From assembly GCF_002837135.1 (NCBI RefSeq), contig NZ_NWBQ01000044.1:1-64000 (forward strand): 64,000 nucleotides of DNA, written 5' to 3'. Each line of letters opens with the position of its first letter. Position 1 is the stretch's first letter. The notes below the pieces were generated by a model. It searched no databases, was not told the origin of the DNA, and saw only the letters and a list, made by a program, of their open reading frames with translations. The DNA is from Macromonas bipunctata. GTDB lineage: Bacteria > Pseudomonadota > Gammaproteobacteria > Burkholderiales > Burkholderiaceae_C. Shown here one piece after another: positions 1 to 64,000 of this stretch. Made by a program: the position numbers and the translations under genes.

Positions 1-408
1 AAGATTGCCGATGTCCGCAAGGATTTCATACACAAGCTCTCGACCCGGCTAGTCCACGAAAACCAAGTGATCGCCGTTGAGACACTGGCCGTCAGCAACA
101 TGAAGAAAAACCGCAAGCTCGCCAAATCCATCGGTGATGCAGGCTGGGCCGAGTTTTTGCGCCAACTCGAATACAAGGCCAAATGGTATGGCCGTGAGCT
201 GGTAAAAATCGACCGCTGGTACCCGTCGTCCAAGCGTTGCAGCGACTGCGGGTACACGGCAGAAAAAATGCCTTTGAACGTGCGGCATTGGACATGCCCC
301 GAATGTGGTGCAAACCACGACCGGGACATCAATGCAGCGAGCAACATATTGGCCGCCGGATTGGCGGTGTCAGCCCGTGGAGAAGCTGTAAGTCCTGTGT
401 CTCGTTGA
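1..408 (+). CDS. tnpB: TnpB/OrfB-type RNA-guided nuclease of an IS200/IS605-family element, 5' part outside the window
   Basis: The frame is open from base 1, so only the C-terminal 135 residues are visible. They contain the second RuvC-like motif (AVETLAV, with the acidic Glu encoded at 79-81), a zinc ribbon made of CSDC and CPEC pairs, and the third RuvC motif HDRDINAASN with its Asp. Members of this family are RNA-guided DNA nucleases encoded by IS605/IS1341-like elements. Codon use is less GC-biased than in the next genes, as expected for a mobile gene. The typical right-end hairpin of such an element follows 30 bases after the stop. Whether the missing N-terminal half is intact, and whether a TnpA partner exists, cannot be seen. 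Confidence 0.93.
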   Translation, partial: KIADVRKDFIHKLSTRLVHENQVIAVETLAVSNMKKNRKLAKSIGDAGWAEFLRQLEYKAKWYGRELVKIDRWYPSSKRCSDCGYTAEKMPLNVRHWTCPECGANHDRDINAASNILAAGLAVSARGEAVSPVSR

Positions 409-468
409 GGCATCGGCAGGGTTCTGTGAAGCGGGAATCCTCGCCATTCATGGTGAGGAGGATGTCAA
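330..468 (+). ncRNA. Probable omegaRNA (reRNA) scaffold of TnpB
   Basis: In studied TnpB systems the guide RNA scaffold spans the 3' end of tnpB and the element's right end, and the guide is the flanking DNA just past the right end. The same arrangement is present here: end of the tnpB frame, short spacer, hairpin, element end. The 5' limit given is only approximate. The implied guide would start at about 469 and read into the end of the neighbouring gene. This is inferred from gene layout; no transcript evidence is available. Confidence 0.45.
432..468 (+). repeat. Right end (RE) hairpin of the IS200/IS605-type element
   Basis: An imperfect palindrome lies at 439-458, with an 8-bp stem and a TTCA loop. 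It is flanked by GGAAT on the left and GGATGTCAA on the right, the usual right-end layout of IS1341-type elements that carry only tnpB. The element is inferred to end at about 468, where chromosomal gene sequence resumes. The boundary is inferred from recalled family patterns and has not been compared with an empty site. Confidence 0.75.
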
Positions 469-1463
469 CACAGGGCTTTCAGGATGGAGACCGGGTTGGC
501 ACTCTGGCCCCAGCGGGTGCGCCAGCGTTGCAGCAGGCCGGGTCGGTGGCTGGGGTCGTAATGCCAGCTTTGGTAGCCGCGTTCGCCGCACAGGGTCAAG
601 TGCAGCGTTTGTTTGCGTTCGATGCGTGCCAGCCAGTCGGGCACGGTGTCGCGGTCGAGTTGCTGCCACGCATTGGCCCAGGCCACCCAGTCGCCGTACA
701 GGGCGGGCTGGCGCAGCGTGTCGGGTTGTGTCACGGGCCAAGGCTGGGCCGGGGTACCGCCGTGCCAGCTGCCGCTGCCGCTGATCCAGATGCCGTTGAT
801 GGGCAGCAAGCCACGTGCGGTGCGTTCATCGGTGATGGGATGGGTGTAGAACAGCATTTGCGCCTCGTTTTGCAGCCGCAGCAACAGCGGTGCCGCTGGG
901 CCTTGGGGCAGCCAGCCGTGCAGGTGGCGGTGCGCCACGCGGTCCAGGCTGGCACAGGCCAAGCCGCGCAACACTTCGCCTTCGGCGCGCCAGCGGTCGG
1001 GGCGTTCAAACACCAGGGTGATGCCGTCTTCGGCGCACAACGGTGCCAGAGCGGCAAACAGGGTGTGCGATTCGGCTTCGCTGAACTGGAGCGCGTCCAC
1101 GGGTTGCAGCGTGACTTGCTCCATGCCGACCTGCCAGTGGCAGGGGTGGAACCACGCGCAGGGCACATCGCGCACATTGGCTTGCCACGCGGCCCAGGGC
1201 AGCTGGCCGTCGGGCAACGGGGTGCCGTCCGGGTGGTGCCAGCCCAGGGTGTGGGCCAACGCCTGCTCGTGTGGCGGGTTCAGGGTGTAATCGTCGCCCA
1301 GCACGGGCGGTTGCGGGCGCAAGTGGGCCAGCAGTCGGCCCAGGTTGGGCAATGTCAAACCGGCCAACGCGGCCTGACACGCCTCGGCGCTGGCGCTGGC
1401 GTAGGGCAGCAGCACATGGGCCGCAGAACTGGACAAAGTCGGGGGAGATGGTGCAGCGGGCAT
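465..1463 (-). CDS. Conserved hypothetical protein of a family often labelled phosphoglycerate mutase-like or RPFE-type regulatory protein
   Basis: The 332-residue protein resembles, from memory, a Burkholderiales family often auto-annotated as cofactor-independent phosphoglycerate mutase; the activity is unproven. Recognisable segments are PCHWQVGMEQVTL near the middle, the Asp/Glu-rich ITLVFERPDRW, and ASLDRVAHRHLHGWLP. I see no convincing metal-binding motif of true mutases. I chose the ATG at 1463 over the upstream one at 1490 because MPAAPSPP leads into the family-like start. Its TGA stop lies inside the right end of the upstream insertion element, so the last residues may not be original. 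It diverges from lolC with a gap of about 50 bp. Confidence 0.7.
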   Translation of the reverse strand: MPAAPSPPTLSSSAAHVLLPYASASAEACQAALAGLTLPNLGRLLAHLRPQPPVLGDDYTLNPPHEQALAHTLGWHHPDGTPLPDGQLPWAAWQANVRDVPCAWFHPCHWQVGMEQVTLQPVDALQFSEAESHTLFAALAPLCAEDGITLVFERPDRWRAEGEVLRGLACASLDRVAHRHLHGWLPQGPAAPLLLRLQNEAQMLFYTHPITDERTARGLLPINGIWISGSGSWHGGTPAQPWPVTQPDTLRQPALYGDWVAWANAWQQLDRDTVPDWLARIERKQTLHLTLCGERGYQSWHYDPSHRPGLLQRWRTRWGQSANPVSILKALC

Positions 1464-1515
1464 AACCCGCCATTGTCGGGGATGCCACAATCACGCGTTG
1501 AACTCACAAGCATCC

Positions 1516-2772
1516 ATGCAACTTCCTTACGAATTTCTATTGGGCTGGCGCTACACCCGCGCGGGCCGGGCCACACGGCGCAACGGTTTTATTTCCTTCA
1601 TCAGTGGCGTGTCCATGCTGGGTATTGGCCTGGGGGTGGTGGCGCTCATCATTGTGTTGAGCGTGATGAACGGTTTCCAGAAAGAGGTACGCGACCGCAT
1701 GCTGGGGGTGCTGTCGCACATCGAGGTGTTCACCCCGCACGGCGAGGCCTTGCCCGATGTGGCGCGCACCTTGCGCGAAGTCCGCACCCATCCCGAGGTC
1801 ATCGGGGCCGCACCGTTCATCGCCGCCCAAGGCCTGCTGGCGCGCGGCGAGGACATGAAAGGCGTGCTGGTGCGCGGCATCGACCCGGCGCTGGAGCCCG
1901 GCGTGACCAGCCTGGCCGCCGACATGGCGCAGACCGTGCTGCCGCAGTTGCAGCCGGGTCAGTTCGGCATCGTGCTGGGCGGCGCGCTGGCGCAGAGCCT
2001 GGGCGTGGCGGTGGGCGATGTGGTCACGCTGATCGCGCCCAGCGGCCAAGTGACCCCGGCGGGCGTGGTGCCGCGCCTCAAGCAAATGACGGTGGTGGGC
2101 GTGTTCGATTCCGGCCACTATGAGTACGACTCCACGCTGGCGATGCTGCACCAGGACGACGCAGCCCGCATTTTCCGGCTGGAAGGCCCGACCGGCGTGC
2201 GGCTCAAGATCCGCAACTTGCACCAGGCGCGCGAAGTGGCGCAGCAGCTGGCCGGTCAGCTCAGTGGCGATTTGCTGTTGCGCGACTGGACACGCCAGAA
2301 CCGCACCTGGTTTGCCGCCGTGCAACTGGAAAAACGCATGATGTTCATCATCTTGACGCTGATTGTGGCGGTGGCCGCGTTCAATTTGGTGTCCACGTTG
2401 GTGATGACCGTGACCGACAAGCGCGCCGACATTGCCATTCTGCGCACGCTGGGGGCCAGTCCGGGCAGCATCATGGCCATCTTTGTGGTGCAGGGCGCGA
2501 TGGTGGGCGTGATTGGCACCTTGGCCGGGCTGGCGCTGGGGCTGGGCGTGGCGTTCAACATCGACACCCTGGTGCCCGCGCTGGAGCAGCTGCTGGGGGC
2601 CAAGTTCCTGCCGCAGGAGGTGTACCTCATCAGCCGCATGCCCAGCGACCCGCAGCAGGGCGACATCGTGCCGATTGCGGTCATTTCACTGGTGCTGGCG
2701 TTTGTGGCCACTTTGTACCCGAGCTGGCGTGCCAGCCGCGTCAACCCGGCGGAGGCTCTGCGTTATGAATGA
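1516..2772 (+). CDS. lolC: Lipoprotein-releasing ABC transporter permease LolC/LolE
   Basis: This 418-residue inner-membrane permease has an N-terminal membrane segment ([19 protein letters not shown]), a large periplasmic domain to about residue 265, then three C-terminal membrane segments, as in the MacB/LolC FtsX-like fold. It works with LolD to extract outer-membrane lipoproteins and pass them to LolA. The ATG at 1516 gives the family-typical start [15 protein letters not shown]; an in-frame TTG at 1498 would add six residues. The stop overlaps the lolD start by 8 bp, so the two are translationally coupled. A single permease gene suggests a homodimeric LolCD-type arrangement, although another copy could lie elsewhere. 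Confidence 0.95.
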
Positions 2773-3460
2773 ATCCACTGTCAAACACCCCGTGCTGCGC
2801 GCGCGTGGTCTGGTCAAGCGTTTCCACGAAGGCCGGTTGGATGTGACGGTGCTGCACGGTGTCGATCTGGACATCCACGCCGGTGAAACGGTGGCGATTG
2901 TGGGTGCGTCCGGCTCCGGCAAAAGCACTTTGCTGCACCTGCTGGGCGGGCTGGAGGCCCCGACCAGCGGCAGCGTCGAGCTGCAAGGCCAGAACCTGGC
3001 CCGCCTGAGCCCCGCGCAACAAGGCGCGATGCGCAACCAGCACTTGGGCTTTGTGTACCAGTTCCACCACCTGCTGCCCGAATTCAGCGCGCAAGACAAC
3101 GTGGCCATGCCGCTGTGGATACGCCGTCAGCCGCGCGCGGCGGCGGCCCAAGAGGCCGCACAGTGGCTGGCCAAGGTCGGCCTGCAAGAGCGGCTGCTGC
3201 ACCGGCCCGCTGAACTCTCGGGTGGTGAACGCCAGCGGGTGGCGATTGCGCGCGCGCTGGTCAACCGCCCGGCTTGCGTGCTGGCCGATGAGCCGACCGG
3301 CAACCTGGACCGCAGCACCGCTGACGGCGTGTTCCAGCTGATGCTGCAACTGGCGCGCGAGCAAGGCACCGCCTTTGTGCTGGTCACGCACGACCGTGAA
3401 CTGGCCCAGCGTTGCGACCGGGTGCTGCAATTGCAAACGGGCCACTTGGGCCCGCTCTGA
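2765..3460 (+). CDS. lolD: Lipoprotein-releasing ABC transporter ATP-binding protein LolD
   Basis: This 231-residue ATPase powers the LolC permease encoded just upstream. Visible motifs in order are Walker [10 protein letters not shown] (about residue 45), Q-loop region, the ABC signature [15 protein letters not shown], Walker [12 protein letters not shown] and the switch His in VTHD. The ATG at 2765 lies inside the last codons of lolC. Length and motif spacing match LolD; the partner permease makes MacB-type antibiotic export unlikely. It converges on the hemerythrin gene with a 21-bp gap. Confidence 0.95.
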
Positions 3461-3481
3461 GTTTTCTTCCTATGGCTGCCG

Positions 3482-4015
3482 TCAACTGCAGCTGACGCTG
3501 CCGCAGCCCGACATGGACGCTTCTGGCACCGTGCGGCTGGGGTCGGTCAGCGTTTCGGTACCGGTATCAAAACCCAGGTTGTTCATGTGGATGGCCAGGC
3601 CTGCGTCCATGGTCTGGGTGTGTTGCGGAAACCATTCGGCCAGCGCCTCGGCCATGCGCACCAGGATGTCGGTATCGCCTTCAAGGTAGTGGCTTTCGAC
3701 CTTGCGCATGGTGTCCAGCACGGTGGCGTGCTGGCCGCTGTGGCAGTTGTCGGCGGCAAAACCGGTGGCCTGCATCCAGCGGTCTTCGCGCTCGAAGTGT
3801 TCCACGGTGTGGGCCAGCAGTTCGCGGTACAGCGCCAGTTGTTCGGCAGCAGGGGCAGCGCGCAGGCGTGCCACCATGTCCACAAATTCGGCGTGGGTGT
3901 CGTCCATGCGGGCGTTACCTACCACCAGGCCGTCGCTCCACTCCAGTGCCGGAACGGCGGGCGGGGTGGCAGCGGCGGTGTGGGCTTCGGTGTTCGAGGG
4001 TGCAGTGGTGTTCAT
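3482..4015 (-). CDS. Bacteriohemerythrin-type O2-binding protein
   Basis: The 177-residue protein has the hemerythrin iron ligand pattern: His41 (DDTHAEF), His73-x3-Glu77 (EHFERE), His96 (SGQHATVL) and His132-x4-Asp137 (QHTQTMD). Hemerythrins bind O2 at a non-heme di-iron centre; bacterial single-domain forms are proposed to sense, store or deliver oxygen. The ATG at 4015 was chosen because the upstream extension (from 4063) lacks family character. The first 24 residues are Ala/Thr/Pro-rich and the last 30 are low complexity. There is no signal peptide, so it is probably cytoplasmic. It lies downstream of rne on the same strand, 96 bp away. Confidence 0.88.
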   Translation of the reverse strand: MNTTAPSNTEAHTAAATPPAVPALEWSDGLVVGNARMDDTHAEFVDMVARLRAAPAAEQLALYRELLAHTVEHFEREDRWMQATGFAADNCHSGQHATVLDTMRKVESHYLEGDTDILVRMAEALAEWFPQHTQTMDAGLAIHMNNLGFDTGTETLTDPSRTVPEASMSGCGSVSCS

Positions 4016-4111
4016 GGCAAAAACAGGGCAGTCAAAACCGGTGGGAGCAATCTGGCCCGCCACCGCACCCCGCCACAGGGCAGGGGAAGCGGTGGCAGGC
4101 CACCGGCGGCA

Positions 4112-7100
4112 TCAGGCCGCTGGTGTGGCCTCGAAGGGCAGTTGCAGTTCGCGCAGGTCGCGGCGGGTTTCCACCAGCACCAGCGGGCCTTCGTCGGGCA
4201 GCACCACAGGCTTGGGCTCACGCGGCACGCGCACCGGCTGCGGCTCGGCGGCAATTGCGGCTTGCACCTGTGCCACCTTGTCGGCGTCGGACTGTACCCA
4301 CTCCAGACCAGCGGCGTGGGCCACGGCTTGCAGCGCCTGCAGCGGCAGCTCAAACGCAGCGGCGCTGGGCGCAGCCTCGTCGGTGCTGGGGGCGCTGGTC
4401 GTCACGGTTGCAGCTGCGGGAGCCACTTCGGCCGTTTTTGCTGCGTCGGCTGTGGCCGGTGCTGGCGCAGCAGCGATCACTTCCTCTACGGTGGGTGTTG
4501 CCAGCACTGGGGCGGTGTCAATGTCCAGCACCGCTGGTGTGGCGGCGGGAGCTGCTTCCTCGGCTACCGTGGTGGGCACTGCCACCACTTCGGCGGTGGG
4601 TGCCGTTGCTTCGGCAACGCTGGCCTGAGCGTCCAGCGCCGCAGCGGCCACAGGTGCCACCGGCGCTACCGGTGCAAAGTACGAGCTGCGCACCGGCGGC
4701 TGCTCATCGCTGGCAGCGGCCGGGGCGGTGGGCGCCTCGGTGTCGTCGCTGGCTGGGGTGGACTCGCTGCTGTCCTGGCGGCTGCGGCGGTCGCGGCCAT
4801 AGCGGTCGCGGCTGCGGCGCTCGCGTGCCGGGCGTTCGGCCACGGCAGGCGTTTCGCCGGTCGGGGCGGCGTTGCCGCTGCTCTCGGTCAGGCTGGGCGC
4901 GGTGGCGTCCAGCTGCGCTTCGGCCCAGCCGTTGGCTGCGCTGTCGTCGGTGGCTGGGGTCGATTCGCCCTCGGTGGCCTGGCGGCGGCCATTGCGGCGG
5001 CGCCCTTCGGCCTGGTTGCGCTCGGCGCTGCGCTCGCGGCGGTTGTCGGTGGCGGGGCGGCCTGTCTCCAGCGCCTCGGCGGGCTGGCGTTCCAGGTCCA
5101 TCACCGCTTCGGCCGGACGCGGTTCGCGCTGCGGGCGCTCGCTGCGTTCGTAACGCTCACCACGGTCGGTGCGGTCGCCACGTTCGCGCCGGTTGTCGCG
5201 GCCTTCTGTGTTGCGCTCTAGGCTACGTTCGCTGCGTTCAGTGCGCTCACCACGTTCGCTGCGGGCCGGGCTGTCGCGCAGCTCGTCGCGCGGGCTGGTG
5301 TCGCGGCTGTTGCGTCGGCCTTCGCTCTGGCGTGCTTCGGGCAGCGCGTCGTTGCCGTAGCTGCGGCCACCACGGCTTTCGCGTGCTTCCAGGTTGCGTT
5401 CGCCGCGCGGTGTGGCGGTGCGGCCATCGCTGCGGCCTTCAGTCCGGCGGTTGCCGGGAGCGCCGTTGCGTGCGCCAGTGTTGCGGCGTTCGTTGCCTGC
5501 GCCGTCACCGTTGCGGAACTCGGGCTGGCGCGGTTCGCCATAGCCGGGGGTGGTCGGCTGCATGGGGGGCGTGACCCGCACTGGCATGCTGGGCGGGGTG
5601 GCCGCCACGCCAAACAGGCGGCGCAACCAGGCAAAGAAGCCCGTTTCGGCTTGTTCCGGCAGCTGGGCCTGCGTGGCGTGGCCGTAGCCTGCCGCCTGCT
5701 GGTAGGCGCCAGGCGCGGCCTGTACCGGCGGGGCATTGTGGTGGTGTTGCGGCGCCGGTGCGGGGGCCGGAGTCGGGGTCGGCTCCGCGCGGGCGGCCAC
5801 CGGGGCACGGCCATCGGGCAACACGCCCTTGATGACCGGCTCTTGCCGGTTGGCGCGTTCGTGGCTGCGGCGCGTCACGGTTTCGCTGTCTTCGATCTCC
5901 TCGACCAGCTTGTAGCTGGCTTCCATGTCCTCCAGGCGCGGGTCGTCGTGCTTGAGGTGCTCCAGCTTGTAGTGCGGCGTATCCAGCGACTTGTTGGGCA
6001 CCATCATCACGTTGATGCGCTGCTTGAGCTCGATCTTGGTGATTTCGATGCGCTTTTCGTTCAGCAGGAAGCTGGCGACCTCCACCGGCACTTGCACCAA
6101 AACTGCGGCAGTGCCGTCCTTGAGCGACTCTTCCTGAATGATGCGCAGAATCTGCAACGCCGACGATTCGGTGTCGCGGATATGGCCAGAACCACCACAG
6201 CGCGGGCAGGGTACCGAAGCGCCTTCGTTCAGGGCAGGGCGCAGGCGCTGGCGGCTCATTTCCAGCAAGCCAAATTTGCTGATGGCACCAAACTGCACGC
6301 GGGCGCGGTCCTGGCGCAGCGCGTCGCGCAGGCGGCTTTCCACCTCGCGGCGGTTGCGGCTTTCCTCCATGTCGATGAAATCGATCACAATCAAGCCACC
6401 CAAATCGCGCAGACGTGCTTGGCGCGCCACCTCATCGGCGGCTTCCAGGTTGGTGCGCAGCGCGGTTTCCTCAATGTCGCCACCCTTGATGGAGCGTGCC
6501 GAGTTCACATCCACCGCCACCAAGGCTTCGGTCTGGTCGATCACAATCGCGCCGCCGCTGGGCAACTGCACGGTGCGGCTGTAAGCGGTCTCAATCTGGT
6601 GTTCGATCTGGAAGCGGCTGAACAGCGGCGCGTCGTCGCGGTAACGCTTCACGCGGTGCTCGTGTTCCGGCATCACGTGTGCCATGAACTGGTGCGCCTG
6701 CTCGTAAATGTCGTCGGTGTCGATCAGGATCTCGCCAATATCGACATTGAAATAATCGCGGATGGCGCGAATCACCAGGCTCGATTCCTGGTAAATCAGG
6801 AACGCACCCTTGCCCGCCTTGGACGCGCCCTCAATCGCCGTCCACAGCTTGAGCAGGTAATTCAAGTCCCATTGCAATTCACCGGCCTCGCGGCCAATGC
6901 CGGCGGTGCGGGCAATGATGCTCATGCCATTGGGGTAGTCCAGCTGTTCCAGCGTGGCCTTCAATTCGGCGCGGTCCTCACCCTCGATGCGGCGGCTCAC
7001 GCCACCGCCGCGCGGGTTGTTGGGCATCAGCACCACATAGCGGCCCGCCAGGCTGACGTAGGTGGTCAGGGCCGCGCCCTTGTTGCCGCGCTCTTCTTTT

Positions 7101-7411
7101 TCCACCTGCACCAGCAGTTCCTGGCCTTCGCGGATCACGTCCTGGATGCGCGCCTGCGACGGCGCCACATTGCCCTGGAAGTACTGGCGCGAGATTTCCT
7201 TGAACGGCAGGAAACCGTGGCGCTCCTCGCCGTAATCGACAAAGCAGGCTTCCAGCGACGGCTCCACGCGCGTGACCACCGCCTTGTAAATGTTGCCCTT
7301 GCGCTGCTCGCGCCCTTCGATCTCGATCTCGTAATCCAGCAGCTTTTGCCCGTTCACAATCGCCAGGCGGCGTTCTTCGGCCTGGGTGGCATTGATCAGC
7401 ATGCGTTTCAT
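4112..7411 (-). CDS. rne: Ribonuclease E
   Basis: This 1099-residue endoribonuclease starts [10 protein letters not shown]. It has an S1 RNA-binding domain at about residues 35-120, and catalytic aspartates in VDVNSARS and VIDFIDM. A Zn-link CPRC near residue 405 joins dimers of the tetramer. At about residues 586-600 an amphipathic stretch ([12 protein letters not shown]) matches the usual membrane-targeting position. After it comes a roughly 500-residue disordered tail rich in Arg, Glu, Ser, then Ala/Pro/Thr, which in this family scaffolds a degradosome. AGAGGA provides a good ribosome site. It diverges from rluC, as in many proteobacteria. The catalytic half rules out RNase G because of the long tail. 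Confidence 0.97.
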
Positions 7412-7936
7412 GGTTCTGTCCTCTTCTCACAACAAACAAACCGCCCCGCAGTGGGGCGCGGTACTGCCGTGAACCCGTTGGCCGAGCACGAGAACGAGGA
7501 GGAATTGCCGGAGAGCCTCAGGACAAAGCGGGGTGGAGGGCGCAGCTCGTGGCCGCGTGCTCAAGCCCGTCCGGGCATAGGCGCGTGGAGGTGGGTGATC
7601 AACACAGGGGGCAAGATGGTGTGCAACACGGTGTGTGTCTGTACTACAGCTCTTGTGGTCACTTCGGTCCGCGTGAAGCTGGCCTGACACAGGACGGGCG
7701 CCAGCTCCACGTTGGGGGTATTCCGTTTCGGGTTCGCGTATTCAAACGACGGGTTCAACGCCAGGGGCGTGGCCGGTAGCGGAGGCATTTGGAGCACTCG
7801 CCCGGCAACGCGCCAGCGTTGGCAACTGGGGTGCCAGCGCGCTGCTTGTCACGACTGCCTTAAACTTGACGGCAAATCCAACTCTGACACCAGCAGCGCA
7901 CGGTCGGTTTGATTATAGACTTGCGCGCCCATCTCC
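7412..7936 (-). promoter_or_regulatory. Long divergent rne-rluC intergenic region with probable rne leader
   Basis: There is no convincing gene in these 525 bases. On the minus strand a perfect TATAAT lies at 7917-7912, which would give rne a leader of roughly 490 nt, though no good -35 box is visible. E. coli rne also has a long 5' leader used for autoregulation, so a similar function is plausible but inferred. A GC-rich hairpin sits near the rne ribosome site at about 7441-7461. On the plus strand I could not find a well-spaced promoter for rluC. Confidence 0.45.
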
Positions 7937-8923
7937 ATGCACACACCCGCCCAAGTCCGGCATTTCACGGTCGATGCCGAATCGACCGGTCAACGGCTCG
8001 ACAACTACCTGCTGCGCGAACTCAAAGGCGTGCCCAAGACCCACATCTACCGCATCATCCGTTCCGGCGAGGTGCGCGTCAACAAGGGCCGCGCCAGCGC
8101 CGACACCCGGGTGCAGGCGGGCGACGTGCTGCGCGTGCCGCCCATTCGCCTGTCCGAGCGCGCCGAGCTCAAGCAGACCCAGCCCGCCGCCCCGGCGCGC
8201 GAATTCCCGGTGCTGTTCGAGGACGCGGCCCTGCTCGCCATCGACAAGCCCGCCGGCGTGGCCGTCCATGGTGGCAGCGGGGTCTCGTTTGGCGTGATCG
8301 AGCAGGTGCGCCGCGCCCGCCCGGGCGCGCCGCTGCTGGAGTTGGTACACCGCCTGGACCGCGAGACCAGCGGCATCCTGCTGATTGCCAAGAAACGCAG
8401 CGCACTCAAGGCGCTGCAAGACCAGTTCCGCGAGCGCGAGACCGGCAAGACCTACCTGGCGCTGGTGCAAGGGCAGTGGCCCGCCAACAAAAAGGTGCTC
8501 GACCAGCCGCTGCGCAAGTACCTGCAACCCGACGGCGAGCGCCGCGTGCGCGTCACCAGCGCCGACGACCCGGAGGGCATGCGCTCCATCACCCTGGTCA
8601 AGGTGCTGGGCAGCATGGCAGTACCCATGCCCGACGGCGCGCCGCCCCAGCCGTATTCCTTGCTGGCCGTGACCATCAAGACCGGGCGCACGCACCAGAT
8701 CCGTGTCCATTTGGCCTCGGCGGGTCACCCGATTGCCGGGGACGACAAATACGGCCATTTCGACACCAACAAGGCCTTGCAAAAGCACGGCTTGAAACGC
8801 ATGTTCCTGCACGCCTGGAAATTGAGCGTCACGCACCCCGTCACGCAGGAAAAGCTGCAATTGCAAACCCCATTGCCGCCCGAATTGCACGATTGGTGCC
8901 ACGTGTCGCGTTTGATTGACTAG
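7937..8923 (+). CDS. rluC: 23S rRNA pseudouridine(955/2504/2580) synthase RluC
   Basis: The 328-residue protein has an N-terminal S4 RNA-binding domain (QRLDNYLLRELKGVPKTHIYR, about residues 20-80) and an RluA-family catalytic domain with the HRLDRETSGILL motif holding the catalytic Asp, plus the later KTGRTHQIRVHL segment. It isomerises uridines in 23S rRNA. The divergent position next to rne is the classic place for rluC rather than rluD. ATG at 7937 gives a normal N-terminus. The stop is 40 bp before the H-NS gene. Confidence 0.94.
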   Translation: MHTPAQVRHFTVDAESTGQRLDNYLLRELKGVPKTHIYRIIRSGEVRVNKGRASADTRVQAGDVLRVPPIRLSERAELKQTQPAAPAREFPVLFEDAALLAIDKPAGVAVHGGSGVSFGVIEQVRRARPGAPLLELVHRLDRETSGILLIAKKRSALKALQDQFRERETGKTYLALVQGQWPANKKVLDQPLRKYLQPDGERRVRVTSADDPEGMRSITLVKVLGSMAVPMPDGAPPQPYSLLAVTIKTGRTHQIRVHLASAGHPIAGDDKYGHFDTNKALQKHGLKRMFLHAWKLSVTHPVTQEKLQLQTPLPPELHDWCHVSRLID

Positions 8924-8963
8924 AATAGCGCCTCGTTGGAAATTTTTAAAAAAGGTCAATCTC

Positions 8964-9296
8964 ATGTCCCTCGACAATCAGCCAGAATCGTACGAAGAAT
9001 TGATGAGCCAAGCGCAAGCCCTGCTGGCTCAGGCCGAGCAGATCCGCAAGTCCCAAAAGGCCAGCGTGATTGCCGAAATCAAGGAAAAGATGAAAACCTT
9101 CGGTATTACCGCCGAAGAACTCGGCGACACCGGTGGCACACGCAAAAAAGTGGCCGGCTCCAAGGCCAAGTCCGAACCCAAGTACCGTGGCCCCAATGGC
9201 GAGCCGTGGTCGGGCGGCCCGGGCCGCCGCCCGGACTGGGTCAAGGCCGTGCAGGCAGCGGGCGAAGACCTGGAAAACTACCGCATCCAGAGTTAA
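8964..9296 (+). CDS. H-NS family nucleoid-associated protein
   Basis: This 110-residue protein has an N-terminal coiled-coil oligomerisation region (about residues 8-50) and the C-terminal DNA-binding core KYRGPNGEPWSGGPGRRPDW, the betaproteobacterial H-NS (BpH3/HvrA-like) form of the AT-hook-like motif. It binds AT-rich, often foreign, DNA and silences transcription. The ATG at 8964 is preceded by AAAAGG in an A/T-rich stretch; an upstream in-frame start at 8916 would lie inside rluC. A strong terminator follows directly, so it is probably expressed alone or as the last gene after rluC. Confidence 0.93.
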   Translation: MSLDNQPESYEELMSQAQALLAQAEQIRKSQKASVIAEIKEKMKTFGITAEELGDTGGTRKKVAGSKAKSEPKYRGPNGEPWSGGPGRRPDWVKAVQAAGEDLENYRIQS

Positions 9297-9313
9297 GGCC
9301 ACTTGGCTTGCGC

Positions 9314-9340
9314 ACAAAGGCACCCTGCGGTGCCTTTTGT
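9314..9340 (+). terminator. Rho-independent terminator of the H-NS gene
   Basis: A 10-bp stem CAAAGGCACC pairs with GGTGCCTTTTG around a CTGC loop and runs into a T-rich stretch (TTTTGTCTTT). It is 18 bases after the H-NS stop. Confidence 0.8.
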
Positions 9341-9395
9341 CTTTCTGGAGCTGTGGCGGGCGTGGCTGGCGCCCAACCCTGTATCCTTCACGCCC

Positions 9396-10049
9396 ATGCG
9401 CCAATTTGACCTGATTGCCTTTGACTGGGATGGCACCCTGTTCGACTCTACTGCCATCATCACCCGCAGCATCCAGGCGGCGGTGCGCGACGTGGGCGGC
9501 ACCGAGCCATCCGCCGCCGCTGCCTCCTGGGTCATCGGCATGGCCCTGCCGCAAGCCCTGGCCCACGCCGCGCCCGATGTGGCGCCGGAGCACTACCCGC
9601 TGCTGGGCGAGCGTTACCGCCACCACTACCGCCAGCACCAGGATGATGTGACCCTGTTCGACGGCGTGCTGCCACTGCTGCACGACCTGAAAAGCCGCCA
9701 CCACTGGCTGGCCGTGGCCACCGGCAAGAGCCGACGCGGCCTCAACGAGGCCCTGCAGGCCGTGGCGCTGCAGCGCGTGTTCGACGGCTCGCGCACCGCC
9801 GACGAAACCGCCGGCAAGCCGCACCCGCTGATGTTGCACGAGCTGATGCGCGAGTTTGGCGTCGAGCCCGAACGCACCCTGATGGTGGGCGACACCACGC
9901 ACGACCTGCAGATGGCCATCAACGCCGGTTGCGCCGCGCTGGGCGTGAGCTACGGCGCCCACGCCAGCGACGAACTGCACGCGCTGCGACCCCGGCACGT
10001 GGCGCATTCGGTGCGCGAACTGCACGACTGGCTGCTGGCCCACGCCTGA
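9396..10049 (+). CDS. HAD-IA family hydrolase (phosphoglycolate phosphatase-like)
   Basis: The 217-residue protein shows all four HAD motifs: nucleophile DWDGTLFDS (Asp12 and Asp14), TGKS for motif II, the Lys in AGKPHP, and GDTTHDLQM for motif IV. The helical cap lies between motifs I and II (subclass IA). Such enzymes dephosphorylate small phosphoesters; the substrate cannot be told from sequence. The ATG at 9396 begins MRQFDLIAFDWDG, directly at the nucleophile strand, so the upstream in-frame start at 9303 is not credible. It is followed 48 bp later by the GTPase gene. Confidence 0.9.
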   Translation: MRQFDLIAFDWDGTLFDSTAIITRSIQAAVRDVGGTEPSAAAASWVIGMALPQALAHAAPDVAPEHYPLLGERYRHHYRQHQDDVTLFDGVLPLLHDLKSRHHWLAVATGKSRRGLNEALQAVALQRVFDGSRTADETAGKPHPLMLHELMREFGVEPERTLMVGDTTHDLQMAINAGCAALGVSYGAHASDELHALRPRHVAHSVRELHDWLLAHA

Positions 10050-10097
10050 GCGCCATCCCGACATCTTCCGACCCAGAACGCAGAAAGAACACCCGCC

Positions 10098-11063
10098 ATG
10101 AGCATCCAATGGTTTCCGGGGCACATGCACGCCACCCGCAAGGCGATGCTGGAGCGCATCAAGGACATCGACGTGGTGATCGAGATGCTGGACGCGCGCC
10201 TGCCGGGCTCCAGTGCCAACCCCATGCTGGCCGAGCTGACGGCGGGGCGCCCCACGCTCAAAGTGCTCAACAAGCAGGACGTGGCCGACCCCGAACGCAC
10301 CGCGCAATGGCTGGCGCACTACAACGCTCAGCCCAGCACGCGCGCCCTGGGGCTGGACGCCAGCGTCACCGCGCCCGCCAAAGCGCTGATTGCGGCCTGC
10401 TTCGAACTGGCGCCGCTGCGTGGCGGCATGGTCAAGCCCATGCGCGTGATGATAGGCGGCGTGCCCAACGTGGGCAAATCCACCCTTATCAACACCCTGG
10501 TGGGCAAGCGCGCCACCAAGACCGGCGACGAGGCCGGCATCACCAAGAACGAGCAGCGCATCGTGCTGGCCGACGACTTCTACCTCTACGACACGCCCGG
10601 CATGCTCTGGCCCAAGATCACGGTGCCCGAGACCGGCTACCTGCTGGCAGCCAGTGGCGCCGTGGGCCGCAACGCCTACGACGAGGAGGAGGTGGCGCTG
10701 GAGTTGCTCAAGGTGTTGCAGCAGCCCTACGCCCACCTGCTGGAAGCGCGCTACAAGTGGGGCCTGGCCCCCGGCGCCATTGCCGCCATGCCCGACCACG
10801 AACTGCTCGACGCCGTGGGCCGCAAGCGCGGCGCGCTGATGCCCGGTGGGCGCATCAACACGCAAAAAGCCGCCGAAGCGGTGCTCAACGACTTTCGCAG
10901 CGCCACGCTGGGCCGCATCACGCTGGAGACGCCCGCGCAGTTCCTGGCCTGGCAGCACGCCGCCGAACAACTGCAAGCCCAGCGCGACGCCGAACGCCTG
11001 CAACGCCAGACCCAGCGCCGCAGCGACTTCCATGCCAGTGCCAAGCGGCGCAAAAAAACCTGA
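10098..11063 (+). CDS. ylqF: YlqF/RbgA-type circularly permuted ribosome biogenesis GTPase
   Basis: The 321-residue protein has GTPase motifs in permuted order: G4 NKQD first (about residue 58), then G1 GVPNVGKST (about 120) and G3 DTPGM (about 172). This is characteristic of YlqF/RbgA, which acts in late 50S subunit assembly. The N-terminus IQWFPGHMHATRK is a family hallmark. The C-terminus is Lys/Arg-rich (AKRRKKT), fitting rRNA binding. The role in proteobacteria is less studied than in Bacillus. Confidence 0.93.
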   Translation: MSIQWFPGHMHATRKAMLERIKDIDVVIEMLDARLPGSSANPMLAELTAGRPTLKVLNKQDVADPERTAQWLAHYNAQPSTRALGLDASVTAPAKALIAACFELAPLRGGMVKPMRVMIGGVPNVGKSTLINTLVGKRATKTGDEAGITKNEQRIVLADDFYLYDTPGMLWPKITVPETGYLLAASGAVGRNAYDEEEVALELLKVLQQPYAHLLEARYKWGLAPGAIAAMPDHELLDAVGRKRGALMPGGRINTQKAAEAVLNDFRSATLGRITLETPAQFLAWQHAAEQLQAQRDAERLQRQTQRRSDFHASAKRRKKT

Positions 11064-11128
11064 AAAACCCGATTGGGTGTGACCCCGGCCCCAAATCGAT
11101 CCAAAAACAAGCGAAAATAAGCCCCCGT

Positions 11129-11218
11129 GCCTCGGTGGTGAAATAGGTAGACACAGCGGACTTAAAATCCGCCGCTCGCTTCAGAGGCGGCGTGCCGGTT
11201 CGACCCCGGCCCGAGGCA
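11129..11218 (+). tRNA. tRNA-Leu(UAA)
   Basis: The acceptor stem GCCTCGG pairs with CCGAGGC, and discriminator A is followed by encoded CCA at 11219-11221. The anticodon loop CTTAAAA gives UAA, reading UUA/UUG. The long variable arm marks a class II tRNA. The T arm GCCGGTTCGACCCCGGC is canonical. Confidence 0.97.
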
Positions 11219-11250
11219 CCAGTTCTGCACCAACCCGCTCCTTACATCCC

Positions 11251-11886
11251 ATGCCCCACTTCAACCCGCCCTTTGAGATTCACGTGCATGGTGACGTCCC
11301 GCTGCGCGACGATGTGGACTTCTCGCAGATCCAGGAGGCCATCAAGCCGCTGTGGCAGTACGCCGGCGCGCATTCCCTGCTGGACGGCGCGCACAGCGCC
11401 TACGAGGACGAGCCGGGCATCCGCTTCGACCCCAAGGAGCACCTGCTGCAGATGTGCTGGACCGTGCCCGGCGACGAGGATTTCCGCCAGGCCATCGAGG
11501 ACGCCTGCATGGGCCTCAACGAAATTGCCGCCGCGGGCGCCCCGATCGAGGTCTCGTTCTACGACACCGAATTCGACGACGAGGAGGCCGATCCCGAGGC
11601 CGAATCGCGCGACGACTTTTTGATGTGCTTTGTGGGCCCGAACCCGGCCGCCATCATGCAGATCCAGCGCGACATGCTGGTGCACGACGTGGTCAACCTG
11701 ATGGAGCGCCACTTTGACGCCTCGGAGCTGGGCGATGTGGTGGCCTCGATCGACCGCCTGTTCACCGACCGCTTTGACGCGCTGGTGAGTTCCATGCAGC
11801 TGGGCAAGCCGCCACGCGGTTCCGGCGGCAATGGCAACAATGGTGGCCACGGTGGCCCGTCGCGCAAGCCGCGCCATCTGCACTGA
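11251..11886 (+). CDS. Conserved hypothetical protein, acidic (possibly DUF6806)
   Basis: The 211-residue protein is not one whose function I know. It begins MPHFNPPFEIHVHGDVPLRD, is strongly acidic in the middle (DTEFDDEEADPEAESRDDF), and ends in a Gly/Asn-rich then basic tail (GGNGNNGGHGG, KPRHLH). From memory it resembles a Comamonadaceae family listed as DUF6806, but I cannot check this. There is no signal peptide or membrane segment. It lies 33 bp after tRNA-Leu and ends just before a bidirectional terminator. Codon bias matches the neighbours, so it is a real gene. Confidence 0.8.
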   Translation: MPHFNPPFEIHVHGDVPLRDDVDFSQIQEAIKPLWQYAGAHSLLDGAHSAYEDEPGIRFDPKEHLLQMCWTVPGDEDFRQAIEDACMGLNEIAAAGAPIEVSFYDTEFDDEEADPEAESRDDFLMCFVGPNPAAIMQIQRDMLVHDVVNLMERHFDASELGDVVASIDRLFTDRFDALVSSMQLGKPPRGSGGNGNNGGHGGPSRKPRHLH

Positions 11887-11933
11887 ACCTGGCCCGCATT
11901 GGGCACCGGGTTCTGTCCCGTTGCAGCGGCCAC

Positions 11934-11962
11934 AAAAAACCCGGCTCCAAGCCGGGTTTTTT
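11934..11962. terminator. Bidirectional rho-independent terminator
   Basis: CCCGGC pairs with GCCGGG around a TCCAA loop, with six A on the left and six T on the right, so it can stop transcripts from both the hypothetical gene (+) and the fumarase gene (-). Confidence 0.9.
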
Positions 11963-12006
11963 GCTGTATGGCTTCAGGCGGCCGCGAAGGCCGCCCGCGT
12001 TCACGT

Positions 12007-13557
12007 TCAGGCCGCGTTCAGGGCAATGCCCTTGAACTCGCCGCTGGCGATGCGCTTTTTCCATTCGGCGGGGCCGCTCTCGTGCACGTTGGCACCGCTG
12101 GAATCCACTGCCACGGTCACGGGCATGTCTTGCACGTCAAACTCGTAGATGGCTTCCATGCCCAGGTCGGCAAAGCCCACCACCTTGGACGACTTGATGG
12201 CCTTGGCCACCAGGTAGGCGGCACCGCCCACGGCCATCAGGTAGGCGCTCTGGTTGTCCTTGATGGCCTCGATGGCCACCGGGCCGCGCTCGGACTTGCC
12301 GATCATGGAGATCAGACCGGTCTGCTCGAGCATGGTGCGGGTGAACTTGTCCATGCGGGTGGCGGTGGTGGGGCCGGCCGGGCCGACCACCTCGTCACCG
12401 ACCGGATCGACCGGGCCGACGTAGTAGATCACGCGGTTGGTGAAGTCCACCGGCAGCTTCTCGCCCTTGGCCAGCATGTCGGCAATGCGCTTGTGCGCGG
12501 CGTCGCGGCCGGTCAGGATCTTGCCGTTGAGCAGCAGCTTCTGGCCCACTTTCCAGCTGGCCACTTCTTCCTTGCTCAGGGTGTCGAGGTTGACGCGGGT
12601 GGCCGATTTGGTATCGGGCGTCCAGGTCACGGCAGGCCAGTCTTCCAGCTTTGGCGGCTCGATCTTGGCCGGGCCGGAGCCGTCCAGGTGGAAGTGGCAG
12701 TGGCGGGTGGCGGCGCAGTTGGGCACCAGCGCCACCGGCAGGTTGGCGGCGTGGCAGGGGTAGTCCAGCACCTTCACGTCCAGCACGGTGGTCAGGCCGC
12801 CCAGGCCTTGTGCACCCACGCCCAGCGCATTGATTTTTTCCATCAGTTCCAGGCGCAGCTGTTCCGGGCGGGTCAGGGCAGCGCCGCTGGCGGCCTTGGC
12901 CTTGAGCTCGTGGATGTCCACCGGGGCCATGATGGATTCCTTGGCCAGCAGCATCGCCTTCTCGGGCGTGCCACCGATGCCGATGCCGATGATGCCCGGC
13001 GGGCACCAGCCAGCGCCCATCTCGGGGATCTTCTTCAGCACCCAGTCCACCAGATCGTCGGACGGGTTGAGCATGGCGAACTTGGACTTGGCCTCGGAGC
13101 CACCGCCCTTGGCCGCGCAGATCACTTCCACGTGGTCACCGGGCACGATCTCGAAGTGCACCACCGCCGGCGTGTTGTCCTTGGTGTTCTTGCGCGCACC
13201 GGCCGGGTCGGCCAGCACCGAGGCGCGCAGCGGGTTCTCGGGGTTGGCATAGGCGCGGCGCACGCCCTCGTCGATCATTTGTTGCACGCTCATGGTGGCG
13301 TCGGGCCAGGTCACGTTCATGCCGACCTTGATGAACACCATGCCAATGCCGGTGTCTTGGCAGATCGGGCGGTGGCCTTCGGCGCTCATGCGCGAGTTAG
13401 TCAGGATCTGCGCGATCGCGTCCTTGGCGGCCGGGTTCTGTTCGCGCTCGTAGGCTTCGCCCAGCGCCTTGATGTAGTCCAGCGGGTGGTAGTAGCTGAT
13501 GTACTGGAACGCGTCGGCGACGGACTGGATCAGGTCTTCTTGCTTGATGGCGGTCAT
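12007..13557 (-). CDS. fumA: Fumarate hydratase, class I (iron-sulfur)
   Basis: The 516-residue enzyme interconverts fumarate and malate in the TCA cycle. It has the class I architecture: an N-terminal alpha domain carrying the cluster cysteines (first in RPICQDTG, later AANLPVAL...CAATRHCH and PGIIG regions) and a C-terminal beta domain beginning around residue 330. Class II enzymes have a different fold and the SSxMPxKxN motif, which is absent. The start MTAIKQEDLIQSVADAFQYIS is typical. It is 56 bp upstream of the 203-residue YqhA-type gene's stop, on the same strand, so they may be co-transcribed. Confidence 0.94.
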   Translation of the reverse strand: MTAIKQEDLIQSVADAFQYISYYHPLDYIKALGEAYEREQNPAAKDAIAQILTNSRMSAEGHRPICQDTGIGMVFIKVGMNVTWPDATMSVQQMIDEGVRRAYANPENPLRASVLADPAGARKNTKDNTPAVVHFEIVPGDHVEVICAAKGGGSEAKSKFAMLNPSDDLVDWVLKKIPEMGAGWCPPGIIGIGIGGTPEKAMLLAKESIMAPVDIHELKAKAASGAALTRPEQLRLELMEKINALGVGAQGLGGLTTVLDVKVLDYPCHAANLPVALVPNCAATRHCHFHLDGSGPAKIEPPKLEDWPAVTWTPDTKSATRVNLDTLSKEEVASWKVGQKLLLNGKILTGRDAAHKRIADMLAKGEKLPVDFTNRVIYYVGPVDPVGDEVVGPAGPTTATRMDKFTRTMLEQTGLISMIGKSERGPVAIEAIKDNQSAYLMAVGGAAYLVAKAIKSSKVVGFADLGMEAIYEFDVQDMPVTVAVDSSGANVHESGPAEWKKRIASGEFKGIALNAA

Positions 13558-13613
13558 GGGGGTCTTTCTCAGACGGAGGGACGGTAAAAAAACGGGATTC
13601 AGTGCTCAGTGAC

Positions 13614-14225
13614 TCAGTGATCCTGCGCCGCACCCGGCGGGTGCAGCAGGCGGTCGGTCATGGCAATGGCCATCGCGCTGGCCAGGAAGGCCACGTGGAT
13701 GGCGGTCTGCCACATCAGCACCTTGACGTCGTAATTGTCGGCGTTGATGAAGGTCTTGAGCAGGTGGATGGACGAAATGCCGATGATGGCGGTGGCCAGC
13801 TTGACCTTGAGCACCGAGGCGTTGACGTGGTCGAGCCATTCCGGCTGGTCGGGGTGACCTTCAAGGTTGAGGCGCGAGACAAAGGTCTCGTAGCCGCCGA
13901 TGATGACCATGATCAGCAGATTGGAGATCATCACCACGTCGATCAGGCCCAGCACCACCAGCATGATGATGGTCTCGTTGAGCGCGTTCACCTGTGCGTC
14001 GCTCTTGTAGCCAATGCTGGTGATGAGCGCCTGCAACGCTTGTGTGTTGCCAAAAGCGGCTTCTAACAAATGCACCAACTCGACCCAGAAGTGGTACACG
14101 TAGATGCCCTGGGCGGCAATCAGGCCCAGGTACAGCGGCAGTTGCAGCCAGCGGCTGGCAAAGATCAGTTTCGACAGCGGGTGGACGCGCCGGGCGTCGG
14201 TGTTTGCAGGGGAGGGCAGGGACAT
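13614..14225 (-). CDS. YqhA/UPF0114 (TIGR00645) family inner-membrane protein
   Basis: The 203-residue protein has four hydrophobic segments, near residues 20-45 ([20 protein letters not shown]), 85-115 ([20 protein letters not shown]), 140-160 and 170-190. The conserved motif [10 protein letters not shown] is present. The function of the family is unknown. I chose the ATG at 14225 ([10 protein letters not shown]) because the first ten residues from the 14255 start lack family character. It precedes the fumarase gene on the same strand. Confidence 0.88.
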
Positions 14226-14374
14226 GGGGCAACCAGAAAAAACAACCGCCGCCATTGTAGGGTAGGGCCGCAGCCCCTGCCGGGTGGCGGCGCTGCGCGT
14301 GTAAGAGCCTCGTCAGAGAGCCCGCGCACAGTAAGCGCCCGAGACATTCCCACATATAAACAGGAGACTTCTGC

Positions 14375-16369
<1,995 letters not shown>

Positions 16370-16441
16370 TTGCCGGTGCCGTGGCACGGGTGGCCTTGGG
16401 GTCGCCCGTGTGGGTGGCAGCCCGGCTGCCAGCCCATGCAA

Positions 16442-16466
16442 AAAGCCCGCCAGATTGGCGGGCTTT
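16442..16466 (+). terminator. Terminator hairpin after acs
   Basis: An 11-bp perfect stem AAAGCCCGCCA / TGGCGGGCTTT encloses a GAT loop. The T tract is short (TTTGCTGTTTG). It may also act on the opposite strand for the cytochrome gene because an A run lies to its left. Confidence 0.75.
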
Positions 16467-16541
16467 GCTGTTTGCGGGTGGCGCTTGACGGGCCAAACGG
16501 GCTGGCACCCGTGCCGGGGCGGCCAGCCTGCAGACCTGCGT

Positions 16542-16847
16542 CTATTTCTGCTCCAGCACCCAGGTGGCGAGCTTTTTGGCGTCCTCGGCGCTAACGCGCG
16601 GATTGGCGGGCATCGGGATCACGCCCCACACGCCTGAGCCACCGTGCACAATGCGGTTGGCCAGCACGTCGGCGGCGGTGGGGTCGCTGGCGTAGCGTTT
16701 GGCAATGTCCTTGTACGCCGGGCCCACCAGCTTGCGTTCCACCGCGTGACAACCCATACAATTTTTGGACTGGGCCAGTTCCGGGCTGGCCAGCGCGGGC
16801 AGCGCCACGGCGGTGCTGGCCAGCAAAATCAGAAGAGCGCGTTTCAC
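16542..16847 (-). CDS. Small class I c-type cytochrome (c551/c552-like)
   Basis: The 101-residue protein has a signal peptide (residues 1-20, ending LPALAS), one heme-binding CMGCH motif at about residues 30-34, and a distal Met in GVIPMPANP, as in cytochromes c551/c552. The mature protein would be a periplasmic electron carrier of about 80 residues. Candidate partners are the cbb3 oxidase encoded at 24.7-28 kb, but its site is separate, so this is inference. It diverges from the Trp-rich gene. Confidence 0.92.
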   Translation of the reverse strand: MKRALLILLASTAVALPALASPELAQSKNCMGCHAVERKLVGPAYKDIAKRYASDPTAADVLANRIVHGGSGVWGVIPMPANPRVSAEDAKKLATWVLEQK

Positions 16848-16984
16848 GGGTGGGGTCCTTGCGTCAGAATGCCCGGGCGGGCCAATGGGGGTATTTTATC
16901 GGGGCGCCTGTGCTGCTTTGATAACAATTACCAGTTGTTGCACTCTCGTGCTGGGTGTTACCCGGTTTTAAGAAAGGGGCGGTC

Positions 16985-17224
16985 ATGTACCTGTTGCTGT
17001 TGGGGTTGTTGTTCATTGTGGCCAAATACCTGGGCTGGTCGCCGGTGGCCAGCTGGCCGTGGTGGTGGGTGCTGTCGCCGCTGGGGTTGGCGGTGCTGTG
17101 GTGGTGGTTGGCCGACGTGTCGGGCTACACCCGGCGCCAGGCCGACAAGCAAATGGCGCAGCGCCAGCGCGACCGCCTCAACAAGGGCCGCGAACGCATG
17201 GGCCTGCCACCTCTGAAAGACTGA
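16985..17224 (+). CDS. Small Trp-rich membrane protein (TIGR04438 type)
   Basis: This 79-residue protein has eight Trp within residues 18-41 (including WPWWW and LWWW), two hydrophobic segments and a basic C-terminus (RQRDRLNKGRERMG). It fits the small Trp-rich family seen in Burkholderiales; no function is known to me. AGAAAGG lies before the ATG. It ends 73 bp before ilvD. Confidence 0.85.
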   Translation: MYLLLLGLLFIVAKYLGWSPVASWPWWWVLSPLGLAVLWWWLADVSGYTRRQADKQMAQRQRDRLNKGRERMGLPPLKD

Positions 17225-17240
17225 GGCGCTGCGACATAAT
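17213..17240 (+). promoter_or_regulatory. Candidate sigma-70 promoter for ilvD
   Basis: CTGAAA (17213-17218) and CATAAT (17235-17240) are 16 bp apart and overlap the end of the Trp-rich gene. Transcription would begin about 50 bases before the ilvD ATG. Both hexamers are imperfect. Confidence 0.35.
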
Positions 17241-17297
17241 TGCCCCCATCCTGTTTTTTCTTCGATTCCCCCTCCAATACACAAGGTGCCCTGAACC

Positions 17298-19157
17298 ATG
17301 CCCGCCTACCGTTCCAAAACCTCCACCGCTGGCCGCAACATGGCCGGTGCCCGCTCGCTGTGGCGCGCCACCGGCATGAAGGACGAAGACTTCCAGAAGC
17401 CCATCATCGCCATTGCCAACTCGTTCACCCAGTTTGTGCCGGGCCACGTGCACCTGAAGGATCTGGGCCAGTTGGTGGCGCGTGAAATTGAAGCCGCTGG
17501 CGGTGTGGCCAAAGAGTTCAACACCATTGCGGTGGACGATGGCATTGCCATGGGCCACGATGGCATGCTGTACTCGTTGCCCAGCCGCGATTTGATCGCT
17601 GATTCGGTCGAGTTCATGGTCAACGCCCACTGCGCCGACGCGCTGGTGTGCATCTCCAACTGCGACAAGATCACCCCCGGCATGTTGATGGCCGCCATGC
17701 GCCTGAACATTCCGGTGGTGTTTGTGTCGGGTGGCCCGATGGAAGCGGGCAAGGTGCAGCTGACCAAGCCCGGCAGCAAGACCATTGAAATCAAGAAGCT
17801 GGACTTGATTGATGCCATGGTGATGGCCGCCGACGACAAGGTCAGCGACGCCGATGTGGCCGAGGTGGAACGCTCCGCCTGCCCGACTTGCGGTTCTTGC
17901 TCTGGCATGTTCACCGCCAACTCCATGAACTGCCTGACCGAAGCCTTGGGCCTGAGCCTGCCGGGCAATGGCACCGTGGTGGCCACGCACGCCGACCGCG
18001 AACAGCTGTTCAAGCGCGCGGGCCGTCTGGCGGTGGAGCTGTGCCAACGTTATTACGAGCAAGAAGACGCCAGCGTGCTGCCGCGCGCCATCGGTTTCAA
18101 GGCGTTCGAGAACGCCATGACGCTGGACATTGCGATGGGCGGCTCCACCAACACCATTCTGCATCTGCTGGCCATTGCCCAGGAGGCCGAGATTCCCTTC
18201 ACCATGAAGGACATCGACCGCCTGTCGCTGCAAGTGCCGCAACTGTGCAAGGTGGCGCCCAACACCAACAAGTACCACATCGAGGACGTCCACCGCGCCG
18301 GTGGCATCATGGGCATTCTGGGTGAGCTGGATCGCGCGGGCAAGCTGCACACCGACGTGCCCACCGTCCACGCCAAGACCATGAAGGATGCGCTGGAGCA
18401 ATGGGACATTGCCCGGAATCCGTCGGACGAAGTCAAGACCTTCTACATGGCCGGCCCGGGTGGCGTGCCGACCCAGGTGGCCTTCAGCCAAAACAGCCGC
18501 TGGCCCAGCCTGGACGCCGACCGCGCCGAAGGCTGCATCCGTTCGTTGGACCACGCTTTCTCGCAAGAGGGCGGGCTGGCGGTGCTGCACGGCAACATTG
18601 CGCTGGACGGTTGCGTCGTCAAGACCGCCGGGGTGGACGACAGCCTGCTGGTGTTCGAGGGCAACGCCCGCGTGTTCGAGTCGCAGGACGAGGCGGTGGA
18701 GAACATCCTGGGCGACAAGGTGGTGGCCGGTGACGTGGTGGTGATCCGCTACGAAGGCCCCAAGGGCGGCCCCGGCATGCAAGAGATGCTGTACCCCACC
18801 AGCTACATCAAGTCCAAGGGCCTGGGCAAGGCCTGCGCGCTGCTGACCGATGGCCGCTTCTCCGGCGGCACCTCCGGCCTGTCGATTGGCCACGTGTCGC
18901 CCGAAGCGGCGGCGGGCGGCGCCATTGGCCTGATCCGCGATGGCGACCGCATCCGCATCGACATTCCCCAGCGCAGCATTGACGTGCTGGTGTCGGACGA
19001 AGTGCTGGCCCAGCGCCGCGCCGAGCAGGACGCCAAGGGCTGGAAACCGGCCCAGCCGCGCCCGCGCAAGGTGTCGGCGGCGCTCAAGGCCTACGCCAAG
19101 CTGGCCACCTCCGCCGACAAGGGCGCGGTGCGCGACCTGTCGTTGCTCGACGACTGA
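17298..19157 (+). CDS. ilvD: Dihydroxy-acid dehydratase
   Basis: The 619-residue enzyme dehydrates dihydroxy-isovalerate and dihydroxy-methylvalerate, the third common step of valine and isoleucine synthesis. Cluster-linked cysteines appear in [12 protein letters not shown] and [18 protein letters not shown], and the C-terminal [17 protein letters not shown] is the family signature. The length is normal. No other ilv genes are adjacent. Confidence 0.97.
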
Positions 19158-19186
19158 CGACGCACTTCGGTACCGGATCCAGACGG

Positions 19187-19217
19187 ACAAGCCCCTGTGT
19201 GCCCCACAGGGGCTTGT
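19187..19217 (+). terminator. 13-bp inverted repeat after ilvD (weak terminator or lgt leader)
   Basis: ACAAGCCCCTGTG pairs perfectly with CACAGGGGCTTGT around a 5-base loop. No U tract follows, so it is not a classical terminator. It lies 30 bp after ilvD and 25 bp before the lgt start. Confidence 0.5.
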
Positions 19218-19241
19218 GGCTTTCAGGGCACAATGCGGGCC

Positions 19242-20048
19242 ATGTTGATGCACCCGCAAATTGATCCGGTGGCCCTGCAACTGGGGCCGTTGTCTGTTCA
19301 TTGGTATGGTTTGACCTACCTGGCCGCTTTTGGTCTGTTCTGGTGGTTGGGCTTGCGCCGCTTGCGCCACCCCACCTTTGCTGGTACCGCGTGGCAACCG
19401 CGCGATGTGGAGGATGTGCTCTTTTTAGGCGTGCTGGGTGTGGTGGTGGGCGGGCGGTTGGGCTATGTGGTGTTTTACAAGCCATTGGAATATCTGGCGC
19501 ACCCACTCAAGGCGTTTGCGGTGTGGGAAGGTGGCATGAGTTTCCACGGCGGCTTGCTGGGCGTGCTGCTGGCGATGGTCTGGTTTGCGCGCAGTCGCCA
19601 GCGCCCATGGTTGCAAGTCATGGACTTTGTCGCGCCGTGTGTGCCCACCGGGTTGGCGGCGGGGCGCATCGGCAATTTCATCAATGGGGAGCTGTGGGGC
19701 CGTGTGGCCGATCCGTCGTTGCCGTGGGGCATGGTGTTTCGAGGTGCCGGGGAGCTGCCGCGCCACCCGTCGCAGTTGTACCAGTTTGAGCTGGAGGGGC
19801 TGGTGCTGTTTGTGCTGTTGTGGTGGTACGCCCAACGTCCGCGCCGCTTGGGCGAGGTGTCGGCGCTGTTTCTGGTCGGTTATGGCCTGGCGCGCTTCAG
19901 CGCCGAGTTTTTCCGCGAGCCCGACGCCCACCTGGGCTTGCTGGAGCTGGGCCTGAGCATGGGCCAGTGGTTGAGCTTGCCGATGGTGCTGGCCGGTGCG
20001 CTGCTGTGGCTATGGGCGCAACGCCAGCCACGGCCTGTGGCCGCCTGA
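19242..20048 (+). CDS. lgt: Phosphatidylglycerol-prolipoprotein diacylglyceryl transferase
   Basis: The 268-residue inner-membrane enzyme attaches diacylglycerol to the lipobox Cys of prolipoproteins. Conserved elements are the N-terminal [31 protein letters not shown] and the Lgt signature [14 protein letters not shown], followed by HPSQLYQ. Seven hydrophobic segments are visible. Several in-frame ATGs (19233, 19242, 19248) are possible; I chose 19242. The matB gene begins 35 bp later. Confidence 0.95.
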
Positions 20049-20083
20049 TTCCGTCCGCCCCTCAATTTTTTGGAGACAAAACC

Positions 20084-21628
20084 ATGAACGACCACAACGT
20101 GTTTGCCGCCTTGCGCGCCGCTTTCCCCGCCGATCTGGACGCCACAGCGGTGGAAACCGATACCAGCCAGTGTTACAGCTGGCGCGATTTGGACCAACTC
20201 GCGGCGCAGATGGCCAACCTGTTGGCCTCGTTGCAACTGCCTACTGGGGCGCGGGTGGCGGTGCAGGTGGACAAATCGGTGGAAGCGATGGCCTTGTACC
20301 TGGCCACCTTGCGTGCGGGCTATGTGTTTTTGCCGCTCAACACCGCATACCAACAGGCCGAGATCGAATACTTCATCACCGACGCTGAACCCGCCGTGGT
20401 GGTGTGCAGCAGCGCCCACTTTGGTTGGGTCAGCAAGATTGCGTTCAAGGCCGGCACGGCCTCGGTGTTCACACTCAACGACGACCGCACCGGCACCTTG
20501 CTGGAACGTGCCGCCCACCAGAGTACCGAGCACACGCCCGCGCTCAAACAGCCGGATGACTTGGCCGCCATCCTCTACACCAGCGGCACCACCGGGCGCA
20601 GCAAGGGCGCGATGTTGAGCCACGGCAACTTGCTCAGCAACGCGGTCATGCTCAAGGACTACTGGGGCTGGCAGCCGGGCGATGTGCTGATCCACGCCTT
20701 GCCCATCTTCCATGTGCATGGCCTGTTTGTGGCCATCCACGCCGCCTTGCTCAATGGCAGCCCCATGTTGTGGTGTGCCAAGTTCGATCCCAAGACCGTG
20801 ATTGGCCTGTTGCCGCGTGCCACCGTGTTCATGGGCGTGCCCACGCTGTACGTGCGCATGCTGGCCGAACCAGCCTTGACCCCCGAGGTGGCCCGCCACA
20901 TGCGGCTGTTCATTTCCGGTTCCGCGCCGCTGCTGATCGAAACATTCCACGACTGGCAAGCCCGCACCGGCCACACCATTCTGGAACGCTACGGCATGAG
21001 CGAAACCATCATGCTCACCTCCAACCCCTACCGCGCCGACGCGCGTTATGGCGGGCAAACCGAGCGCTGGGGCGGCACGGTGGGCTTCCCGTTACCGGGG
21101 GTGGATTTGCGCATTGTGGACGACGCTGGCGCCCCGGTGCCCACCGGCGAGATCGGCGGCATTCAGGTGCGCGGCCCCAATGTGTTTGCCGGTTACTGGC
21201 GCATGCCCGAAAAAACGAAGGAAGAATTCACCGCCGACGGCTGGTTCAAGACCGGCGATGTGGGGCGGCAGGACGAGCGCGGCTACATCACCATCGTGGG
21301 GCGCAGCAAGGACCTCATCATCAGCGGCGGCTACAACGTCTATCCCGCTGAGATCGAAGGCTACCTCAACGAGTTGCCCGGCGTGGCCGAAAGCGCCGTG
21401 GTGGGCGTGCCGCACCCCGATTTTGGCGAGGTGGGGGTGGCGCTGATTGTGCCCAAGCCCGGTGCGGTGCTGGACGCCGACGCGCTGCTGGCCACGCTCA
21501 AGGCCCAGTTGGCCCATTTCAAGATCCCCAAGCGCGGCTTCATCGTCACCGACTTGCCGCGCAACACCATGGGCAAGGTGCAAAAGAACCTGCTGCGCCA
21601 GCAGTACCACGCCGAATTCACGGCCTGA
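20084..21628 (+). CDS. matB: Malonyl-CoA synthetase (malonate-CoA ligase)
   Basis: The 514-residue acyl-activating enzyme carries the P-loop LYTSGTTGRSKGAMLSHGN, the RYGMSET motif, TGDVGRQDERGYITIVGRSK and the C-terminal catalytic Lys region PRNTMGKVQKN. The overall sequence, including HALPIFHVHGLFV, resembles MatB/ACSF3, which makes malonyl-CoA from malonate. TTGGAGAC precedes the ATG. No malonyl-CoA decarboxylase or malonate transporter is adjacent. Another short-chain acyl-CoA ligase specificity is possible. Confidence 0.85.
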   Translation: MNDHNVFAALRAAFPADLDATAVETDTSQCYSWRDLDQLAAQMANLLASLQLPTGARVAVQVDKSVEAMALYLATLRAGYVFLPLNTAYQQAEIEYFITDAEPAVVVCSSAHFGWVSKIAFKAGTASVFTLNDDRTGTLLERAAHQSTEHTPALKQPDDLAAILYTSGTTGRSKGAMLSHGNLLSNAVMLKDYWGWQPGDVLIHALPIFHVHGLFVAIHAALLNGSPMLWCAKFDPKTVIGLLPRATVFMGVPTLYVRMLAEPALTPEVARHMRLFISGSAPLLIETFHDWQARTGHTILERYGMSETIMLTSNPYRADARYGGQTERWGGTVGFPLPGVDLRIVDDAGAPVPTGEIGGIQVRGPNVFAGYWRMPEKTKEEFTADGWFKTGDVGRQDERGYITIVGRSKDLIISGGYNVYPAEIEGYLNELPGVAESAVVGVPHPDFGEVGVALIVPKPGAVLDADALLATLKAQLAHFKIPKRGFIVTDLPRNTMGKVQKNLLRQQYHAEFTA

Positions 21629-21652
21629 TAAGGTGTGCTTGCGGTGCTGGGT

Positions 21653-22096
21653 TCAGCGCAGCACCAGCACCGGAATGTGCGAGTGCGTCAGCACCTGCTG
21701 GGTCTCGCTGCCCAGCAGCAGGCGTTGCAGGCCCTTGCGCCCGTGCGATGCCATCACGATCAGGTCGCAGCCCTGTTCCTTGGCCGCCGCAATCAGCGCC
21801 TCGGCCACCAAGTCGGCGGCCACCGTCAGTGGGTGCAGCGTCACGCCCAGCGCGTCGGCCTCGGTGCGGATGGCGCCCACGATCGCGTCGGCTTCCTCGC
21901 GCCACTGCTGCTCGATTTTCTCGATCTCCTCAGCGGCCAGCACCACGCTGCCTTCAAAATACGACTGCGGGTACTTGGGCACCACCTTGAGCGCCACCAC
22001 CTCGGCGCCGGTGGCTTGTGCCAGGCGCAAGGCGTGCTGCACCGCCACATGGGACAATTCGGAGCCGTCGGTGGCCACTAGTATCCGTTTGTACAT
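21653..22096 (-). CDS. Universal stress protein, UspA family
   Basis: The 147-residue protein has the single-domain UspA fold, starting MYKRILVATDGSE and ending in the nucleotide-binding motif GxxGx9GS-like stretch SHGRKGLQRLLLGSETQQVL. Such proteins bind ATP and support stress survival. The ATG at 22096 is preceded by GAGGAG; the upstream start at 22123 is unlikely. It diverges from ccoI by 62 bp, with no FNR box seen in the gap. Confidence 0.93.
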   Translation of the reverse strand: MYKRILVATDGSELSHVAVQHALRLAQATGAEVVALKVVPKYPQSYFEGSVVLAAEEIEKIEQQWREEADAIVGAIRTEADALGVTLHPLTVAADLVAEALIAAAKEQGCDLIVMASHGRKGLQRLLLGSETQQVLTHSHIPVLVLR

Positions 22097-22158
22097 GGGT
22101 TTTCTCCTCTGTTGCAAAGCCAATAGGTACAGGCCATCCTAACCGATGCTTACGTCCC

Positions 22159-24504
22159 ATGCCCATGCCAACCTCCTCCAGCTCCCCGCCCGCCGCGCCA
22201 GCTTCCACCGGCTGGCTGGCCGACCACCGTGGCCCCTTGACGGTCACGGACGACTTTAGCGTGCTCGACGACCCGCTGGAGCAGCAGGACTTCACGCAAG
22301 CGTGCGAGGTCGATGGTCAGGCGCTGTCGGAATCGGTGCTGATGGTGCAGGGCATGTACTGCGCCGCCTGCTCGGGTGCGGTGGAGTCGGCGCTGGACGG
22401 CCTGCCCGGCGTGGCGCAGGCGCAAGTCCACGCCGCCACCCGGCGCCTGACGGTGCGCTGGAACCCGGCCCGCACCCGCCTGTCCGACCTGGCGCGCGCG
22501 GTGGGCGATGCGGGCTACCGCGTGCTGCCCATGCAGCAGGCCCTGAGCGTGAGCGCGCGGCTGGCCGAGACCCGCAAGGCGCTGTGGCGCCTGTTCGTGG
22601 CCGGTTTTTGCATGATGCAAGTCATGATGTACGCGTGGCCCGCCTACGTGACCGAACCCGGTGAAATCCCCGCCGACATCGACCAGCTGCTGCGCTGGGC
22701 CAGCTGGGTGCTGAGCCTGCCGGTGCTGTTGTTTGCCAGCGGGCCGTTCTTTGGCAGTGCGTGGCGCGACCTCAAGCGCGGCCGCGTGGGCATGGACACG
22801 CCTGTCTCGTTGGGCATCGTCATCACCTTTGTGGCCAGCACGGCGGCCACCTTCGACCCCGCCGGCCCCTGGGGCAAGGAGGTGTGGTTCGATTCGCTCA
22901 CCATGTTCGTGTTCTTTTTGCTGGGTGGGCGCTACCTCGAATTCAAGGCCCGCGACCGCACCGCCGGTGCGCTGGACGCGCTGATGAACCGTTTGCCCGA
23001 GCGTTGCGAACGCCAGAACGCGGCGGGTGATTTCGATAGCGTCTCGCTCAAGCGGCTGGCGGTGGGCGATGTGGTGCGCGTCCACGCCGGGCAGGCCTTT
23101 CCTGGCGATGGCGAGGTGCTCAGCGACGGCGTCACCGTGGACGAAGCCCTGCTGACGGGCGAATCGCACCCCGTGACACGCCGCCGTGGCGAGACCGTGG
23201 TGGCAGGCAGCTTCAACCTGGCCGGGCCCGCGCTGGTGCGGCTGCGCAAGCTGGGGCGCGACACCCGCTTTGCCCAGATCGTGCAGCTGATGGAAAACGC
23301 CTCCACCGACAAGCCGCGCCTGGCCCAGCTCGCCGACCGCATTGCCGCGCCGTTCCTGGTGCTGGTGCTGCTGGCGGCGGCGATTGCGGCGGCGTACTGG
23401 TGGCAGATCGACCCACAACGCTCGCTGGCGGTGGCGGTGGCGGTGCTGATCGTCACTTGCCCGTGTGCGTTGTCGCTGGCCACCCCGGCGGCCATGCTGG
23501 CGGCGGCGGGGCGGCTGGCCAAGCAGGGCATCCTGGTGCGGCGCCTGCAGGCGTTCGAGACCCTGGCCCACATCGACACCGTGGTGTTCGACAAGACCGG
23601 CACCCTGACCGAAGACCGCATCGTGCTGCGCCAGGTGCTGACGCGCCCCGGCACCACCGAGGCCGACGCGCTGCAACAGGCGCACCGCCTGAGCGTGGTG
23701 TCGCTGCACCCGGTGTCGCGCGCCATTGCCGCCGCCGCGCTGGATCGCCTCCAGGCCGATGGCGGCACGCCACTGCCCGCGCTGGACGGCATCCGCGACA
23801 TCCCCGGCCAGGGCCTGCAGTGGCAGGGTGGGGCGGGCCAGTGCCTGAGCCTGGGTTCGGCGCGCTGCTGTGGCCTGGACGAGGCCCAGCTGCAGGCCCA
23901 AGGCCTGACCGTGGCCGATACCCCCTGCGCCTACCTGGCCGACGAACACGGCTGGCTGGCCACCTTTGTGCTGGACGAAGGCGTGCGCGAGGACGCCGCC
24001 AGCGCCCTGCAGCACCTGCGCGCCATGGGGTTGCAGGTGCGCCTGCTCTCGGGCGACAAGCCCGCCGCCGTGCAGCGCGTGGCCAAGCGCCTGGGCCTGG
24101 CCGAGGTGGTGGCTGGTGCCAGCCCCGAACAAAAGCTCGCGCAAGTGGTGCAATGGCAACAGGCCGGGGCCCGGCTGGTGATGGTGGGTGATGGTCTCAA
24201 CGACGGCCCCGTGCTGGCGCGCGCCGACAGCTCGTTTGCGCTGGGCCACGGCGCGCCGCTGACGCAGGCGCAGTCGGACTTTGTGGTACAAAGCGGGCGT
24301 TTGTCCGATGTGGTGCAGGCGCTGGTGCTGGCGCGCCGCACCATGGCGGTGGTGCGTCAGAATCTGGTATGGGCGGCGGTGTACAACCTCGTGGCCGTGC
24401 CGCTGGCGCTGGTGGGCTGGATGCCGCCGTGGCTGGCCGGCCTGGGCATGGCCGTCAGCTCGTTCTGGGTCATTGGCAACGCCATGCGCCTGGCGCGCTC
24501 CTGA
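22159..24504 (+). CDS. ccoI: Cu(+)-exporting P1B-type ATPase for cbb3 oxidase assembly (CcoI/FixI)
   Basis: The 781-residue protein has an N-terminal heavy-metal domain with GMYCAACSG (about residue 75), eight expected membrane segments, the ion-site motif TCPCAL, the actuator TGES, the phosphorylation site DKTGTLT and GDGLNDGP. CcoI delivers copper for the CuB site of cbb3 oxidase. The location directly before ccoS and ccoNOQP supports CcoI over general CopA. It starts at 22159 (MPMPTSSSS); an ATG at 22165 is also possible. It ends 50 bp before ccoS. Confidence 0.95.
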   Translation: MPMPTSSSSPPAAPASTGWLADHRGPLTVTDDFSVLDDPLEQQDFTQACEVDGQALSESVLMVQGMYCAACSGAVESALDGLPGVAQAQVHAATRRLTVRWNPARTRLSDLARAVGDAGYRVLPMQQALSVSARLAETRKALWRLFVAGFCMMQVMMYAWPAYVTEPGEIPADIDQLLRWASWVLSLPVLLFASGPFFGSAWRDLKRGRVGMDTPVSLGIVITFVASTAATFDPAGPWGKEVWFDSLTMFVFFLLGGRYLEFKARDRTAGALDALMNRLPERCERQNAAGDFDSVSLKRLAVGDVVRVHAGQAFPGDGEVLSDGVTVDEALLTGESHPVTRRRGETVVAGSFNLAGPALVRLRKLGRDTRFAQIVQLMENASTDKPRLAQLADRIAAPFLVLVLLAAAIAAAYWWQIDPQRSLAVAVAVLIVTCPCALSLATPAAMLAAAGRLAKQGILVRRLQAFETLAHIDTVVFDKTGTLTEDRIVLRQVLTRPGTTEADALQQAHRLSVVSLHPVSRAIAAAALDRLQADGGTPLPALDGIRDIPGQGLQWQGGAGQCLSLGSARCCGLDEAQLQAQGLTVADTPCAYLADEHGWLATFVLDEGVREDAASALQHLRAMGLQVRLLSGDKPAAVQRVAKRLGLAEVVAGASPEQKLAQVVQWQQAGARLVMVGDGLNDGPVLARADSSFALGHGAPLTQAQSDFVVQSGRLSDVVQALVLARRTMAVVRQNLVWAAVYNLVAVPLALVGWMPPWLAGLGMAVSSFWVIGNAMRLARS

Positions 24505-24554
24505 GGCGCCACAGCCCGGGTCTTTTTACACACACAACAGGTGTCGCATCAACT

Positions 24555-24692
24555 ATGGAAGTGCTGTACCTCCTCATCCCCTTGTCGGTGGTGCTGGTGC
24601 TGGCCATCATCGGCCTGTTCTGGTGGGCGTTGCAATCGGGTCAATTCGACAGCGTCGAGCGCGAAGGCGAGCGTATTCTTCGCAACGATTGA
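24555..24692 (+). CDS. ccoS: cbb3 oxidase assembly protein CcoS
   Basis: The 45-residue peptide begins MEVLYLLIPLSVVLVLAIIG, a single membrane helix, followed by the CcoS hallmark FWWALQSGQFDSVEREGERIL. CcoS is needed for cofactor insertion into cbb3 oxidase. Its stop codon lies within the FNR box that precedes ccoN. Confidence 0.95.
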   Translation: MEVLYLLIPLSVVLVLAIIGLFWWALQSGQFDSVEREGERILRND

Positions 24693-24702
24693 TGTGTGTC
24701 AA
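24689..24702. promoter_or_regulatory. FNR/ANR binding site upstream of ccoNOQP
   Basis: TTGATGTGTGTCAA matches the FNR consensus TTGAT-N4-ATCAA at nine of ten defined positions. It is centred about 66 bases before the ccoN ATG and overlaps the ccoS stop. A -10-like TAAAAT lies at 24732-24737. This placement is near the usual activating position of FNR, and an fnr gene ends the same cluster. Confidence 0.85.
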
Positions 24703-24761
24703 CGTTGGATTTTCGTGTTGGGTTGAAACTTTAAAATGGTGTCTTTACGAGGAGTTTTTGT

Positions 24762-26219
24762 ATGTCCGTGACAACAATGGCCCCCCCAACCGGGGTCTAT
24801 AACGACAAGGTCGTCAGGCAATTCGCCATCATGGCGGTGGTCTGGGGCGTGGTGGGCATGCTGATGGGCGTGATCATCGCGTCCCAGCTGGCATTTCCCG
24901 AGTTGAACTTTGGTATTCCGTGGCTGTCCTACGGCCGATTGCGGCCCCTGCACACCAACGCGGTGATTTTTGCGTTTGGTGGCTGCGGCCTGTTTGCCAC
25001 CAGCTACTACGTGGTGCAGCGCACCTGCCAGACCCGCCTGATCTCTGACAAGCTGGCCGCCTTCACCTTCTGGGGCTGGCAGGCGGTGATCGTGCTGGCC
25101 GTCATCTCCCTGCCGCTGGGCTACACCCAGTCCAAGGAATACGCCGAGCTCGAGTGGCCGATCGACCTGCTGATCGCCGTCGTCTGGGTGATGTACGCCG
25201 TCGTATTCTTTGGCACGGTGGGCATCCGCAAGGTGCGCCACATCTACGTGGCCAACTGGTTCTTCGGCGCCTTCATCCTGGCCGTGGCCCTGCTGCACAT
25301 CGTCAACAGCGCCGCCCTGCCAGTGGACATGTTCAAATCCTACTCCGCCTACGCTGGCGTGCAGGACGCCATGGTGCAATGGTGGTACGGCCACAACGCC
25401 GTGGGCTTCTTCCTCACCGCTGGCTTCCTGGGCATGATGTACTACTTCATCCCCAAGCAGGCCGAGCGTCCGGTGTACTCCTACCGCTTGTCCATCGTCC
25501 ACTTTTGGGCGCTGATCTTCACCTACATGTGGGCCGGCCCGCACCACCTGCACTACACCGCTTTGCCCGACTGGACCCAGTCCGTGGGCATGATCTTCTC
25601 CTTGATTTTGTTGGCACCGTCTTGGGGTGGCATGATCAACGGCATCATGACCCTGTCGGGCGCCTGGCACAAACTGCGCGACGACCCGATCTTGCGCTTC
25701 CTGATCGTGTCGCTGTCGTTCTACGGCATGTCCACGTTTGAAGGCCCGATGATGGCCATCAAGACCGTCAACGCCCTGAGCCACTACACCGACTGGACTG
25801 TGGGCCACGTGCACTCCGGCGCCCTGGGCTGGGTGGGCCTGGTGACCATGGGTTCGCTGTACTACCTGATCCCGCGCCTGTTTGGCCAGAAGAAAATGTA
25901 CTCGGTGCCCGCCATCGAGCTGCACTTCTGGGCCGCCACCATCGGCATCGTGCTCTACATTGCAGCGATGTGGATTGCCGGCGTGATGCAAGGCCTGATG
26001 TGGCGCGCCGTCAACGCCGACGGCACCCTGACCTACACCTTCGTGGAGTCGGTCAAGGCCAGCTTCCCGTTCTACGTCATCCGCCTGGCCGGTGGTCTGC
26101 TGTACCTGGGTGGTATGGTGGTCATGCTGTGGAACGTGCTGATGACGGTGCGCCAAGGCCTCCAGGCCGGTGCCGTGCCCGAGGTCCGCATCCCCGCCGT
26201 TGCTGCGGCCCACGCTTGA
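24762..26219 (+). CDS. ccoN: cbb3-type cytochrome c oxidase subunit I
   Basis: The 485-residue catalytic subunit has about 12 membrane helices and the conserved His ligands of low-spin heme b, high-spin heme b3 and CuB, including [38 protein letters not shown] and the final [13 protein letters not shown]. It reduces O2 to water with high affinity and pumps protons. TACGAGGAG precedes the ATG. It opens the ccoNOQP operon behind an FNR box. Confidence 0.98.
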
Positions 26220-26232
26220 GGAGTCATGACAC

Positions 26233-26862
26233 ATGGCCAATCACAACGATACCGCCAAGGGTTTCACGCACGAGCGCATTGAAACCAACAACTTTCTGAT
26301 GATCGTGCTCATCCTGCTGGTCTTGACCGTGGGTGGGTTGCTTGAAATCGTGCCGTTGTTCTTCCAGAAATCCACCACGCAGCCAGTGCCGGGCCTCAAG
26401 CCCTACACCGCGCTGCAGCTGGCCGGCCGCGACATCTACCAGCGCGAGGGTTGCTATGGCTGCCACTCGCAAATGATCCGCCCCTTCCACGCCGAGACGC
26501 TGCGCTACGGCCCGTACTCGGTGGCTGGCGAGTCCGTGTACGACCACCCGTTCCAGTGGGGTTCCAAGCGCACCGGCCCCGATCTGGCCCGCGTGGGTGG
26601 CCGCTACTCCGACGAATGGCACCGCATCCACCTGAACAACCCGCGCGACGTGGTGCCCGAGTCCAACATGCCCGCCTACCCGTGGCTGGAGCAGACCTTG
26701 GTCAAGGCCGAGGGCATGCCCGCGCGTCTGGCGGTGATGAAGAAGCTGGGCGTACCGTACTCCGACGAGGAAATTGCCAAGGCCGCCGACGAGGTCAAGG
26801 GCAAGACCGAGATGGAAGCGGTGATTGCCTACCTGCAGGTGCTGGGCACCGCCATCAAGTAA
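26233..26862 (+). CDS. ccoO: cbb3-type cytochrome c oxidase subunit II (mono-heme)
   Basis: The 209-residue subunit has an N-terminal membrane anchor ([22 protein letters not shown]) and one heme motif, CYGCH at about residues 74-78, with SNMPAYPW providing the distal Met. It passes electrons from CcoP to CcoN. It starts 13 bp after ccoN. Confidence 0.98.
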
Positions 26863-26877
26863 ACCCGGAGAGGCATC

Positions 26878-27015
26878 ATGGACATCAACGACGTGCGTAT
26901 CGTGGTCACTCTGACCAGTTTTGTGCTGTTCATCGGCATCTGGGGCTGGGCGTGGTCCAAGCGCAACCGGGCCTCGTTTGACGAAGCTGCCCAGTTGCCT
27001 TTTCAAGATGAATAA
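26878..27015 (+). CDS. ccoQ: cbb3 oxidase small subunit CcoQ
   Basis: The 45-residue peptide starts MDINDVRIVVTLTSFVLFIG, one membrane helix, followed by WAWSKRNRASFDEAAQLPF, the usual CcoQ tail. GGAGAGG precedes the ATG. CcoQ stabilises the oxidase. It sits between ccoO (15 bp) and ccoP (23 bp). Confidence 0.95.
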   Translation: MDINDVRIVVTLTSFVLFIGIWGWAWSKRNRASFDEAAQLPFQDE

Positions 27016-27038
27016 CACTCAGACAGAAAGAGAACATC

Positions 27039-27950
27039 ATGAGTGACTTTGTAAGTGGCTTCTGGTCATGGTACGTGGCCATCATCACCCTGGTCTCGAT
27101 CACGGCCTGCGGCGTCCTGCTGTGGCTGACCGACAAGACCAAGGTCCAGTCGGCGGCCGACAACACCACCGGCCACGTGTGGGACGGGGATCTGTGCGAG
27201 ATGAACAATCCGCTGCCGCGCTGGTGGAAGTGGATGTTCGTCATCACGGTGGTGTTTGCGTTCGCCTACGCCGCGCTGTACCCCACGCTGGGCGTCAGCG
27301 ACGGCAAGCTGGGCTGGTCCTCGGCTGGCCAGCACGCGGCCGAGGTGCAGCAGGTCAAGGACTCCATTGCCCCGCTGTACGCCAAGTTCACCGGCATGCC
27401 GCCGGAAGAGCTGGCCAAGGACTCGCAGGCGCTGGCCATTGGTGAGCGGCTCTACCTGAACAACTGCGCCCAGTGCCACGGCTCGGACGCACGCGGCAGC
27501 AAGAGCTTTCCCAACCTGACCGACAACGACTGGCTGGGCGATGGCACGGTGGCCCACATCAAGAACACCATCACCAACGGCCGCCAGGGCATGATGCCCC
27601 CGATGGCTGCGGCGGTGGGTTCGCCGGAAGATGTGCGCAACCTGGCCCAGTATGTGCTGAGCCTGTCGGGCAGCCCGCACGATTCGGTGCAGGCCGCGCT
27701 GGGCAAGTCCAAGTTTGGCGTATGCGCCGCCTGCCACGGCCCGGAAGGCAAGGGCATGGCCGCCACGGGTGCGCCCAACCTGACCGACCAGATCTGGCTG
27801 CACGGTTATGGCGCCGAGGCCATCATCAAGATGGTCAACGAAGGCAAGAACAACGTGATGCCGGCCCAAAACGCCAAACTCACGTCTGAGCAGATCCATG
27901 TGCTGACCGGCTATGTGTGGAACCTGTCCCACAGCGCCAAGCCTTTGTGA
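27039..27950 (+). CDS. ccoP: cbb3-type cytochrome c oxidase subunit III (di-heme)
   Basis: The 303-residue subunit has two N-terminal membrane helices (about residues 10-30 and 65-85) and two heme domains with CAQCHG (about 143) and CAACHG (about 230). Distal Met residues are in MMPPM and NVMPAQ. It accepts electrons from soluble cytochromes. AAAGAGAA precedes the ATG. It is the last structural gene of ccoNOQP. Confidence 0.98.
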   Translation: MSDFVSGFWSWYVAIITLVSITACGVLLWLTDKTKVQSAADNTTGHVWDGDLCEMNNPLPRWWKWMFVITVVFAFAYAALYPTLGVSDGKLGWSSAGQHAAEVQQVKDSIAPLYAKFTGMPPEELAKDSQALAIGERLYLNNCAQCHGSDARGSKSFPNLTDNDWLGDGTVAHIKNTITNGRQGMMPPMAAAVGSPEDVRNLAQYVLSLSGSPHDSVQAALGKSKFGVCAACHGPEGKGMAATGAPNLTDQIWLHGYGAEAIIKMVNEGKNNVMPAQNAKLTSEQIHVLTGYVWNLSHSAKPL

Positions 27951-27997
27951 GCGTATACTGGTGCTGGTATTGAAGGTTCATTGAAACAAGGTTTGCC

Positions 27998-29467
27998 GTG
28001 AGCACCACACCCCAACCCCCAGACGCCAAAAAGCCCAAGGTCATTCCCATCGTGCCAGCCCCTGCCACCGCGCAGGCGGATGGTGATGGTGTGGAGGTGT
28101 CCCTGTACGAGGCGAGCAAGAAGATTTACCCGCGTTCCATCTCGGGCTTGTTCAGCCGCTGGCGCTGGGTGTTGGTGTGGCTCACGCAAATCGTGTTCTA
28201 CGGCCTGCCGTGGTTGATGTGGAATGGCCGTCAGGCCATCCTGTTCGAGCTAGAAACACGGCGTTTCTACATTTTTGGTCTGGTGCTGTACCCGCAGGAC
28301 TTTATCTACCTGACTGGGTTGCTGGTGATTTCGGCACTGTCACTTTTTTTGTTCACGGCCGTGGCCGGACGTTTGTGGTGCGGTTACGCCTGCCCGCAAA
28401 CCGTGTACACCGAGATTTTCCTCTGGATCGAGAAGCTGGTCGAAGGCGACCGCTCGGCCCGCATCCGCCGCGACGAAGCCGACCTGTCGCTGGAAAAGGT
28501 GGGCAGAAAAACCCTCAAGCACTTCCTGTGGGTCGTGTTTGCGCTGTGGACCGGCTTTACCTTTGTCGGCTATTTCACCCCCATTCGCGAGCTGGGTGGG
28601 GCGGTGGTCAGTCTGGGCCTGGGGCCGTGGCAAACCTTCTGGATTCTGTTCTACGGCTTTGCCACCTACGGCAACGCCGGCTGGATGCGCGAGCAGGTGT
28701 GCAAGTACATGTGCCCTTACGCCCGCTTCCAGAGCGCAATGTTCGACAAGGACACCATGATCGTCACCTACGACGAGGCGCGTGGCGAGCCGCGCGGCCC
28801 GCGTGGCAAGTCGGTCGATCCGAAAACCAAGGGCCTGGGGTCGTGTATCGACTGTACCTTGTGCGTGCAGGTGTGCCCCACTGGCATTGACATCCGCAAC
28901 GGCCTGCAGTACGAGTGCATAGGCTGTGGCGCCTGTATTGACGCCTGCGATGAGGTGATGGACAAGATGGGCTACGCCCGTGGCTTGGTCAAGTATTCGA
29001 CGCAGAATGGCATGACCAATGGCTGGAACCGGGCCCAGATGCTGCGCCGCGCGCTGCGCCCGCGCGTGCTGATCTACACCGGCATCCTGCTGGCGGTGTG
29101 TGTGGCGGTGGGTGCCAGCCTGTTCATGCGCACCCCGCTCAAGGTGGATGTGATGCGCGACCGCACCGCGTTGGCACGCATGGTGGAGCAGGGCCGCATC
29201 GAGAACGTGTACCTGCTGCGCCTGATGAATGCCACCGAAACGCCGCAGACCTACCAGTTCACGGTGGAGGGTCTGCCCGGCATCGGCATTGCCTCCACCA
29301 CCGAGGTGACGGTGCTGCCGACCGAGGTGCGCTCGGTGCCGGTTCGGGTGCAGATTCCGCCCAACAGCAGCGCGCCAGGCTCGCACACCGTGCATTTCAC
29401 CATCCGCTCGGCCAATGACGCCGCGCTGCAGGTGAAGGAAAAATCCGTGTTCTTGGTGCCGCGCTGA
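27998..29467 (+). CDS. ccoG: cbb3 oxidase assembly factor CcoG (RdxA/FixG), 4Fe-4S protein
   Basis: The 489-residue membrane protein has about five N-terminal helices, CGYACPQTVYTE, and two ferredoxin-like clusters, CIDCTLCVQVCPTGIDIRNG and CIGCGACIDACDEVM, followed by a C-terminal Ig-like periplasmic domain. CcoG reduces Cu(II) for cbb3 assembly. It starts with GTG at 27998, 47 bp after ccoP. Confidence 0.96.
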   Translation: MSTTPQPPDAKKPKVIPIVPAPATAQADGDGVEVSLYEASKKIYPRSISGLFSRWRWVLVWLTQIVFYGLPWLMWNGRQAILFELETRRFYIFGLVLYPQDFIYLTGLLVISALSLFLFTAVAGRLWCGYACPQTVYTEIFLWIEKLVEGDRSARIRRDEADLSLEKVGRKTLKHFLWVVFALWTGFTFVGYFTPIRELGGAVVSLGLGPWQTFWILFYGFATYGNAGWMREQVCKYMCPYARFQSAMFDKDTMIVTYDEARGEPRGPRGKSVDPKTKGLGSCIDCTLCVQVCPTGIDIRNGLQYECIGCGACIDACDEVMDKMGYARGLVKYSTQNGMTNGWNRAQMLRRALRPRVLIYTGILLAVCVAVGASLFMRTPLKVDVMRDRTALARMVEQGRIENVYLLRLMNATETPQTYQFTVEGLPGIGIASTTEVTVLPTEVRSVPVRVQIPPNSSAPGSHTVHFTIRSANDAALQVKEKSVFLVPR

Positions 29468-29512
29468 GGCCGGTGTCCGTGTTGTCCCTTTTGTTGTGAA
29501 TAGGCGGTGGCC

Positions 29513-29821
29513 ATGAGCCAAGCGGTTTCTTCTGTGGATGTGGCAGGCAGTGCCAAGGCGCGGCCCTGGTACGCTGAGCCCTACGTCTGGCTGGTGATTG
29601 GCGGCCCGCTGGTGGTGGTGGTGGCATCCGTCATCACCATCACGCTGGCGGTGCGCAATGCCGACCCTGTGCTGGAGCGCAAATCGGCTGCCACCATCAA
29701 CGCCGAGGCCTTGCAGCGGTTGAGTGAGGAAGAGCGCGCTGCGGTGCTGTCCACCAGCCTGGAGCCGGCGCAAAAGGTGCGCAACCACGTGGCGTCGCCG
29801 GTGATTCCGGGCGACAAGTGA
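29513..29821 (+). CDS. Short FixH-like membrane protein
   Basis: The 102-residue protein has PWYAEPYVWLVIGGP followed by one membrane helix and VRNADPVLE, resembling the start of FixH, a cbb3 assembly partner. FixH proteins are usually longer (about 150 residues) with a periplasmic domain; here the remainder is a short polar tail (AEALQRLSEEERAAVL). The position after ccoG fits fixH. The ATG at 29513 has TAGGCGGT upstream; a GTG at 29507 is an alternative. Confidence 0.65.
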   Translation: MSQAVSSVDVAGSAKARPWYAEPYVWLVIGGPLVVVVASVITITLAVRNADPVLERKSAATINAEALQRLSEEERAAVLSTSLEPAQKVRNHVASPVIPGDK

Positions 29822-29851
29822 ACTTGGCAGGCCCGGCGGGCCTGTCCCGCT

Positions 29852-30568
29852 TCAGGCCGGGTGCGGGTTGACGATGCGCGCCAGCGCATCGGTGTCCTTG
29901 ATCTGGACGTAACGCTGCTTGACCTGGATGATGCCGTCCTCCATGAACTTGGAGAAAGTGCGGCTCACGGTTTCGAGCTTCATGCCGAGGTAGCTGCCGA
30001 TTTCCTCGCGCGTCATGCGCAGGATCAGCTCGGATTGCGAGAAGCCACGCGCGTGCAGCCGCTGCACCAGGTTGAGCAAGAAGGCGGCCAGCCGCTCCTC
30101 GGCGCGCATGCTGCCCAGCAGCAGCATCACGCCGTGGTCGCGCACAATCTCGCGGCTCATGATCTTGTGGATGTGGTGCTGCAGTGCGCTGAACTCGCGC
30201 GAGAGCTGCTCCAGGTGCTGGAACGGCAGCACGCAGACTTCGGCGTCTTCCAGCGCCACGGCGTCGCAGGTGTGGCGGTCGTGGACGATGCCATCGAGCC
30301 CCAGGATCTCGCCCATCATCTGAAAGCCTGTGACCTGGTCGCGGCCGTCGCTGGTGGTGAGGCAGGTCTTGAAGAAGCCCGAACGGATGGCGTACAGCGA
30401 GCTGAATTTCTCGCCATTGTTGAACAGGGCCTGGCCACGCTTGAGGCGGCGGCGCGACGCCACCACGCTGTCGAGCTGGCTGAGCTCCTGCTCACTCAGG
30501 CCCATGGGCAGGCACAACTCGCGCAGATTGCAGTTGGAGCAGGCGACCTTGATGCTGTGAGTGTCCAT
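29852..30568 (-). CDS. fnr: FNR/ANR-family oxygen-sensing transcription regulator
   Basis: The 238-residue regulator has the cluster cysteines C10, C13 and C19 in ACSNCNLRELC and C112 in EVCVLPF, the same spacing as E. coli FNR. It also has a cyclic-nucleotide-like beta roll, a long dimer helix and an HTH (TREEIGSYLGMKLETVSRTFSKF) with the E-x2-SR recognition residues. The oxygen-labile 4Fe-4S cluster makes it active without O2. The ATG at 30568 was chosen because the longer frame from 30778 reads through the tRNA-Ser gene. It converges on the fixH-like gene with a 30-bp gap and is likely to act on the FNR box before ccoN. Confidence 0.95.
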   Translation of the reverse strand: MDTHSIKVACSNCNLRELCLPMGLSEQELSQLDSVVASRRRLKRGQALFNNGEKFSSLYAIRSGFFKTCLTTSDGRDQVTGFQMMGEILGLDGIVHDRHTCDAVALEDAEVCVLPFQHLEQLSREFSALQHHIHKIMSREIVRDHGVMLLLGSMRAEERLAAFLLNLVQRLHARGFSQSELILRMTREEIGSYLGMKLETVSRTFSKFMEDGIIQVKQRYVQIKDTDALARIVNPHPA

Positions 30569-30641
30569 GATGGCTTGAGCGTGCCAGCCAGCAATACAAC
30601 ACGTCCTGCGAGGCTGATAAAGACTGTTGTGCGGTGTTTGG

Positions 30642-30726
30642 CGGAAGCGGTGAGATTCGAACTCACGAACGGTTGCCCGTTGCCGGTTTTCAAGACCGGT
30701 GCAATCGACCACTCTGCCACGCTTCC
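30642..30726 (-). tRNA. tRNA-Ser(UGA)
   Basis: On the minus strand GGAAGCG pairs with CGCTTCC, with discriminator G and encoded CCA at 30641-30639. The anticodon loop CTTGAAA gives UGA. A long variable arm and T arm GTGAGTTCGAATCTCAC are present. It lies 73 bp upstream of fnr. Confidence 0.97.
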
Positions 30727-30743
30727 GGGTCGGATAAGTGCGG

Positions 30744-30749
30744 ATTGTA
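30744..30749 (-). promoter_or_regulatory. -10 box of the tRNA-Ser(UGA) promoter
   Basis: TACAAT on the minus strand lies 17 bases before the tRNA, giving a leader of about 10 nt. No good -35 box is seen. Confidence 0.4.
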
Positions 30750-30789
30750 ACCGTGTTGCCAGCTGCAATTCGTGCCACACTCTGGCCCC

Positions 30790-32991
30790 ATGTCTTCTAC
30801 CGAATGGGCGCACAAGGCGCTGAGTATTTTCGATGCCGTGGTCGGCCAGGCCGGGCACTTGCGCGAGCGGCCCGGCCAGCGCCGCATGGCACAGCAGGTG
30901 GCGCACACTTTCAGCGAGGCCGATCTGGGCGAGGTGGCCCCCGACGAGGCCACCGGGCTGGAGCCGGAGCCGGTGCGCTCGGTGGCGGTGATCCAGGCGG
31001 GCACCGGGGTGGGCAAGTCGCTGGCCTACACGGTGCCGGCGGTGGTGCTCGCCCTGGAGCGCAACACGCGCGTGCTGATTTCCACCGCCACGGTGGCGCT
31101 GCAGGAACAACTCGTCAACAAGGATTTGCCCGCGCTGGCCGCCAGCTTGCCGCAGCCGTTCCGCTTTGCACTGGCCAAGGGGCGGGGCCGCTACGTGTGC
31201 AAGCTCAAGCTGGAACGCTGGCTGGGCGGCACCGATGGCGATGCGCACGACTTTTGGGACACGACCGAGGACATGTTTGGCGATGCCGCCCCGGCCAAGG
31301 CCCAGCCTGCGGCGCAACCGGAAGTCCAGCACGCCGAACGGTTGGCGTTCTACCAGGCCCTGTCGGATCAGCTCACGCGTGGCGGGTGGGATGGCGACCG
31401 CGACAACCTGCCCCAGGCCCCCGAGGTGGCGTGGTGGGGCGCGGTGGCGGCGGAGGCCAGCTCCTGTACCGCGCGCCATTGCCCGGCCTACAACGAGTGC
31501 GTGTACTACGAGCAGCGCAAGGCGCTGGTGGGCGCGCAGGTGATTGTGGTCAACCACGACCTGTTGCTGTCGTCGCTGCAATCGCGCAGCTTGCCCGAGC
31601 TGGACAACTGCCTGCTGGTGCTGGACGAGGCGCACCACCTGCCCGGCACTGCGCTGGACCAGTTTGCCGCCAGCATGGACTTGAGCCGCCTGACCTGGAT
31701 CGAGCGCCTGAGCAGCTACGCGGTGCGCGCGGGTGGCCTGCTGGCCGTGAGCGAGGTGGCGGAGGTGGCCCAGCACGCCGCGCTGTTACGCCAGAGCTTG
31801 CAGGAGGTGGCGCGCGTGGCGCTGGAGGTGTATGGCGACGAACTGCGCGCGCAGCCGACGTCCGCCTGGGGCCCGGCCCGCGTGCGGGTGCCGGGCGGGG
31901 TGCTGCCCGACGAGCTGGTGGTGTCGCTGACCCACCTCAACACCCACGCCGAGGCGTTTCTGGCGGTGTTGCGGCTGGTGAGTGCGGCGCTGCGCCTGCA
32001 CATCCGCGACAACCCGGACGAGGCGCGCCGCTGGTCGCAGATCTACGCCCAGCTGGGCACCATTGCGCCCCGGCTGGAGGCGGTACAACGCACCACGCAG
32101 CTGCTGCTGCAGGCCCAGACCGAGGACGACGCCCCGGTGGCCAAGTGGTTCACGCTGGAGGTGGTGCACGACCTGGTGGTGCTGCACGCCCACGCCAGCC
32201 CCACGCTGCCCGGTGCCACGCTGCGCCAGCACGTGTGGAGCAAGGTGCGCGCAGCGGTGCTGACATCGGCCACGCTGACCAGCTGCGGCCATTTTGATTT
32301 CTTCCTGAAGGAATCAGGCCTGAACGACCACCCGGCGGCGGTGGCGCTGGAGGTGCCCAGTCCGTTCGATTTCGAGCGTCAGGGCCGCTTGGTGCTGGCC
32401 GAGACGCAGGCCGATCCGCGCCAGGCCGCTGCCTTCACCGCCGAGATGGTGCAGGCGCTGCTGGCCGACCTGCAGCAGGTGCAGCACGGCGCGCTGGTGC
32501 TGTTCACGTCCCGCGCAGCCCTGAAGCAGGCCGAGGAGGCGCTGCCGGACCCGTTGCGCACCCTGGTGCTGTCGCAGACCGCGTGGCCGCGTGGCCAGCT
32601 GCTGGCGCGGCACCGTGAGCGCGTGGCGGCGGGCCAGCCGTCCATCATCTTTGGCCTGCAGTCGTTTGGCGAGGGGCTGGACTTGCCGGGGCAGCTGTGC
32701 CAGGACTTGTTCATCACCAAGCTGCCGTTTGCGCCGCCGGACGATCCGGTGGGCGAGGCACGCGCCGAGTGGCTGCGCTCGGTGGGGCGCGACCCGTTCT
32801 CGGAGCTGGTGGTGCCCGCTACAGCCATCCGGCTGGCGCAGTGGGTGGGGCGCGCCATCCGCACCGAGGAGGATGAGGCCCACGTTTATTGCTACGACCG
32901 GCGCCTGGCCCAGACCGGCTATGGCCAGCGCCTGCTGCAGGGCTTGCCGCCTTTCACGCGGGTGCGGCGGGCGGCGGTGCCAGCGTTTTGA
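30790..32991 (+). CDS. dinG: ATP-dependent DNA helicase DinG
   Basis: The 733-residue XPD-like superfamily 2 helicase has Walker A QAGTGVGKS (about 78), the DEAH box VLDEAHHLPG, the iron-sulfur cysteines (C in RYVCKLKLE, then CTARHCPAYNECVYY), and C-terminal motifs FGLQSFGEGLDLPG and QWVGRAIRTEED. It unwinds DNA 5' to 3' and resolves R-loops. The ATG at 30790 was taken; an in-frame start at 30772 lies upstream. Its end overlaps the next gene on the opposite strand by 38 bp. Confidence 0.95.
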   Translation: MSSTEWAHKALSIFDAVVGQAGHLRERPGQRRMAQQVAHTFSEADLGEVAPDEATGLEPEPVRSVAVIQAGTGVGKSLAYTVPAVVLALERNTRVLISTATVALQEQLVNKDLPALAASLPQPFRFALAKGRGRYVCKLKLERWLGGTDGDAHDFWDTTEDMFGDAAPAKAQPAAQPEVQHAERLAFYQALSDQLTRGGWDGDRDNLPQAPEVAWWGAVAAEASSCTARHCPAYNECVYYEQRKALVGAQVIVVNHDLLLSSLQSRSLPELDNCLLVLDEAHHLPGTALDQFAASMDLSRLTWIERLSSYAVRAGGLLAVSEVAEVAQHAALLRQSLQEVARVALEVYGDELRAQPTSAWGPARVRVPGGVLPDELVVSLTHLNTHAEAFLAVLRLVSAALRLHIRDNPDEARRWSQIYAQLGTIAPRLEAVQRTTQLLLQAQTEDDAPVAKWFTLEVVHDLVVLHAHASPTLPGATLRQHVWSKVRAAVLTSATLTSCGHFDFFLKESGLNDHPAAVALEVPSPFDFERQGRLVLAETQADPRQAAAFTAEMVQALLADLQQVQHGALVLFTSRAALKQAEEALPDPLRTLVLSQTAWPRGQLLARHRERVAAGQPSIIFGLQSFGEGLDLPGQLCQDLFITKLPFAPPDDPVGEARAEWLRSVGRDPFSELVVPATAIRLAQWVGRAIRTEEDEAHVYCYDRRLAQTGYGQRLLQGLPPFTRVRRAAVPAF

Positions 32992-33232
32992 CGCCGCCGG
33001 GGCTGGCGGCTTGCAGCATGGCCAGCGCATCGGCTTGCCAGTGGTGCAGGGCGGTGTAGAAGCCTTCCCACACGCAGCCGTTGCAGCCCCGGCCGCAGCA
33101 GCTGGTGGGTTCGGGCGGTGGTGGGCGCAGCGTCAGTTGTTGCTGGTGCAGCGCGTGCTGCAGCTGGCCGATGCGCTGGCGGGCCTCGGGCAGGGACGTC
33201 AAGGGGGCGGACAAAGACTCAACAAACGACAT
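32954..33232 (-). CDS. Oxidoreductase-like domain small protein
   Basis: The 92-residue protein has the motif PPPPEPTSCCGRGCNGCVWEG (about residues 36-56), which matches the short Cys-rich 'oxidoreductase-like, N-terminal' domain also found in eukaryotic OXLD1. The biochemical role is not known. The four Cys could bind a metal. The ATG at 33232 (MSFVESLSAPL) gives a sensible length; the longer frame from 33460 has poor codon character. It is convergent with dinG, overlapping its end. Confidence 0.8.
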   Translation of the reverse strand: MSFVESLSAPLTSLPEARQRIGQLQHALHQQQLTLRPPPPEPTSCCGRGCNGCVWEGFYTALHHWQADALAMLQAASPGGVKTLAPPPAAPA

Positions 33233-33411
33233 GGGTGTGGACGGGGCGGTGCAAAAAACCGTGCATTGTGAACCGGTTTGCTGCTGTTGCCACCTCCGCC
33301 CTTCCTGGATATTGTTGCCACCGTTGCCCTTCCAGGCACTTGGGTGTCGGGCGCCAGATGTGCGGTTGTGGCTGCGCCTATGGCCGCAGCACCTGTTGGA
33401 CAATTGCCCAC

Positions 33412-33957
33412 ATGACCCATGCCACCGATACCGATGACGACGACACCCCCGCTGGCCCACCCATGCCCGCGGGCGGCAAGAACTACATCACCCAGGCCGG
33501 TTGCGACCGCCTGCGCGCTGAGCTGGTGCAACTGCTGGACGTGGAGCGGCCCAAGGTGGTGGAAACCGTGCACTGGGCGGCCAGCAATGGCGACCGCTCC
33601 GAGAACGGCGACTACCTGTACGGCAAGAAGCGCCTGCGCGAGATCGACCGCCGCATCCGATTTTTGACGCGGCGTCTGGACATGGCGGTGGTGGTCGATC
33701 CGTCGCTGCACCACGGCAAGGATCAGGTGTTCTTTGGCGCCACCGTGACCTACGCGCGCCAGGACGGCAGCGAGACCACCGTCACCATCCTGGGCATGGA
33801 CGAGGCGGACACCGCGCAGGGCCACATCAGCTGGGTGGCGCCGGTGGCGCAGGCGCTGCTCAAGGCCCGTGAAGGCGACGAAGTGCGCTTGCGCACCCCC
33901 CACGGCTGGGAGGTGCTGGAGGTGCTGGAAGTGCGCTATCCGGTGCCCGTGCCGTAG
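33412..33957 (+). CDS. greB: Transcription elongation factor GreB
   Basis: The 181-residue protein has the Gre coiled-coil N-terminal domain from about residue 23 (KNYITQAGCDRLRAELVQLL) with the acidic tip SNGDRSENGDYLYGKKRLREIDRRI, and the C-terminal FKBP-like domain. It rescues backtracked RNA polymerase by stimulating transcript cleavage. The WAASNGDRSENGDY signature is GreB-like. The first 22 residues are an Asp/Pro-rich extension. The ATG at 33412 is the first sensible start. Confidence 0.93.
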   Translation: MTHATDTDDDDTPAGPPMPAGGKNYITQAGCDRLRAELVQLLDVERPKVVETVHWAASNGDRSENGDYLYGKKRLREIDRRIRFLTRRLDMAVVVDPSLHHGKDQVFFGATVTYARQDGSETTVTILGMDEADTAQGHISWVAPVAQALLKAREGDEVRLRTPHGWEVLEVLEVRYPVPVP

Positions 33958-34070
33958 CCCGGTGTGTTGCGCTGCATCAACGCTGCCGTGTCGGGGTAGC
34001 ACGCCGGGCGTATTTGGCCCCACAATGCAGGCACAGGGCCGCTGTTCGTGCCCGTTGCCCGGATTTTTGT

Positions 34071-36764
34071 ATGGACAAGCATTACCTCTCTCCCCTGTTC
34101 AGCCCCCAGTCGATGGTGGTTTTTGCCAATCAGCCCGCCGAGGGTGGCGAGCCCTTGCCACCGCACGCCGCCACGCTGCTGCGCATGCTCGAAGCCCAGC
34201 CCTTTACCGGCACCATCACGCGGGTGGACATGCACCGCAGCGGCACGCTGGCCGATCTGGCGCACATGCAGGCCGACCTGGCGCTGGTGGCGCTGCCCCC
34301 CGCCGATATTGCCGACGCGCTGGAACTGGCCGGGCACATGAAGTGCCGCGCCGCGCTGGTGGTGGGCGATGGCGTCAGCGCCGAGCTGTCTGCCCGGCTG
34401 CACGAGGTGGCGCGGCGCCACAACCTCCAGCTGCTCGGGCCCAACGCCTTGGGGGTGCAGCGCCCGCGTCTGCAGTTGAATGCCAGTGCTGTGGGGCCAC
34501 TGGCGGCCACTGGGCCGATTGCGCTGGTGTCGCAGTCCGGTGCGCTGACCAGCGCGATTCTGGACTGGGCGCAGCACAACGGTGTGGGGTTTTCGACCGT
34601 GGTGTCGCTGGGGCCGCACACGGCGCTGGACACGGCCGAGGTGCTGGACTTTCTGGCCAGCGACTCGCAGACGCACAGCATTGTGGTGTACTTGGAAAGC
34701 ATTTCCAATGCGCGCCGTTTCATGAGCGCGCTGCGTGCGGCGGCCAACGCCAAGCCGGTGGTGGTGCTCAAGGCCGGCCGCAAGTCGGCGGGCAATGCCG
34801 CGGCGCAGACGCACAGCGGTGCCATGATCGGCAGCGACGACGCCTTTGACGCCGCCTTGCGCCGCGCCGGTGCGGTGCGGGTGCATTCGTTTGTGCAACT
34901 GTTTTCGGCGGCCAAGTGTCTGGCCTCGCGCTACCGCCCGGTGGGCAAGCACCTGGCCATCATCAGCAACGGGGGCGGCCCCGGCATCCTGGCCGCCGAC
35001 TGGGTACAGGAACTCGGCCTGGAGGTGGGACGTCTGAGCCCTGAAAAAGCCCAAGCCCTCAAGCCCAGGCTGGCACCCAACGCTTCGCTGTGCGACCTGA
35101 TCAACCTGTCGGCGGACGCACAGCCCGAGCACTACCGCGCCGCCATGGACGCGGCCAACCAGGAGCCCGGCATCGACGGCGTGCTGGTGGTGCATTCGCC
35201 GCGCATCGGGGTGGACAGCCTGGCCGCCGCCGAGGCGGTGGTGGCCGGCTACCGCCACCTGAGCAAGCCGCTGCTGACGTGCTGGATGGGCGATGCCACG
35301 GTCATCGAGGCGCGCAACCTGCTCTCCAACAGCAGCATCCCGACCTTCCGCATGCCCGAGGCGGCGGTGGACTCGTTTGGCAACATTGCCAGCTTCTACC
35401 AGAACCAGCAGCTGCTGCAGCAGATGCCGCCGCCGCTGTCGTCGCTGGCCCAGCCCGACATCGAGGGCGCGCGCCTGCTGATCGAGGGCGTGCTGGCCGA
35501 GCGGCGCACGGTGCTGACCGAGATGGAGTCCAAGTCGCTGCTGTCCACCTTCCATATTCCGGTGACGCAGACCCTGCTGGCACGCAGCCCCAACGAGGCC
35601 ATGATGATTGCCAACCAGCTGGGCTACCCGGTGGCGCTCAAGATCGACTCGCCCGACATCACGCACAAGTCCGACGTCAACGGCGTGGCGCTCAACGTGG
35701 CCAACGCGGTGGGCGTGCGCGACACCTTCCGCAGCATGATGGAGTCGGTGGCGCGAGTGCAGCCCAAGGCCCGCATCAATGGCGTGACGGTGCAGAAGAT
35801 GGCCTGCAAGAAGCGCGGCCGCGAGCTCTACATTGGCGTGGTGACCGACCAGTCGTTTGGCCCGGTGATCACGTTTGGCTCGGGCGGCACCATGATCGAG
35901 CTGTTCGACGACCACGCGATGGAGCTGCCGCCGCTCAACCAGTTCCTGGCGCGCAGCCTGATTGGGCGTGCCCGCGTGGCCGAAACGCTGGGCGCCTGGC
36001 GCGGCGCGCCAGCGGTCGATCAGGAAGCGATCGAGCAGGTGCTGCTGCGCGTGTCGGAGATGGTGTGCGAGCTGCCGCAGCTGCGCGAGCTCGACATCAA
36101 CCCCATCATCGTGGACGACACCGGGGCGGTGGCGGTGGATGCGCGCATCGTGATCGGGCACGCCACCTCGCAAAGCGACGCCCCGGCGCGCCACTATGGC
36201 CACCTGGCCATCTCGCCGTACCCCAGCCACTACAGCCAGCACTGGCCCATGCCGGGCGGTGGCGAGTACCTGCTGCGCCCGATCCGGCCCGACGACGCGC
36301 AGATGCTGCAAGACCTGGTGCAGCACCTGTCGGCGGAGAGCCGCTACTTCCGCTTCGTCTCCAACAGCCCCAAGCTGTCGCCGGCCATGCTGGCGCGCCT
36401 GACGCTGATCGACTACGACCGAGAGATGGCGCTGGCCGCCATCCTGAAAGAGCGCCAGACCAACGACAGCGGCGAGACGGTGGAGACCGAGCGCATCATT
36501 GGCGTCTCGCGCTACATCACCAACCCCGACAAGGCCAGCTGCGAGTTCTCGCTGCTGGTGGCCGACGAGTTCAACGGCAAGGGGCTGGGCTCGCGCCTGA
36601 TGCTGTCCATCATGGAGGTGGCGCGCGACCGGGGCCTCAAGGAGATTGACGGGCTGGTGCTGGCCAACAACCGCAACATGCTTAGCCTGATGCGCAAGCT
36701 CGGTTTTGTGGTGCAGGAGTTCCCGGAAGACGAGGACTTCAAGCTGGTGGTGCACCAGCTCTGA
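34071..36764 (+). CDS. Pat-type bifunctional protein: NDP-forming acyl-CoA synthetase-like plus GNAT acetyltransferase
   Basis: The 897-residue protein has a CoA-binding and ligase region (about residues 20-470), an ATP-grasp domain (about 485-705) and a C-terminal GNAT domain (about 725-897, with the acetyl-CoA motif FNGKGLGSRLM). This is the layout of the Lys acetyltransferases Pat/YfiQ, which acetylate and inactivate acetyl-CoA synthetase. His248 in TQTHSGAMIG-type context (AAQTHSGAM) aligns with the phospho-His of active ADP-forming synthetases; enterobacterial Pat is reported to lack it. The acs gene is in this window. Start ATG 34071 gives MDKHYLSPLFSPQS. Confidence 0.9.
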   Translation: MDKHYLSPLFSPQSMVVFANQPAEGGEPLPPHAATLLRMLEAQPFTGTITRVDMHRSGTLADLAHMQADLALVALPPADIADALELAGHMKCRAALVVGDGVSAELSARLHEVARRHNLQLLGPNALGVQRPRLQLNASAVGPLAATGPIALVSQSGALTSAILDWAQHNGVGFSTVVSLGPHTALDTAEVLDFLASDSQTHSIVVYLESISNARRFMSALRAAANAKPVVVLKAGRKSAGNAAAQTHSGAMIGSDDAFDAALRRAGAVRVHSFVQLFSAAKCLASRYRPVGKHLAIISNGGGPGILAADWVQELGLEVGRLSPEKAQALKPRLAPNASLCDLINLSADAQPEHYRAAMDAANQEPGIDGVLVVHSPRIGVDSLAAAEAVVAGYRHLSKPLLTCWMGDATVIEARNLLSNSSIPTFRMPEAAVDSFGNIASFYQNQQLLQQMPPPLSSLAQPDIEGARLLIEGVLAERRTVLTEMESKSLLSTFHIPVTQTLLARSPNEAMMIANQLGYPVALKIDSPDITHKSDVNGVALNVANAVGVRDTFRSMMESVARVQPKARINGVTVQKMACKKRGRELYIGVVTDQSFGPVITFGSGGTMIELFDDHAMELPPLNQFLARSLIGRARVAETLGAWRGAPAVDQEAIEQVLLRVSEMVCELPQLRELDINPIIVDDTGAVAVDARIVIGHATSQSDAPARHYGHLAISPYPSHYSQHWPMPGGGEYLLRPIRPDDAQMLQDLVQHLSAESRYFRFVSNSPKLSPAMLARLTLIDYDREMALAAILKERQTNDSGETVETERIIGVSRYITNPDKASCEFSLLVADEFNGKGLGSRLMLSIMEVARDRGLKEIDGLVLANNRNMLSLMRKLGFVVQEFPEDEDFKLVVHQL

Positions 36765-36783
36765 GCTTGGCTACCGCGCCGCC

Positions 36784-39021
36784 TCAGCGCGGCTTGGGTG
36801 TGGGGTGGACGCGGTGCGCCCGCACCACCGAGGGCGTGCGCTTGAGTGCGCGCAGCACGTGCGCCAGGTGCACGCGGTCGCGCACGGCTATCAGAAAGTG
36901 CAGGTCGGCGGCGCTGTGCAGCGCGTCCTCGTTCATGTGGATGTGGTTGATGTCGGCCTCGGCGGCGGCAAAGGCCGAGGCCACCTTGGCCAGCACGCCC
37001 TTGCCGTTCTCGATTGTCACCAGCACCGCCGACTCGAACAGGCGCACTGGGGCCTCCGACCACTCCACGTCCAGGAAGCGTTCGCTGTCGCGGTGCAGCA
37101 GCTTCTTGCCGGTGGGGCAGTCGTCGGTGTGGACCACCAGCCCTTCGCCCCCCCGGCCCAGGTAGCCCACGATGCGGTCGCCTGGAATCGGGTGGCAGCA
37201 GCTGGCGTACTGCACCGAGGCACCCTCGCTGCCGTCGAGCGTGACCACGCCCTGGCTGAGCTGGTCGGGCGCGCCGCCGTAGCGTTCCTGGCTGATGAGC
37301 AGCAGGTCGGGGCGCTGGCCGCTTTCGCCCAGCAGCGAGGCCAGCTTCTTGCCCACCATGCTGGCAATGCGCTTGCCCAGGCCGATGTCGGTCAGCAGCT
37401 CGTCAAGCGTCTTGTTGCCGGTAAAGCGCAGCAGCTTGTCCCACAGCGCCTGTTCGCTGGCCTCGGGCAGGGTGGCAATGCCTTCGCTGCGCAGGGCCTG
37501 GCGCAGCAGGCGTTCGCCCAGCTCCATCGACTCCTGCTGTGCCAGCGTCTTGAGGTGGTGCCGGATCTTGGAGCGCGCCTTGCCAGTGCGCACAAAGCCC
37601 AGCCAGCTTGGGTTGGGCTTGGCGTGCGGCGAGGTGACGATCTCCACCACGTCGCCGTTGGTGAGCTCGGTGCGCAGCGCCACTTGTTCGCCGTTGATCT
37701 TGGCGCCGATGGCGCGGTGGCCCACGTCGCTGTGGATGGCGTAGGCAAAATCGACCACGGTGGCGCCGCGCGGCATCGACATGATCTTGCTCTTGGGCGC
37801 GAACACGTACACCGCGTCGGGGAAGAGGTCGATTTTGACGTGGTCCCAGAACTCGGCGGCATCCCGCGTTTCGTGCTGGATGTCGAGCAGCGACTGCAGC
37901 CACTGGGTGTTGAGGCGTTCGGCGGCCTGGCTGTGCGGGTCGATGGCCTTGTAGAGCCAGTGCGCCGCCACGCCCGATTCGGCCACCACGTCCATGGCCG
38001 GGGTGCGCAGCTGGAACTCGATGTTGGTGCCAAACGGCCCCACCAGCGTGGTGTGCAGCGACTGGTAGCCGTTCATCTTGGGGATGGCGATGTAGTCGCG
38101 GAACTTGCCCGGCAGCGGCTTGTAGAGCTGGTGCAGTACGCCCAGCGCGGTGTAGCACTCGGTCAGGCTGTCGAGCACGATGCGGAAACCGTAGATGTCG
38201 GTGACTTGCGCAAACGACAGGTGCTTGAGATCCATCTTGCGGTAGATGGAGTAGAGCGTCTTTTCGCGCCCGATGATGCGCACCGGCATGCTGTGCTGGC
38301 CAAAGGCGTTCTCGACCTCGGCCCGCACGCGCTCGATCAGGTCCTTGCGGCGGTGGCGCGAACGCTCCAGCGCCTTGTGCAGCGCCTGGTAGCGCCACGG
38401 GTGCAGGTGCTTGAAGGCAAGTTCCTGCAGTTCGCGGTAGCTGTGGTTCAGGCCCAAGCGGTGGGCGATGGGGGCGTAGATATCGAGCGTCTCGCTGGAG
38501 ATGCGGCCCCACTTGCTGCGCGGCATGTCGCCCATGGTGCGCATGTTGTGCGTGCGGTCGGCCAGCTTGATCAGGATCACGCGCACGTCGCGCGCCATGG
38601 CCAGCAACATCTTGCGGAAGGATTCGGCCTGGTTTTCCTCGCGGCTGTCGAACTCGAGCTTGTCGAGCTTGGTCAGGCCATCGACCAGTTCGGCCACCGG
38701 CACGCCAAAGCGTTCCACCAGTTCCTGCTTGGTGACGCCGCAGTCTTCCATCGCGTCGTGCATGAGCGCGGCGGCCAGGGCCTGGGCGTCGAGCTTCCAT
38801 TCGGTGCAGATCTGCGCCACCGCAATCGGGTGCGTGATGTAGGGGTCGCCGTTCTTGCGCATCTGGCCCAGGTGGGCCTGGTCGGCGAAGCGGTAGGCCA
38901 GGCCCACCTGCTCGATGTCGCTGGGGCAGAGGTAGTCCAACTTGTCCACCAGCGCGGCAAAACTGGCGGCCGCCACACTGGCGGCGGTTTGCTCGGGGGT
39001 TGGGGTCGGGTGTGTACTCAT
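36784..39021 (-). CDS. spoT: Bifunctional (p)ppGpp synthetase/hydrolase SpoT (Rsh)
   Basis: The 745-residue enzyme has the HD hydrolase domain (ALMHDAMEDCGV, about residue 88), the synthetase domain (TDIYGFRIVLDSLTECYTALG), TGS domain (DAVYVFAPKSKIMSMPRGAT), helical and Cys-containing region (ASCCHPIPGD) and a C-terminal ACT domain. The intact HD motif supports hydrolase activity, unlike RelA. It follows rpoZ on the same strand after a terminator-like hairpin. It converges on the Pat-type gene with a 19-bp gap. Confidence 0.96.
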   Translation of the reverse strand: MSTHPTPTPEQTAASVAAASFAALVDKLDYLCPSDIEQVGLAYRFADQAHLGQMRKNGDPYITHPIAVAQICTEWKLDAQALAAALMHDAMEDCGVTKQELVERFGVPVAELVDGLTKLDKLEFDSREENQAESFRKMLLAMARDVRVILIKLADRTHNMRTMGDMPRSKWGRISSETLDIYAPIAHRLGLNHSYRELQELAFKHLHPWRYQALHKALERSRHRRKDLIERVRAEVENAFGQHSMPVRIIGREKTLYSIYRKMDLKHLSFAQVTDIYGFRIVLDSLTECYTALGVLHQLYKPLPGKFRDYIAIPKMNGYQSLHTTLVGPFGTNIEFQLRTPAMDVVAESGVAAHWLYKAIDPHSQAAERLNTQWLQSLLDIQHETRDAAEFWDHVKIDLFPDAVYVFAPKSKIMSMPRGATVVDFAYAIHSDVGHRAIGAKINGEQVALRTELTNGDVVEIVTSPHAKPNPSWLGFVRTGKARSKIRHHLKTLAQQESMELGERLLRQALRSEGIATLPEASEQALWDKLLRFTGNKTLDELLTDIGLGKRIASMVGKKLASLLGESGQRPDLLLISQERYGGAPDQLSQGVVTLDGSEGASVQYASCCHPIPGDRIVGYLGRGGEGLVVHTDDCPTGKKLLHRDSERFLDVEWSEAPVRLFESAVLVTIENGKGVLAKVASAFAAAEADINHIHMNEDALHSAADLHFLIAVRDRVHLAHVLRALKRTPSVVRAHRVHPTPKPR

Positions 39022-39078
39022 GCCTTAAATATAGCTGCAGTTGACGGGGCTTGCAGAATTATGTTGCACTGCACAAAA

Positions 39079-39104
39079 GAAAAAGCACCGCCAGGCGGTG
39101 CTTT
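39079..39104 (-). terminator. Terminator between rpoZ and spoT
   Basis: On the minus strand AAAGCACCGCC and GGCGGTGCTTTTTC form a GC-rich hairpin followed by a T run (plus-strand AAAAA at 39080-39084). It lies about 20 bp after the rpoZ stop and 60 bp before spoT, so spoT may be attenuated or have its own promoter. Confidence 0.75.
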
Positions 39105-39122
39105 GACATGGGTGCGCCAGGT

Positions 39123-39326
39123 TCAGACCGGCACTTTTTTCAGCATCTCGATGCCGACCTTGCCCTCGGCGATCTCGCGCAGGGCGGTCACGCCCGGCTT
39201 GTTCTTGCTCTCGATCTTGGGGGTGTGGCCCTGGTTGAGCATGCGGGCGCGGTAGGTGGCGGCCAGCACGAGCTGAAAGCGGTTGGGGATCTTTGCCAGA
39301 CAGTCTTCAACGGTAATGCGTGCCAT
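39123..39326 (-). CDS. rpoZ: RNA polymerase omega subunit
   Basis: The 67-residue subunit starts [21 protein letters not shown] with the conserved AATYRARML and [14 protein letters not shown]. Omega helps assemble beta-prime. CTCTGGAGGC precedes the ATG. Gene order gmk-rpoZ-spoT is conserved in proteobacteria. Confidence 0.97.
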
Positions 39327-39361
39327 GATGGCCTCCAGAGAGAGAATCGTAAACGGGGAAA

Positions 39362-39985
39362 TTACAGCAGATTGAGGGCGCGGAAGGTGTCGGCGCGGGC
39401 CCGGCGTTGGGCGGCCACCTTGAGGCGCTGGGCGTGTGCAATGGCTTTCAGGTCGAAAAGCGCACGCTCAAAGAGTTCGTTGATTATAACGAAGTCGAAT
39501 TTGTCAACCTGGGCCACTTCCTCGGCGGCGTTTTTCATGCGCAGCTCGATCACTTCCTCGGAATCCTCGGCGCGGCGCATCAGACGCGCGCGCAGTTCGG
39601 GCCAGCTCGGCGGCAGGATGAAGACCAGCACCGCGTTGGGGAACTGGCGCTTGACCTGGATCGCGCCCTGGTAGTCGATCTCGAGCACGATGTCGGCGCC
39701 GGCGGCGATCTTGTCCTCGATCGCCTTGCGCGAGGTGCCGTAGCGGTTGCGGTGGACGTGCGCCCATTCGATGAAGGCGTCCTGCGCCACCATGCGGTCA
39801 AACTCGTCGTTGCCGACGAAGTAGTACTCGCGGCCATGCATTTCCTGCCCGCGTGGGGCGCGGGTGGTGTGCGAGACGGAGAGTTCCATGCGCGAATCGA
39901 CTTCGAGCAGCGCCTTGACCAGGCTGGATTTGCCGGTGCCGCTGGGCGCGGCCACGACGTAGAGGTTGCCGGGGTAGTCGGTCAT
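39362..39985 (-). CDS. gmk: Guanylate kinase
   Basis: The 207-residue enzyme phosphorylates GMP to GDP. It has P-loop [10 protein letters not shown] (about residue 13), the GMP-binding [22 protein letters not shown] and [11 protein letters not shown]. It lies 4 bp after yicC and 35 bp before rpoZ, forming an operon. Confidence 0.97.
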
Positions 39986-39989
39986 GTCT

Positions 39990-40898
39990 TTACTCCAGGT
40001 TCTGTACCTGTTCGCGCATCTGCTCGATCAGCACTTTCATGTCCACCGAGATGCGGGTCAGCTCCAGGCTGGAGGATTTGCTGCCCAGCGTGTTGGCCTC
40101 GCGGTGCAGCTCCTGGATGAAGAAGTCGAGCCGCTTGCCGACGTCACCGCCCTTGTGGAGCAGGCGCTCGATTTCGTCCAGGTGCGATTGCAGGCGCGTG
40201 AGTTCCTCGGCCACGTCGATGCGGATGGCAAAGGCGGTGGCTTCGGCCAAGGCGCGTTCCTGCGCGGCGCTGGTGGCGGCGTCGGCTTGTGCGGCGCCCA
40301 GGGCCTCGTTCCAGCGGTCGAGGAAGCGTTGGCGCTGCAGCTCCACGAGTTGCGGCAGCATGGGCTGGGCCTGGGCGGCGAGCTGGCGCAGCTGCGCCGT
40401 GCGGTCCAGCAGGGTGGTGGCTAGGCGGCTGCCTTCGCGTTCGCGCGAGCCGCTGAAGTCGGCCACGGCGCGTTGTGCCATCTCGTGCAGGGTGTCGGCC
40501 AGGCCGGTGGGTGCGGGGGCGCTGCGGCTGAGGGTCTGCAGCACTTCGGCCACCGACAGCTCGCGTGCGCCGGGCAGCCAGGCGCGGATCTGGTCTTGCA
40601 GGCCCACCAGTTTTTGCAGCTCGGGCGTGTTGGGCGCGCGCAGGGCGTTGTCGCTGCGGCCTTCGACCCAGGCGCGCACCTCGACCTTGCCGCGCTTGAC
40701 GCGGGCGGAGATCAGCTCGCGCAGTGCCGGCTCGTTGGAGCGCAACTCGTCGGACAGGCGAAAGCTCAAGTCCAGGAAGCGGCTGTTGACGGAGCGGATT
40801 TCCATCCCCAGCACGGGGGCGCTGACGGGGCTGGTGGGGGTGTCGCCGGGGGGCTGGCTTTGCACGGTGGCATAGCCGGTCATGCTGTAAACTGGCAT
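39990..40898 (-). CDS. yicC: YicC family endoribonuclease-like protein
   Basis: The 302-residue protein begins [12 protein letters not shown], with the family motifs [16 protein letters not shown] and, at the end, [22 protein letters not shown]. YicC proteins have been reported as endoribonucleases. The ATG at 40898 gives the family start; the frame extends to 40913. It is the first gene of the yicC-gmk-rpoZ group. Confidence 0.93.
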
Positions 40899-41015
40899 TG
40901 AATCGTCTCGCAATCGGTGGGCAGCGGCACGGGGCTGCCGTCGCTGAGGGCTCGATTATGTCAAAGACCCATGCCAGGTTCTGCCCCACCACCTCAGACC
41001 CACACAGAAATACCC

Positions 41016-41699
41016 ATGTCGAACGCTGTTTTGCCGGTGCCTGCCGAGGGCGGTACCGCCGATGGGGCGCGCGTTGCGTGCGCCGCCACAAGTCACAAAT
41101 TGGTGCTGGCCAGCAACAACGCGGGCAAGCTTGCCGAGTTGCAGGCCATGTTTGCGCCGCTGGGCGTGACGCTGGTGCGCCAGGGCGATCTCCACATCCC
41201 CGAAGCGCCGGAGCCACACCGCACCTTCATTGAGAACGCGCTGGCCAAGGCGCGTCACGCCAGCGCGCTCAGTGGCCTGCCCGCCATGGCCGATGACGCT
41301 GGCCTGTGCGTCGATGCCTTTGGCGGCCTGCCGGGCGTGGACACGGCCTACTACTGCACCCAGTTTGGCTACGACAAGAGCGACGCCAACAACGTGCGCG
41401 CGCTGTTGGAGCAGTTGCAGGGCCAGACCAACCGCCGCGCGGCGATGGTCAGCACCTTGGTGGCGGTGCGCAGCCCGCACGACCCCGAGCCGCTGGTGGC
41501 CACGGGCCGCGTGGTTGGGCTCATCACCACCAAGCCGCAGGGCAGCAATGGGTTTGGCTTTGACCCGGTGATGTGGCTGCCCGAATTCGGCCAGACCTTC
41601 GCCCAGTTGCCCACCGAGGTGAAGAACGCACACAGCCACCGGGGCCGTGCTGCGCAGGCGATGCTGACGCTGATGCGCGAACGGTGGTTTGCGGCATGA
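41016..41699 (+). CDS. rdgB: XTP/dITP diphosphatase (RdgB/HAM1)
   Basis: The 227-residue enzyme hydrolyses deaminated purine triphosphates. Motifs are KLVLASNNAGKLAELQAM (about residue 30), FIENALAKARHAS, ADDAGLCVDAFGG and GFGFDPVMW. The first 28 residues are a variable extension; the ATG at 41016 was taken. It overlaps hemW by ATGA. Confidence 0.95.
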   Translation: MSNAVLPVPAEGGTADGARVACAATSHKLVLASNNAGKLAELQAMFAPLGVTLVRQGDLHIPEAPEPHRTFIENALAKARHASALSGLPAMADDAGLCVDAFGGLPGVDTAYYCTQFGYDKSDANNVRALLEQLQGQTNRRAAMVSTLVAVRSPHDPEPLVATGRVVGLITTKPQGSNGFGFDPVMWLPEFGQTFAQLPTEVKNAHSHRGRAAQAMLTLMRERWFAA

Positions 41700-42910
41700 G
41701 CAGCGCCATCGTCCAGCTGCACCGGCCCGGGGTGTTGCAACTGTCGGCGCTGCCGCCGCTGTCGCTCTACATCCACCTGCCGTGGTGCCTGAAGAAGTGC
41801 CCGTACTGCGACTTCAACTCGCACGAGTGGGGCGCGGCCAGCGGCCAGGGCGGCGCGATGCCGGAGGCACGCTACCTGGACGCGCTGCGGGCCGACCTGG
41901 AAAGCAGCTTGCCGCTGATCTGGGGCCGCTCGGTGCACAGCATCTTTATTGGCGGGGGCACGCCGAGCTTGTTCTCGCCGGACGCGATCGACCGGCTGTT
42001 GTCGGACGTGCGGGCCTTGCTCAGGCTGGAGGCCGACACCGAGATCACGCTGGAGGCCAACCCGGGCACGTTCGAGACCGACCGCTTCAAGGCGTTCCGC
42101 CAGGCCGGCGTGACGCGTCTGAGCATTGGGGTGCAGAGCTTTGACGACCGATTCTTGCAGGCGCTGGGTCGCGTGCACAACGCAGAGCAGGCGCGCGCGG
42201 CGGTGGCCGAGGCAGCGCAGCATTTCGAGACCTTCAACCTCGACCTGATGTACGCCTTGCCGGGCCAGACGCTGGCCGACCTGGACCGCGACCTGGACAC
42301 GGCGCTGGCGTTTGCGCCGCCGCACCTGTCGGTGTACCACCTGACGCTGGAGCCCAACACCTATTTTGCCAAGCACCCGCCCGAGGTGCCGGATGAGGAC
42401 ACCGCCTACGCGATGCTGGACCGCATCACCGAACGCACGGCGGCGGCGGGGCTGGGGCGCTACGAGGTGTCGGCGTACGCGCGCGCCGGGCACCGCTGCT
42501 TCCACAACTGGAATTATTGGCAGTTTGGCGACTATCTGGGCATAGGCGCCGGGGCGCATGGCAAGCTCAGTTTTGCCCACCGGGTGCTGCGCCAGGTGCG
42601 CTGGCGCGACCCGCAGCGTTACATGGATCAGGCCCTCAGCGGTCAGCCTGTGGCCAGCGAGGAGGAAGTGGCCGCCGCCGATGTGCCGTTCGAATTCATG
42701 CTCAACGCGCTGCGCCTGCGCCAAGGGTTTGCGCTGTCGCTATTTGGCGAGCGCACTGGCTTGCCCCTGAGCACCATTGCGCCCGCCCTGGAGCAGGCCG
42801 AGCAGCGCGGCTGGATCACGCGCGACCTGCACAGCGTGGTGCCGACCGAGCGCGGCTTTGACTTCCTGAGCGACTTGCAGGCGTTGTTCCTGCCCGATAC
42901 TGCGGTGTAG
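41696..42910 (+). CDS. hemW: HemW-type radical SAM protein (heme chaperone, formerly HemN-like)
   Basis: The 404-residue protein has the radical SAM motif CLKKCPYCDF (about residue 31), the GGGTPSLF SAM-binding strand and the C-terminal HemN domain. The motif CxxxCxxCxF and the lack of HemN's N-terminal arm point to HemW, which binds heme. It starts within the end of rdgB. Confidence 0.92.
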   Translation: MSSAIVQLHRPGVLQLSALPPLSLYIHLPWCLKKCPYCDFNSHEWGAASGQGGAMPEARYLDALRADLESSLPLIWGRSVHSIFIGGGTPSLFSPDAIDRLLSDVRALLRLEADTEITLEANPGTFETDRFKAFRQAGVTRLSIGVQSFDDRFLQALGRVHNAEQARAAVAEAAQHFETFNLDLMYALPGQTLADLDRDLDTALAFAPPHLSVYHLTLEPNTYFAKHPPEVPDEDTAYAMLDRITERTAAAGLGRYEVSAYARAGHRCFHNWNYWQFGDYLGIGAGAHGKLSFAHRVLRQVRWRDPQRYMDQALSGQPVASEEEVAAADVPFEFMLNALRLRQGFALSLFGERTGLPLSTIAPALEQAEQRGWITRDLHSVVPTERGFDFLSDLQALFLPDTAV

Positions 42911-43002
42911 GCGGGCGTTGGAGCGGTTTTCCGTCATACCGCTGGTGAAGTGTGGTGGTAAGGTAAAGGCCTTGCCAATCCAACAACAAGGGGACAGGGG
43001 AC

Positions 43003-43716
43003 ATGTTTGCGGTGTACGGAACGTCGGGGCAGATTTTTGTGGGGCCGCTCGAGGAGATGCGGCGTGTGGTGCCGTTGCGCCGGGCGGCAGCCATCCGCGC
43101 CCACGACGGCCAGTTTGACCGGGCGCTGGATGCGGCACTGGCCCCCTATGTGCAACATCCCCCGGCCCAGCCTGGCGCCCACGCCCCGGCGCAGCGGCTG
43201 GGCCTGGCGGCCACGCACAGCGGCGGCGCCGAAGCCCTGCAGGCCTACGGCATGGTGCAGCGCGCCCCGCAGGACGGACGCCAGCCGCTGCAGCGCGTGG
43301 GCGAGGTGATGACGCACCGCCCGCTGTGTCTGCGCGCGGGCTACAGCCTGCGCGAGGCCTGGCGCCAGCTGGCCGAGGCCGGCTACGGTCAGGCGCCGGT
43401 CACCAACAGTGACGGCATCTTGGTGGGCTTGCTGACGCGCGCCGAGCTGCTGCAGCCCGAGCGCCTGCCGCACCCCGACCAGAACCCGGTGGAATGGCAC
43501 GCCAGCTGGGCCCAGCCGGTGAGCAGCTGGATGCTGTCGCCCGTGCCCAGCGTGGACGAGCACACCGACTTGCGCCGCCTGGCCGAGGTGATGCTGGAGA
43601 CCGCCTTGCCCGGCCTGCCGGTGGTGGACGCGCGCGGGCACGTGGACGGCTTTGTCTCGCGCACCGACGTGCTGCGCGCCATCATCCACGACCCACCGCT
43701 GGACTTGTGGAGCTGA
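43003..43716 (+). CDS. CBS domain-containing protein
   Basis: The 237-residue protein has two CBS motifs in the C-terminal half: about residues 105-160 (VGEVMTHRPLCLRAG...GLLTRAELLQ) and 175-235 (SSWMLSPVPSVDEHTDLRRLAEVML...GFVSRTDVLRAI). CBS pairs bind adenine nucleotides and regulate partners. The first 100 residues (YGTSGQIFVGPLEEMRRV) have no domain I recognise. AGGGGACAGGGGAC precedes the ATG. Its stop directly abuts the stop of the nitroreductase gene. Confidence 0.88.
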   Translation: MFAVYGTSGQIFVGPLEEMRRVVPLRRAAAIRAHDGQFDRALDAALAPYVQHPPAQPGAHAPAQRLGLAATHSGGAEALQAYGMVQRAPQDGRQPLQRVGEVMTHRPLCLRAGYSLREAWRQLAEAGYGQAPVTNSDGILVGLLTRAELLQPERLPHPDQNPVEWHASWAQPVSSWMLSPVPSVDEHTDLRRLAEVMLETALPGLPVVDARGHVDGFVSRTDVLRAIIHDPPLDLWS

Positions 43717-44583
43717 TCACAGCAGCTCGAAGCCCTGCCCGCGCACAAATTGCTGCAACGCGTCGCGGCCCGACAGGGACTCTGGCCCCGCCACGCGCTG
43801 CGCTGCGACTTCCGACCACCCCACAGGCTTGAGCCCCTGGCTGCGCTGGAACGCTTGCAGGATGGCGTCGTACTGCGCGATCTGTTCCGCTTCCGGCGGC
43901 GTGGCGTCGGGGGCGCGGTAGGTCTCGTGGTGCAGCACCAGCGGCTGCGGCATGCGCGGCTTGACGGCGGTGGGTTGCGCCGGGTCGGGGTGGCCCACGC
44001 ACAGCCCGAACAGCGGGAACACGTGTGCGGGCAGTTGCAGTTCGGCGGCCACGGTGTCGGCGTGGTTGCGCAGTCCGCCGATGTAGACCGTGCCCAGGCC
44101 CATGGCCTCGGCGGCCACCACCGCGTTTTGCGCCGCCAGCGCGGCATCGACCACCGCCAGCACAAAATGCTCCAGGTAGCGGTTGGCGTCGGCGGGGCGC
44201 TGCTGGCGCTGCGCGTTGCGGTCCAGCCGCGACAGGTCGGCCAGCCAGACCAGGAACAGCGGCGCGTGCGCCACGTGCGCCTGCTGGCCGCACAGTTGCG
44301 CCAGCCGCGCCTTGCGCGTCGGGTCTTGCACCGCAATCACCGTCCAGGCGTGCAGGTTGGACGACGTGGCCGCCGACTGCGCCGCTGCCACCAGCCGCTC
44401 CAGCGTGCCATCGGCCAGCGGTTGCGTGGTGTAGGCACGCACTGAGCGGTGGTTGAGCAATTGTTGCAGCACATCGTCGCCGTGCAGGACGGTGGCGCCG
44501 AGTGCGGGCGCGGCATCGCCATAACGCTGCTGTAGCGCGCTGGCCAGGGTGACGGTGGTGCTGGAGGCGGAATCGGTTGGCAT
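43717..44583 (-). CDS. Nitroreductase family protein (NfsA-like)
   Basis: The 288-residue flavoenzyme resembles oxygen-insensitive NADPH nitroreductases. The FMN-binding NHRSVRAYTTQPL (about residue 45), AATSSNLHAWTVIAV and AAEAMGLGTVYIGGLRN are present. Physiological substrate unknown. AGGA lies 9 bases before the ATG. It converges with the CBS gene with no gap. Confidence 0.9.
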   Translation of the reverse strand: MPTDSASSTTVTLASALQQRYGDAAPALGATVLHGDDVLQQLLNHRSVRAYTTQPLADGTLERLVAAAQSAATSSNLHAWTVIAVQDPTRKARLAQLCGQQAHVAHAPLFLVWLADLSRLDRNAQRQQRPADANRYLEHFVLAVVDAALAAQNAVVAAEAMGLGTVYIGGLRNHADTVAAELQLPAHVFPLFGLCVGHPDPAQPTAVKPRMPQPLVLHHETYRAPDATPPEAEQIAQYDAILQAFQRSQGLKPVGWSEVAAQRVAGPESLSGRDALQQFVRGQGFELL

Positions 44584-44645
44584 AGGGTGAGTCCTGTGGA
44601 GATGCAGGGGAGGGGAAGGGGGATGGAAAGATCAGGCCTGCGCCG

Positions 44646-44942
44646 TCAGGCCCAGGCATCGAGCAGCGTACCTGGGGTGTGTTCGCGGGTGCGGATGCGC
44701 CCCGAGGCCGCATCCAGCCGGTACGCCGCCGATTCCGACGCCAGCCAGTCGTTATCCTCCAGCCAGGTGCCGCTGCGGGCGTCGATCTCGGTGGCCAGCG
44801 GCATGCGCTGCTGGCGCTGCGGCCCGGCTGGGCGCTGGGGCCGCAACCGTGCCGGGGCTGGGCGCAATTCCAGCGTCACGCGGCTGGCTGCTGGTGTGGC
44901 GGGGGCCAGACCGGAGCGGCCCGGCGCGGTCAGAATACCCAT
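44646..44942 (-). CDS. Small hypothetical protein
   Basis: The 98-residue frame has host-like codon use. The N-terminal half is Pro/Ala/Arg-rich; the C-terminal half (ATEIDARSGTWLEDNDWLASE, then GRIRTREHTPGTLLD) reads like a folded domain. I do not recognise it. No clear ribosome site precedes the ATG at 44942, and an internal ATG (44804) may be the true start. It lies upstream of the nitroreductase gene on the same strand. Confidence 0.45.
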   Translation of the reverse strand: MGILTAPGRSGLAPATPAASRVTLELRPAPARLRPQRPAGPQRQQRMPLATEIDARSGTWLEDNDWLASESAAYRLDAASGRIRTREHTPGTLLDAWA

Positions 44943-45100
44943 GGCGGCAAATACCCGGTGGTGGAGGTGGTGGACAACAAAAAAGAGGGGCCGAACCCGG
45001 CGCGCAGACAGGCCGCATTTTGAAGCAAACGCATAACGCTGCCAAACCGTGCAAAGTGCAGCGACAATAGCGCCTTAACCCTAATGCTGCCCCAGACGCT

Positions 45101-47782
45101 GTGAATACCACCTCGAAGTCCCCCGCCAAACCCGCCGACCTGTCTCAACTCGATGCCCTGACCGGCGGAGCCTTCACCGCGCCCACCTCGGGCGAACGTG
45201 CCACCCGCTTGCGCGAATGGCTGGCCACCGAGCCCAGCTACGACGCCGTGGCCGATGTGTTGCGCGAACTCTCGCACCGCGACAAGGGCGCGGCCAAGCC
45301 CGTGAAGGAAAAGCTCGACGAGCTCAAGCGCGCCAAGGCCCAGGAGGCGATTGCCGAAGAATGGGCCGCCAAGGCACAGGCCCTGCTGGCCCAGCCCAGG
45401 CTCAACCTGGCCGACGCCATGGCCTGGCAGCGCGACGCCGCCAAGGCCGGCGCGCCGCTGTCCAAGGAGCCGCTGTCGGGCCTCAAGCAGGCGCTGGCCG
45501 AGCGCATGAAGGCGCTGGAAGACCTGCAGCACCGCGTGCAGGTGGAGCGCGAGGCCGCCGTGCTGCTGGCCCAACGCATCGAGGTGCTGTCCACCAAGCC
45601 CTGGCGCGAGGCCCAGACCAGCCTGGACGGCCTGCGCGCCGACGTGGCCCAGTGGCAGCAACAAGCCGACCAGCTGGCCACCGAGTCCGCCTGGGACAGC
45701 CTGGATCCCAAATACCCGGCGCAGCTCGATGCCTCGCGCGCCCAGCTGGCGCTGGTGTGGGACGCCTTTGACGCCGCATTGGCACTGGCCGTGGCCGCTG
45801 CCGACGACGCCCAGGCCCCGCTGCCCGCCGTGCCGGTGTGGGCCGATGAGTTGCGCGTGGCGCGTGGCGAGCCGCTGGCCCCGGCACCGGTGGTCGATGC
45901 CGCCGCCCTGACCGCCCACAAGGAACAGGCCGCCAAGGTGGTGGGCGCGGCGCTGGACGTGCTGCTCAAGGAAGTGGCCGACGGCCACACCAAGGCCATC
46001 CCCAAGGCCGCCGCCGAGCTGCGCAACAGCCTCAAGGAGCACGCGCGCTACATCGAGTCCGAGCTCGACGCCAAGGTGCATGCCGCGCTGGCGCAGGCCG
46101 GCGAGCTCGAAGGCTGGCAACGCTGGCGCGCCGACCAGCTGCGCGAAGAGCTGGTGGCCAAAGCCGTGGCCCTGACCGAAGCGCCCGAAGGTCAGCAAAT
46201 GGGCGGCCGCAAGATGAAGGACGCCCTGCGCACCCTGCGCGAACAGTGGAAAGCCACCGACCAGGGCGGGGTGCCCAACCACGCGCTGTGGAAGAAGTTT
46301 GACGAAGCCTGCAACAACGCCTACAAGGTGGTGGAAGCGTGGCTGGGCAAGATCAAGGAACAGAACGAGACCCACAAGGCCCAGCGCCGCGTGCTGATGG
46401 ACGAGGTCAAGGCCTGGACGCTGGCCAACGCCGACAACACCGAATGGAAGACCCAGTTGCGCGAGCTGCACGCCTTTGCCGAACGCTGGCGCCAGTGCGG
46501 CCACCTGAGCGAAAAGGCTTTTGCCGAACTGCAGCCGCAGTGGAAGGCCGTGATGAACGAGGCCCACGCCCGCCTGGAAGTGGCGCAGGCCGAAAGCCTG
46601 GCCCGCCGTCAGGCCCTGATCGCCGAGGCCGAAGCCCTGGGTGCCGCGCCCACGCTGCGCATCGACGCCGTCAAGGCCCTGCAACAACGCTGGCAGCAAG
46701 AAGCGCACGGCGTGCCGCTGGAGCGCAAGCAGGAACAGAAGCTGTGGGAAGCCTTCCGCAAGCCCATCGACCAGGCCTTTGAGCGCAAGACCGCCGAGCG
46801 CGAGAAAACCGCTTCTGCCGTGAGCGAGCACGACAAGCGCGTGCTGGACGCGGCCAAGGCTGTGCAGGCCGCCAACGCCAGCGGTGACGCGCAACAGATC
46901 CGCGCCGCCGTGCAGGCGCTGCAAGACGCGGTGCGTGGCCAGGCCCAAGCCCAAGCCCAGGCCGCCGAAGCCGCCAGCCGGGGCGCTGACGCCACCGCTG
47001 TCAGCGCCCCGGTGGCCGATGCCCCGGCCGACGCCACCGTGCCTGCCGAGGCTGCAGCGGCAGACGATCAGGCCGAACCCACTACCGAAGAAGCCGCATC
47101 GGCCATCGTTGCGCCCGCTGCACCGGCACCCGCAGCCCCCAAGAAGCTGGTCGCCATGCGCGGCGACGACCGTCCTGGCATGAAGAAGGACGAGCCCGTG
47201 GTGGCGGGCCGTTTTGGCGCCAAGCCCGGCGAGCGCCGCGAAGGCCGCGACACCCGTGGCCCGCGCGACGACCGCGACGGCCGGGGCCGCTTTGGCGACC
47301 GTCCGGGCTTCGAGCCGCGCGGCCCGCGTCTGGGCGACGCCGCCTTCCGTGCCCAGCGCGACGCGCTGGAGCAAGCCGAACACGCCCTGAAGAAGCTCGC
47401 GGCCCAGGCTCACGGCGAGGTGCTGACCCAGCTGCTCGCCGCCTGGGAAAAGCGCGACGCCGCCCTGCTGCCGACCGCGCAAGCTCTGGGCGGCAAGGGC
47501 GCCAACTCGGGCCGCAGCCTGTGGGCGCAGGCCATTGCCAAGGCCCCGCAAGCCGCCGATGCAACCAGCCTGCTGCGCCTGGAAATGGCCGCCGAGGTGC
47601 CCACCCCCGCCGAACAGCAAGCCGAGCGCCGCATGCTGCAATTGCAGCTGCTGCAACGCCGCAAGGATCCGGCCCCGGCCGAAACCTGGGCCCAGGATGT
47701 GGCGCAGGTGCTGGGCCAGACCTACGACGCCGCCGCCGCGCGCCGCCTGCAAGGCGTGCTCAAGGTGCTGTTGCGCCGCTGA
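45101..47782 (+). CDS. DUF349 domain-containing protein
   Basis: The 893-residue protein is largely helical, with repeated DUF349-type segments such as DQLREELVAKAVAL...LREQWKATDQGG (about residue 345-395), a second around 455-490 (LHAFAERWRQCGHL) and a third near 520-560 (KALQQRWQQEAHG...LWEAFRKPID). An Ala/Pro-rich linker (about 620-690) and an Arg/Gly/Asp-rich tract (about 703-747: GERREGRDTRGPRDDRDGRG) precede a C-terminal helical domain. The function of DUF349 is unknown. It starts with GTG at 45101; no ATG is nearby in frame. Confidence 0.88.
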   Translation: MNTTSKSPAKPADLSQLDALTGGAFTAPTSGERATRLREWLATEPSYDAVADVLRELSHRDKGAAKPVKEKLDELKRAKAQEAIAEEWAAKAQALLAQPRLNLADAMAWQRDAAKAGAPLSKEPLSGLKQALAERMKALEDLQHRVQVEREAAVLLAQRIEVLSTKPWREAQTSLDGLRADVAQWQQQADQLATESAWDSLDPKYPAQLDASRAQLALVWDAFDAALALAVAAADDAQAPLPAVPVWADELRVARGEPLAPAPVVDAAALTAHKEQAAKVVGAALDVLLKEVADGHTKAIPKAAAELRNSLKEHARYIESELDAKVHAALAQAGELEGWQRWRADQLREELVAKAVALTEAPEGQQMGGRKMKDALRTLREQWKATDQGGVPNHALWKKFDEACNNAYKVVEAWLGKIKEQNETHKAQRRVLMDEVKAWTLANADNTEWKTQLRELHAFAERWRQCGHLSEKAFAELQPQWKAVMNEAHARLEVAQAESLARRQALIAEAEALGAAPTLRIDAVKALQQRWQQEAHGVPLERKQEQKLWEAFRKPIDQAFERKTAEREKTASAVSEHDKRVLDAAKAVQAANASGDAQQIRAAVQALQDAVRGQAQAQAQAAEAASRGADATAVSAPVADAPADATVPAEAAAADDQAEPTTEEAASAIVAPAAPAPAAPKKLVAMRGDDRPGMKKDEPVVAGRFGAKPGERREGRDTRGPRDDRDGRGRFGDRPGFEPRGPRLGDAAFRAQRDALEQAEHALKKLAAQAHGEVLTQLLAAWEKRDAALLPTAQALGGKGANSGRSLWAQAIAKAPQAADATSLLRLEMAAEVPTPAEQQAERRMLQLQLLQRRKDPAPAETWAQDVAQVLGQTYDAAAARRLQGVLKVLLRR

Positions 47783-47800
47783 AGCGCCTGTTGGCCTGAA

Positions 47801-47832
47801 ACCCGCCCGTCTGCACCGCCGACAGGGCGGGT
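47801..47832 (+). terminator. Inverted repeat after the DUF349 gene
   Basis: ACCCGCCC and GGGCGGGT form an 8-bp stem, extended inward by GTC/GAC with one bulge. There is no T tract, so termination is uncertain. Confidence 0.35.
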
Positions 47833-47848
47833 GGGCAAGGCTGGGGCG

Positions 47849-48700
47849 TCAGCGCACAGGCTGGCGTTGTGGTTTCCAGATCCCGGCGCAGTTGCGCTGC
47901 AGGCGCAACACCTCCAGCCGGGGCGGTTGCGCCGCCGCTTCCCAGTCGCTCAGCACCCAGCGTTGCCGGTGCGCGTCCAGCACGTGCCGCGCCGGGCGGT
48001 GGGTGTGGCCGTGGATCAGGGTGCGTGCGCCGGTGCGTTGCAGCCAGTGCCGCGTGGTGGCGCTGTCCACATCGGCGTAGGTGACCTGGCCCGCACCCGT
48101 GCGGCTGGCCTGCTTGCGGGCCTCGCTGTGCTGGCGCAGGCCTTGTGCGATTGCAGCGCGATCGGCCAGCGACCGGCGCAAAAAATCGTCTTGCCAAGTG
48201 GGGCTGCGCACCTGAGCCCGGAAGCGCAGGTAGGCCTGATCGTCCAGGCACCAGGCGTCGCCGTGGCTGAGCAGGTAGCCCTGGGCGCCTAGCTGCAGCA
48301 CGCTGGGGTCGTGCAAGGCGTGGGTGTGGGTGGCGGCAAAAAAGTGCGGGCCGAGCAGAAAGTCGCGGTTGCCGCGCATCACGTACACCGGGCGTTGCCG
48401 GGCGCAGGCGCGCAAGGCGTTGCAGCACTCTTGCAGGAAACGCTGTTCCGGTACCGCGTCGCCAGTGTCGTCCAGCACGTCGTCACCGATCCAGACCTCG
48501 AACAAATCCCCGAGGATGAACAGCGCATCGCAGCGGGTGTGTTGCAGGTAGTGCCGCCACGCGGCCGCGGTGGCCGCTTCGCTGCTGTGCAAGTGTACGT
48601 CTGAAATGAAATCGACCGCACGCCAGTGCGGCGGTGCGGTCAACAGGTGCCAGTCGCCAGCGGGCGGCACGTAGGTGGCGCAAGCGGCGGCGGCTGGCAT
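47849..48700 (-). CDS. lpxH: UDP-2,3-diacylglucosamine diphosphatase LpxH
   Basis: The 283-residue metallophosphoesterase acts in lipid A synthesis. Motifs in order are FISDVHLH, LGDLFEVWIGDD, RGNRDFLLG, LSHGDAWCLDD and HGHTHRPARH. The EVWIGDD segment separates LpxH from LpxG/I. It lies 20 bp after ppiB on the same strand. The first 25 residues are an extension; a later start is possible. Confidence 0.93.
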   Translation of the reverse strand: MPAAAACATYVPPAGDWHLLTAPPHWRAVDFISDVHLHSSEAATAAAWRHYLQHTRCDALFILGDLFEVWIGDDVLDDTGDAVPEQRFLQECCNALRACARQRPVYVMRGNRDFLLGPHFFAATHTHALHDPSVLQLGAQGYLLSHGDAWCLDDQAYLRFRAQVRSPTWQDDFLRRSLADRAAIAQGLRQHSEARKQASRTGAGQVTYADVDSATTRHWLQRTGARTLIHGHTHRPARHVLDAHRQRWVLSDWEAAAQPPRLEVLRLQRNCAGIWKPQRQPVR

Positions 48701-48720
48701 GGTGGGCGTGGGGGCCGGAA

Positions 48721-49227
48721 TTACAGCGCCACGGCCTTTTCGATCACCACGTCGGTCACCGGCACGTCGTCGTGGTAGCCCTTGCGGCCGGTCTTGACGC
48801 TGCGGATCTTGTCCACGATCTCGGTGCCGCCGACCACCTTGCCGAACACGGCGTAGCCCCAGCCCTGGATGGACGGTGCGGTGTGGTTCAGAAAACCGTT
48901 GTCGGCCACATTGATGAAGAACTGCGCCGAGGCCGAGTGCGGGGCCTGGGTGCGCGCCATCGCGATGGTGTACTTGTTGTTCTTGAGGCCGTTGTTGGCC
49001 TCGTTCTGGATTTCGGCGCCGGTGGGCTTTTGCTTCATGCCGGGCTCGAAACCGCCGCCTTGCACCATGAAGTTGTCGATCACGCGGTGGAAGATGGTGT
49101 TGTTGTAGTGGCCGTTCTTGACGTAGCCCAGGAAGTTCTCGGTCGAGATGGGGGCTTTCTCGGCGTCGAGTTCCAGCGTGACGACGCCGTAGTCGGTGAT
49201 GTGCAGTTCAACTTTCGGGTTTGCCAT
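48721..49227 (-). CDS. ppiB: Cytoplasmic peptidyl-prolyl cis-trans isomerase (cyclophilin)
   Basis: The 168-residue protein lacks a signal peptide and has [30 protein letters not shown] and [11 protein letters not shown], the cyclophilin active-site strands. It directly follows ppiA: the ppiA TAA is immediately followed by its ATG. Confidence 0.95.
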
Positions 49228-49821
49228 TTATTGCTCCAAAGTGGCTTTGAGGATGGTGATGGGAGTGGTCGGCACGTTCTGGTGCATGCCCTGGTTGCGG
49301 GTGGAGACCTTGCGGATCTTGTCCACCACGTCGGCACCGGCCACCACTTTGCCAAACACCGTGTAGCCCCAGCCGTTGAGGGTGGGCTGGGTGTGGTTGA
49401 GAAACCTGTTGTCGGCCACGTTGATGAAGAACTGTGCGCTGGCCGAGTGCGGGTCGTTGGTGCGCGCCATGGCCACCGTGAGCGGGGTGTTCTTGAGGCC
49501 GTTGTTGGCCTCGTTCTGCACTGGGGCGCGGGTGGGTTTTTGCACCATGTCGGGGGTGAAGCCGCCGCCCTGGATCATGAAGCCGTCGATCACGCGGTGG
49601 AAGATGGTGCCGTCGTAGTGCCGGGTGCGCACGTATTGCAGGAAGTTCTCCACCGTCTTGGGCGCTTTGTCGGCAGCGAGTTCCAGCACGATGTCGCCCT
49701 GGCTGGTCTGCAGTTTCACGCGCGGGGCGTGGATGGGGGTTTGCGCGTGCAGGTGGGCCAGCGGCAGCAGGGCCAGGCCCGCCAGCAAGGCGGCGGTGCG
49801 GGTCAGAAAGCGTCGTTGCAT
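49228..49821 (-). CDS. ppiA: Periplasmic peptidyl-prolyl cis-trans isomerase (cyclophilin)
   Basis: The 197-residue protein starts [20 protein letters not shown] with a signal peptide ending HLHA, so it is periplasmic. Cyclophilin motifs [15 protein letters not shown] and [11 protein letters not shown] match those of ppiB. The ATG at 49821 was chosen since it begins the signal peptide. It abuts ppiB with no gap, suggesting coupled translation. Confidence 0.94.
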
Positions 49822-49912
49822 GGCAAAAACCAGACGTTGGATGAAGGAGAGGAAGGCAGCGACCGGGCCAGCTGCTTGGCACACGGGCCGGTGCTGCTGT
49901 TGATGTGGCGGT

Positions 49913-50515
49913 TCACTGGTGGGCCGCCGCGTTGGCGGGCGGGGTGGTCAATTGTTGCAGGGTTTGCTGGCGCGTGCGCAGCGCGGGATTACCGCTGGCG
50001 TCCAGCGCCACGGCGCGGGCGTAGGCCTGCGCGGCCAGGCGGGTGTACACGTCGCCCAGGTTCTGGTGCGCGGTGCCGTAGTCGGGGTTGAGCCGGATCG
50101 CCATGTCCAGCGCGGCGCGGGCCTGCTCCAGCTGGTTCTGCGCCGCGTGCAGCACGGCCAGGTTGTTGTACGGCTCGGGCAGCTCGGGGTAGTCTTGCGT
50201 GAGTTGCGTGAAGGTCTGTTGCGCGTTGGCGCTCTGGCCACCCTGCTGCTGGGCCACGCCCTTGAGGAAGCGCATCTGCGGATCCTGGGCGTTGCTGGCC
50301 AGGTAGGCGTCGGCGCGCTGCTGCGCTTGTTGCCACTGGCCCGCGCGCAGCAGTTGCTGCACTTCCTTGTAGGCGGGGGTTTCGGCGTGGGCGGCGCCCG
50401 CCGCCAGCCCGAGTGCGCACAACAGCGCAGCGCAGCCGCGCGCCAGCTTGCACCTGGCGGCACCACCGGTGGCCAGTGCCCGGCGGGCGGGGCGTGAGGA
50501 AAAGCGAACAGACAT
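49913..50515 (-). CDS. Exported TPR-repeat protein
   Basis: The 200-residue protein has an N-terminal signal peptide ([17 protein letters not shown]) and about three tetratricopeptide repeats, including [20 protein letters not shown] and [17 protein letters not shown]. The role is unknown; periplasmic TPR proteins usually mediate protein contacts. The ATG at 50515 opens the signal peptide. It lies 91 bp upstream of ppiA and diverges from cysS. Confidence 0.85.
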
Positions 50516-50657
50516 GAAAAGGAGCTCTGGTGTGGAAAATCGGCGGCCACGGTGTGGGACGCGGCACAATACCCGTCCTTCAGCGGTTCCCGCCGCGCCA
50601 CACACGTGTGCGCTGGATCGGGCCGATATACTGCCAAAGATTGTATCTTTCTTGCCC

Positions 50658-52043
50658 ATGACACTGCGCATCTACAACTCCCTTACACGCCGCGTGGACG
50701 CTTTCACGCCCCTCGAACCCGGCCATGTGCGCCTGTACGTGTGCGGCATGACGGTGTACGACCTGTGCCACCTGGGCCATGCGCGTTCCATGGTGGCGTT
50801 TGACGTGGTGCAACGCTGGCTCAAGGCCAGTGGCCTGCGCGTGACCTACGTGCGCAACGTCACCGACATTGACGACAAGATCATTGCCCGTGCGTTGAAG
50901 AATGGCGAAACCATCCGCAGCCTGACCGACCGCATGGTGGAGGCGCTGCACCAGGACGCCGACGCGCTGCGTATCGAACGCCCCACGTTTGAGCCCCGCG
51001 CCATGGACTACGTGCCGCAAATGCTCAACCTGATTGGCACGTTGGAGCGCAAGGGGTTGGCCTACCGCAGTCCCAACGGCGACGTAAATTACGCCGTGCG
51101 CCAGTTTGACGGTTATGGCAAATTGTCGGGCAAGAGCCTGGACGACCTGCGCGCTGGCGAGCGCGTGGCGGTGGACGACGGCAAGCACGATCCACTGGAT
51201 TTTGTGCTGTGGAAAGCCGCTAAACCCACCGAGCCGGACGAGGCCAAATGGGACAGCCCCTACGGGCTGGGTCGCCCAGGTTGGCACATCGAATGCTCGG
51301 CCATGAGTTGTGAGATGTTGGGCGAGAGTTTTGACATCCACGGCGGTGGCGCGGATTTGCAGTTTCCGCACCATGAAAACGAGATTGCCCAAAGCGAAGG
51401 CGCCACCGGCCAGACACTGGCGCAGGTGTGGATGCACAACGGTTTTGTGCGCGTGGACAACGAGAAAATGTCCAAGAGCCTGGGCAACTTCTTCACTATC
51501 CGCGAGGTGCTGCAAAAATACGACGCCGAAACGGTGCGTTTCTTCATCGTGCGCACGCACTACCGCAGCGCCCTGAACTACAGCGACGCGCACCTGGACG
51601 ACGCCCGTGCCGCCTTGAAGCGCCTCTACACCACGCTGGCGGCGGTGGCGCCTGCCGACATCGGCAGCGTGGATTGGCAGCACGACGGCTACGCCAGCCG
51701 CTTCAAGGCCGCGATGGACGAAGACTTTGGCACCCCCGATGCGGTGGCGGTGCTGTTCGAGCTGGCCAGCGAGGTCAACCGCACCCGCTCGCCCGAGCGC
51801 GCCGGGCTGCTCAAGGCGCTGGGCGCCACGCTGGGCCTGCTGCAGGAAGACCCGACCGCCTTCCTGCAAGGTGGCGAGGCCAACGGCGACGATGCCGCCG
51901 CTATCCAGGCACAGATTGAGGCCCGTGCGGCGGCCAAGGCTGCCAAGAACTGGGCCGAGGCCGACCGCATCCGGCAAGACCTGCTGGCGCAGGGCGTGGT
52001 GCTCAAGGATGGCCCCGCTGGCACCACCTGGGAACGTGCCTGA
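50658..52043 (+). CDS. cysS: Cysteinyl-tRNA synthetase
   Basis: The 461-residue class I synthetase has the HIGH-type [10 protein letters not shown] (about residue 37), zinc-binding [20 protein letters not shown] and [10 protein letters not shown], and [10 protein letters not shown]. It charges tRNA-Cys. The ATG at 50658 gives [11 protein letters not shown]. It overlaps the glycosylase start by 8 bp if GTG 52036 is used. Confidence 0.97.
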
Positions 52044-52758
52044 GCCAGTGGCGCCGCACGGGGGCACCGCGTTGCCGCACCACACCGACGCGCCAGAGCT
52101 CGACTTTGGCCCCGACCTGCCCGCTGCGCCGCCGCGCCGCCAGCGCCCCGCCTACTGGGCCCAGGCCTGCCAGCACCTGCTGCAGCACGACCGCGTGATG
52201 CGCCGCCTGATTCCGCGCTACCCCGACGTGGGCCAGCGCCCGCGCGACGAGGCCTTTGCCACGCTGGCGCGCAGCGTGGTGGGGCAACAGGTGTCGGTGG
52301 CGGCGGCGCGCACGGTGTGGCAGCGGCTGCTGCAGCACCTGCCCGCGCTGCAACCCGCCGACTGGCTGGCCCTGCCGCCCGAGGAACAGCGCGCGCTGGG
52401 CCTGAGCGCGCGCAAGGCGGGCTGCTTGACCGACATCGCGCAACGCCTGGCCGATGGCACCTTGCGCCCGCGCGCCTGGCCCGGCATGGACGACGACGCC
52501 ATCGCGCAGCAGCTGATGGCGGTGCGCGGCGTGGGTCGCTGGACCGCCGACATGCTGCTGCTGTTCCACTTGCGCCGCCCCAATGTGCTGCCACTGGACG
52601 ACGCCGGGCTGCTGCAGGGCATCAGCCTGAACTATTTTTCGGGCGAACCTGTGACCCGGCACGAGGCGCGCGAGGTGGCCCGCGCTTGGGCACCGTATTG
52701 CAGCGTGGCGACTTGGTATATTTGGCGCTCGTTGGAGCCGTCGCCCACGGCTGTGTGA
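52036..52758 (+). CDS. DNA-3-methyladenine glycosylase II-like (AlkA/HhH-GPD)
   Basis: The 240-residue protein has helix-hairpin-helix motif [17 protein letters not shown] (about residues 160-176) followed by [16 protein letters not shown] with the catalytic Asp. It excises alkylated bases. The start is uncertain: GTG 52036, GTG 52048 and TTG 52072 are in frame; the first couples it to cysS. The first 35 residues are Pro-rich. Confidence 0.87.
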
Positions 52759-52810
52759 GCCGCCTTTTTTCCCCATCACACACCAGACACCAGAGCACAG
52801 GAGCCCGACC

Positions 52811-53803
52811 GTGGCCAAAAAAAACTTTCTCGACTTTGAACAACCGATTGCCGAACTCGAAGGCAAGATCGAAGAGCTGCGCTGCATGCAGTCCGACTCC
52901 AGTGTCGATATTTCGTCCGAAATTGAACAGCTGGGCAAAAAAAGCCAGCAACTGACCAAAGACATTTACAGCCAGCTCAATGCTTGGCAAATCACCAAAG
53001 TGGCCCGCCACAGCGACCGGCCTTACACGCTGGATTACGTGCGCGAATGTTTTACCCACTTTACCGAACTGCACGGCGACCGCCATTTTGCCGACGACCT
53101 GAGCATTCTGGGCGGGCTGGCGCGTTTCAACGGCCAACCCTGCATGGTGCTGGGGCACCAAAAAGGCCGCGACACCAAAGAGCGCACCGTGCGCAACTTT
53201 GGCATGACCCGCCCCGAAGGCTACCGCAAGGCGCTGCGCCTGATGAAATTGGCCGAGAAATTTGGTTTGCCGGTGTTCACCTTCGTCGATACGCCCGGTG
53301 CTTACCCCGGCATTGATGCAGAAGAACGCGGCCAGTCCGAAGCCATTGGCCGCAACATCTTCGAAATGGCGCAACTCGAAGTGCCCATCATTTCCACCAT
53401 CATTGGCGAAGGTGGCTCGGGCGGCGCGTTGGCCATTGCTGTGGCCGACCAAGTGCTGATGCTGCAGTACTCGGTCTATTCCGTCATCAGCCCCGAAGGG
53501 TGCGCCTCCATCCTCTGGAAAACCAGCGACCGCGCCAGCGAGGCCGCTGAAGCCTTGGGCATCACCGCGCCGCGCCTCAAGACTCTGGGGCTGGTGGACA
53601 AGATTGTGAGCGAGCCGGTGGGCGGCGCGCACCGCGACCCGGCGCACATGGGTGCTTTGCTCAAGCGTGCCTTGAGCGACGTTTACCGCCAAGTGGCCGA
53701 CTTGTCGGTGGACGAGCTGCTGGAACGTCGTTACGCACGCCTGAACAGCTATGGCCGCTTCAGCGATGGCAAGGCACCACGCGGTGCCAGCAAAGCCAAT
53801 TGA
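52811..53803 (+). CDS. accA: Acetyl-CoA carboxylase carboxyltransferase alpha subunit
   Basis: The 330-residue subunit pairs with AccD to make malonyl-CoA for fatty acid synthesis. Motifs are FAELHGDR-like [35 protein letters not shown] and [10 protein letters not shown]. It starts with GTG at 52811 after CACAGGAGC. Its TGA overlaps the tilS ATG by one base. Confidence 0.97.
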
Positions 53804-54795
53804 TGTCTGGGTTGGGTGAGCCTTTCGGCTTGCCAGCGTTGCGGGCTTGGGCACAACGCCACGCGCGTTTGGGTGCCGATGCGCCTGAAGCTGCGGTTCC
53901 GTGGGCGGTGGCGTACAGCGGTGGGGCCGATTCCACCGCCTTGCTGCTGGCCGCGCAGGCGCTGTGGCCTGGGCGGGTGCAAGCCTTCCACGTCCACCAC
54001 GGCTTGCAGGCCGCTGCCGACGGGTTTGAAGCCCATGCCCGCGCTTGTTGTGCGCGCTGGGGCATTGCGCTGCACGTGGCCCATGTACAGGCCTGTCACT
54101 CACTGGGTGAAAGCCCCGAGGACGCGGCGCGCCGCGCCCGCTACCGCGCCCTGGCCGATATGGCCCGGTGCCACGGTGCCCACTGGGTGCTGCTGGGCCA
54201 GCACGCGCAAGACCAACTGGAAACCCTGCTGCTGGCACTCAGCCGTGGGGCCGGTTTGCCGGGTCTGGCGGGTATGCCCGAGGCCATGCAGCGCCACGGC
54301 GTGGCTTTCGGTCGGCCTTGGCTGGCGCTGGACGGGCAGGCGCTGCGCGCGCACCTGGACGCACACGCCGTGCCCTACATCACCGACCCCACCAACGCCG
54401 ACCCGCGCTACACCCGCAACCGCATCCGCGCCCAAGTGTTGCCTGCATTGCAGGCGGCGTTTCCGGCCTGCCTGGACACCTTTGCCCGCAGTGCGCGCCA
54501 CGCCGCTCAGGCCCAGACCCTGCTGCACGAGGTGGCGGTGCAGGACTTGGCCACGGTGGGCGATCCGCCCCGCATCCGCGCCTTGCAGGCCTTGAGCCAC
54601 GCACGCCAGGCCAACGTGTTGCGCCACTGGTTGCGCCAAGGCTGGAACGCCAGCCCCAGTGATGCCCAGTTGCGCGAAGCCCTGCGCCAGGTGGCCGTTT
54701 GCACCACACGTGGCCACCGCTTGCACCTCAAACTGGCCCACGGTTACGTGACGCGCGACGGCGACGCGCTGCGCTACACCCCCACGCCGGTATAA
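53803..54795 (+). CDS. tilS: tRNA(Ile)-lysidine synthase
   Basis: The 330-residue protein has the PP-loop SGGADSTALLLAA (about residue 40), HHGLQAAADGFE, the ALARMCHGAHWVLLGQH-like HxxDQ region (GQHAQDQLETLLL) and a short C-terminal domain. It makes lysidine at C34 of tRNA-Ile(CAU). The ATG overlaps the accA stop. Confidence 0.94.
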   Translation: MSGLGEPFGLPALRAWAQRHARLGADAPEAAVPWAVAYSGGADSTALLLAAQALWPGRVQAFHVHHGLQAAADGFEAHARACCARWGIALHVAHVQACHSLGESPEDAARRARYRALADMARCHGAHWVLLGQHAQDQLETLLLALSRGAGLPGLAGMPEAMQRHGVAFGRPWLALDGQALRAHLDAHAVPYITDPTNADPRYTRNRIRAQVLPALQAAFPACLDTFARSARHAAQAQTLLHEVAVQDLATVGDPPRIRALQALSHARQANVLRHWLRQGWNASPSDAQLREALRQVAVCTTRGHRLHLKLAHGYVTRDGDALRYTPTPV

Positions 54796-54796
54796 T
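54791..54796 (+). promoter_or_regulatory. Consensus -10 box before lysC
   Basis: A perfect TATAAT overlaps the tilS stop and lies 45 bases before the lysC ATG. A good -35 hexamer was not found at the right distance. Confidence 0.45.
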
Positions 54797-54840
54797 TTCA
54801 CGGTTTTTTCATCTTTTCCAACCCCCAACCATTACTCCCG

Positions 54841-56106
54841 ATGGCACTGATCGTTCACAAATACGGCGGCACCAGCATGGGCTCGACCGAGCGCATCCGC
54901 AACGTCGCCAAGCGTGTCGCCAAGTGGCACCGCGCCGGTCACCAAATGGTGGTCGTGCCCAGTGCCATGAGCGGCGAAACCAACCGCCTGCTCGGCCTGG
55001 CCAAAGAACTGGCCCCCGCCAAGCCCGGCACCGCTTATGGCCGCGAACTCGACCAACTGGCCGCCACCGGCGAGCAAGCGTCGTCCGCTCTGCTGGCCAT
55101 TGCATTGCAAGGCGAGGGCATTGAGGCCGTCAGCTTCTCGGGCTGGCAAGTACCCATCAAAACTGACAACAGCTACACCAAGGCCCGCATCGAGTCCATT
55201 GACGATGTGCGTGTCAAGGGCGAGCTCAACGCGGGCAAAGTCGTCATCATCACCGGCTTTCAGGGCATTGACCCCGAAGGCAACGTGACCACGCTGGGCC
55301 GTGGCGGCTCCGATACCTCCGCCGTGGCCGTGGCCGCCGCCATGGGTGCCGCCGAATGCCTGATTTACACCGACGTGGACGGCGTGTACACCACCGATCC
55401 GCGCGTGGTGCCCGAAGCGCGCCGCATGGGCCGCGTCAGCTTTGAAGAAATGTTGGAAATGGCCAGCATGGGCTCCAAAGTGCTGCAAATCCGCTCGGTG
55501 GAGTTTGCGGGCAAATACCGTGTGCCGCTGCGCGTGCTCTCCAGTTTCACGCCCTGGGACATCGACCTGAACGAAGAAGCCCGCTCGGGCACCCTGATCA
55601 CTTTTGAGGAAGACGACACCATGGAACAAGCCGTTGTTTCCGGCATTGCTTTCAACCGCGACGAGGCCAAGGTCTCCGTGCTGGGCGTGCCCGACACCCC
55701 CGGCATCGCGTACCAAATTTTGGGCGCCGTGGCCGATGCCAAGATCGAGGTCGATGTCATCATCCAGAACGTGAGCAAGGACGGCAAGACCGACTTCAGC
55801 TTCACCGTCAACCGCAACGACCTGGCCAAGACGCTGGATCTGCTGAAAGACAAAGTGGTGCCGCAACTGGGCGCCGCCGAAGTGCTGGGCGACGCCCGCA
55901 TCTGCAAGGTGAGCATTGTGGGCATCGGCATGCGCAGCCACGTGGGTGTGGCCAGCCGCATGTTCAAGTGCCTGAGCGACGAGAACATCAACATCCAGAT
56001 GATTTCCACGTCCGAGATCAAGACCTCGGTGGTGCTGGACGAGAAGTACATGGAGCTGGCCGTGCGTGCGTTGCACCGCGAGTTTGGCCTGGACCAGGCC
56101 CAGTAA
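54841..56106 (+). CDS. lysC: Aspartate kinase
   Basis: The 421-residue enzyme begins MALIVHKYGGTSMGSTERI and has the TGEQ motif, GRGGSDTSAVAVA, TDVDGVYTTDPR, and two C-terminal ACT domains (about residues 265-421) for feedback control. It starts the aspartate family pathway to lysine, threonine and methionine. It is followed by tRNA-Ser. Confidence 0.97.
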   Translation: MALIVHKYGGTSMGSTERIRNVAKRVAKWHRAGHQMVVVPSAMSGETNRLLGLAKELAPAKPGTAYGRELDQLAATGEQASSALLAIALQGEGIEAVSFSGWQVPIKTDNSYTKARIESIDDVRVKGELNAGKVVIITGFQGIDPEGNVTTLGRGGSDTSAVAVAAAMGAAECLIYTDVDGVYTTDPRVVPEARRMGRVSFEEMLEMASMGSKVLQIRSVEFAGKYRVPLRVLSSFTPWDIDLNEEARSGTLITFEEDDTMEQAVVSGIAFNRDEAKVSVLGVPDTPGIAYQILGAVADAKIEVDVIIQNVSKDGKTDFSFTVNRNDLAKTLDLLKDKVVPQLGAAEVLGDARICKVSIVGIGMRSHVGVASRMFKCLSDENINIQMISTSEIKTSVVLDEKYMELAVRALHREFGLDQAQ

Positions 56107-56161
56107 GGAATTTGCCCCGGCCCCAAAAATGCCCCTGTTTTGAGGCATAATAATGGCTTAC

Positions 56162-56251
56162 GGAGCGATGACCGAGTGGCCGAAGGTGCTCCCCTGCTAA
56201 GGGAGTATGGGATGTAGAGTCTCATCGAGGGTTCGAATCCCTCTCGCTCCG
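56162..56251 (+). tRNA. tRNA-Ser(GCU)
   Basis: GGAGCGA pairs with TCGCTCC, with discriminator G and encoded CCA at 56252-56254. The anticodon loop CTGCTAA gives GCU, reading AGC/AGU. The long variable arm is typical of tRNA-Ser. Confidence 0.97.
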
Positions 56252-56262
56252 CCAAAATCAAG

Positions 56263-56295
56263 ACCCATCCAGCAGCAATGTTGGATGGGTTTTTT
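56263..56295 (+). terminator. Terminator after tRNA-Ser(GCU)
   Basis: ACCCATCCA pairs with TGGATGGGT around a 10-base loop and is followed by five T. It lies 8 bases after the CCA end. Confidence 0.85.
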
Positions 56296-56323
56296 GTTGT
56301 CGGTTTGTTGTGGATCCTTGCCC

Positions 56324-57358
56324 ATGCCGCACACCCCAAAACTCTCCAGCCGTACCGCCACCGATGTTACCGACGAAGCCGACGTGCAGTTCACCACCCG
56401 GCGGGCCGACACGTCGATGTTGGATCCGAAGGCGTGGGCCGCCAGCCAGGCCGCAGCCGAACGCTTCACCGACGCGCTGTGGCTGCAGGAAGGGCTGGCG
56501 CAAAACACGCTGGACGCCTACCGGCGCGACCTGTTGCAACTGGCGCGCTGGCTGTCCGACACCGGCCCCCAGGGTGTGCGCGCCGGGGCCGGGCCGCTGG
56601 CGCTGGACGACGTGGGCGAGGCCGAGTTGCGCGCCTTTCTGGCGTTCGAGCTGGGCACCACGCGCACCAGCACCGCCAACCGGCGCCTGACGGTGTTCAA
56701 GCGTTACTTCCGCTGGGCGCTGCGCGAAGGGCTGGTGGCCGCCGACCCCACGCTCAAGCTGCTGCAGGCGCACCAAGGGCCGCGCGTGCCGCGCACCCTG
56801 ACCGAGACCCAGGTCGAGCGCCTGTTGCAAGCGCCGCCGGTAGACCAGCCGCTGGGCCTGCGCGACCGCGCCATGCTGGAGCTGATGTACGCCAGCGGCC
56901 TGCGTGTGACCGAGCTGGTGTCGTTGCAGGTGCTGGAATTGAGCCTACCCGACCAGGTGTTGCGCATCCGGGGCAAGGGCGACAAGGAGCGCCTGGTGCC
57001 GTTTGGCGACGAGGCGCAGCTGTGGCTGCAGCGTTACCTGCGCGAGGCCCGGCCCGCGATCCTGAAAGGCCGTATGACGCACGACGTGTTCGTCACCAAC
57101 CGGGGCAGCGCCATGAGCCGCATCATGTTCTGGTTGCTGGTGAAGAAATACGCCCAGGCGGCGGGCGTGACGGTGCCGCTGTCGCCGCACACACTGCGCC
57201 ATGCCTTTGCCACCCATTTGCTCAACCACGGCGCCGACCTGCGCGCGGTGCAGCTGTTGCTGGGCCACGCCGACATCTCGTCCACCACCATCTACACCCA
57301 CGTGGCGCGCGAGCGGCTCAAGCTGCTGCACGCCAAGCACCACCCACGCGGGGCGTAG
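56324..57358 (+). CDS. xerD: Site-specific tyrosine recombinase XerD
   Basis: The 344-residue protein has the SAM-like N-terminal domain (QNTLDAYRRDLLQLARWL) and the catalytic residues Arg in SGLRVTELVSL, Lys in KGDKERLVPFG, His-x-x-Arg in SPHTLRHAFATHLLNHGAD, the second His in LLGHADISSTTIYTHV and the Tyr in that motif. With XerC it resolves chromosome dimers at dif. It is longer than usual (about 300); a start at 56417 would give 313. The tRNA neighbour does not imply an island. Confidence 0.93.
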   Translation: MPHTPKLSSRTATDVTDEADVQFTTRRADTSMLDPKAWAASQAAAERFTDALWLQEGLAQNTLDAYRRDLLQLARWLSDTGPQGVRAGAGPLALDDVGEAELRAFLAFELGTTRTSTANRRLTVFKRYFRWALREGLVAADPTLKLLQAHQGPRVPRTLTETQVERLLQAPPVDQPLGLRDRAMLELMYASGLRVTELVSLQVLELSLPDQVLRIRGKGDKERLVPFGDEAQLWLQRYLREARPAILKGRMTHDVFVTNRGSAMSRIMFWLLVKKYAQAAGVTVPLSPHTLRHAFATHLLNHGADLRAVQLLLGHADISSTTIYTHVARERLKLLHAKHHPRGA

Positions 57359-57398
57359 CGGGCAGTGGGCCGATGGGCAGGTGGTACATTCTGGCCCC

Positions 57399-58628
57399 AT
57401 GAAAGACCTTGCAGGTAAACACATTGTTTTGGGCCTCTCTGGGGGCATTGCGTGCTACAAATCGGCGGAATTGTGCCGCTTGCTCACCAAGGCCGGTGCC
57501 ACGGTGCAGGTGGTGATGACGGGCGCAGCGGCGCAGTTCATTACCCCGGTGACGATGCAAGCTTTGAGCAACCGCCCGGTGGTGTTGAGCCAGTGGGACG
57601 CGCGCGAGCCCAACAACATGCCGCACATCAACCTGGGGCGCGAGGCCGATGCCATCCTGATCGCCCCGGCCAGCGCCGACCTGATGGCGCAGTTGGTGCA
57701 AGGCCGGGCCGCCGATTTGCTCACGCTGATGTGCCTAGCGCGCCCACTGGAGCGGGTGCCGCTGTTGTTGGCCCCGGCCATGAACCGCGAGATGTGGTCG
57801 CACCCCGCCACGCAGCGCAACGCGGCGCAGCTGCGTGCCGATGGCGCGGTCGTGCTGCCGGTGGGGCAGGGCGCGCAGGCGTGTGGTGAAACGGGCGACG
57901 GGCGCATGCTGGAGCCCGAGGACATTGTGGACGAGTTGGTGGCGCACTTCCAACCCAAGGTGTTGCGCGGTCAGCGTGTGCTGGTCACGGCGGGGCCGAC
58001 GTTCGAGGCCATCGACCCGGTGCGTGGCATCACCAACCATTCGTCGGGCAAGATGGGTTTTGCGGTGGCGCGTGCCGCACGCGAGGCCGGGGCCGAGGTC
58101 ACGTTGGTGGCCGGGCCGGTGCATTTGCCCACCCCGCGTGGGGTGCGGCGGATCAACGTGCAATCGGCGTTGCAGATGCAGGCGGCGGTGCAGGCCGAGA
58201 TCGCCCAGGCCACGGTGTTGGTGGCCGCAGCGGCGGTGGCCGACTGGCGGCCCGCCACCAGCGCCGAGCACAAGATTAAGAAAGACGGCAGCGGCTTGCC
58301 ACCTGCGTTGCAGTTTGTGGAGAACCCCGACATTCTGGCCGGGGTGGCCGCCAGTGAGCGCGCGCGCAGTGGCCAGTTGTTCTGCGTCGGGTTTGCGGCG
58401 GAGAGCCACGATCTGGAAGCCAACGCGCAGGCCAAGCGTCTGCGCAAGCAGGTGCCGCTGCTGGTGGGCAACATTGGCCCGGCCACGTTTGGCCAAGACG
58501 ACAATGCGCTGCTGTTGGTCGATGCGCATGGGACACAAGCGTTGCCCCACGCCAACAAGTTGGTGCTGGCGCGTCAGTTGGCGGCCGAGATCGCGCGGCG
58601 CTTGCCCGCCAAGGCCGTGGCGGCCTGA
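57399..58628 (+). CDS. coaBC: Bifunctional phosphopantothenoylcysteine decarboxylase/synthetase
   Basis: The 409-residue protein has the CoaC flavoprotein half ([38 protein letters not shown]) and the CoaB half from about residue 190 ([30 protein letters not shown]). It forms 4'-phosphopantetheine for CoA. Confidence 0.96.
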
Positions 58629-58704
58629 GTCTGCCCCGTCGGATATCTGCGGCGGTTGGGATGGCGCCTGCAGCGGTGCGCTTGTCGGTGGCTCGGGGGC
58701 GACT

Positions 58705-59106
58705 TCAGGTACGCACCGGCCACCACGCCTGCGCGCAGGCCATGCCCGCGCCCGTCAGCAGCAGCGAGCCCAGCACGTGCAGCAGGCTGTGGCTGGCGGC
58801 CAGGCCCCAGCGGCCATGCTGCAGCAGCGCCACCGCCTCGGCCGAGAACGACGAGAATGTGGTCAAGCCTCCCAGCAAACCGGTGACGATGGCCAGCCGC
58901 CACACCGGATCCAGCGGGTTGTGCTGCTGGAAGAACACCACCGCCACACCGATGGCGTAGGCGCCCAGCCAGTTGGCCAGCAGGGTGCCCCACGGCAGCC
59001 AGTGCCCCGCGCTGTTGAGCCCCAGCCGCCAGCGCAGCAGCGCGCCCACGCTGGCACCGCTGGCAATGGCGAGCGTTTGCAAGAGCGGCGTGCTGGCGCT
59101 GCTCAT
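58705..59106 (-). CDS. crcB: Fluoride exporter CrcB/Fluc
   Basis: The 133-residue four-helix membrane protein has GASVGALLRW and the pore motif TGLLGGLTTFSSFSAEA. Fluc channels work as antiparallel dimers. It starts 16 bp after rdgC, so there is no space for a fluoride riboswitch directly upstream; it probably shares the rdgC transcript. Confidence 0.94.
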   Translation of the reverse strand: MSSASTPLLQTLAIASGASVGALLRWRLGLNSAGHWLPWGTLLANWLGAYAIGVAVVFFQQHNPLDPVWRLAIVTGLLGGLTTFSSFSAEAVALLQHGRWGLAASHSLLHVLGSLLLTGAGMACAQAWWPVRT

Positions 59107-59122
59107 CGGGCGGGCGGGTGGA

Positions 59123-60025
59123 TCAGGCCAGCAGCTCGCCGCCCAGCGCGGCGATCAGGTCGGTAATCAGCGGGCCGAGTTCGCCGGTGGCGATGGCCAC
59201 GTCGGCGTCAAAGCCGCTGGCGTCCTGGGCGCTGGCGTGCGTGTCCACCACGCCGTCGAGGAAGGTGATCTTGCGCAGCTGCAGCCCTTCGGTCAGCACC
59301 AGGCCGACGCGGCCTTCCCAATCCAGCGCCAGTTTGGTGGGGAGTTTGCCCTGCGCGATGTGGCGGCGCATTTCCTCGTCTTCTAGGTGGTGGCGCGTGA
59401 ACTTGACCACCGATTGCATGGCATCGGTGGATTTGAGTTCGACCTCGTGGCCCGGTGCAAAATGGTCGGGCCAGTCGTCGGGGGTGCCGCTGAGCCACTG
59501 GGTCATGGCCGCTTGTGGGGCCACTTGGGTGTTGAGCAGGCTCAGGTGCAGGCCGGGGCAGGCTTGCGTGAGCGCGGTGGTGACGGCGTCGGCCTTGCTC
59601 TGGCTGGCGGTGTCGAGCACCAGCAGCTGCGCCTGGAGGTCGAGCCAGACCAGCACGCTGCTGCTCTTGGCAAAGGCCATCGGCAGCAGTTCGTGTACCA
59701 GATCGTCGCGCAGCTCGCGGCTTTCCTTGCGGCCGGGTTTGCGCCCGGTGGTGGCTTCGATCTGGGCGATGCGTTCCTCGAGGTGGCGCTTGACCACCGA
59801 GCCGGGCACGGACTTGCTCTCGAGCATGAAGCGCAGGATGCGCTGGCCGCCGACGAGCTCTACCAGCGCGGTGTGTTTGTCGCCGCGCGGGGGCAGCCAG
59901 CCCAGGGATTGTTCCTGCGTGGCGCCACAGGGTATAAAGGGCGCCTGGGCCAGCGCGTCTTCCATGTCTTCTACCGTGGCCGACCAGCCGGCGCCGATGC
60001 GGTAAATGATTGCGTTTTTGAACAC
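59123..60025 (-). CDS. rdgC: Recombination-associated protein RdgC
   Basis: The 300-residue protein matches RdgC, a DNA-binding ring dimer that limits RecA. It starts with GTG at 60025 (FKNAIIYRIGAGW), with AAAGGAAA upstream. Longer frames to 61186 run antisense to the next gene and are not coding. Confidence 0.93.
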   Translation of the reverse strand: MFKNAIIYRIGAGWSATVEDMEDALAQAPFIPCGATQEQSLGWLPPRGDKHTALVELVGGQRILRFMLESKSVPGSVVKRHLEERIAQIEATTGRKPGRKESRELRDDLVHELLPMAFAKSSSVLVWLDLQAQLLVLDTASQSKADAVTTALTQACPGLHLSLLNTQVAPQAAMTQWLSGTPDDWPDHFAPGHEVELKSTDAMQSVVKFTRHHLEDEEMRRHIAQGKLPTKLALDWEGRVGLVLTEGLQLRKITFLDGVVDTHASAQDASGFDADVAIATGELGPLITDLIAALGGELLA

Positions 60026-60074
60026 GGGTTTCCTTTGCAACACCGCCGTGGAGCGGCGGCGGGGGTAGAGTTTA

Positions 60075-61529
60075 ATGACTATTTCGTCGGTTCCGCCGGG
60101 TGGCGGTGGGGTGGGGGTGGCCATGCCGGGGGCGGCAGCGGCGGGCACGGCGTTGTCCACAGCGCAATTGGCGTTGCAGCGGCAGGGACAGTTGTTGGCG
60201 GTGGCCTCGGGCGGTGGTGCCGCGTTGACGGCAGAGTCGGACGCTGCTGCGTTGCCGCCCGCATTTGCCTTGCCCGATGCGGCGGTGCCGCTGCCCCCGG
60301 CCACGGGTTTGCCGCTGCCCGCGCGGGCCGGGGTGCTGGAGTTGCTGTCGCCGCAGTTGCGGCAGTGGTTGCAGCAGGTGGCGCCGGGGTCGGCTTCTAC
60401 CGCCGGTGCGGCGACGGGAACGGCGGGTGTGCCACCGGGGGCTGCGGTGGGGGCGGGCGTGGGCGGCTGGTCGTCGCAGCCGCAGCTGGCGGCGCCCACG
60501 CAGGCCGGGGGCGCCGTGGCCCAGCACACGGGGCCGTTGTTGCCGCCGTGGCCCACGCAGGGGGTGCCACCGCCGGTGCTGGCGGCCACCGAGCGCCTGT
60601 TACAAGCGGTGTGGCCTGCGCCTGTATTGACGTCTGGCGTGGTGTCTGCAGCGGGGGCGGCGCTGGCGTCCGGTCGGGCCGCGGCGACGTCTGGCCCGGG
60701 TAGCCCGGCGGCCAGCAAGGGCAAGTCCGGTGCAGGCCTGCTGGAGGGGCTGGTTGCACCACAGCCGCCGGTGCAGGATGCCGTGCTGGAGGCGGCAGGC
60801 ACCGCGCCACCCCGTGCCGACGGCGCAGCGGCGGGCCTGCGCCTGCTGGGGATGCAGCCCTGGCCCGCGCCCCTGTGGCAGGCGCTGGTGGCGGTGGCCG
60901 ATGGCAAGGCCGAACCGCTGCCGCACGGTGCCGCGCCCGCCGGGCAGGCCGCGTTGCCCCCCTTGCACGCAGGCTGGACGCAGCACGCCCAGCTCAAGAC
61001 CCCCGATGGCCTGCACAGCGTGCTGTTGACCCTGCGCCTGCCGCTGGCGTGGGTGCAGCAGCACGCGCAGGCACTGCAACGCAGCGGCTGGCTGTTACCT
61101 TTTTCAGAATCGCCACGGATCAGCAGCGCCGCGGGCACCGGCACCGCCAACGCGGGGGCTGGCCCGTTGCTGGTGGCGCCCGACAAGACGCTGGTCAGCG
61201 CAGGGGTGTGGGCGCTGGTGCTGCAGATGGCCGATGCGCCCGCCGTGAGTGCCCTGTTGTGGTTGGAGCTGGGGCCGCCGCGCGACTGGCCGTCCAGCTA
61301 CGGCGGGCGCGACGTGTTCCAGCCGCGCAGTGTGAGCGATCCGTGGTTGCAGCAGGCGCAGCTGTTGGCGGCGGAGCGCCCCCAGCGTCACCCCGACCCT
61401 GGCGGCAAGGCGCCACCCCTGTGCGACACACCGGGGTGTCCTTACCAGGGGCAAGTGGCCTGTCCGCAGCCGTTTTGCCCCGCGTTGGCGCAAGTGCCCG
61501 CTACTGGGCCGGTGCCTGCGTTGGGTTGA
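60075..61529 (+). CDS. Unknown Ala/Pro/Gly-rich protein with C-terminal Cys cluster
   Basis: This 484-residue protein is not one I recognise. Residues 1-270 are low-complexity Ala/Pro/Gly/Val. Residues 280-430 look folded (LLGMQPWPAPLWQALVAVAD, GVWALVLQMADAPAVSALLW). The end has four cysteines, C450, C455, C463 and C468 (C-x4-C-x7-C-x4-C), which could bind zinc. There is no signal peptide. It diverges from rdgC by 49 bp. A FliK-like hook-length protein was considered because of the composition, but no flagellar genes are nearby. Confidence 0.7.
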   Translation: MTISSVPPGGGGVGVAMPGAAAAGTALSTAQLALQRQGQLLAVASGGGAALTAESDAAALPPAFALPDAAVPLPPATGLPLPARAGVLELLSPQLRQWLQQVAPGSASTAGAATGTAGVPPGAAVGAGVGGWSSQPQLAAPTQAGGAVAQHTGPLLPPWPTQGVPPPVLAATERLLQAVWPAPVLTSGVVSAAGAALASGRAAATSGPGSPAASKGKSGAGLLEGLVAPQPPVQDAVLEAAGTAPPRADGAAAGLRLLGMQPWPAPLWQALVAVADGKAEPLPHGAAPAGQAALPPLHAGWTQHAQLKTPDGLHSVLLTLRLPLAWVQQHAQALQRSGWLLPFSESPRISSAAGTGTANAGAGPLLVAPDKTLVSAGVWALVLQMADAPAVSALLWLELGPPRDWPSSYGGRDVFQPRSVSDPWLQQAQLLAAERPQRHPDPGGKAPPLCDTPGCPYQGQVACPQPFCPALAQVPATGPVPALG

Positions 61530-61545
61530 TGTCGGCTGGAGTTGC

Positions 61546-63561
61546 TCAGGCGGCGGTGGTTTCGATCTGTTCAATGGCTTCGGAGACTTCCAACCAGCGT
61601 TCTTCGGTGCTTTCCTTTTCGGTGGCCAGCGCCTTGAGGCGTTTGCCGATTTCGGCCATTTCGCTGCCGAGCAGGGGTTCGAGCAGGCGTTGTTGCAGTG
61701 CCTGGTCTTCGGCATCGAGCGCGGCCATGCGTTGCTCCAGCGCAGCGAGTTCTTTTTTCCAGGGTTTGGTTTTTTCGGCCAGTTGCTGGCGGCGTTGGGC
61801 ATCGAGACGGCGCTGTTCCGCCGGATTGACGGTGGGTGTGGACGCGCGCACCGCGTCGCTGGCTGCGTTGCCATTGCCGCTGCCACTGGTGGAGCTGGCC
61901 TTGCTCTGCGCGGCTTGGGCCGACACCGCCTCGCGCTTTTGTTTGGCCACGTCCAGCAGGTAACGCTGGTAGTCGTCCAGATCGCCATCGAACGGGGCGA
62001 TGCCGCCGTGCGAGACCAGCCAGAACTCGTCGCAGACCGAGCGCAGCAGCGCGCGGTCGTGGCTGACCAGCATCACAGTGCCCTCAAATTCGTTCAGCGC
62101 CATGGCCAGCGCCTCGCGGGTGGCCAAGTCGAGGTGGTTGGTGGGTTCGTCCAACAGCAGCAGGTTGGGGCGCTGCCAGACGATCATGCACAGCACCAGA
62201 CGGGCTTTTTCGCCACCGCTCATGCTGCCCACGGCTTGCGCCACCATGTCACCGCTGAACTGGAAGCGCCCGAGGAAGTTGCGCAAATCTTGTTCGCGGG
62301 TGGCTTGGCCGCTCAGGGCACCGGCGGTCTCGGTGTCGCGCGCCAGCCGGATCATGTGGGCCAGCGGGGTGTCGTCGGGGCGCAGCACGTCCAGTTCTTG
62401 CTGGGCAAAGTAGCCGATGTTGAGGCCTTTGCCTTCGGTGATGTGCCCGGTCAGCAGTGGCAGCGCGTGCGCCACGGTCTTGACGAAGGTGGACTTGCCC
62501 TGGCCGTTGGCCCCCAGGATGCCCAGCCGTTGTCCGGCCAGCACCGAGCGGGTGACGTTGTGCACGATGGTGGTGGCGGTGCCATCGCTGGTGCGGTAGC
62601 CAAACGCGGCTTCGCGCAAGCTCAACATGGGGTTGGGCAGTTGCGCCGGTTCGTCGAATTCGAGCTGGAATTCGGCCTCGGCCAGCACCGGGGCGATTTT
62701 TTCCATGCGCTCCAGCGCCTTGACCCGGCTTTGGGCTTGTTTGGCTTTGGTGGCCTTGGCCTTGAAGCGGTCGATGAACTTTTGCAGGTGCGCGATTTTG
62801 TCCTGCTGGCGCGAGAACGCGGCCTGCTGCTGGCTCATCTGTTCGGCGCGCATGTCCTCAAAGCGGCTGTAGTTGCCGCCGTAGCGCGTGAGTTTGCCCT
62901 GGTCGATGTGCAGCGTGACTTGCGTGACCGCGTCCAGAAATTCGCGGTCGTGGCTGATGACGAGCAAGGTGCCGGTGTAGCGTTTGAGCCAGCTTTCCAG
63001 CCACACCAGAGCGTCCAAGTCCAGGTGGTTGGTGGGTTCGTCCAGCAGCAGCAAGTCGCTGGGGCACATCAGCGCGCGCGCCAGTTGCAGCCGCATGCGC
63101 CAGCCGCCCGAAAAGCTGTTGACGGGCCGATCCAACTCGTTGACCTGAAAGCCCAGCCCCAGCAGCAACGCCTGTGCGCGCGCCGGGGCATCGTGGGCAC
63201 CTGCGTCGTGCAACGCGGTGTAGGCGTGGGCCATGTCCTCGCCGTTGCCACTGGCTTCCGCCTGGTGTACCGCTTGTTGTGCGGCCAGCAAACGGGTGTC
63301 GCCTTCCACCACAAAGGCGGTGGCGGGTTGCTCGGTTTCGGGCATGTTCTGGGCCACTTGGGCCACTTCCCACGTGCGTGGCCACGCAAAGTCGCCGCTG
63401 TCTTCGTGCAATTGGCCCAGCAGCAGCGCAAACAGGCTGGATTTGCCCGCGCCATTGCGCCCCACCAAGCCTATGCTTTCACCGGGGTTGAGGGTGGCGC
63501 TGGCGCTGTCGAGCACGACTTTGGTGCCCCGGCGCAGGGTGACGTTGCGCAAGGTGATCAT
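61546..63561 (-). CDS. ABC-F family ATP-binding protein (YheS/Uup-like)
   Basis: The 671-residue protein has two ABC domains without membrane segments: first with GRNGAGKSSL (about 35), SGGWRMRLQLARALM and DEPTNHLDL; second with GANGQGKSTF, SGGEKARLVL and DEPTNHLDL. A P-site tRNA-interaction linker (about 240-300) and a C-terminal coiled coil (residues about 590-671) complete the ABC-F layout. ABC-F proteins act on stalled ribosomes. Its ATG overlaps the prmB stop (ATGA). Confidence 0.93.
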   Translation of the reverse strand: MITLRNVTLRRGTKVVLDSASATLNPGESIGLVGRNGAGKSSLFALLLGQLHEDSGDFAWPRTWEVAQVAQNMPETEQPATAFVVEGDTRLLAAQQAVHQAEASGNGEDMAHAYTALHDAGAHDAPARAQALLLGLGFQVNELDRPVNSFSGGWRMRLQLARALMCPSDLLLLDEPTNHLDLDALVWLESWLKRYTGTLLVISHDREFLDAVTQVTLHIDQGKLTRYGGNYSRFEDMRAEQMSQQQAAFSRQQDKIAHLQKFIDRFKAKATKAKQAQSRVKALERMEKIAPVLAEAEFQLEFDEPAQLPNPMLSLREAAFGYRTSDGTATTIVHNVTRSVLAGQRLGILGANGQGKSTFVKTVAHALPLLTGHITEGKGLNIGYFAQQELDVLRPDDTPLAHMIRLARDTETAGALSGQATREQDLRNFLGRFQFSGDMVAQAVGSMSGGEKARLVLCMIVWQRPNLLLLDEPTNHLDLATREALAMALNEFEGTVMLVSHDRALLRSVCDEFWLVSHGGIAPFDGDLDDYQRYLLDVAKQKREAVSAQAAQSKASSTSGSGNGNAASDAVRASTPTVNPAEQRRLDAQRRQQLAEKTKPWKKELAALEQRMAALDAEDQALQQRLLEPLLGSEMAEIGKRLKALATEKESTEERWLEVSEAIEQIETTAA

Positions 63562-64000
63562 GCCAGCACCCCTTGGGTGGCAGCCCAGTCGCTCAGGGCT
63601 TCGTGGGTGAGCAGCAGCACCGGGCCTTCGCCCGAGGTGGTCTCGGGCCAGTAGGCCAGCAGGGTCGGGAAAGCGCGCTCGAAGTGTTCGCGTTCGTTGC
63701 CGATTTCCAGCACCAGCACCGCGTGTTCGTTCATGTGCGCCAGCGCGTGGGCCAGCAGATGGCGCACAAAGTCCATGCCGTCGTGGCCGCCTTGCAGGCC
63801 GCCGTCGAGCGAGATCAGCGGCTCGGCGCGGTACTCGGGCGGCAGCGCGTCCATGCCGGTGCGGCTGACATAGGGCGGGTTGCACAGGATCAAGTCGTAG
63901 CGTTCGGGCAGCTTGGCCCAGCCGTCGGACTCCAGCAGCCGAATGCGCTCTTGCAAGCCGTGTTGCTCCACGTTGATGCGGGCCACGGCCAGCGCGTCGG
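63558..64000 (-). CDS. prmB: 50S ribosomal protein L3 glutamine methyltransferase PrmB, N-terminus outside the window
   Basis: About 147 C-terminal residues are visible and the frame runs off the window end. The motif CNPPYVSRTGMDALPPEYRAEP with the catalytic NPPY identifies a HemK-type Gln methyltransferase, and DALPPEYRxEP is PrmB-like rather than PrmC-like. It ends ...DWAATQGVLA. It is coupled to the ABC-F gene by ATGA overlap. Confidence 0.9.
   Translation of the reverse strand, partial: DALAVARINVEQHGLQERIRLLESDGWAKLPERYDLILCNPPYVSRTGMDALPPEYRAEPLISLDGGLQGGHDGMDFVRHLLAHALAHMNEHAVLVLEIGNEREHFERAFPTLLAYWPETTSGEGPVLLLTHEALSDWAATQGVLA

Follow-up and report, generated by a model that had tools for sequence, protein, structure and literature searches.

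The gene and its product

Within the window, by which we mean the whole 64,000-nucleotide stretch of DNA that was analysed, an open ATG-to-stop frame of 484 amino acids plus stop runs from 60075 to 61529 on the plus strand. A divergent gene on the minus strand, rdgC, starts with GTG at about 60025 (judged by eye), leaving ~49 bp between the two. On the same strand as rdgC, an ABC-F gene has its end at 61546, 16 bp beyond the target stop. The names of both neighbours follow the earlier note. The features of the gene are as follows.

60075..61529, plus strand: whole gene (open frame, homologues, purifying selection in related pairs)
60075..60764, plus strand: low-complexity N-terminal arm, residues 1–230 (composition; length differs among homologues)
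60150..60197, plus strand: short motif 1, residues 26–41, counterpart of LAEAALQRQ..LL of Acidovorax-type homologues (by eye)
60336..60374, plus strand: short motif 2, residues 88–100, counterpart of the S-[LI]-S-P-Q-A-R motif in homologues (by eye)
60747..61421, plus strand: predicted C-terminal alpha/beta domain, residues 225–449 (AlphaFold modelling of the window protein and homologue L024; alignments)
61422..61478, plus strand: Cys4 motif, residues 450–468, C-x4-C-[PQ]-Y-x-[GA]-x-[AV]-x-C-x-Q-P-F-C (homologue alignment)

The opposite strand is open too. The rdgC frame runs open for ~390 codons upstream of its true-looking start, giving a misleading minus-strand ORF of 687 aa (59123–61186) that lies in the rdgC frame and spans the target gene, and automatic annotation could pick the wrong strand here. 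With the minus strand open, codon statistics alone would not decide which strand is coding at 60075–61529. The GC content by codon position in the plus frame (0.76/0.63/0.83) is compatible with plus-strand coding, but the separation is weak. The plus frame is preferred over the minus-strand ORF because it has homologues in several other genera, the spacing of its cysteines is kept there and dN/dS is low. For 14 related homologue pairs, dN/dS was 0.05–0.31 over the last 215 residues and 0–0.74 in the preceding part; the highest N-terminal value comes from the pair L018/L023 and is unsafe, as the start codon of L023 was not recognised. The pairs show purifying selection, and the frame at 60075–61529 is a real protein gene, as the earlier note had it.

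Proline, alanine and glycine make up 51% of residues 1–230, and this arm is probably disordered. By eye, the arm of Acidovorax-type members bears both the LAEAALQRQ..LL motif and an S-[LI]-S-P-Q-A-R-like motif, and the former is missing or unrecognisable in members of genus g152 (our guess is that this genus is Comamonas). At the other end, the window protein has exactly four cysteines, at residues 450, 455, 463 and 468, spaced C-x4-C-x7-C-x4-C. Both the Pro/Ala/Gly-rich N-terminus and the cysteine-bearing end had been pointed out in the earlier note, which placed the cluster after a folded domain. Such a domain was modelled directly ahead of it (see below), and the cluster shows no variation in spacing: the spacing is identical in all 36 distinct sequences of a first set and in 66 of 67 of an enlarged set, the window's own counted in each, and the 67th (L148) ends at a stretch boundary that cuts the motif.

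Among 41 distinct motif strings, the four cysteines, one tyrosine and the Q-P-F preceding the last cysteine are invariant, and no histidine within the motif is conserved. From 200 residues ahead of the motif onwards, 62 of 66 sequences have no further cysteine, and the other four have one extra. Because the four cysteines are invariant and most homologues lack any other nearby, the motif is most simply read as a structural site for zinc or another metal, and we consider metal binding by this tail likely; the zinc site suggested in the earlier note is thus a reasonable idea, now backed by strict conservation. The family resembles Cys4 and C2H2 zinc fingers and knuckles in having its invariant cysteines as two C-x4-C pairs, and differs from them in the x4-x7-x4 spacing, the Q-P-F-C end and the missing conserved histidine. 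With four cysteines as candidate ligands and no conserved motif histidine, the motif does not fit a C2H2 finger; the C2H2 profile PF24761 matched 6 of 35 members without significance (best E 0.16).

Sequence searches and predicted structure

Scans of Pfam, NCBIfam and PHROGs and sequence searches of the PDB, run with the window protein and with family alignments, returned no credible relative, and the protein, called unrecognised in the earlier note, indeed falls into no Pfam or NCBIfam family. Weak matches were obtained to PF15747 (1 of 35 members), phrog_37965 (2 of 65 members, best E 0.00075) and NF045782 (2 of 65 members, best E 0.0053), and these were set aside.

AlphaFold modelling of the last 260 residues of the window protein with 35 sequences gave a pLDDT of 69.4 and a pTM of 0.58. 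For the compact relative L024 with 65 sequences the values were 77.1 and 0.60, and 88 of 245 residues had a pLDDT of at least 90. The L024 model, the better of the two, predicts a confident alpha/beta core of helix-strand-helix-strand-strand followed by further strands, with a pLDDT of ~57–75 around the tail region. Structure prediction, proposed in the earlier note as a check, thus yielded a C-terminal alpha/beta domain but no convincing match in the PDB. Foldseek found nothing significant for either model, and a viral fold library gave nothing. In several g152 homologues, the first 65–70 positions of the profile match twice within one gene (the additional match lying, for example, at G312:C1:199963–200163 and G242:C15:30492–30680), which suggests that a helix-strand module in front of the domain has been duplicated.

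A narrow and patchy family

An initial protein search covered 60 genomes, the window's own among them, and found one clear relative (G010), with 42% identity to the window protein over the last 200 residues and the same Cys tail; its contig appears as Diaphorobacter nitroreducens in a scan of named genomes. One weak match (G022, E 0.007) was dropped before counting. A two-row profile was then used on 399 genomes of the family at E up to 0.01 and gave 29 matches, 24 of them strong. The five weak ones (E 0.001–0.004) disappeared with a 35-row profile and were discarded, leaving as carriers 24 of 399 genomes and 9 of 141 genera of one GTDB family. The gene is missing from most of the sample, yet its carriers span several genera, so that absence from close relatives, which the earlier note had named as a refutation, did not come about. 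Seventeen loci came from the scan of named genomes: 11 in Acidovorax, single ones in Diaphorobacter, Curvibacter and Hydrogenophaga, and three with no finer label than Burkholderiales, Gammaproteobacteria or uncultured.

The earlier note had suggested looking for conservation across Burkholderiales, and this did not bear out. Seven of 399 genomes in a sample of the order matched; five belong to the same GTDB family, and the two weak matches outside it are not credible, one (G469) being a frame that by eye lacks the Cys4 tail and the other (G504) having three stops inside. A tblastn search of plasmid records gave no match. The window's own genome holds a second match on C70 (E 0.03–0.14), treated as chance; the main frame of that stretch we take to be a cyclopropane-fatty-acid-synthase-like gene. 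The family is real, narrow and patchy, and is restricted to part of one GTDB family.

Genomic surroundings

It was unclear to the earlier reader why the gene sits between rdgC and an ABC-F gene. Orthologues do not have these neighbours; the gene has moved, and since it is located elsewhere in other genomes, its place in the window carries little meaning. We compared 22 stretches, the window included, with a crude gene picker that picked up the family member itself in 16 of them. A gdhA-like gene (glutamate dehydrogenase) was present in 14 stretches and a metH-N-like gene in nine, the latter directly upstream on the same strand in seven of those nine. In some g152 genomes the gene is found at yet other locations. 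As it occupies many places, fixed neighbours were rejected as a clue to function, and no flagellar gene lay beside it in the 22 stretches or in these g152 genomes. For two Acidovorax stretches, the next same-strand gene (L037:5726–6568 and L048:2238–3086) looks like one for an EAL-domain cyclic-di-GMP phosphodiesterase.

Joint distribution with FliK

As a proxy for the flagellum we used the FliK domain PF02120 (Flg_hook) alone, scored over its cut-off. The window's own genome has PF02120 on another contig (G000:C65:19429–19677), among genes that we take to be chemotaxis and flagellar genes. This FliK (L052, L184) lies within an unusually long open frame of 1884 codons in low-complexity, repetitive DNA.

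PF02120 was detected in all 24 carriers of the family sample, compared with 142 of 200 genomes in a sample of the family, carriers included. Counted by genus, the association of the gene with FliK is weak (9 of 9 carrier genera vs. 107 of 141; 0.08). A closer correspondence was seen inside genus g152, where 44 of 53 genomes have the gene and 44 have PF02120: 43 have both, eight have neither, and one genome each has the gene only (G801) or FliK only (G810), both of these being 85% complete. The 46 genomes with a completeness of 90% or more and a contamination of 5% or less agree fully, 38 with both and eight with neither (Fisher 4e-9, valid if the genomes are independent). The genomes lacking both are G374, G800, G802, G803, G805, G807, G814 and G825, several of which are single-contig or nearly so, and they are apparently a flagellum-less branch of an otherwise flagellated genus.

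In a tree of metH-N, these eight group as one clade with a UFBoot of 62. The tree rests on one gene from 30 of the 53 g152 genomes and has one outgroup row inside the genus beside G788, so it is not fully trustworthy. Because the negatives form a single, weakly supported clade, the Fisher value has to be discounted and the genus records one or two loss events. The stem of that clade amounts to 0.7% of the length of the tree, and a random single loss would thus rarely fall there. In the negative genome G803, 0.7 of 5.2 Mb was read, and within this portion the flagellar and flanking genes of the G796 cluster were not found; the matches there were at paralogue level (a FliI-like frame at 33% and a CheY-like frame at 30%), and this reading of G803 weighs neither for nor against a deleted flagellar cluster.

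The joint presence and absence of the gene and FliK hints at a flagellar role, and we put the chance of such a role, of whatever kind, at somewhat below even. The gene is clearly not required for flagella generally: most flagellated relatives do without it, and G140, a genome of the carrier genus g141 (its place in the sample is inferred from its handle), has PF02120 and is not among the carriers. A search of 52 upstream regions with a sigma-28 consensus revealed no promoter of this type; in L035, 4 of 100 shuffles attained the best score, and in the other regions 7–97 of 100 did so. The N-terminal motif pattern of the family was not found in FliK or in proteins of the flagellar cluster.

A possible flagellar accessory protein and its alternatives

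From what was observed, namely the layout of the protein, the invariance of its cysteines and the co-distribution with FliK in the compared genomes, our best reading, offered tentatively, is a lineage-restricted, probably cytoplasmic accessory protein of the flagellum that bears a structural Cys4 metal site, a possibility that we hold to be real without expecting it to be right. Such a protein, confined to Comamonadaceae, would have a disordered Pro/Ala-rich arm, carrying one or two short motifs for docking, that leads to a compact alpha/beta domain that closes with a Cys4 site holding one structural zinc ion. It might serve the flagellum as a non-essential accessory factor, its arm tethering it to an export, switch or regulatory partner (the choice of partner is a guess) and its metal-capped domain forming a second contact. 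A bolder version, in which a previously unrecognised, clade-specific flagellar protein with a Cys4 metal cap and a fold new to structural biology arose in Comamonadaceae and was discarded upon loss of the flagellum, strikes us as unlikely.

About as likely as the flagellar reading is a Cys4 metal-site protein that has nothing to do with flagella, for example a nucleic-acid-binding adaptor or an enzyme, whose absence from the flagellum-less clade would be coincidence or part of a wider gene loss. The small number of co-loss events, the lack of any flagellar neighbour and of a sigma-28-like promoter, and the identity of the nearest recurrent neighbours, metH-N-like and gdhA-like, all fit this explanation. 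It sits less easily with the presence of FliK in every carrier of the family sample and in 43 of 44 g152 carriers, and with the agreement of all 46 high-quality g152 genomes; as the neighbours vary, metabolism is not indicated either.

A different flagellar role would be that of an export substrate resembling FliK, with the arm as secretion signal or ruler and the domain acting when hook or rod assembly is completed. FliK itself has a low-complexity N-terminal part and a compact C-terminal domain and occurs in the same genomes, which is the appeal of the idea. Yet the carriers have a separate FliK, the Cys4 tail belongs to the present family, and an invariant site of this type would better suit a cytoplasmic protein. 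Moreover, PF02120 was absent among 35 members scanned by Pfam up to E 1, and hhalign of family alignment A3 against a FliK alignment gave a probability of 0.1. With neither a PF02120 match nor profile similarity, FliK was rejected as a relative, and a role as export substrate appears quite improbable.

Still less do we expect the protein to be related to the CheC/CheX/FliM-middle fold and to act on CheY or at the motor switch. A structural search with the model of the window protein did place CheC, CheX, FliY and FliM in all eleven best rows (Z 5.3–3.1, with the next row at 2.7), but Z scores below 8 are common for unrelated folds, that model is of low confidence, and the search with the better L024 model did not list these proteins (best Z 2.6), although missing from that list is not decisive against the fold. 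There is no sequence match either. No fold was assigned, because the CheC-type rows were not repeated with the better model and Foldseek was not significant. Finally, an open frame arising by chance opposite the extended rdgC frame, with no gene present, would go with the 687-aa ORF being open as well, but it is refuted by the homologues, which occur in nine genera of the family sample and retain the Cys motif at low dN/dS, and we give it practically no credence.

The co-distribution with FliK is a new lead on what is a narrow family without a name rather than a new kind of system. If the flagellar link is true, a gene that had no family turns into a motility factor open to testing in Acidovorax, Diaphorobacter and their relatives, and the Cys4 tail is the obvious site to mutate. 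If it is false, what is left is a strongly conserved candidate metal-site family outside the searched profile libraries.

At the opposite end of the window, positions 1–405 on the plus strand hold a frame with C-x2-C pairs that is cut by the left window edge and, by its looks, is presumably the end of a TnpB-type transposon protein.
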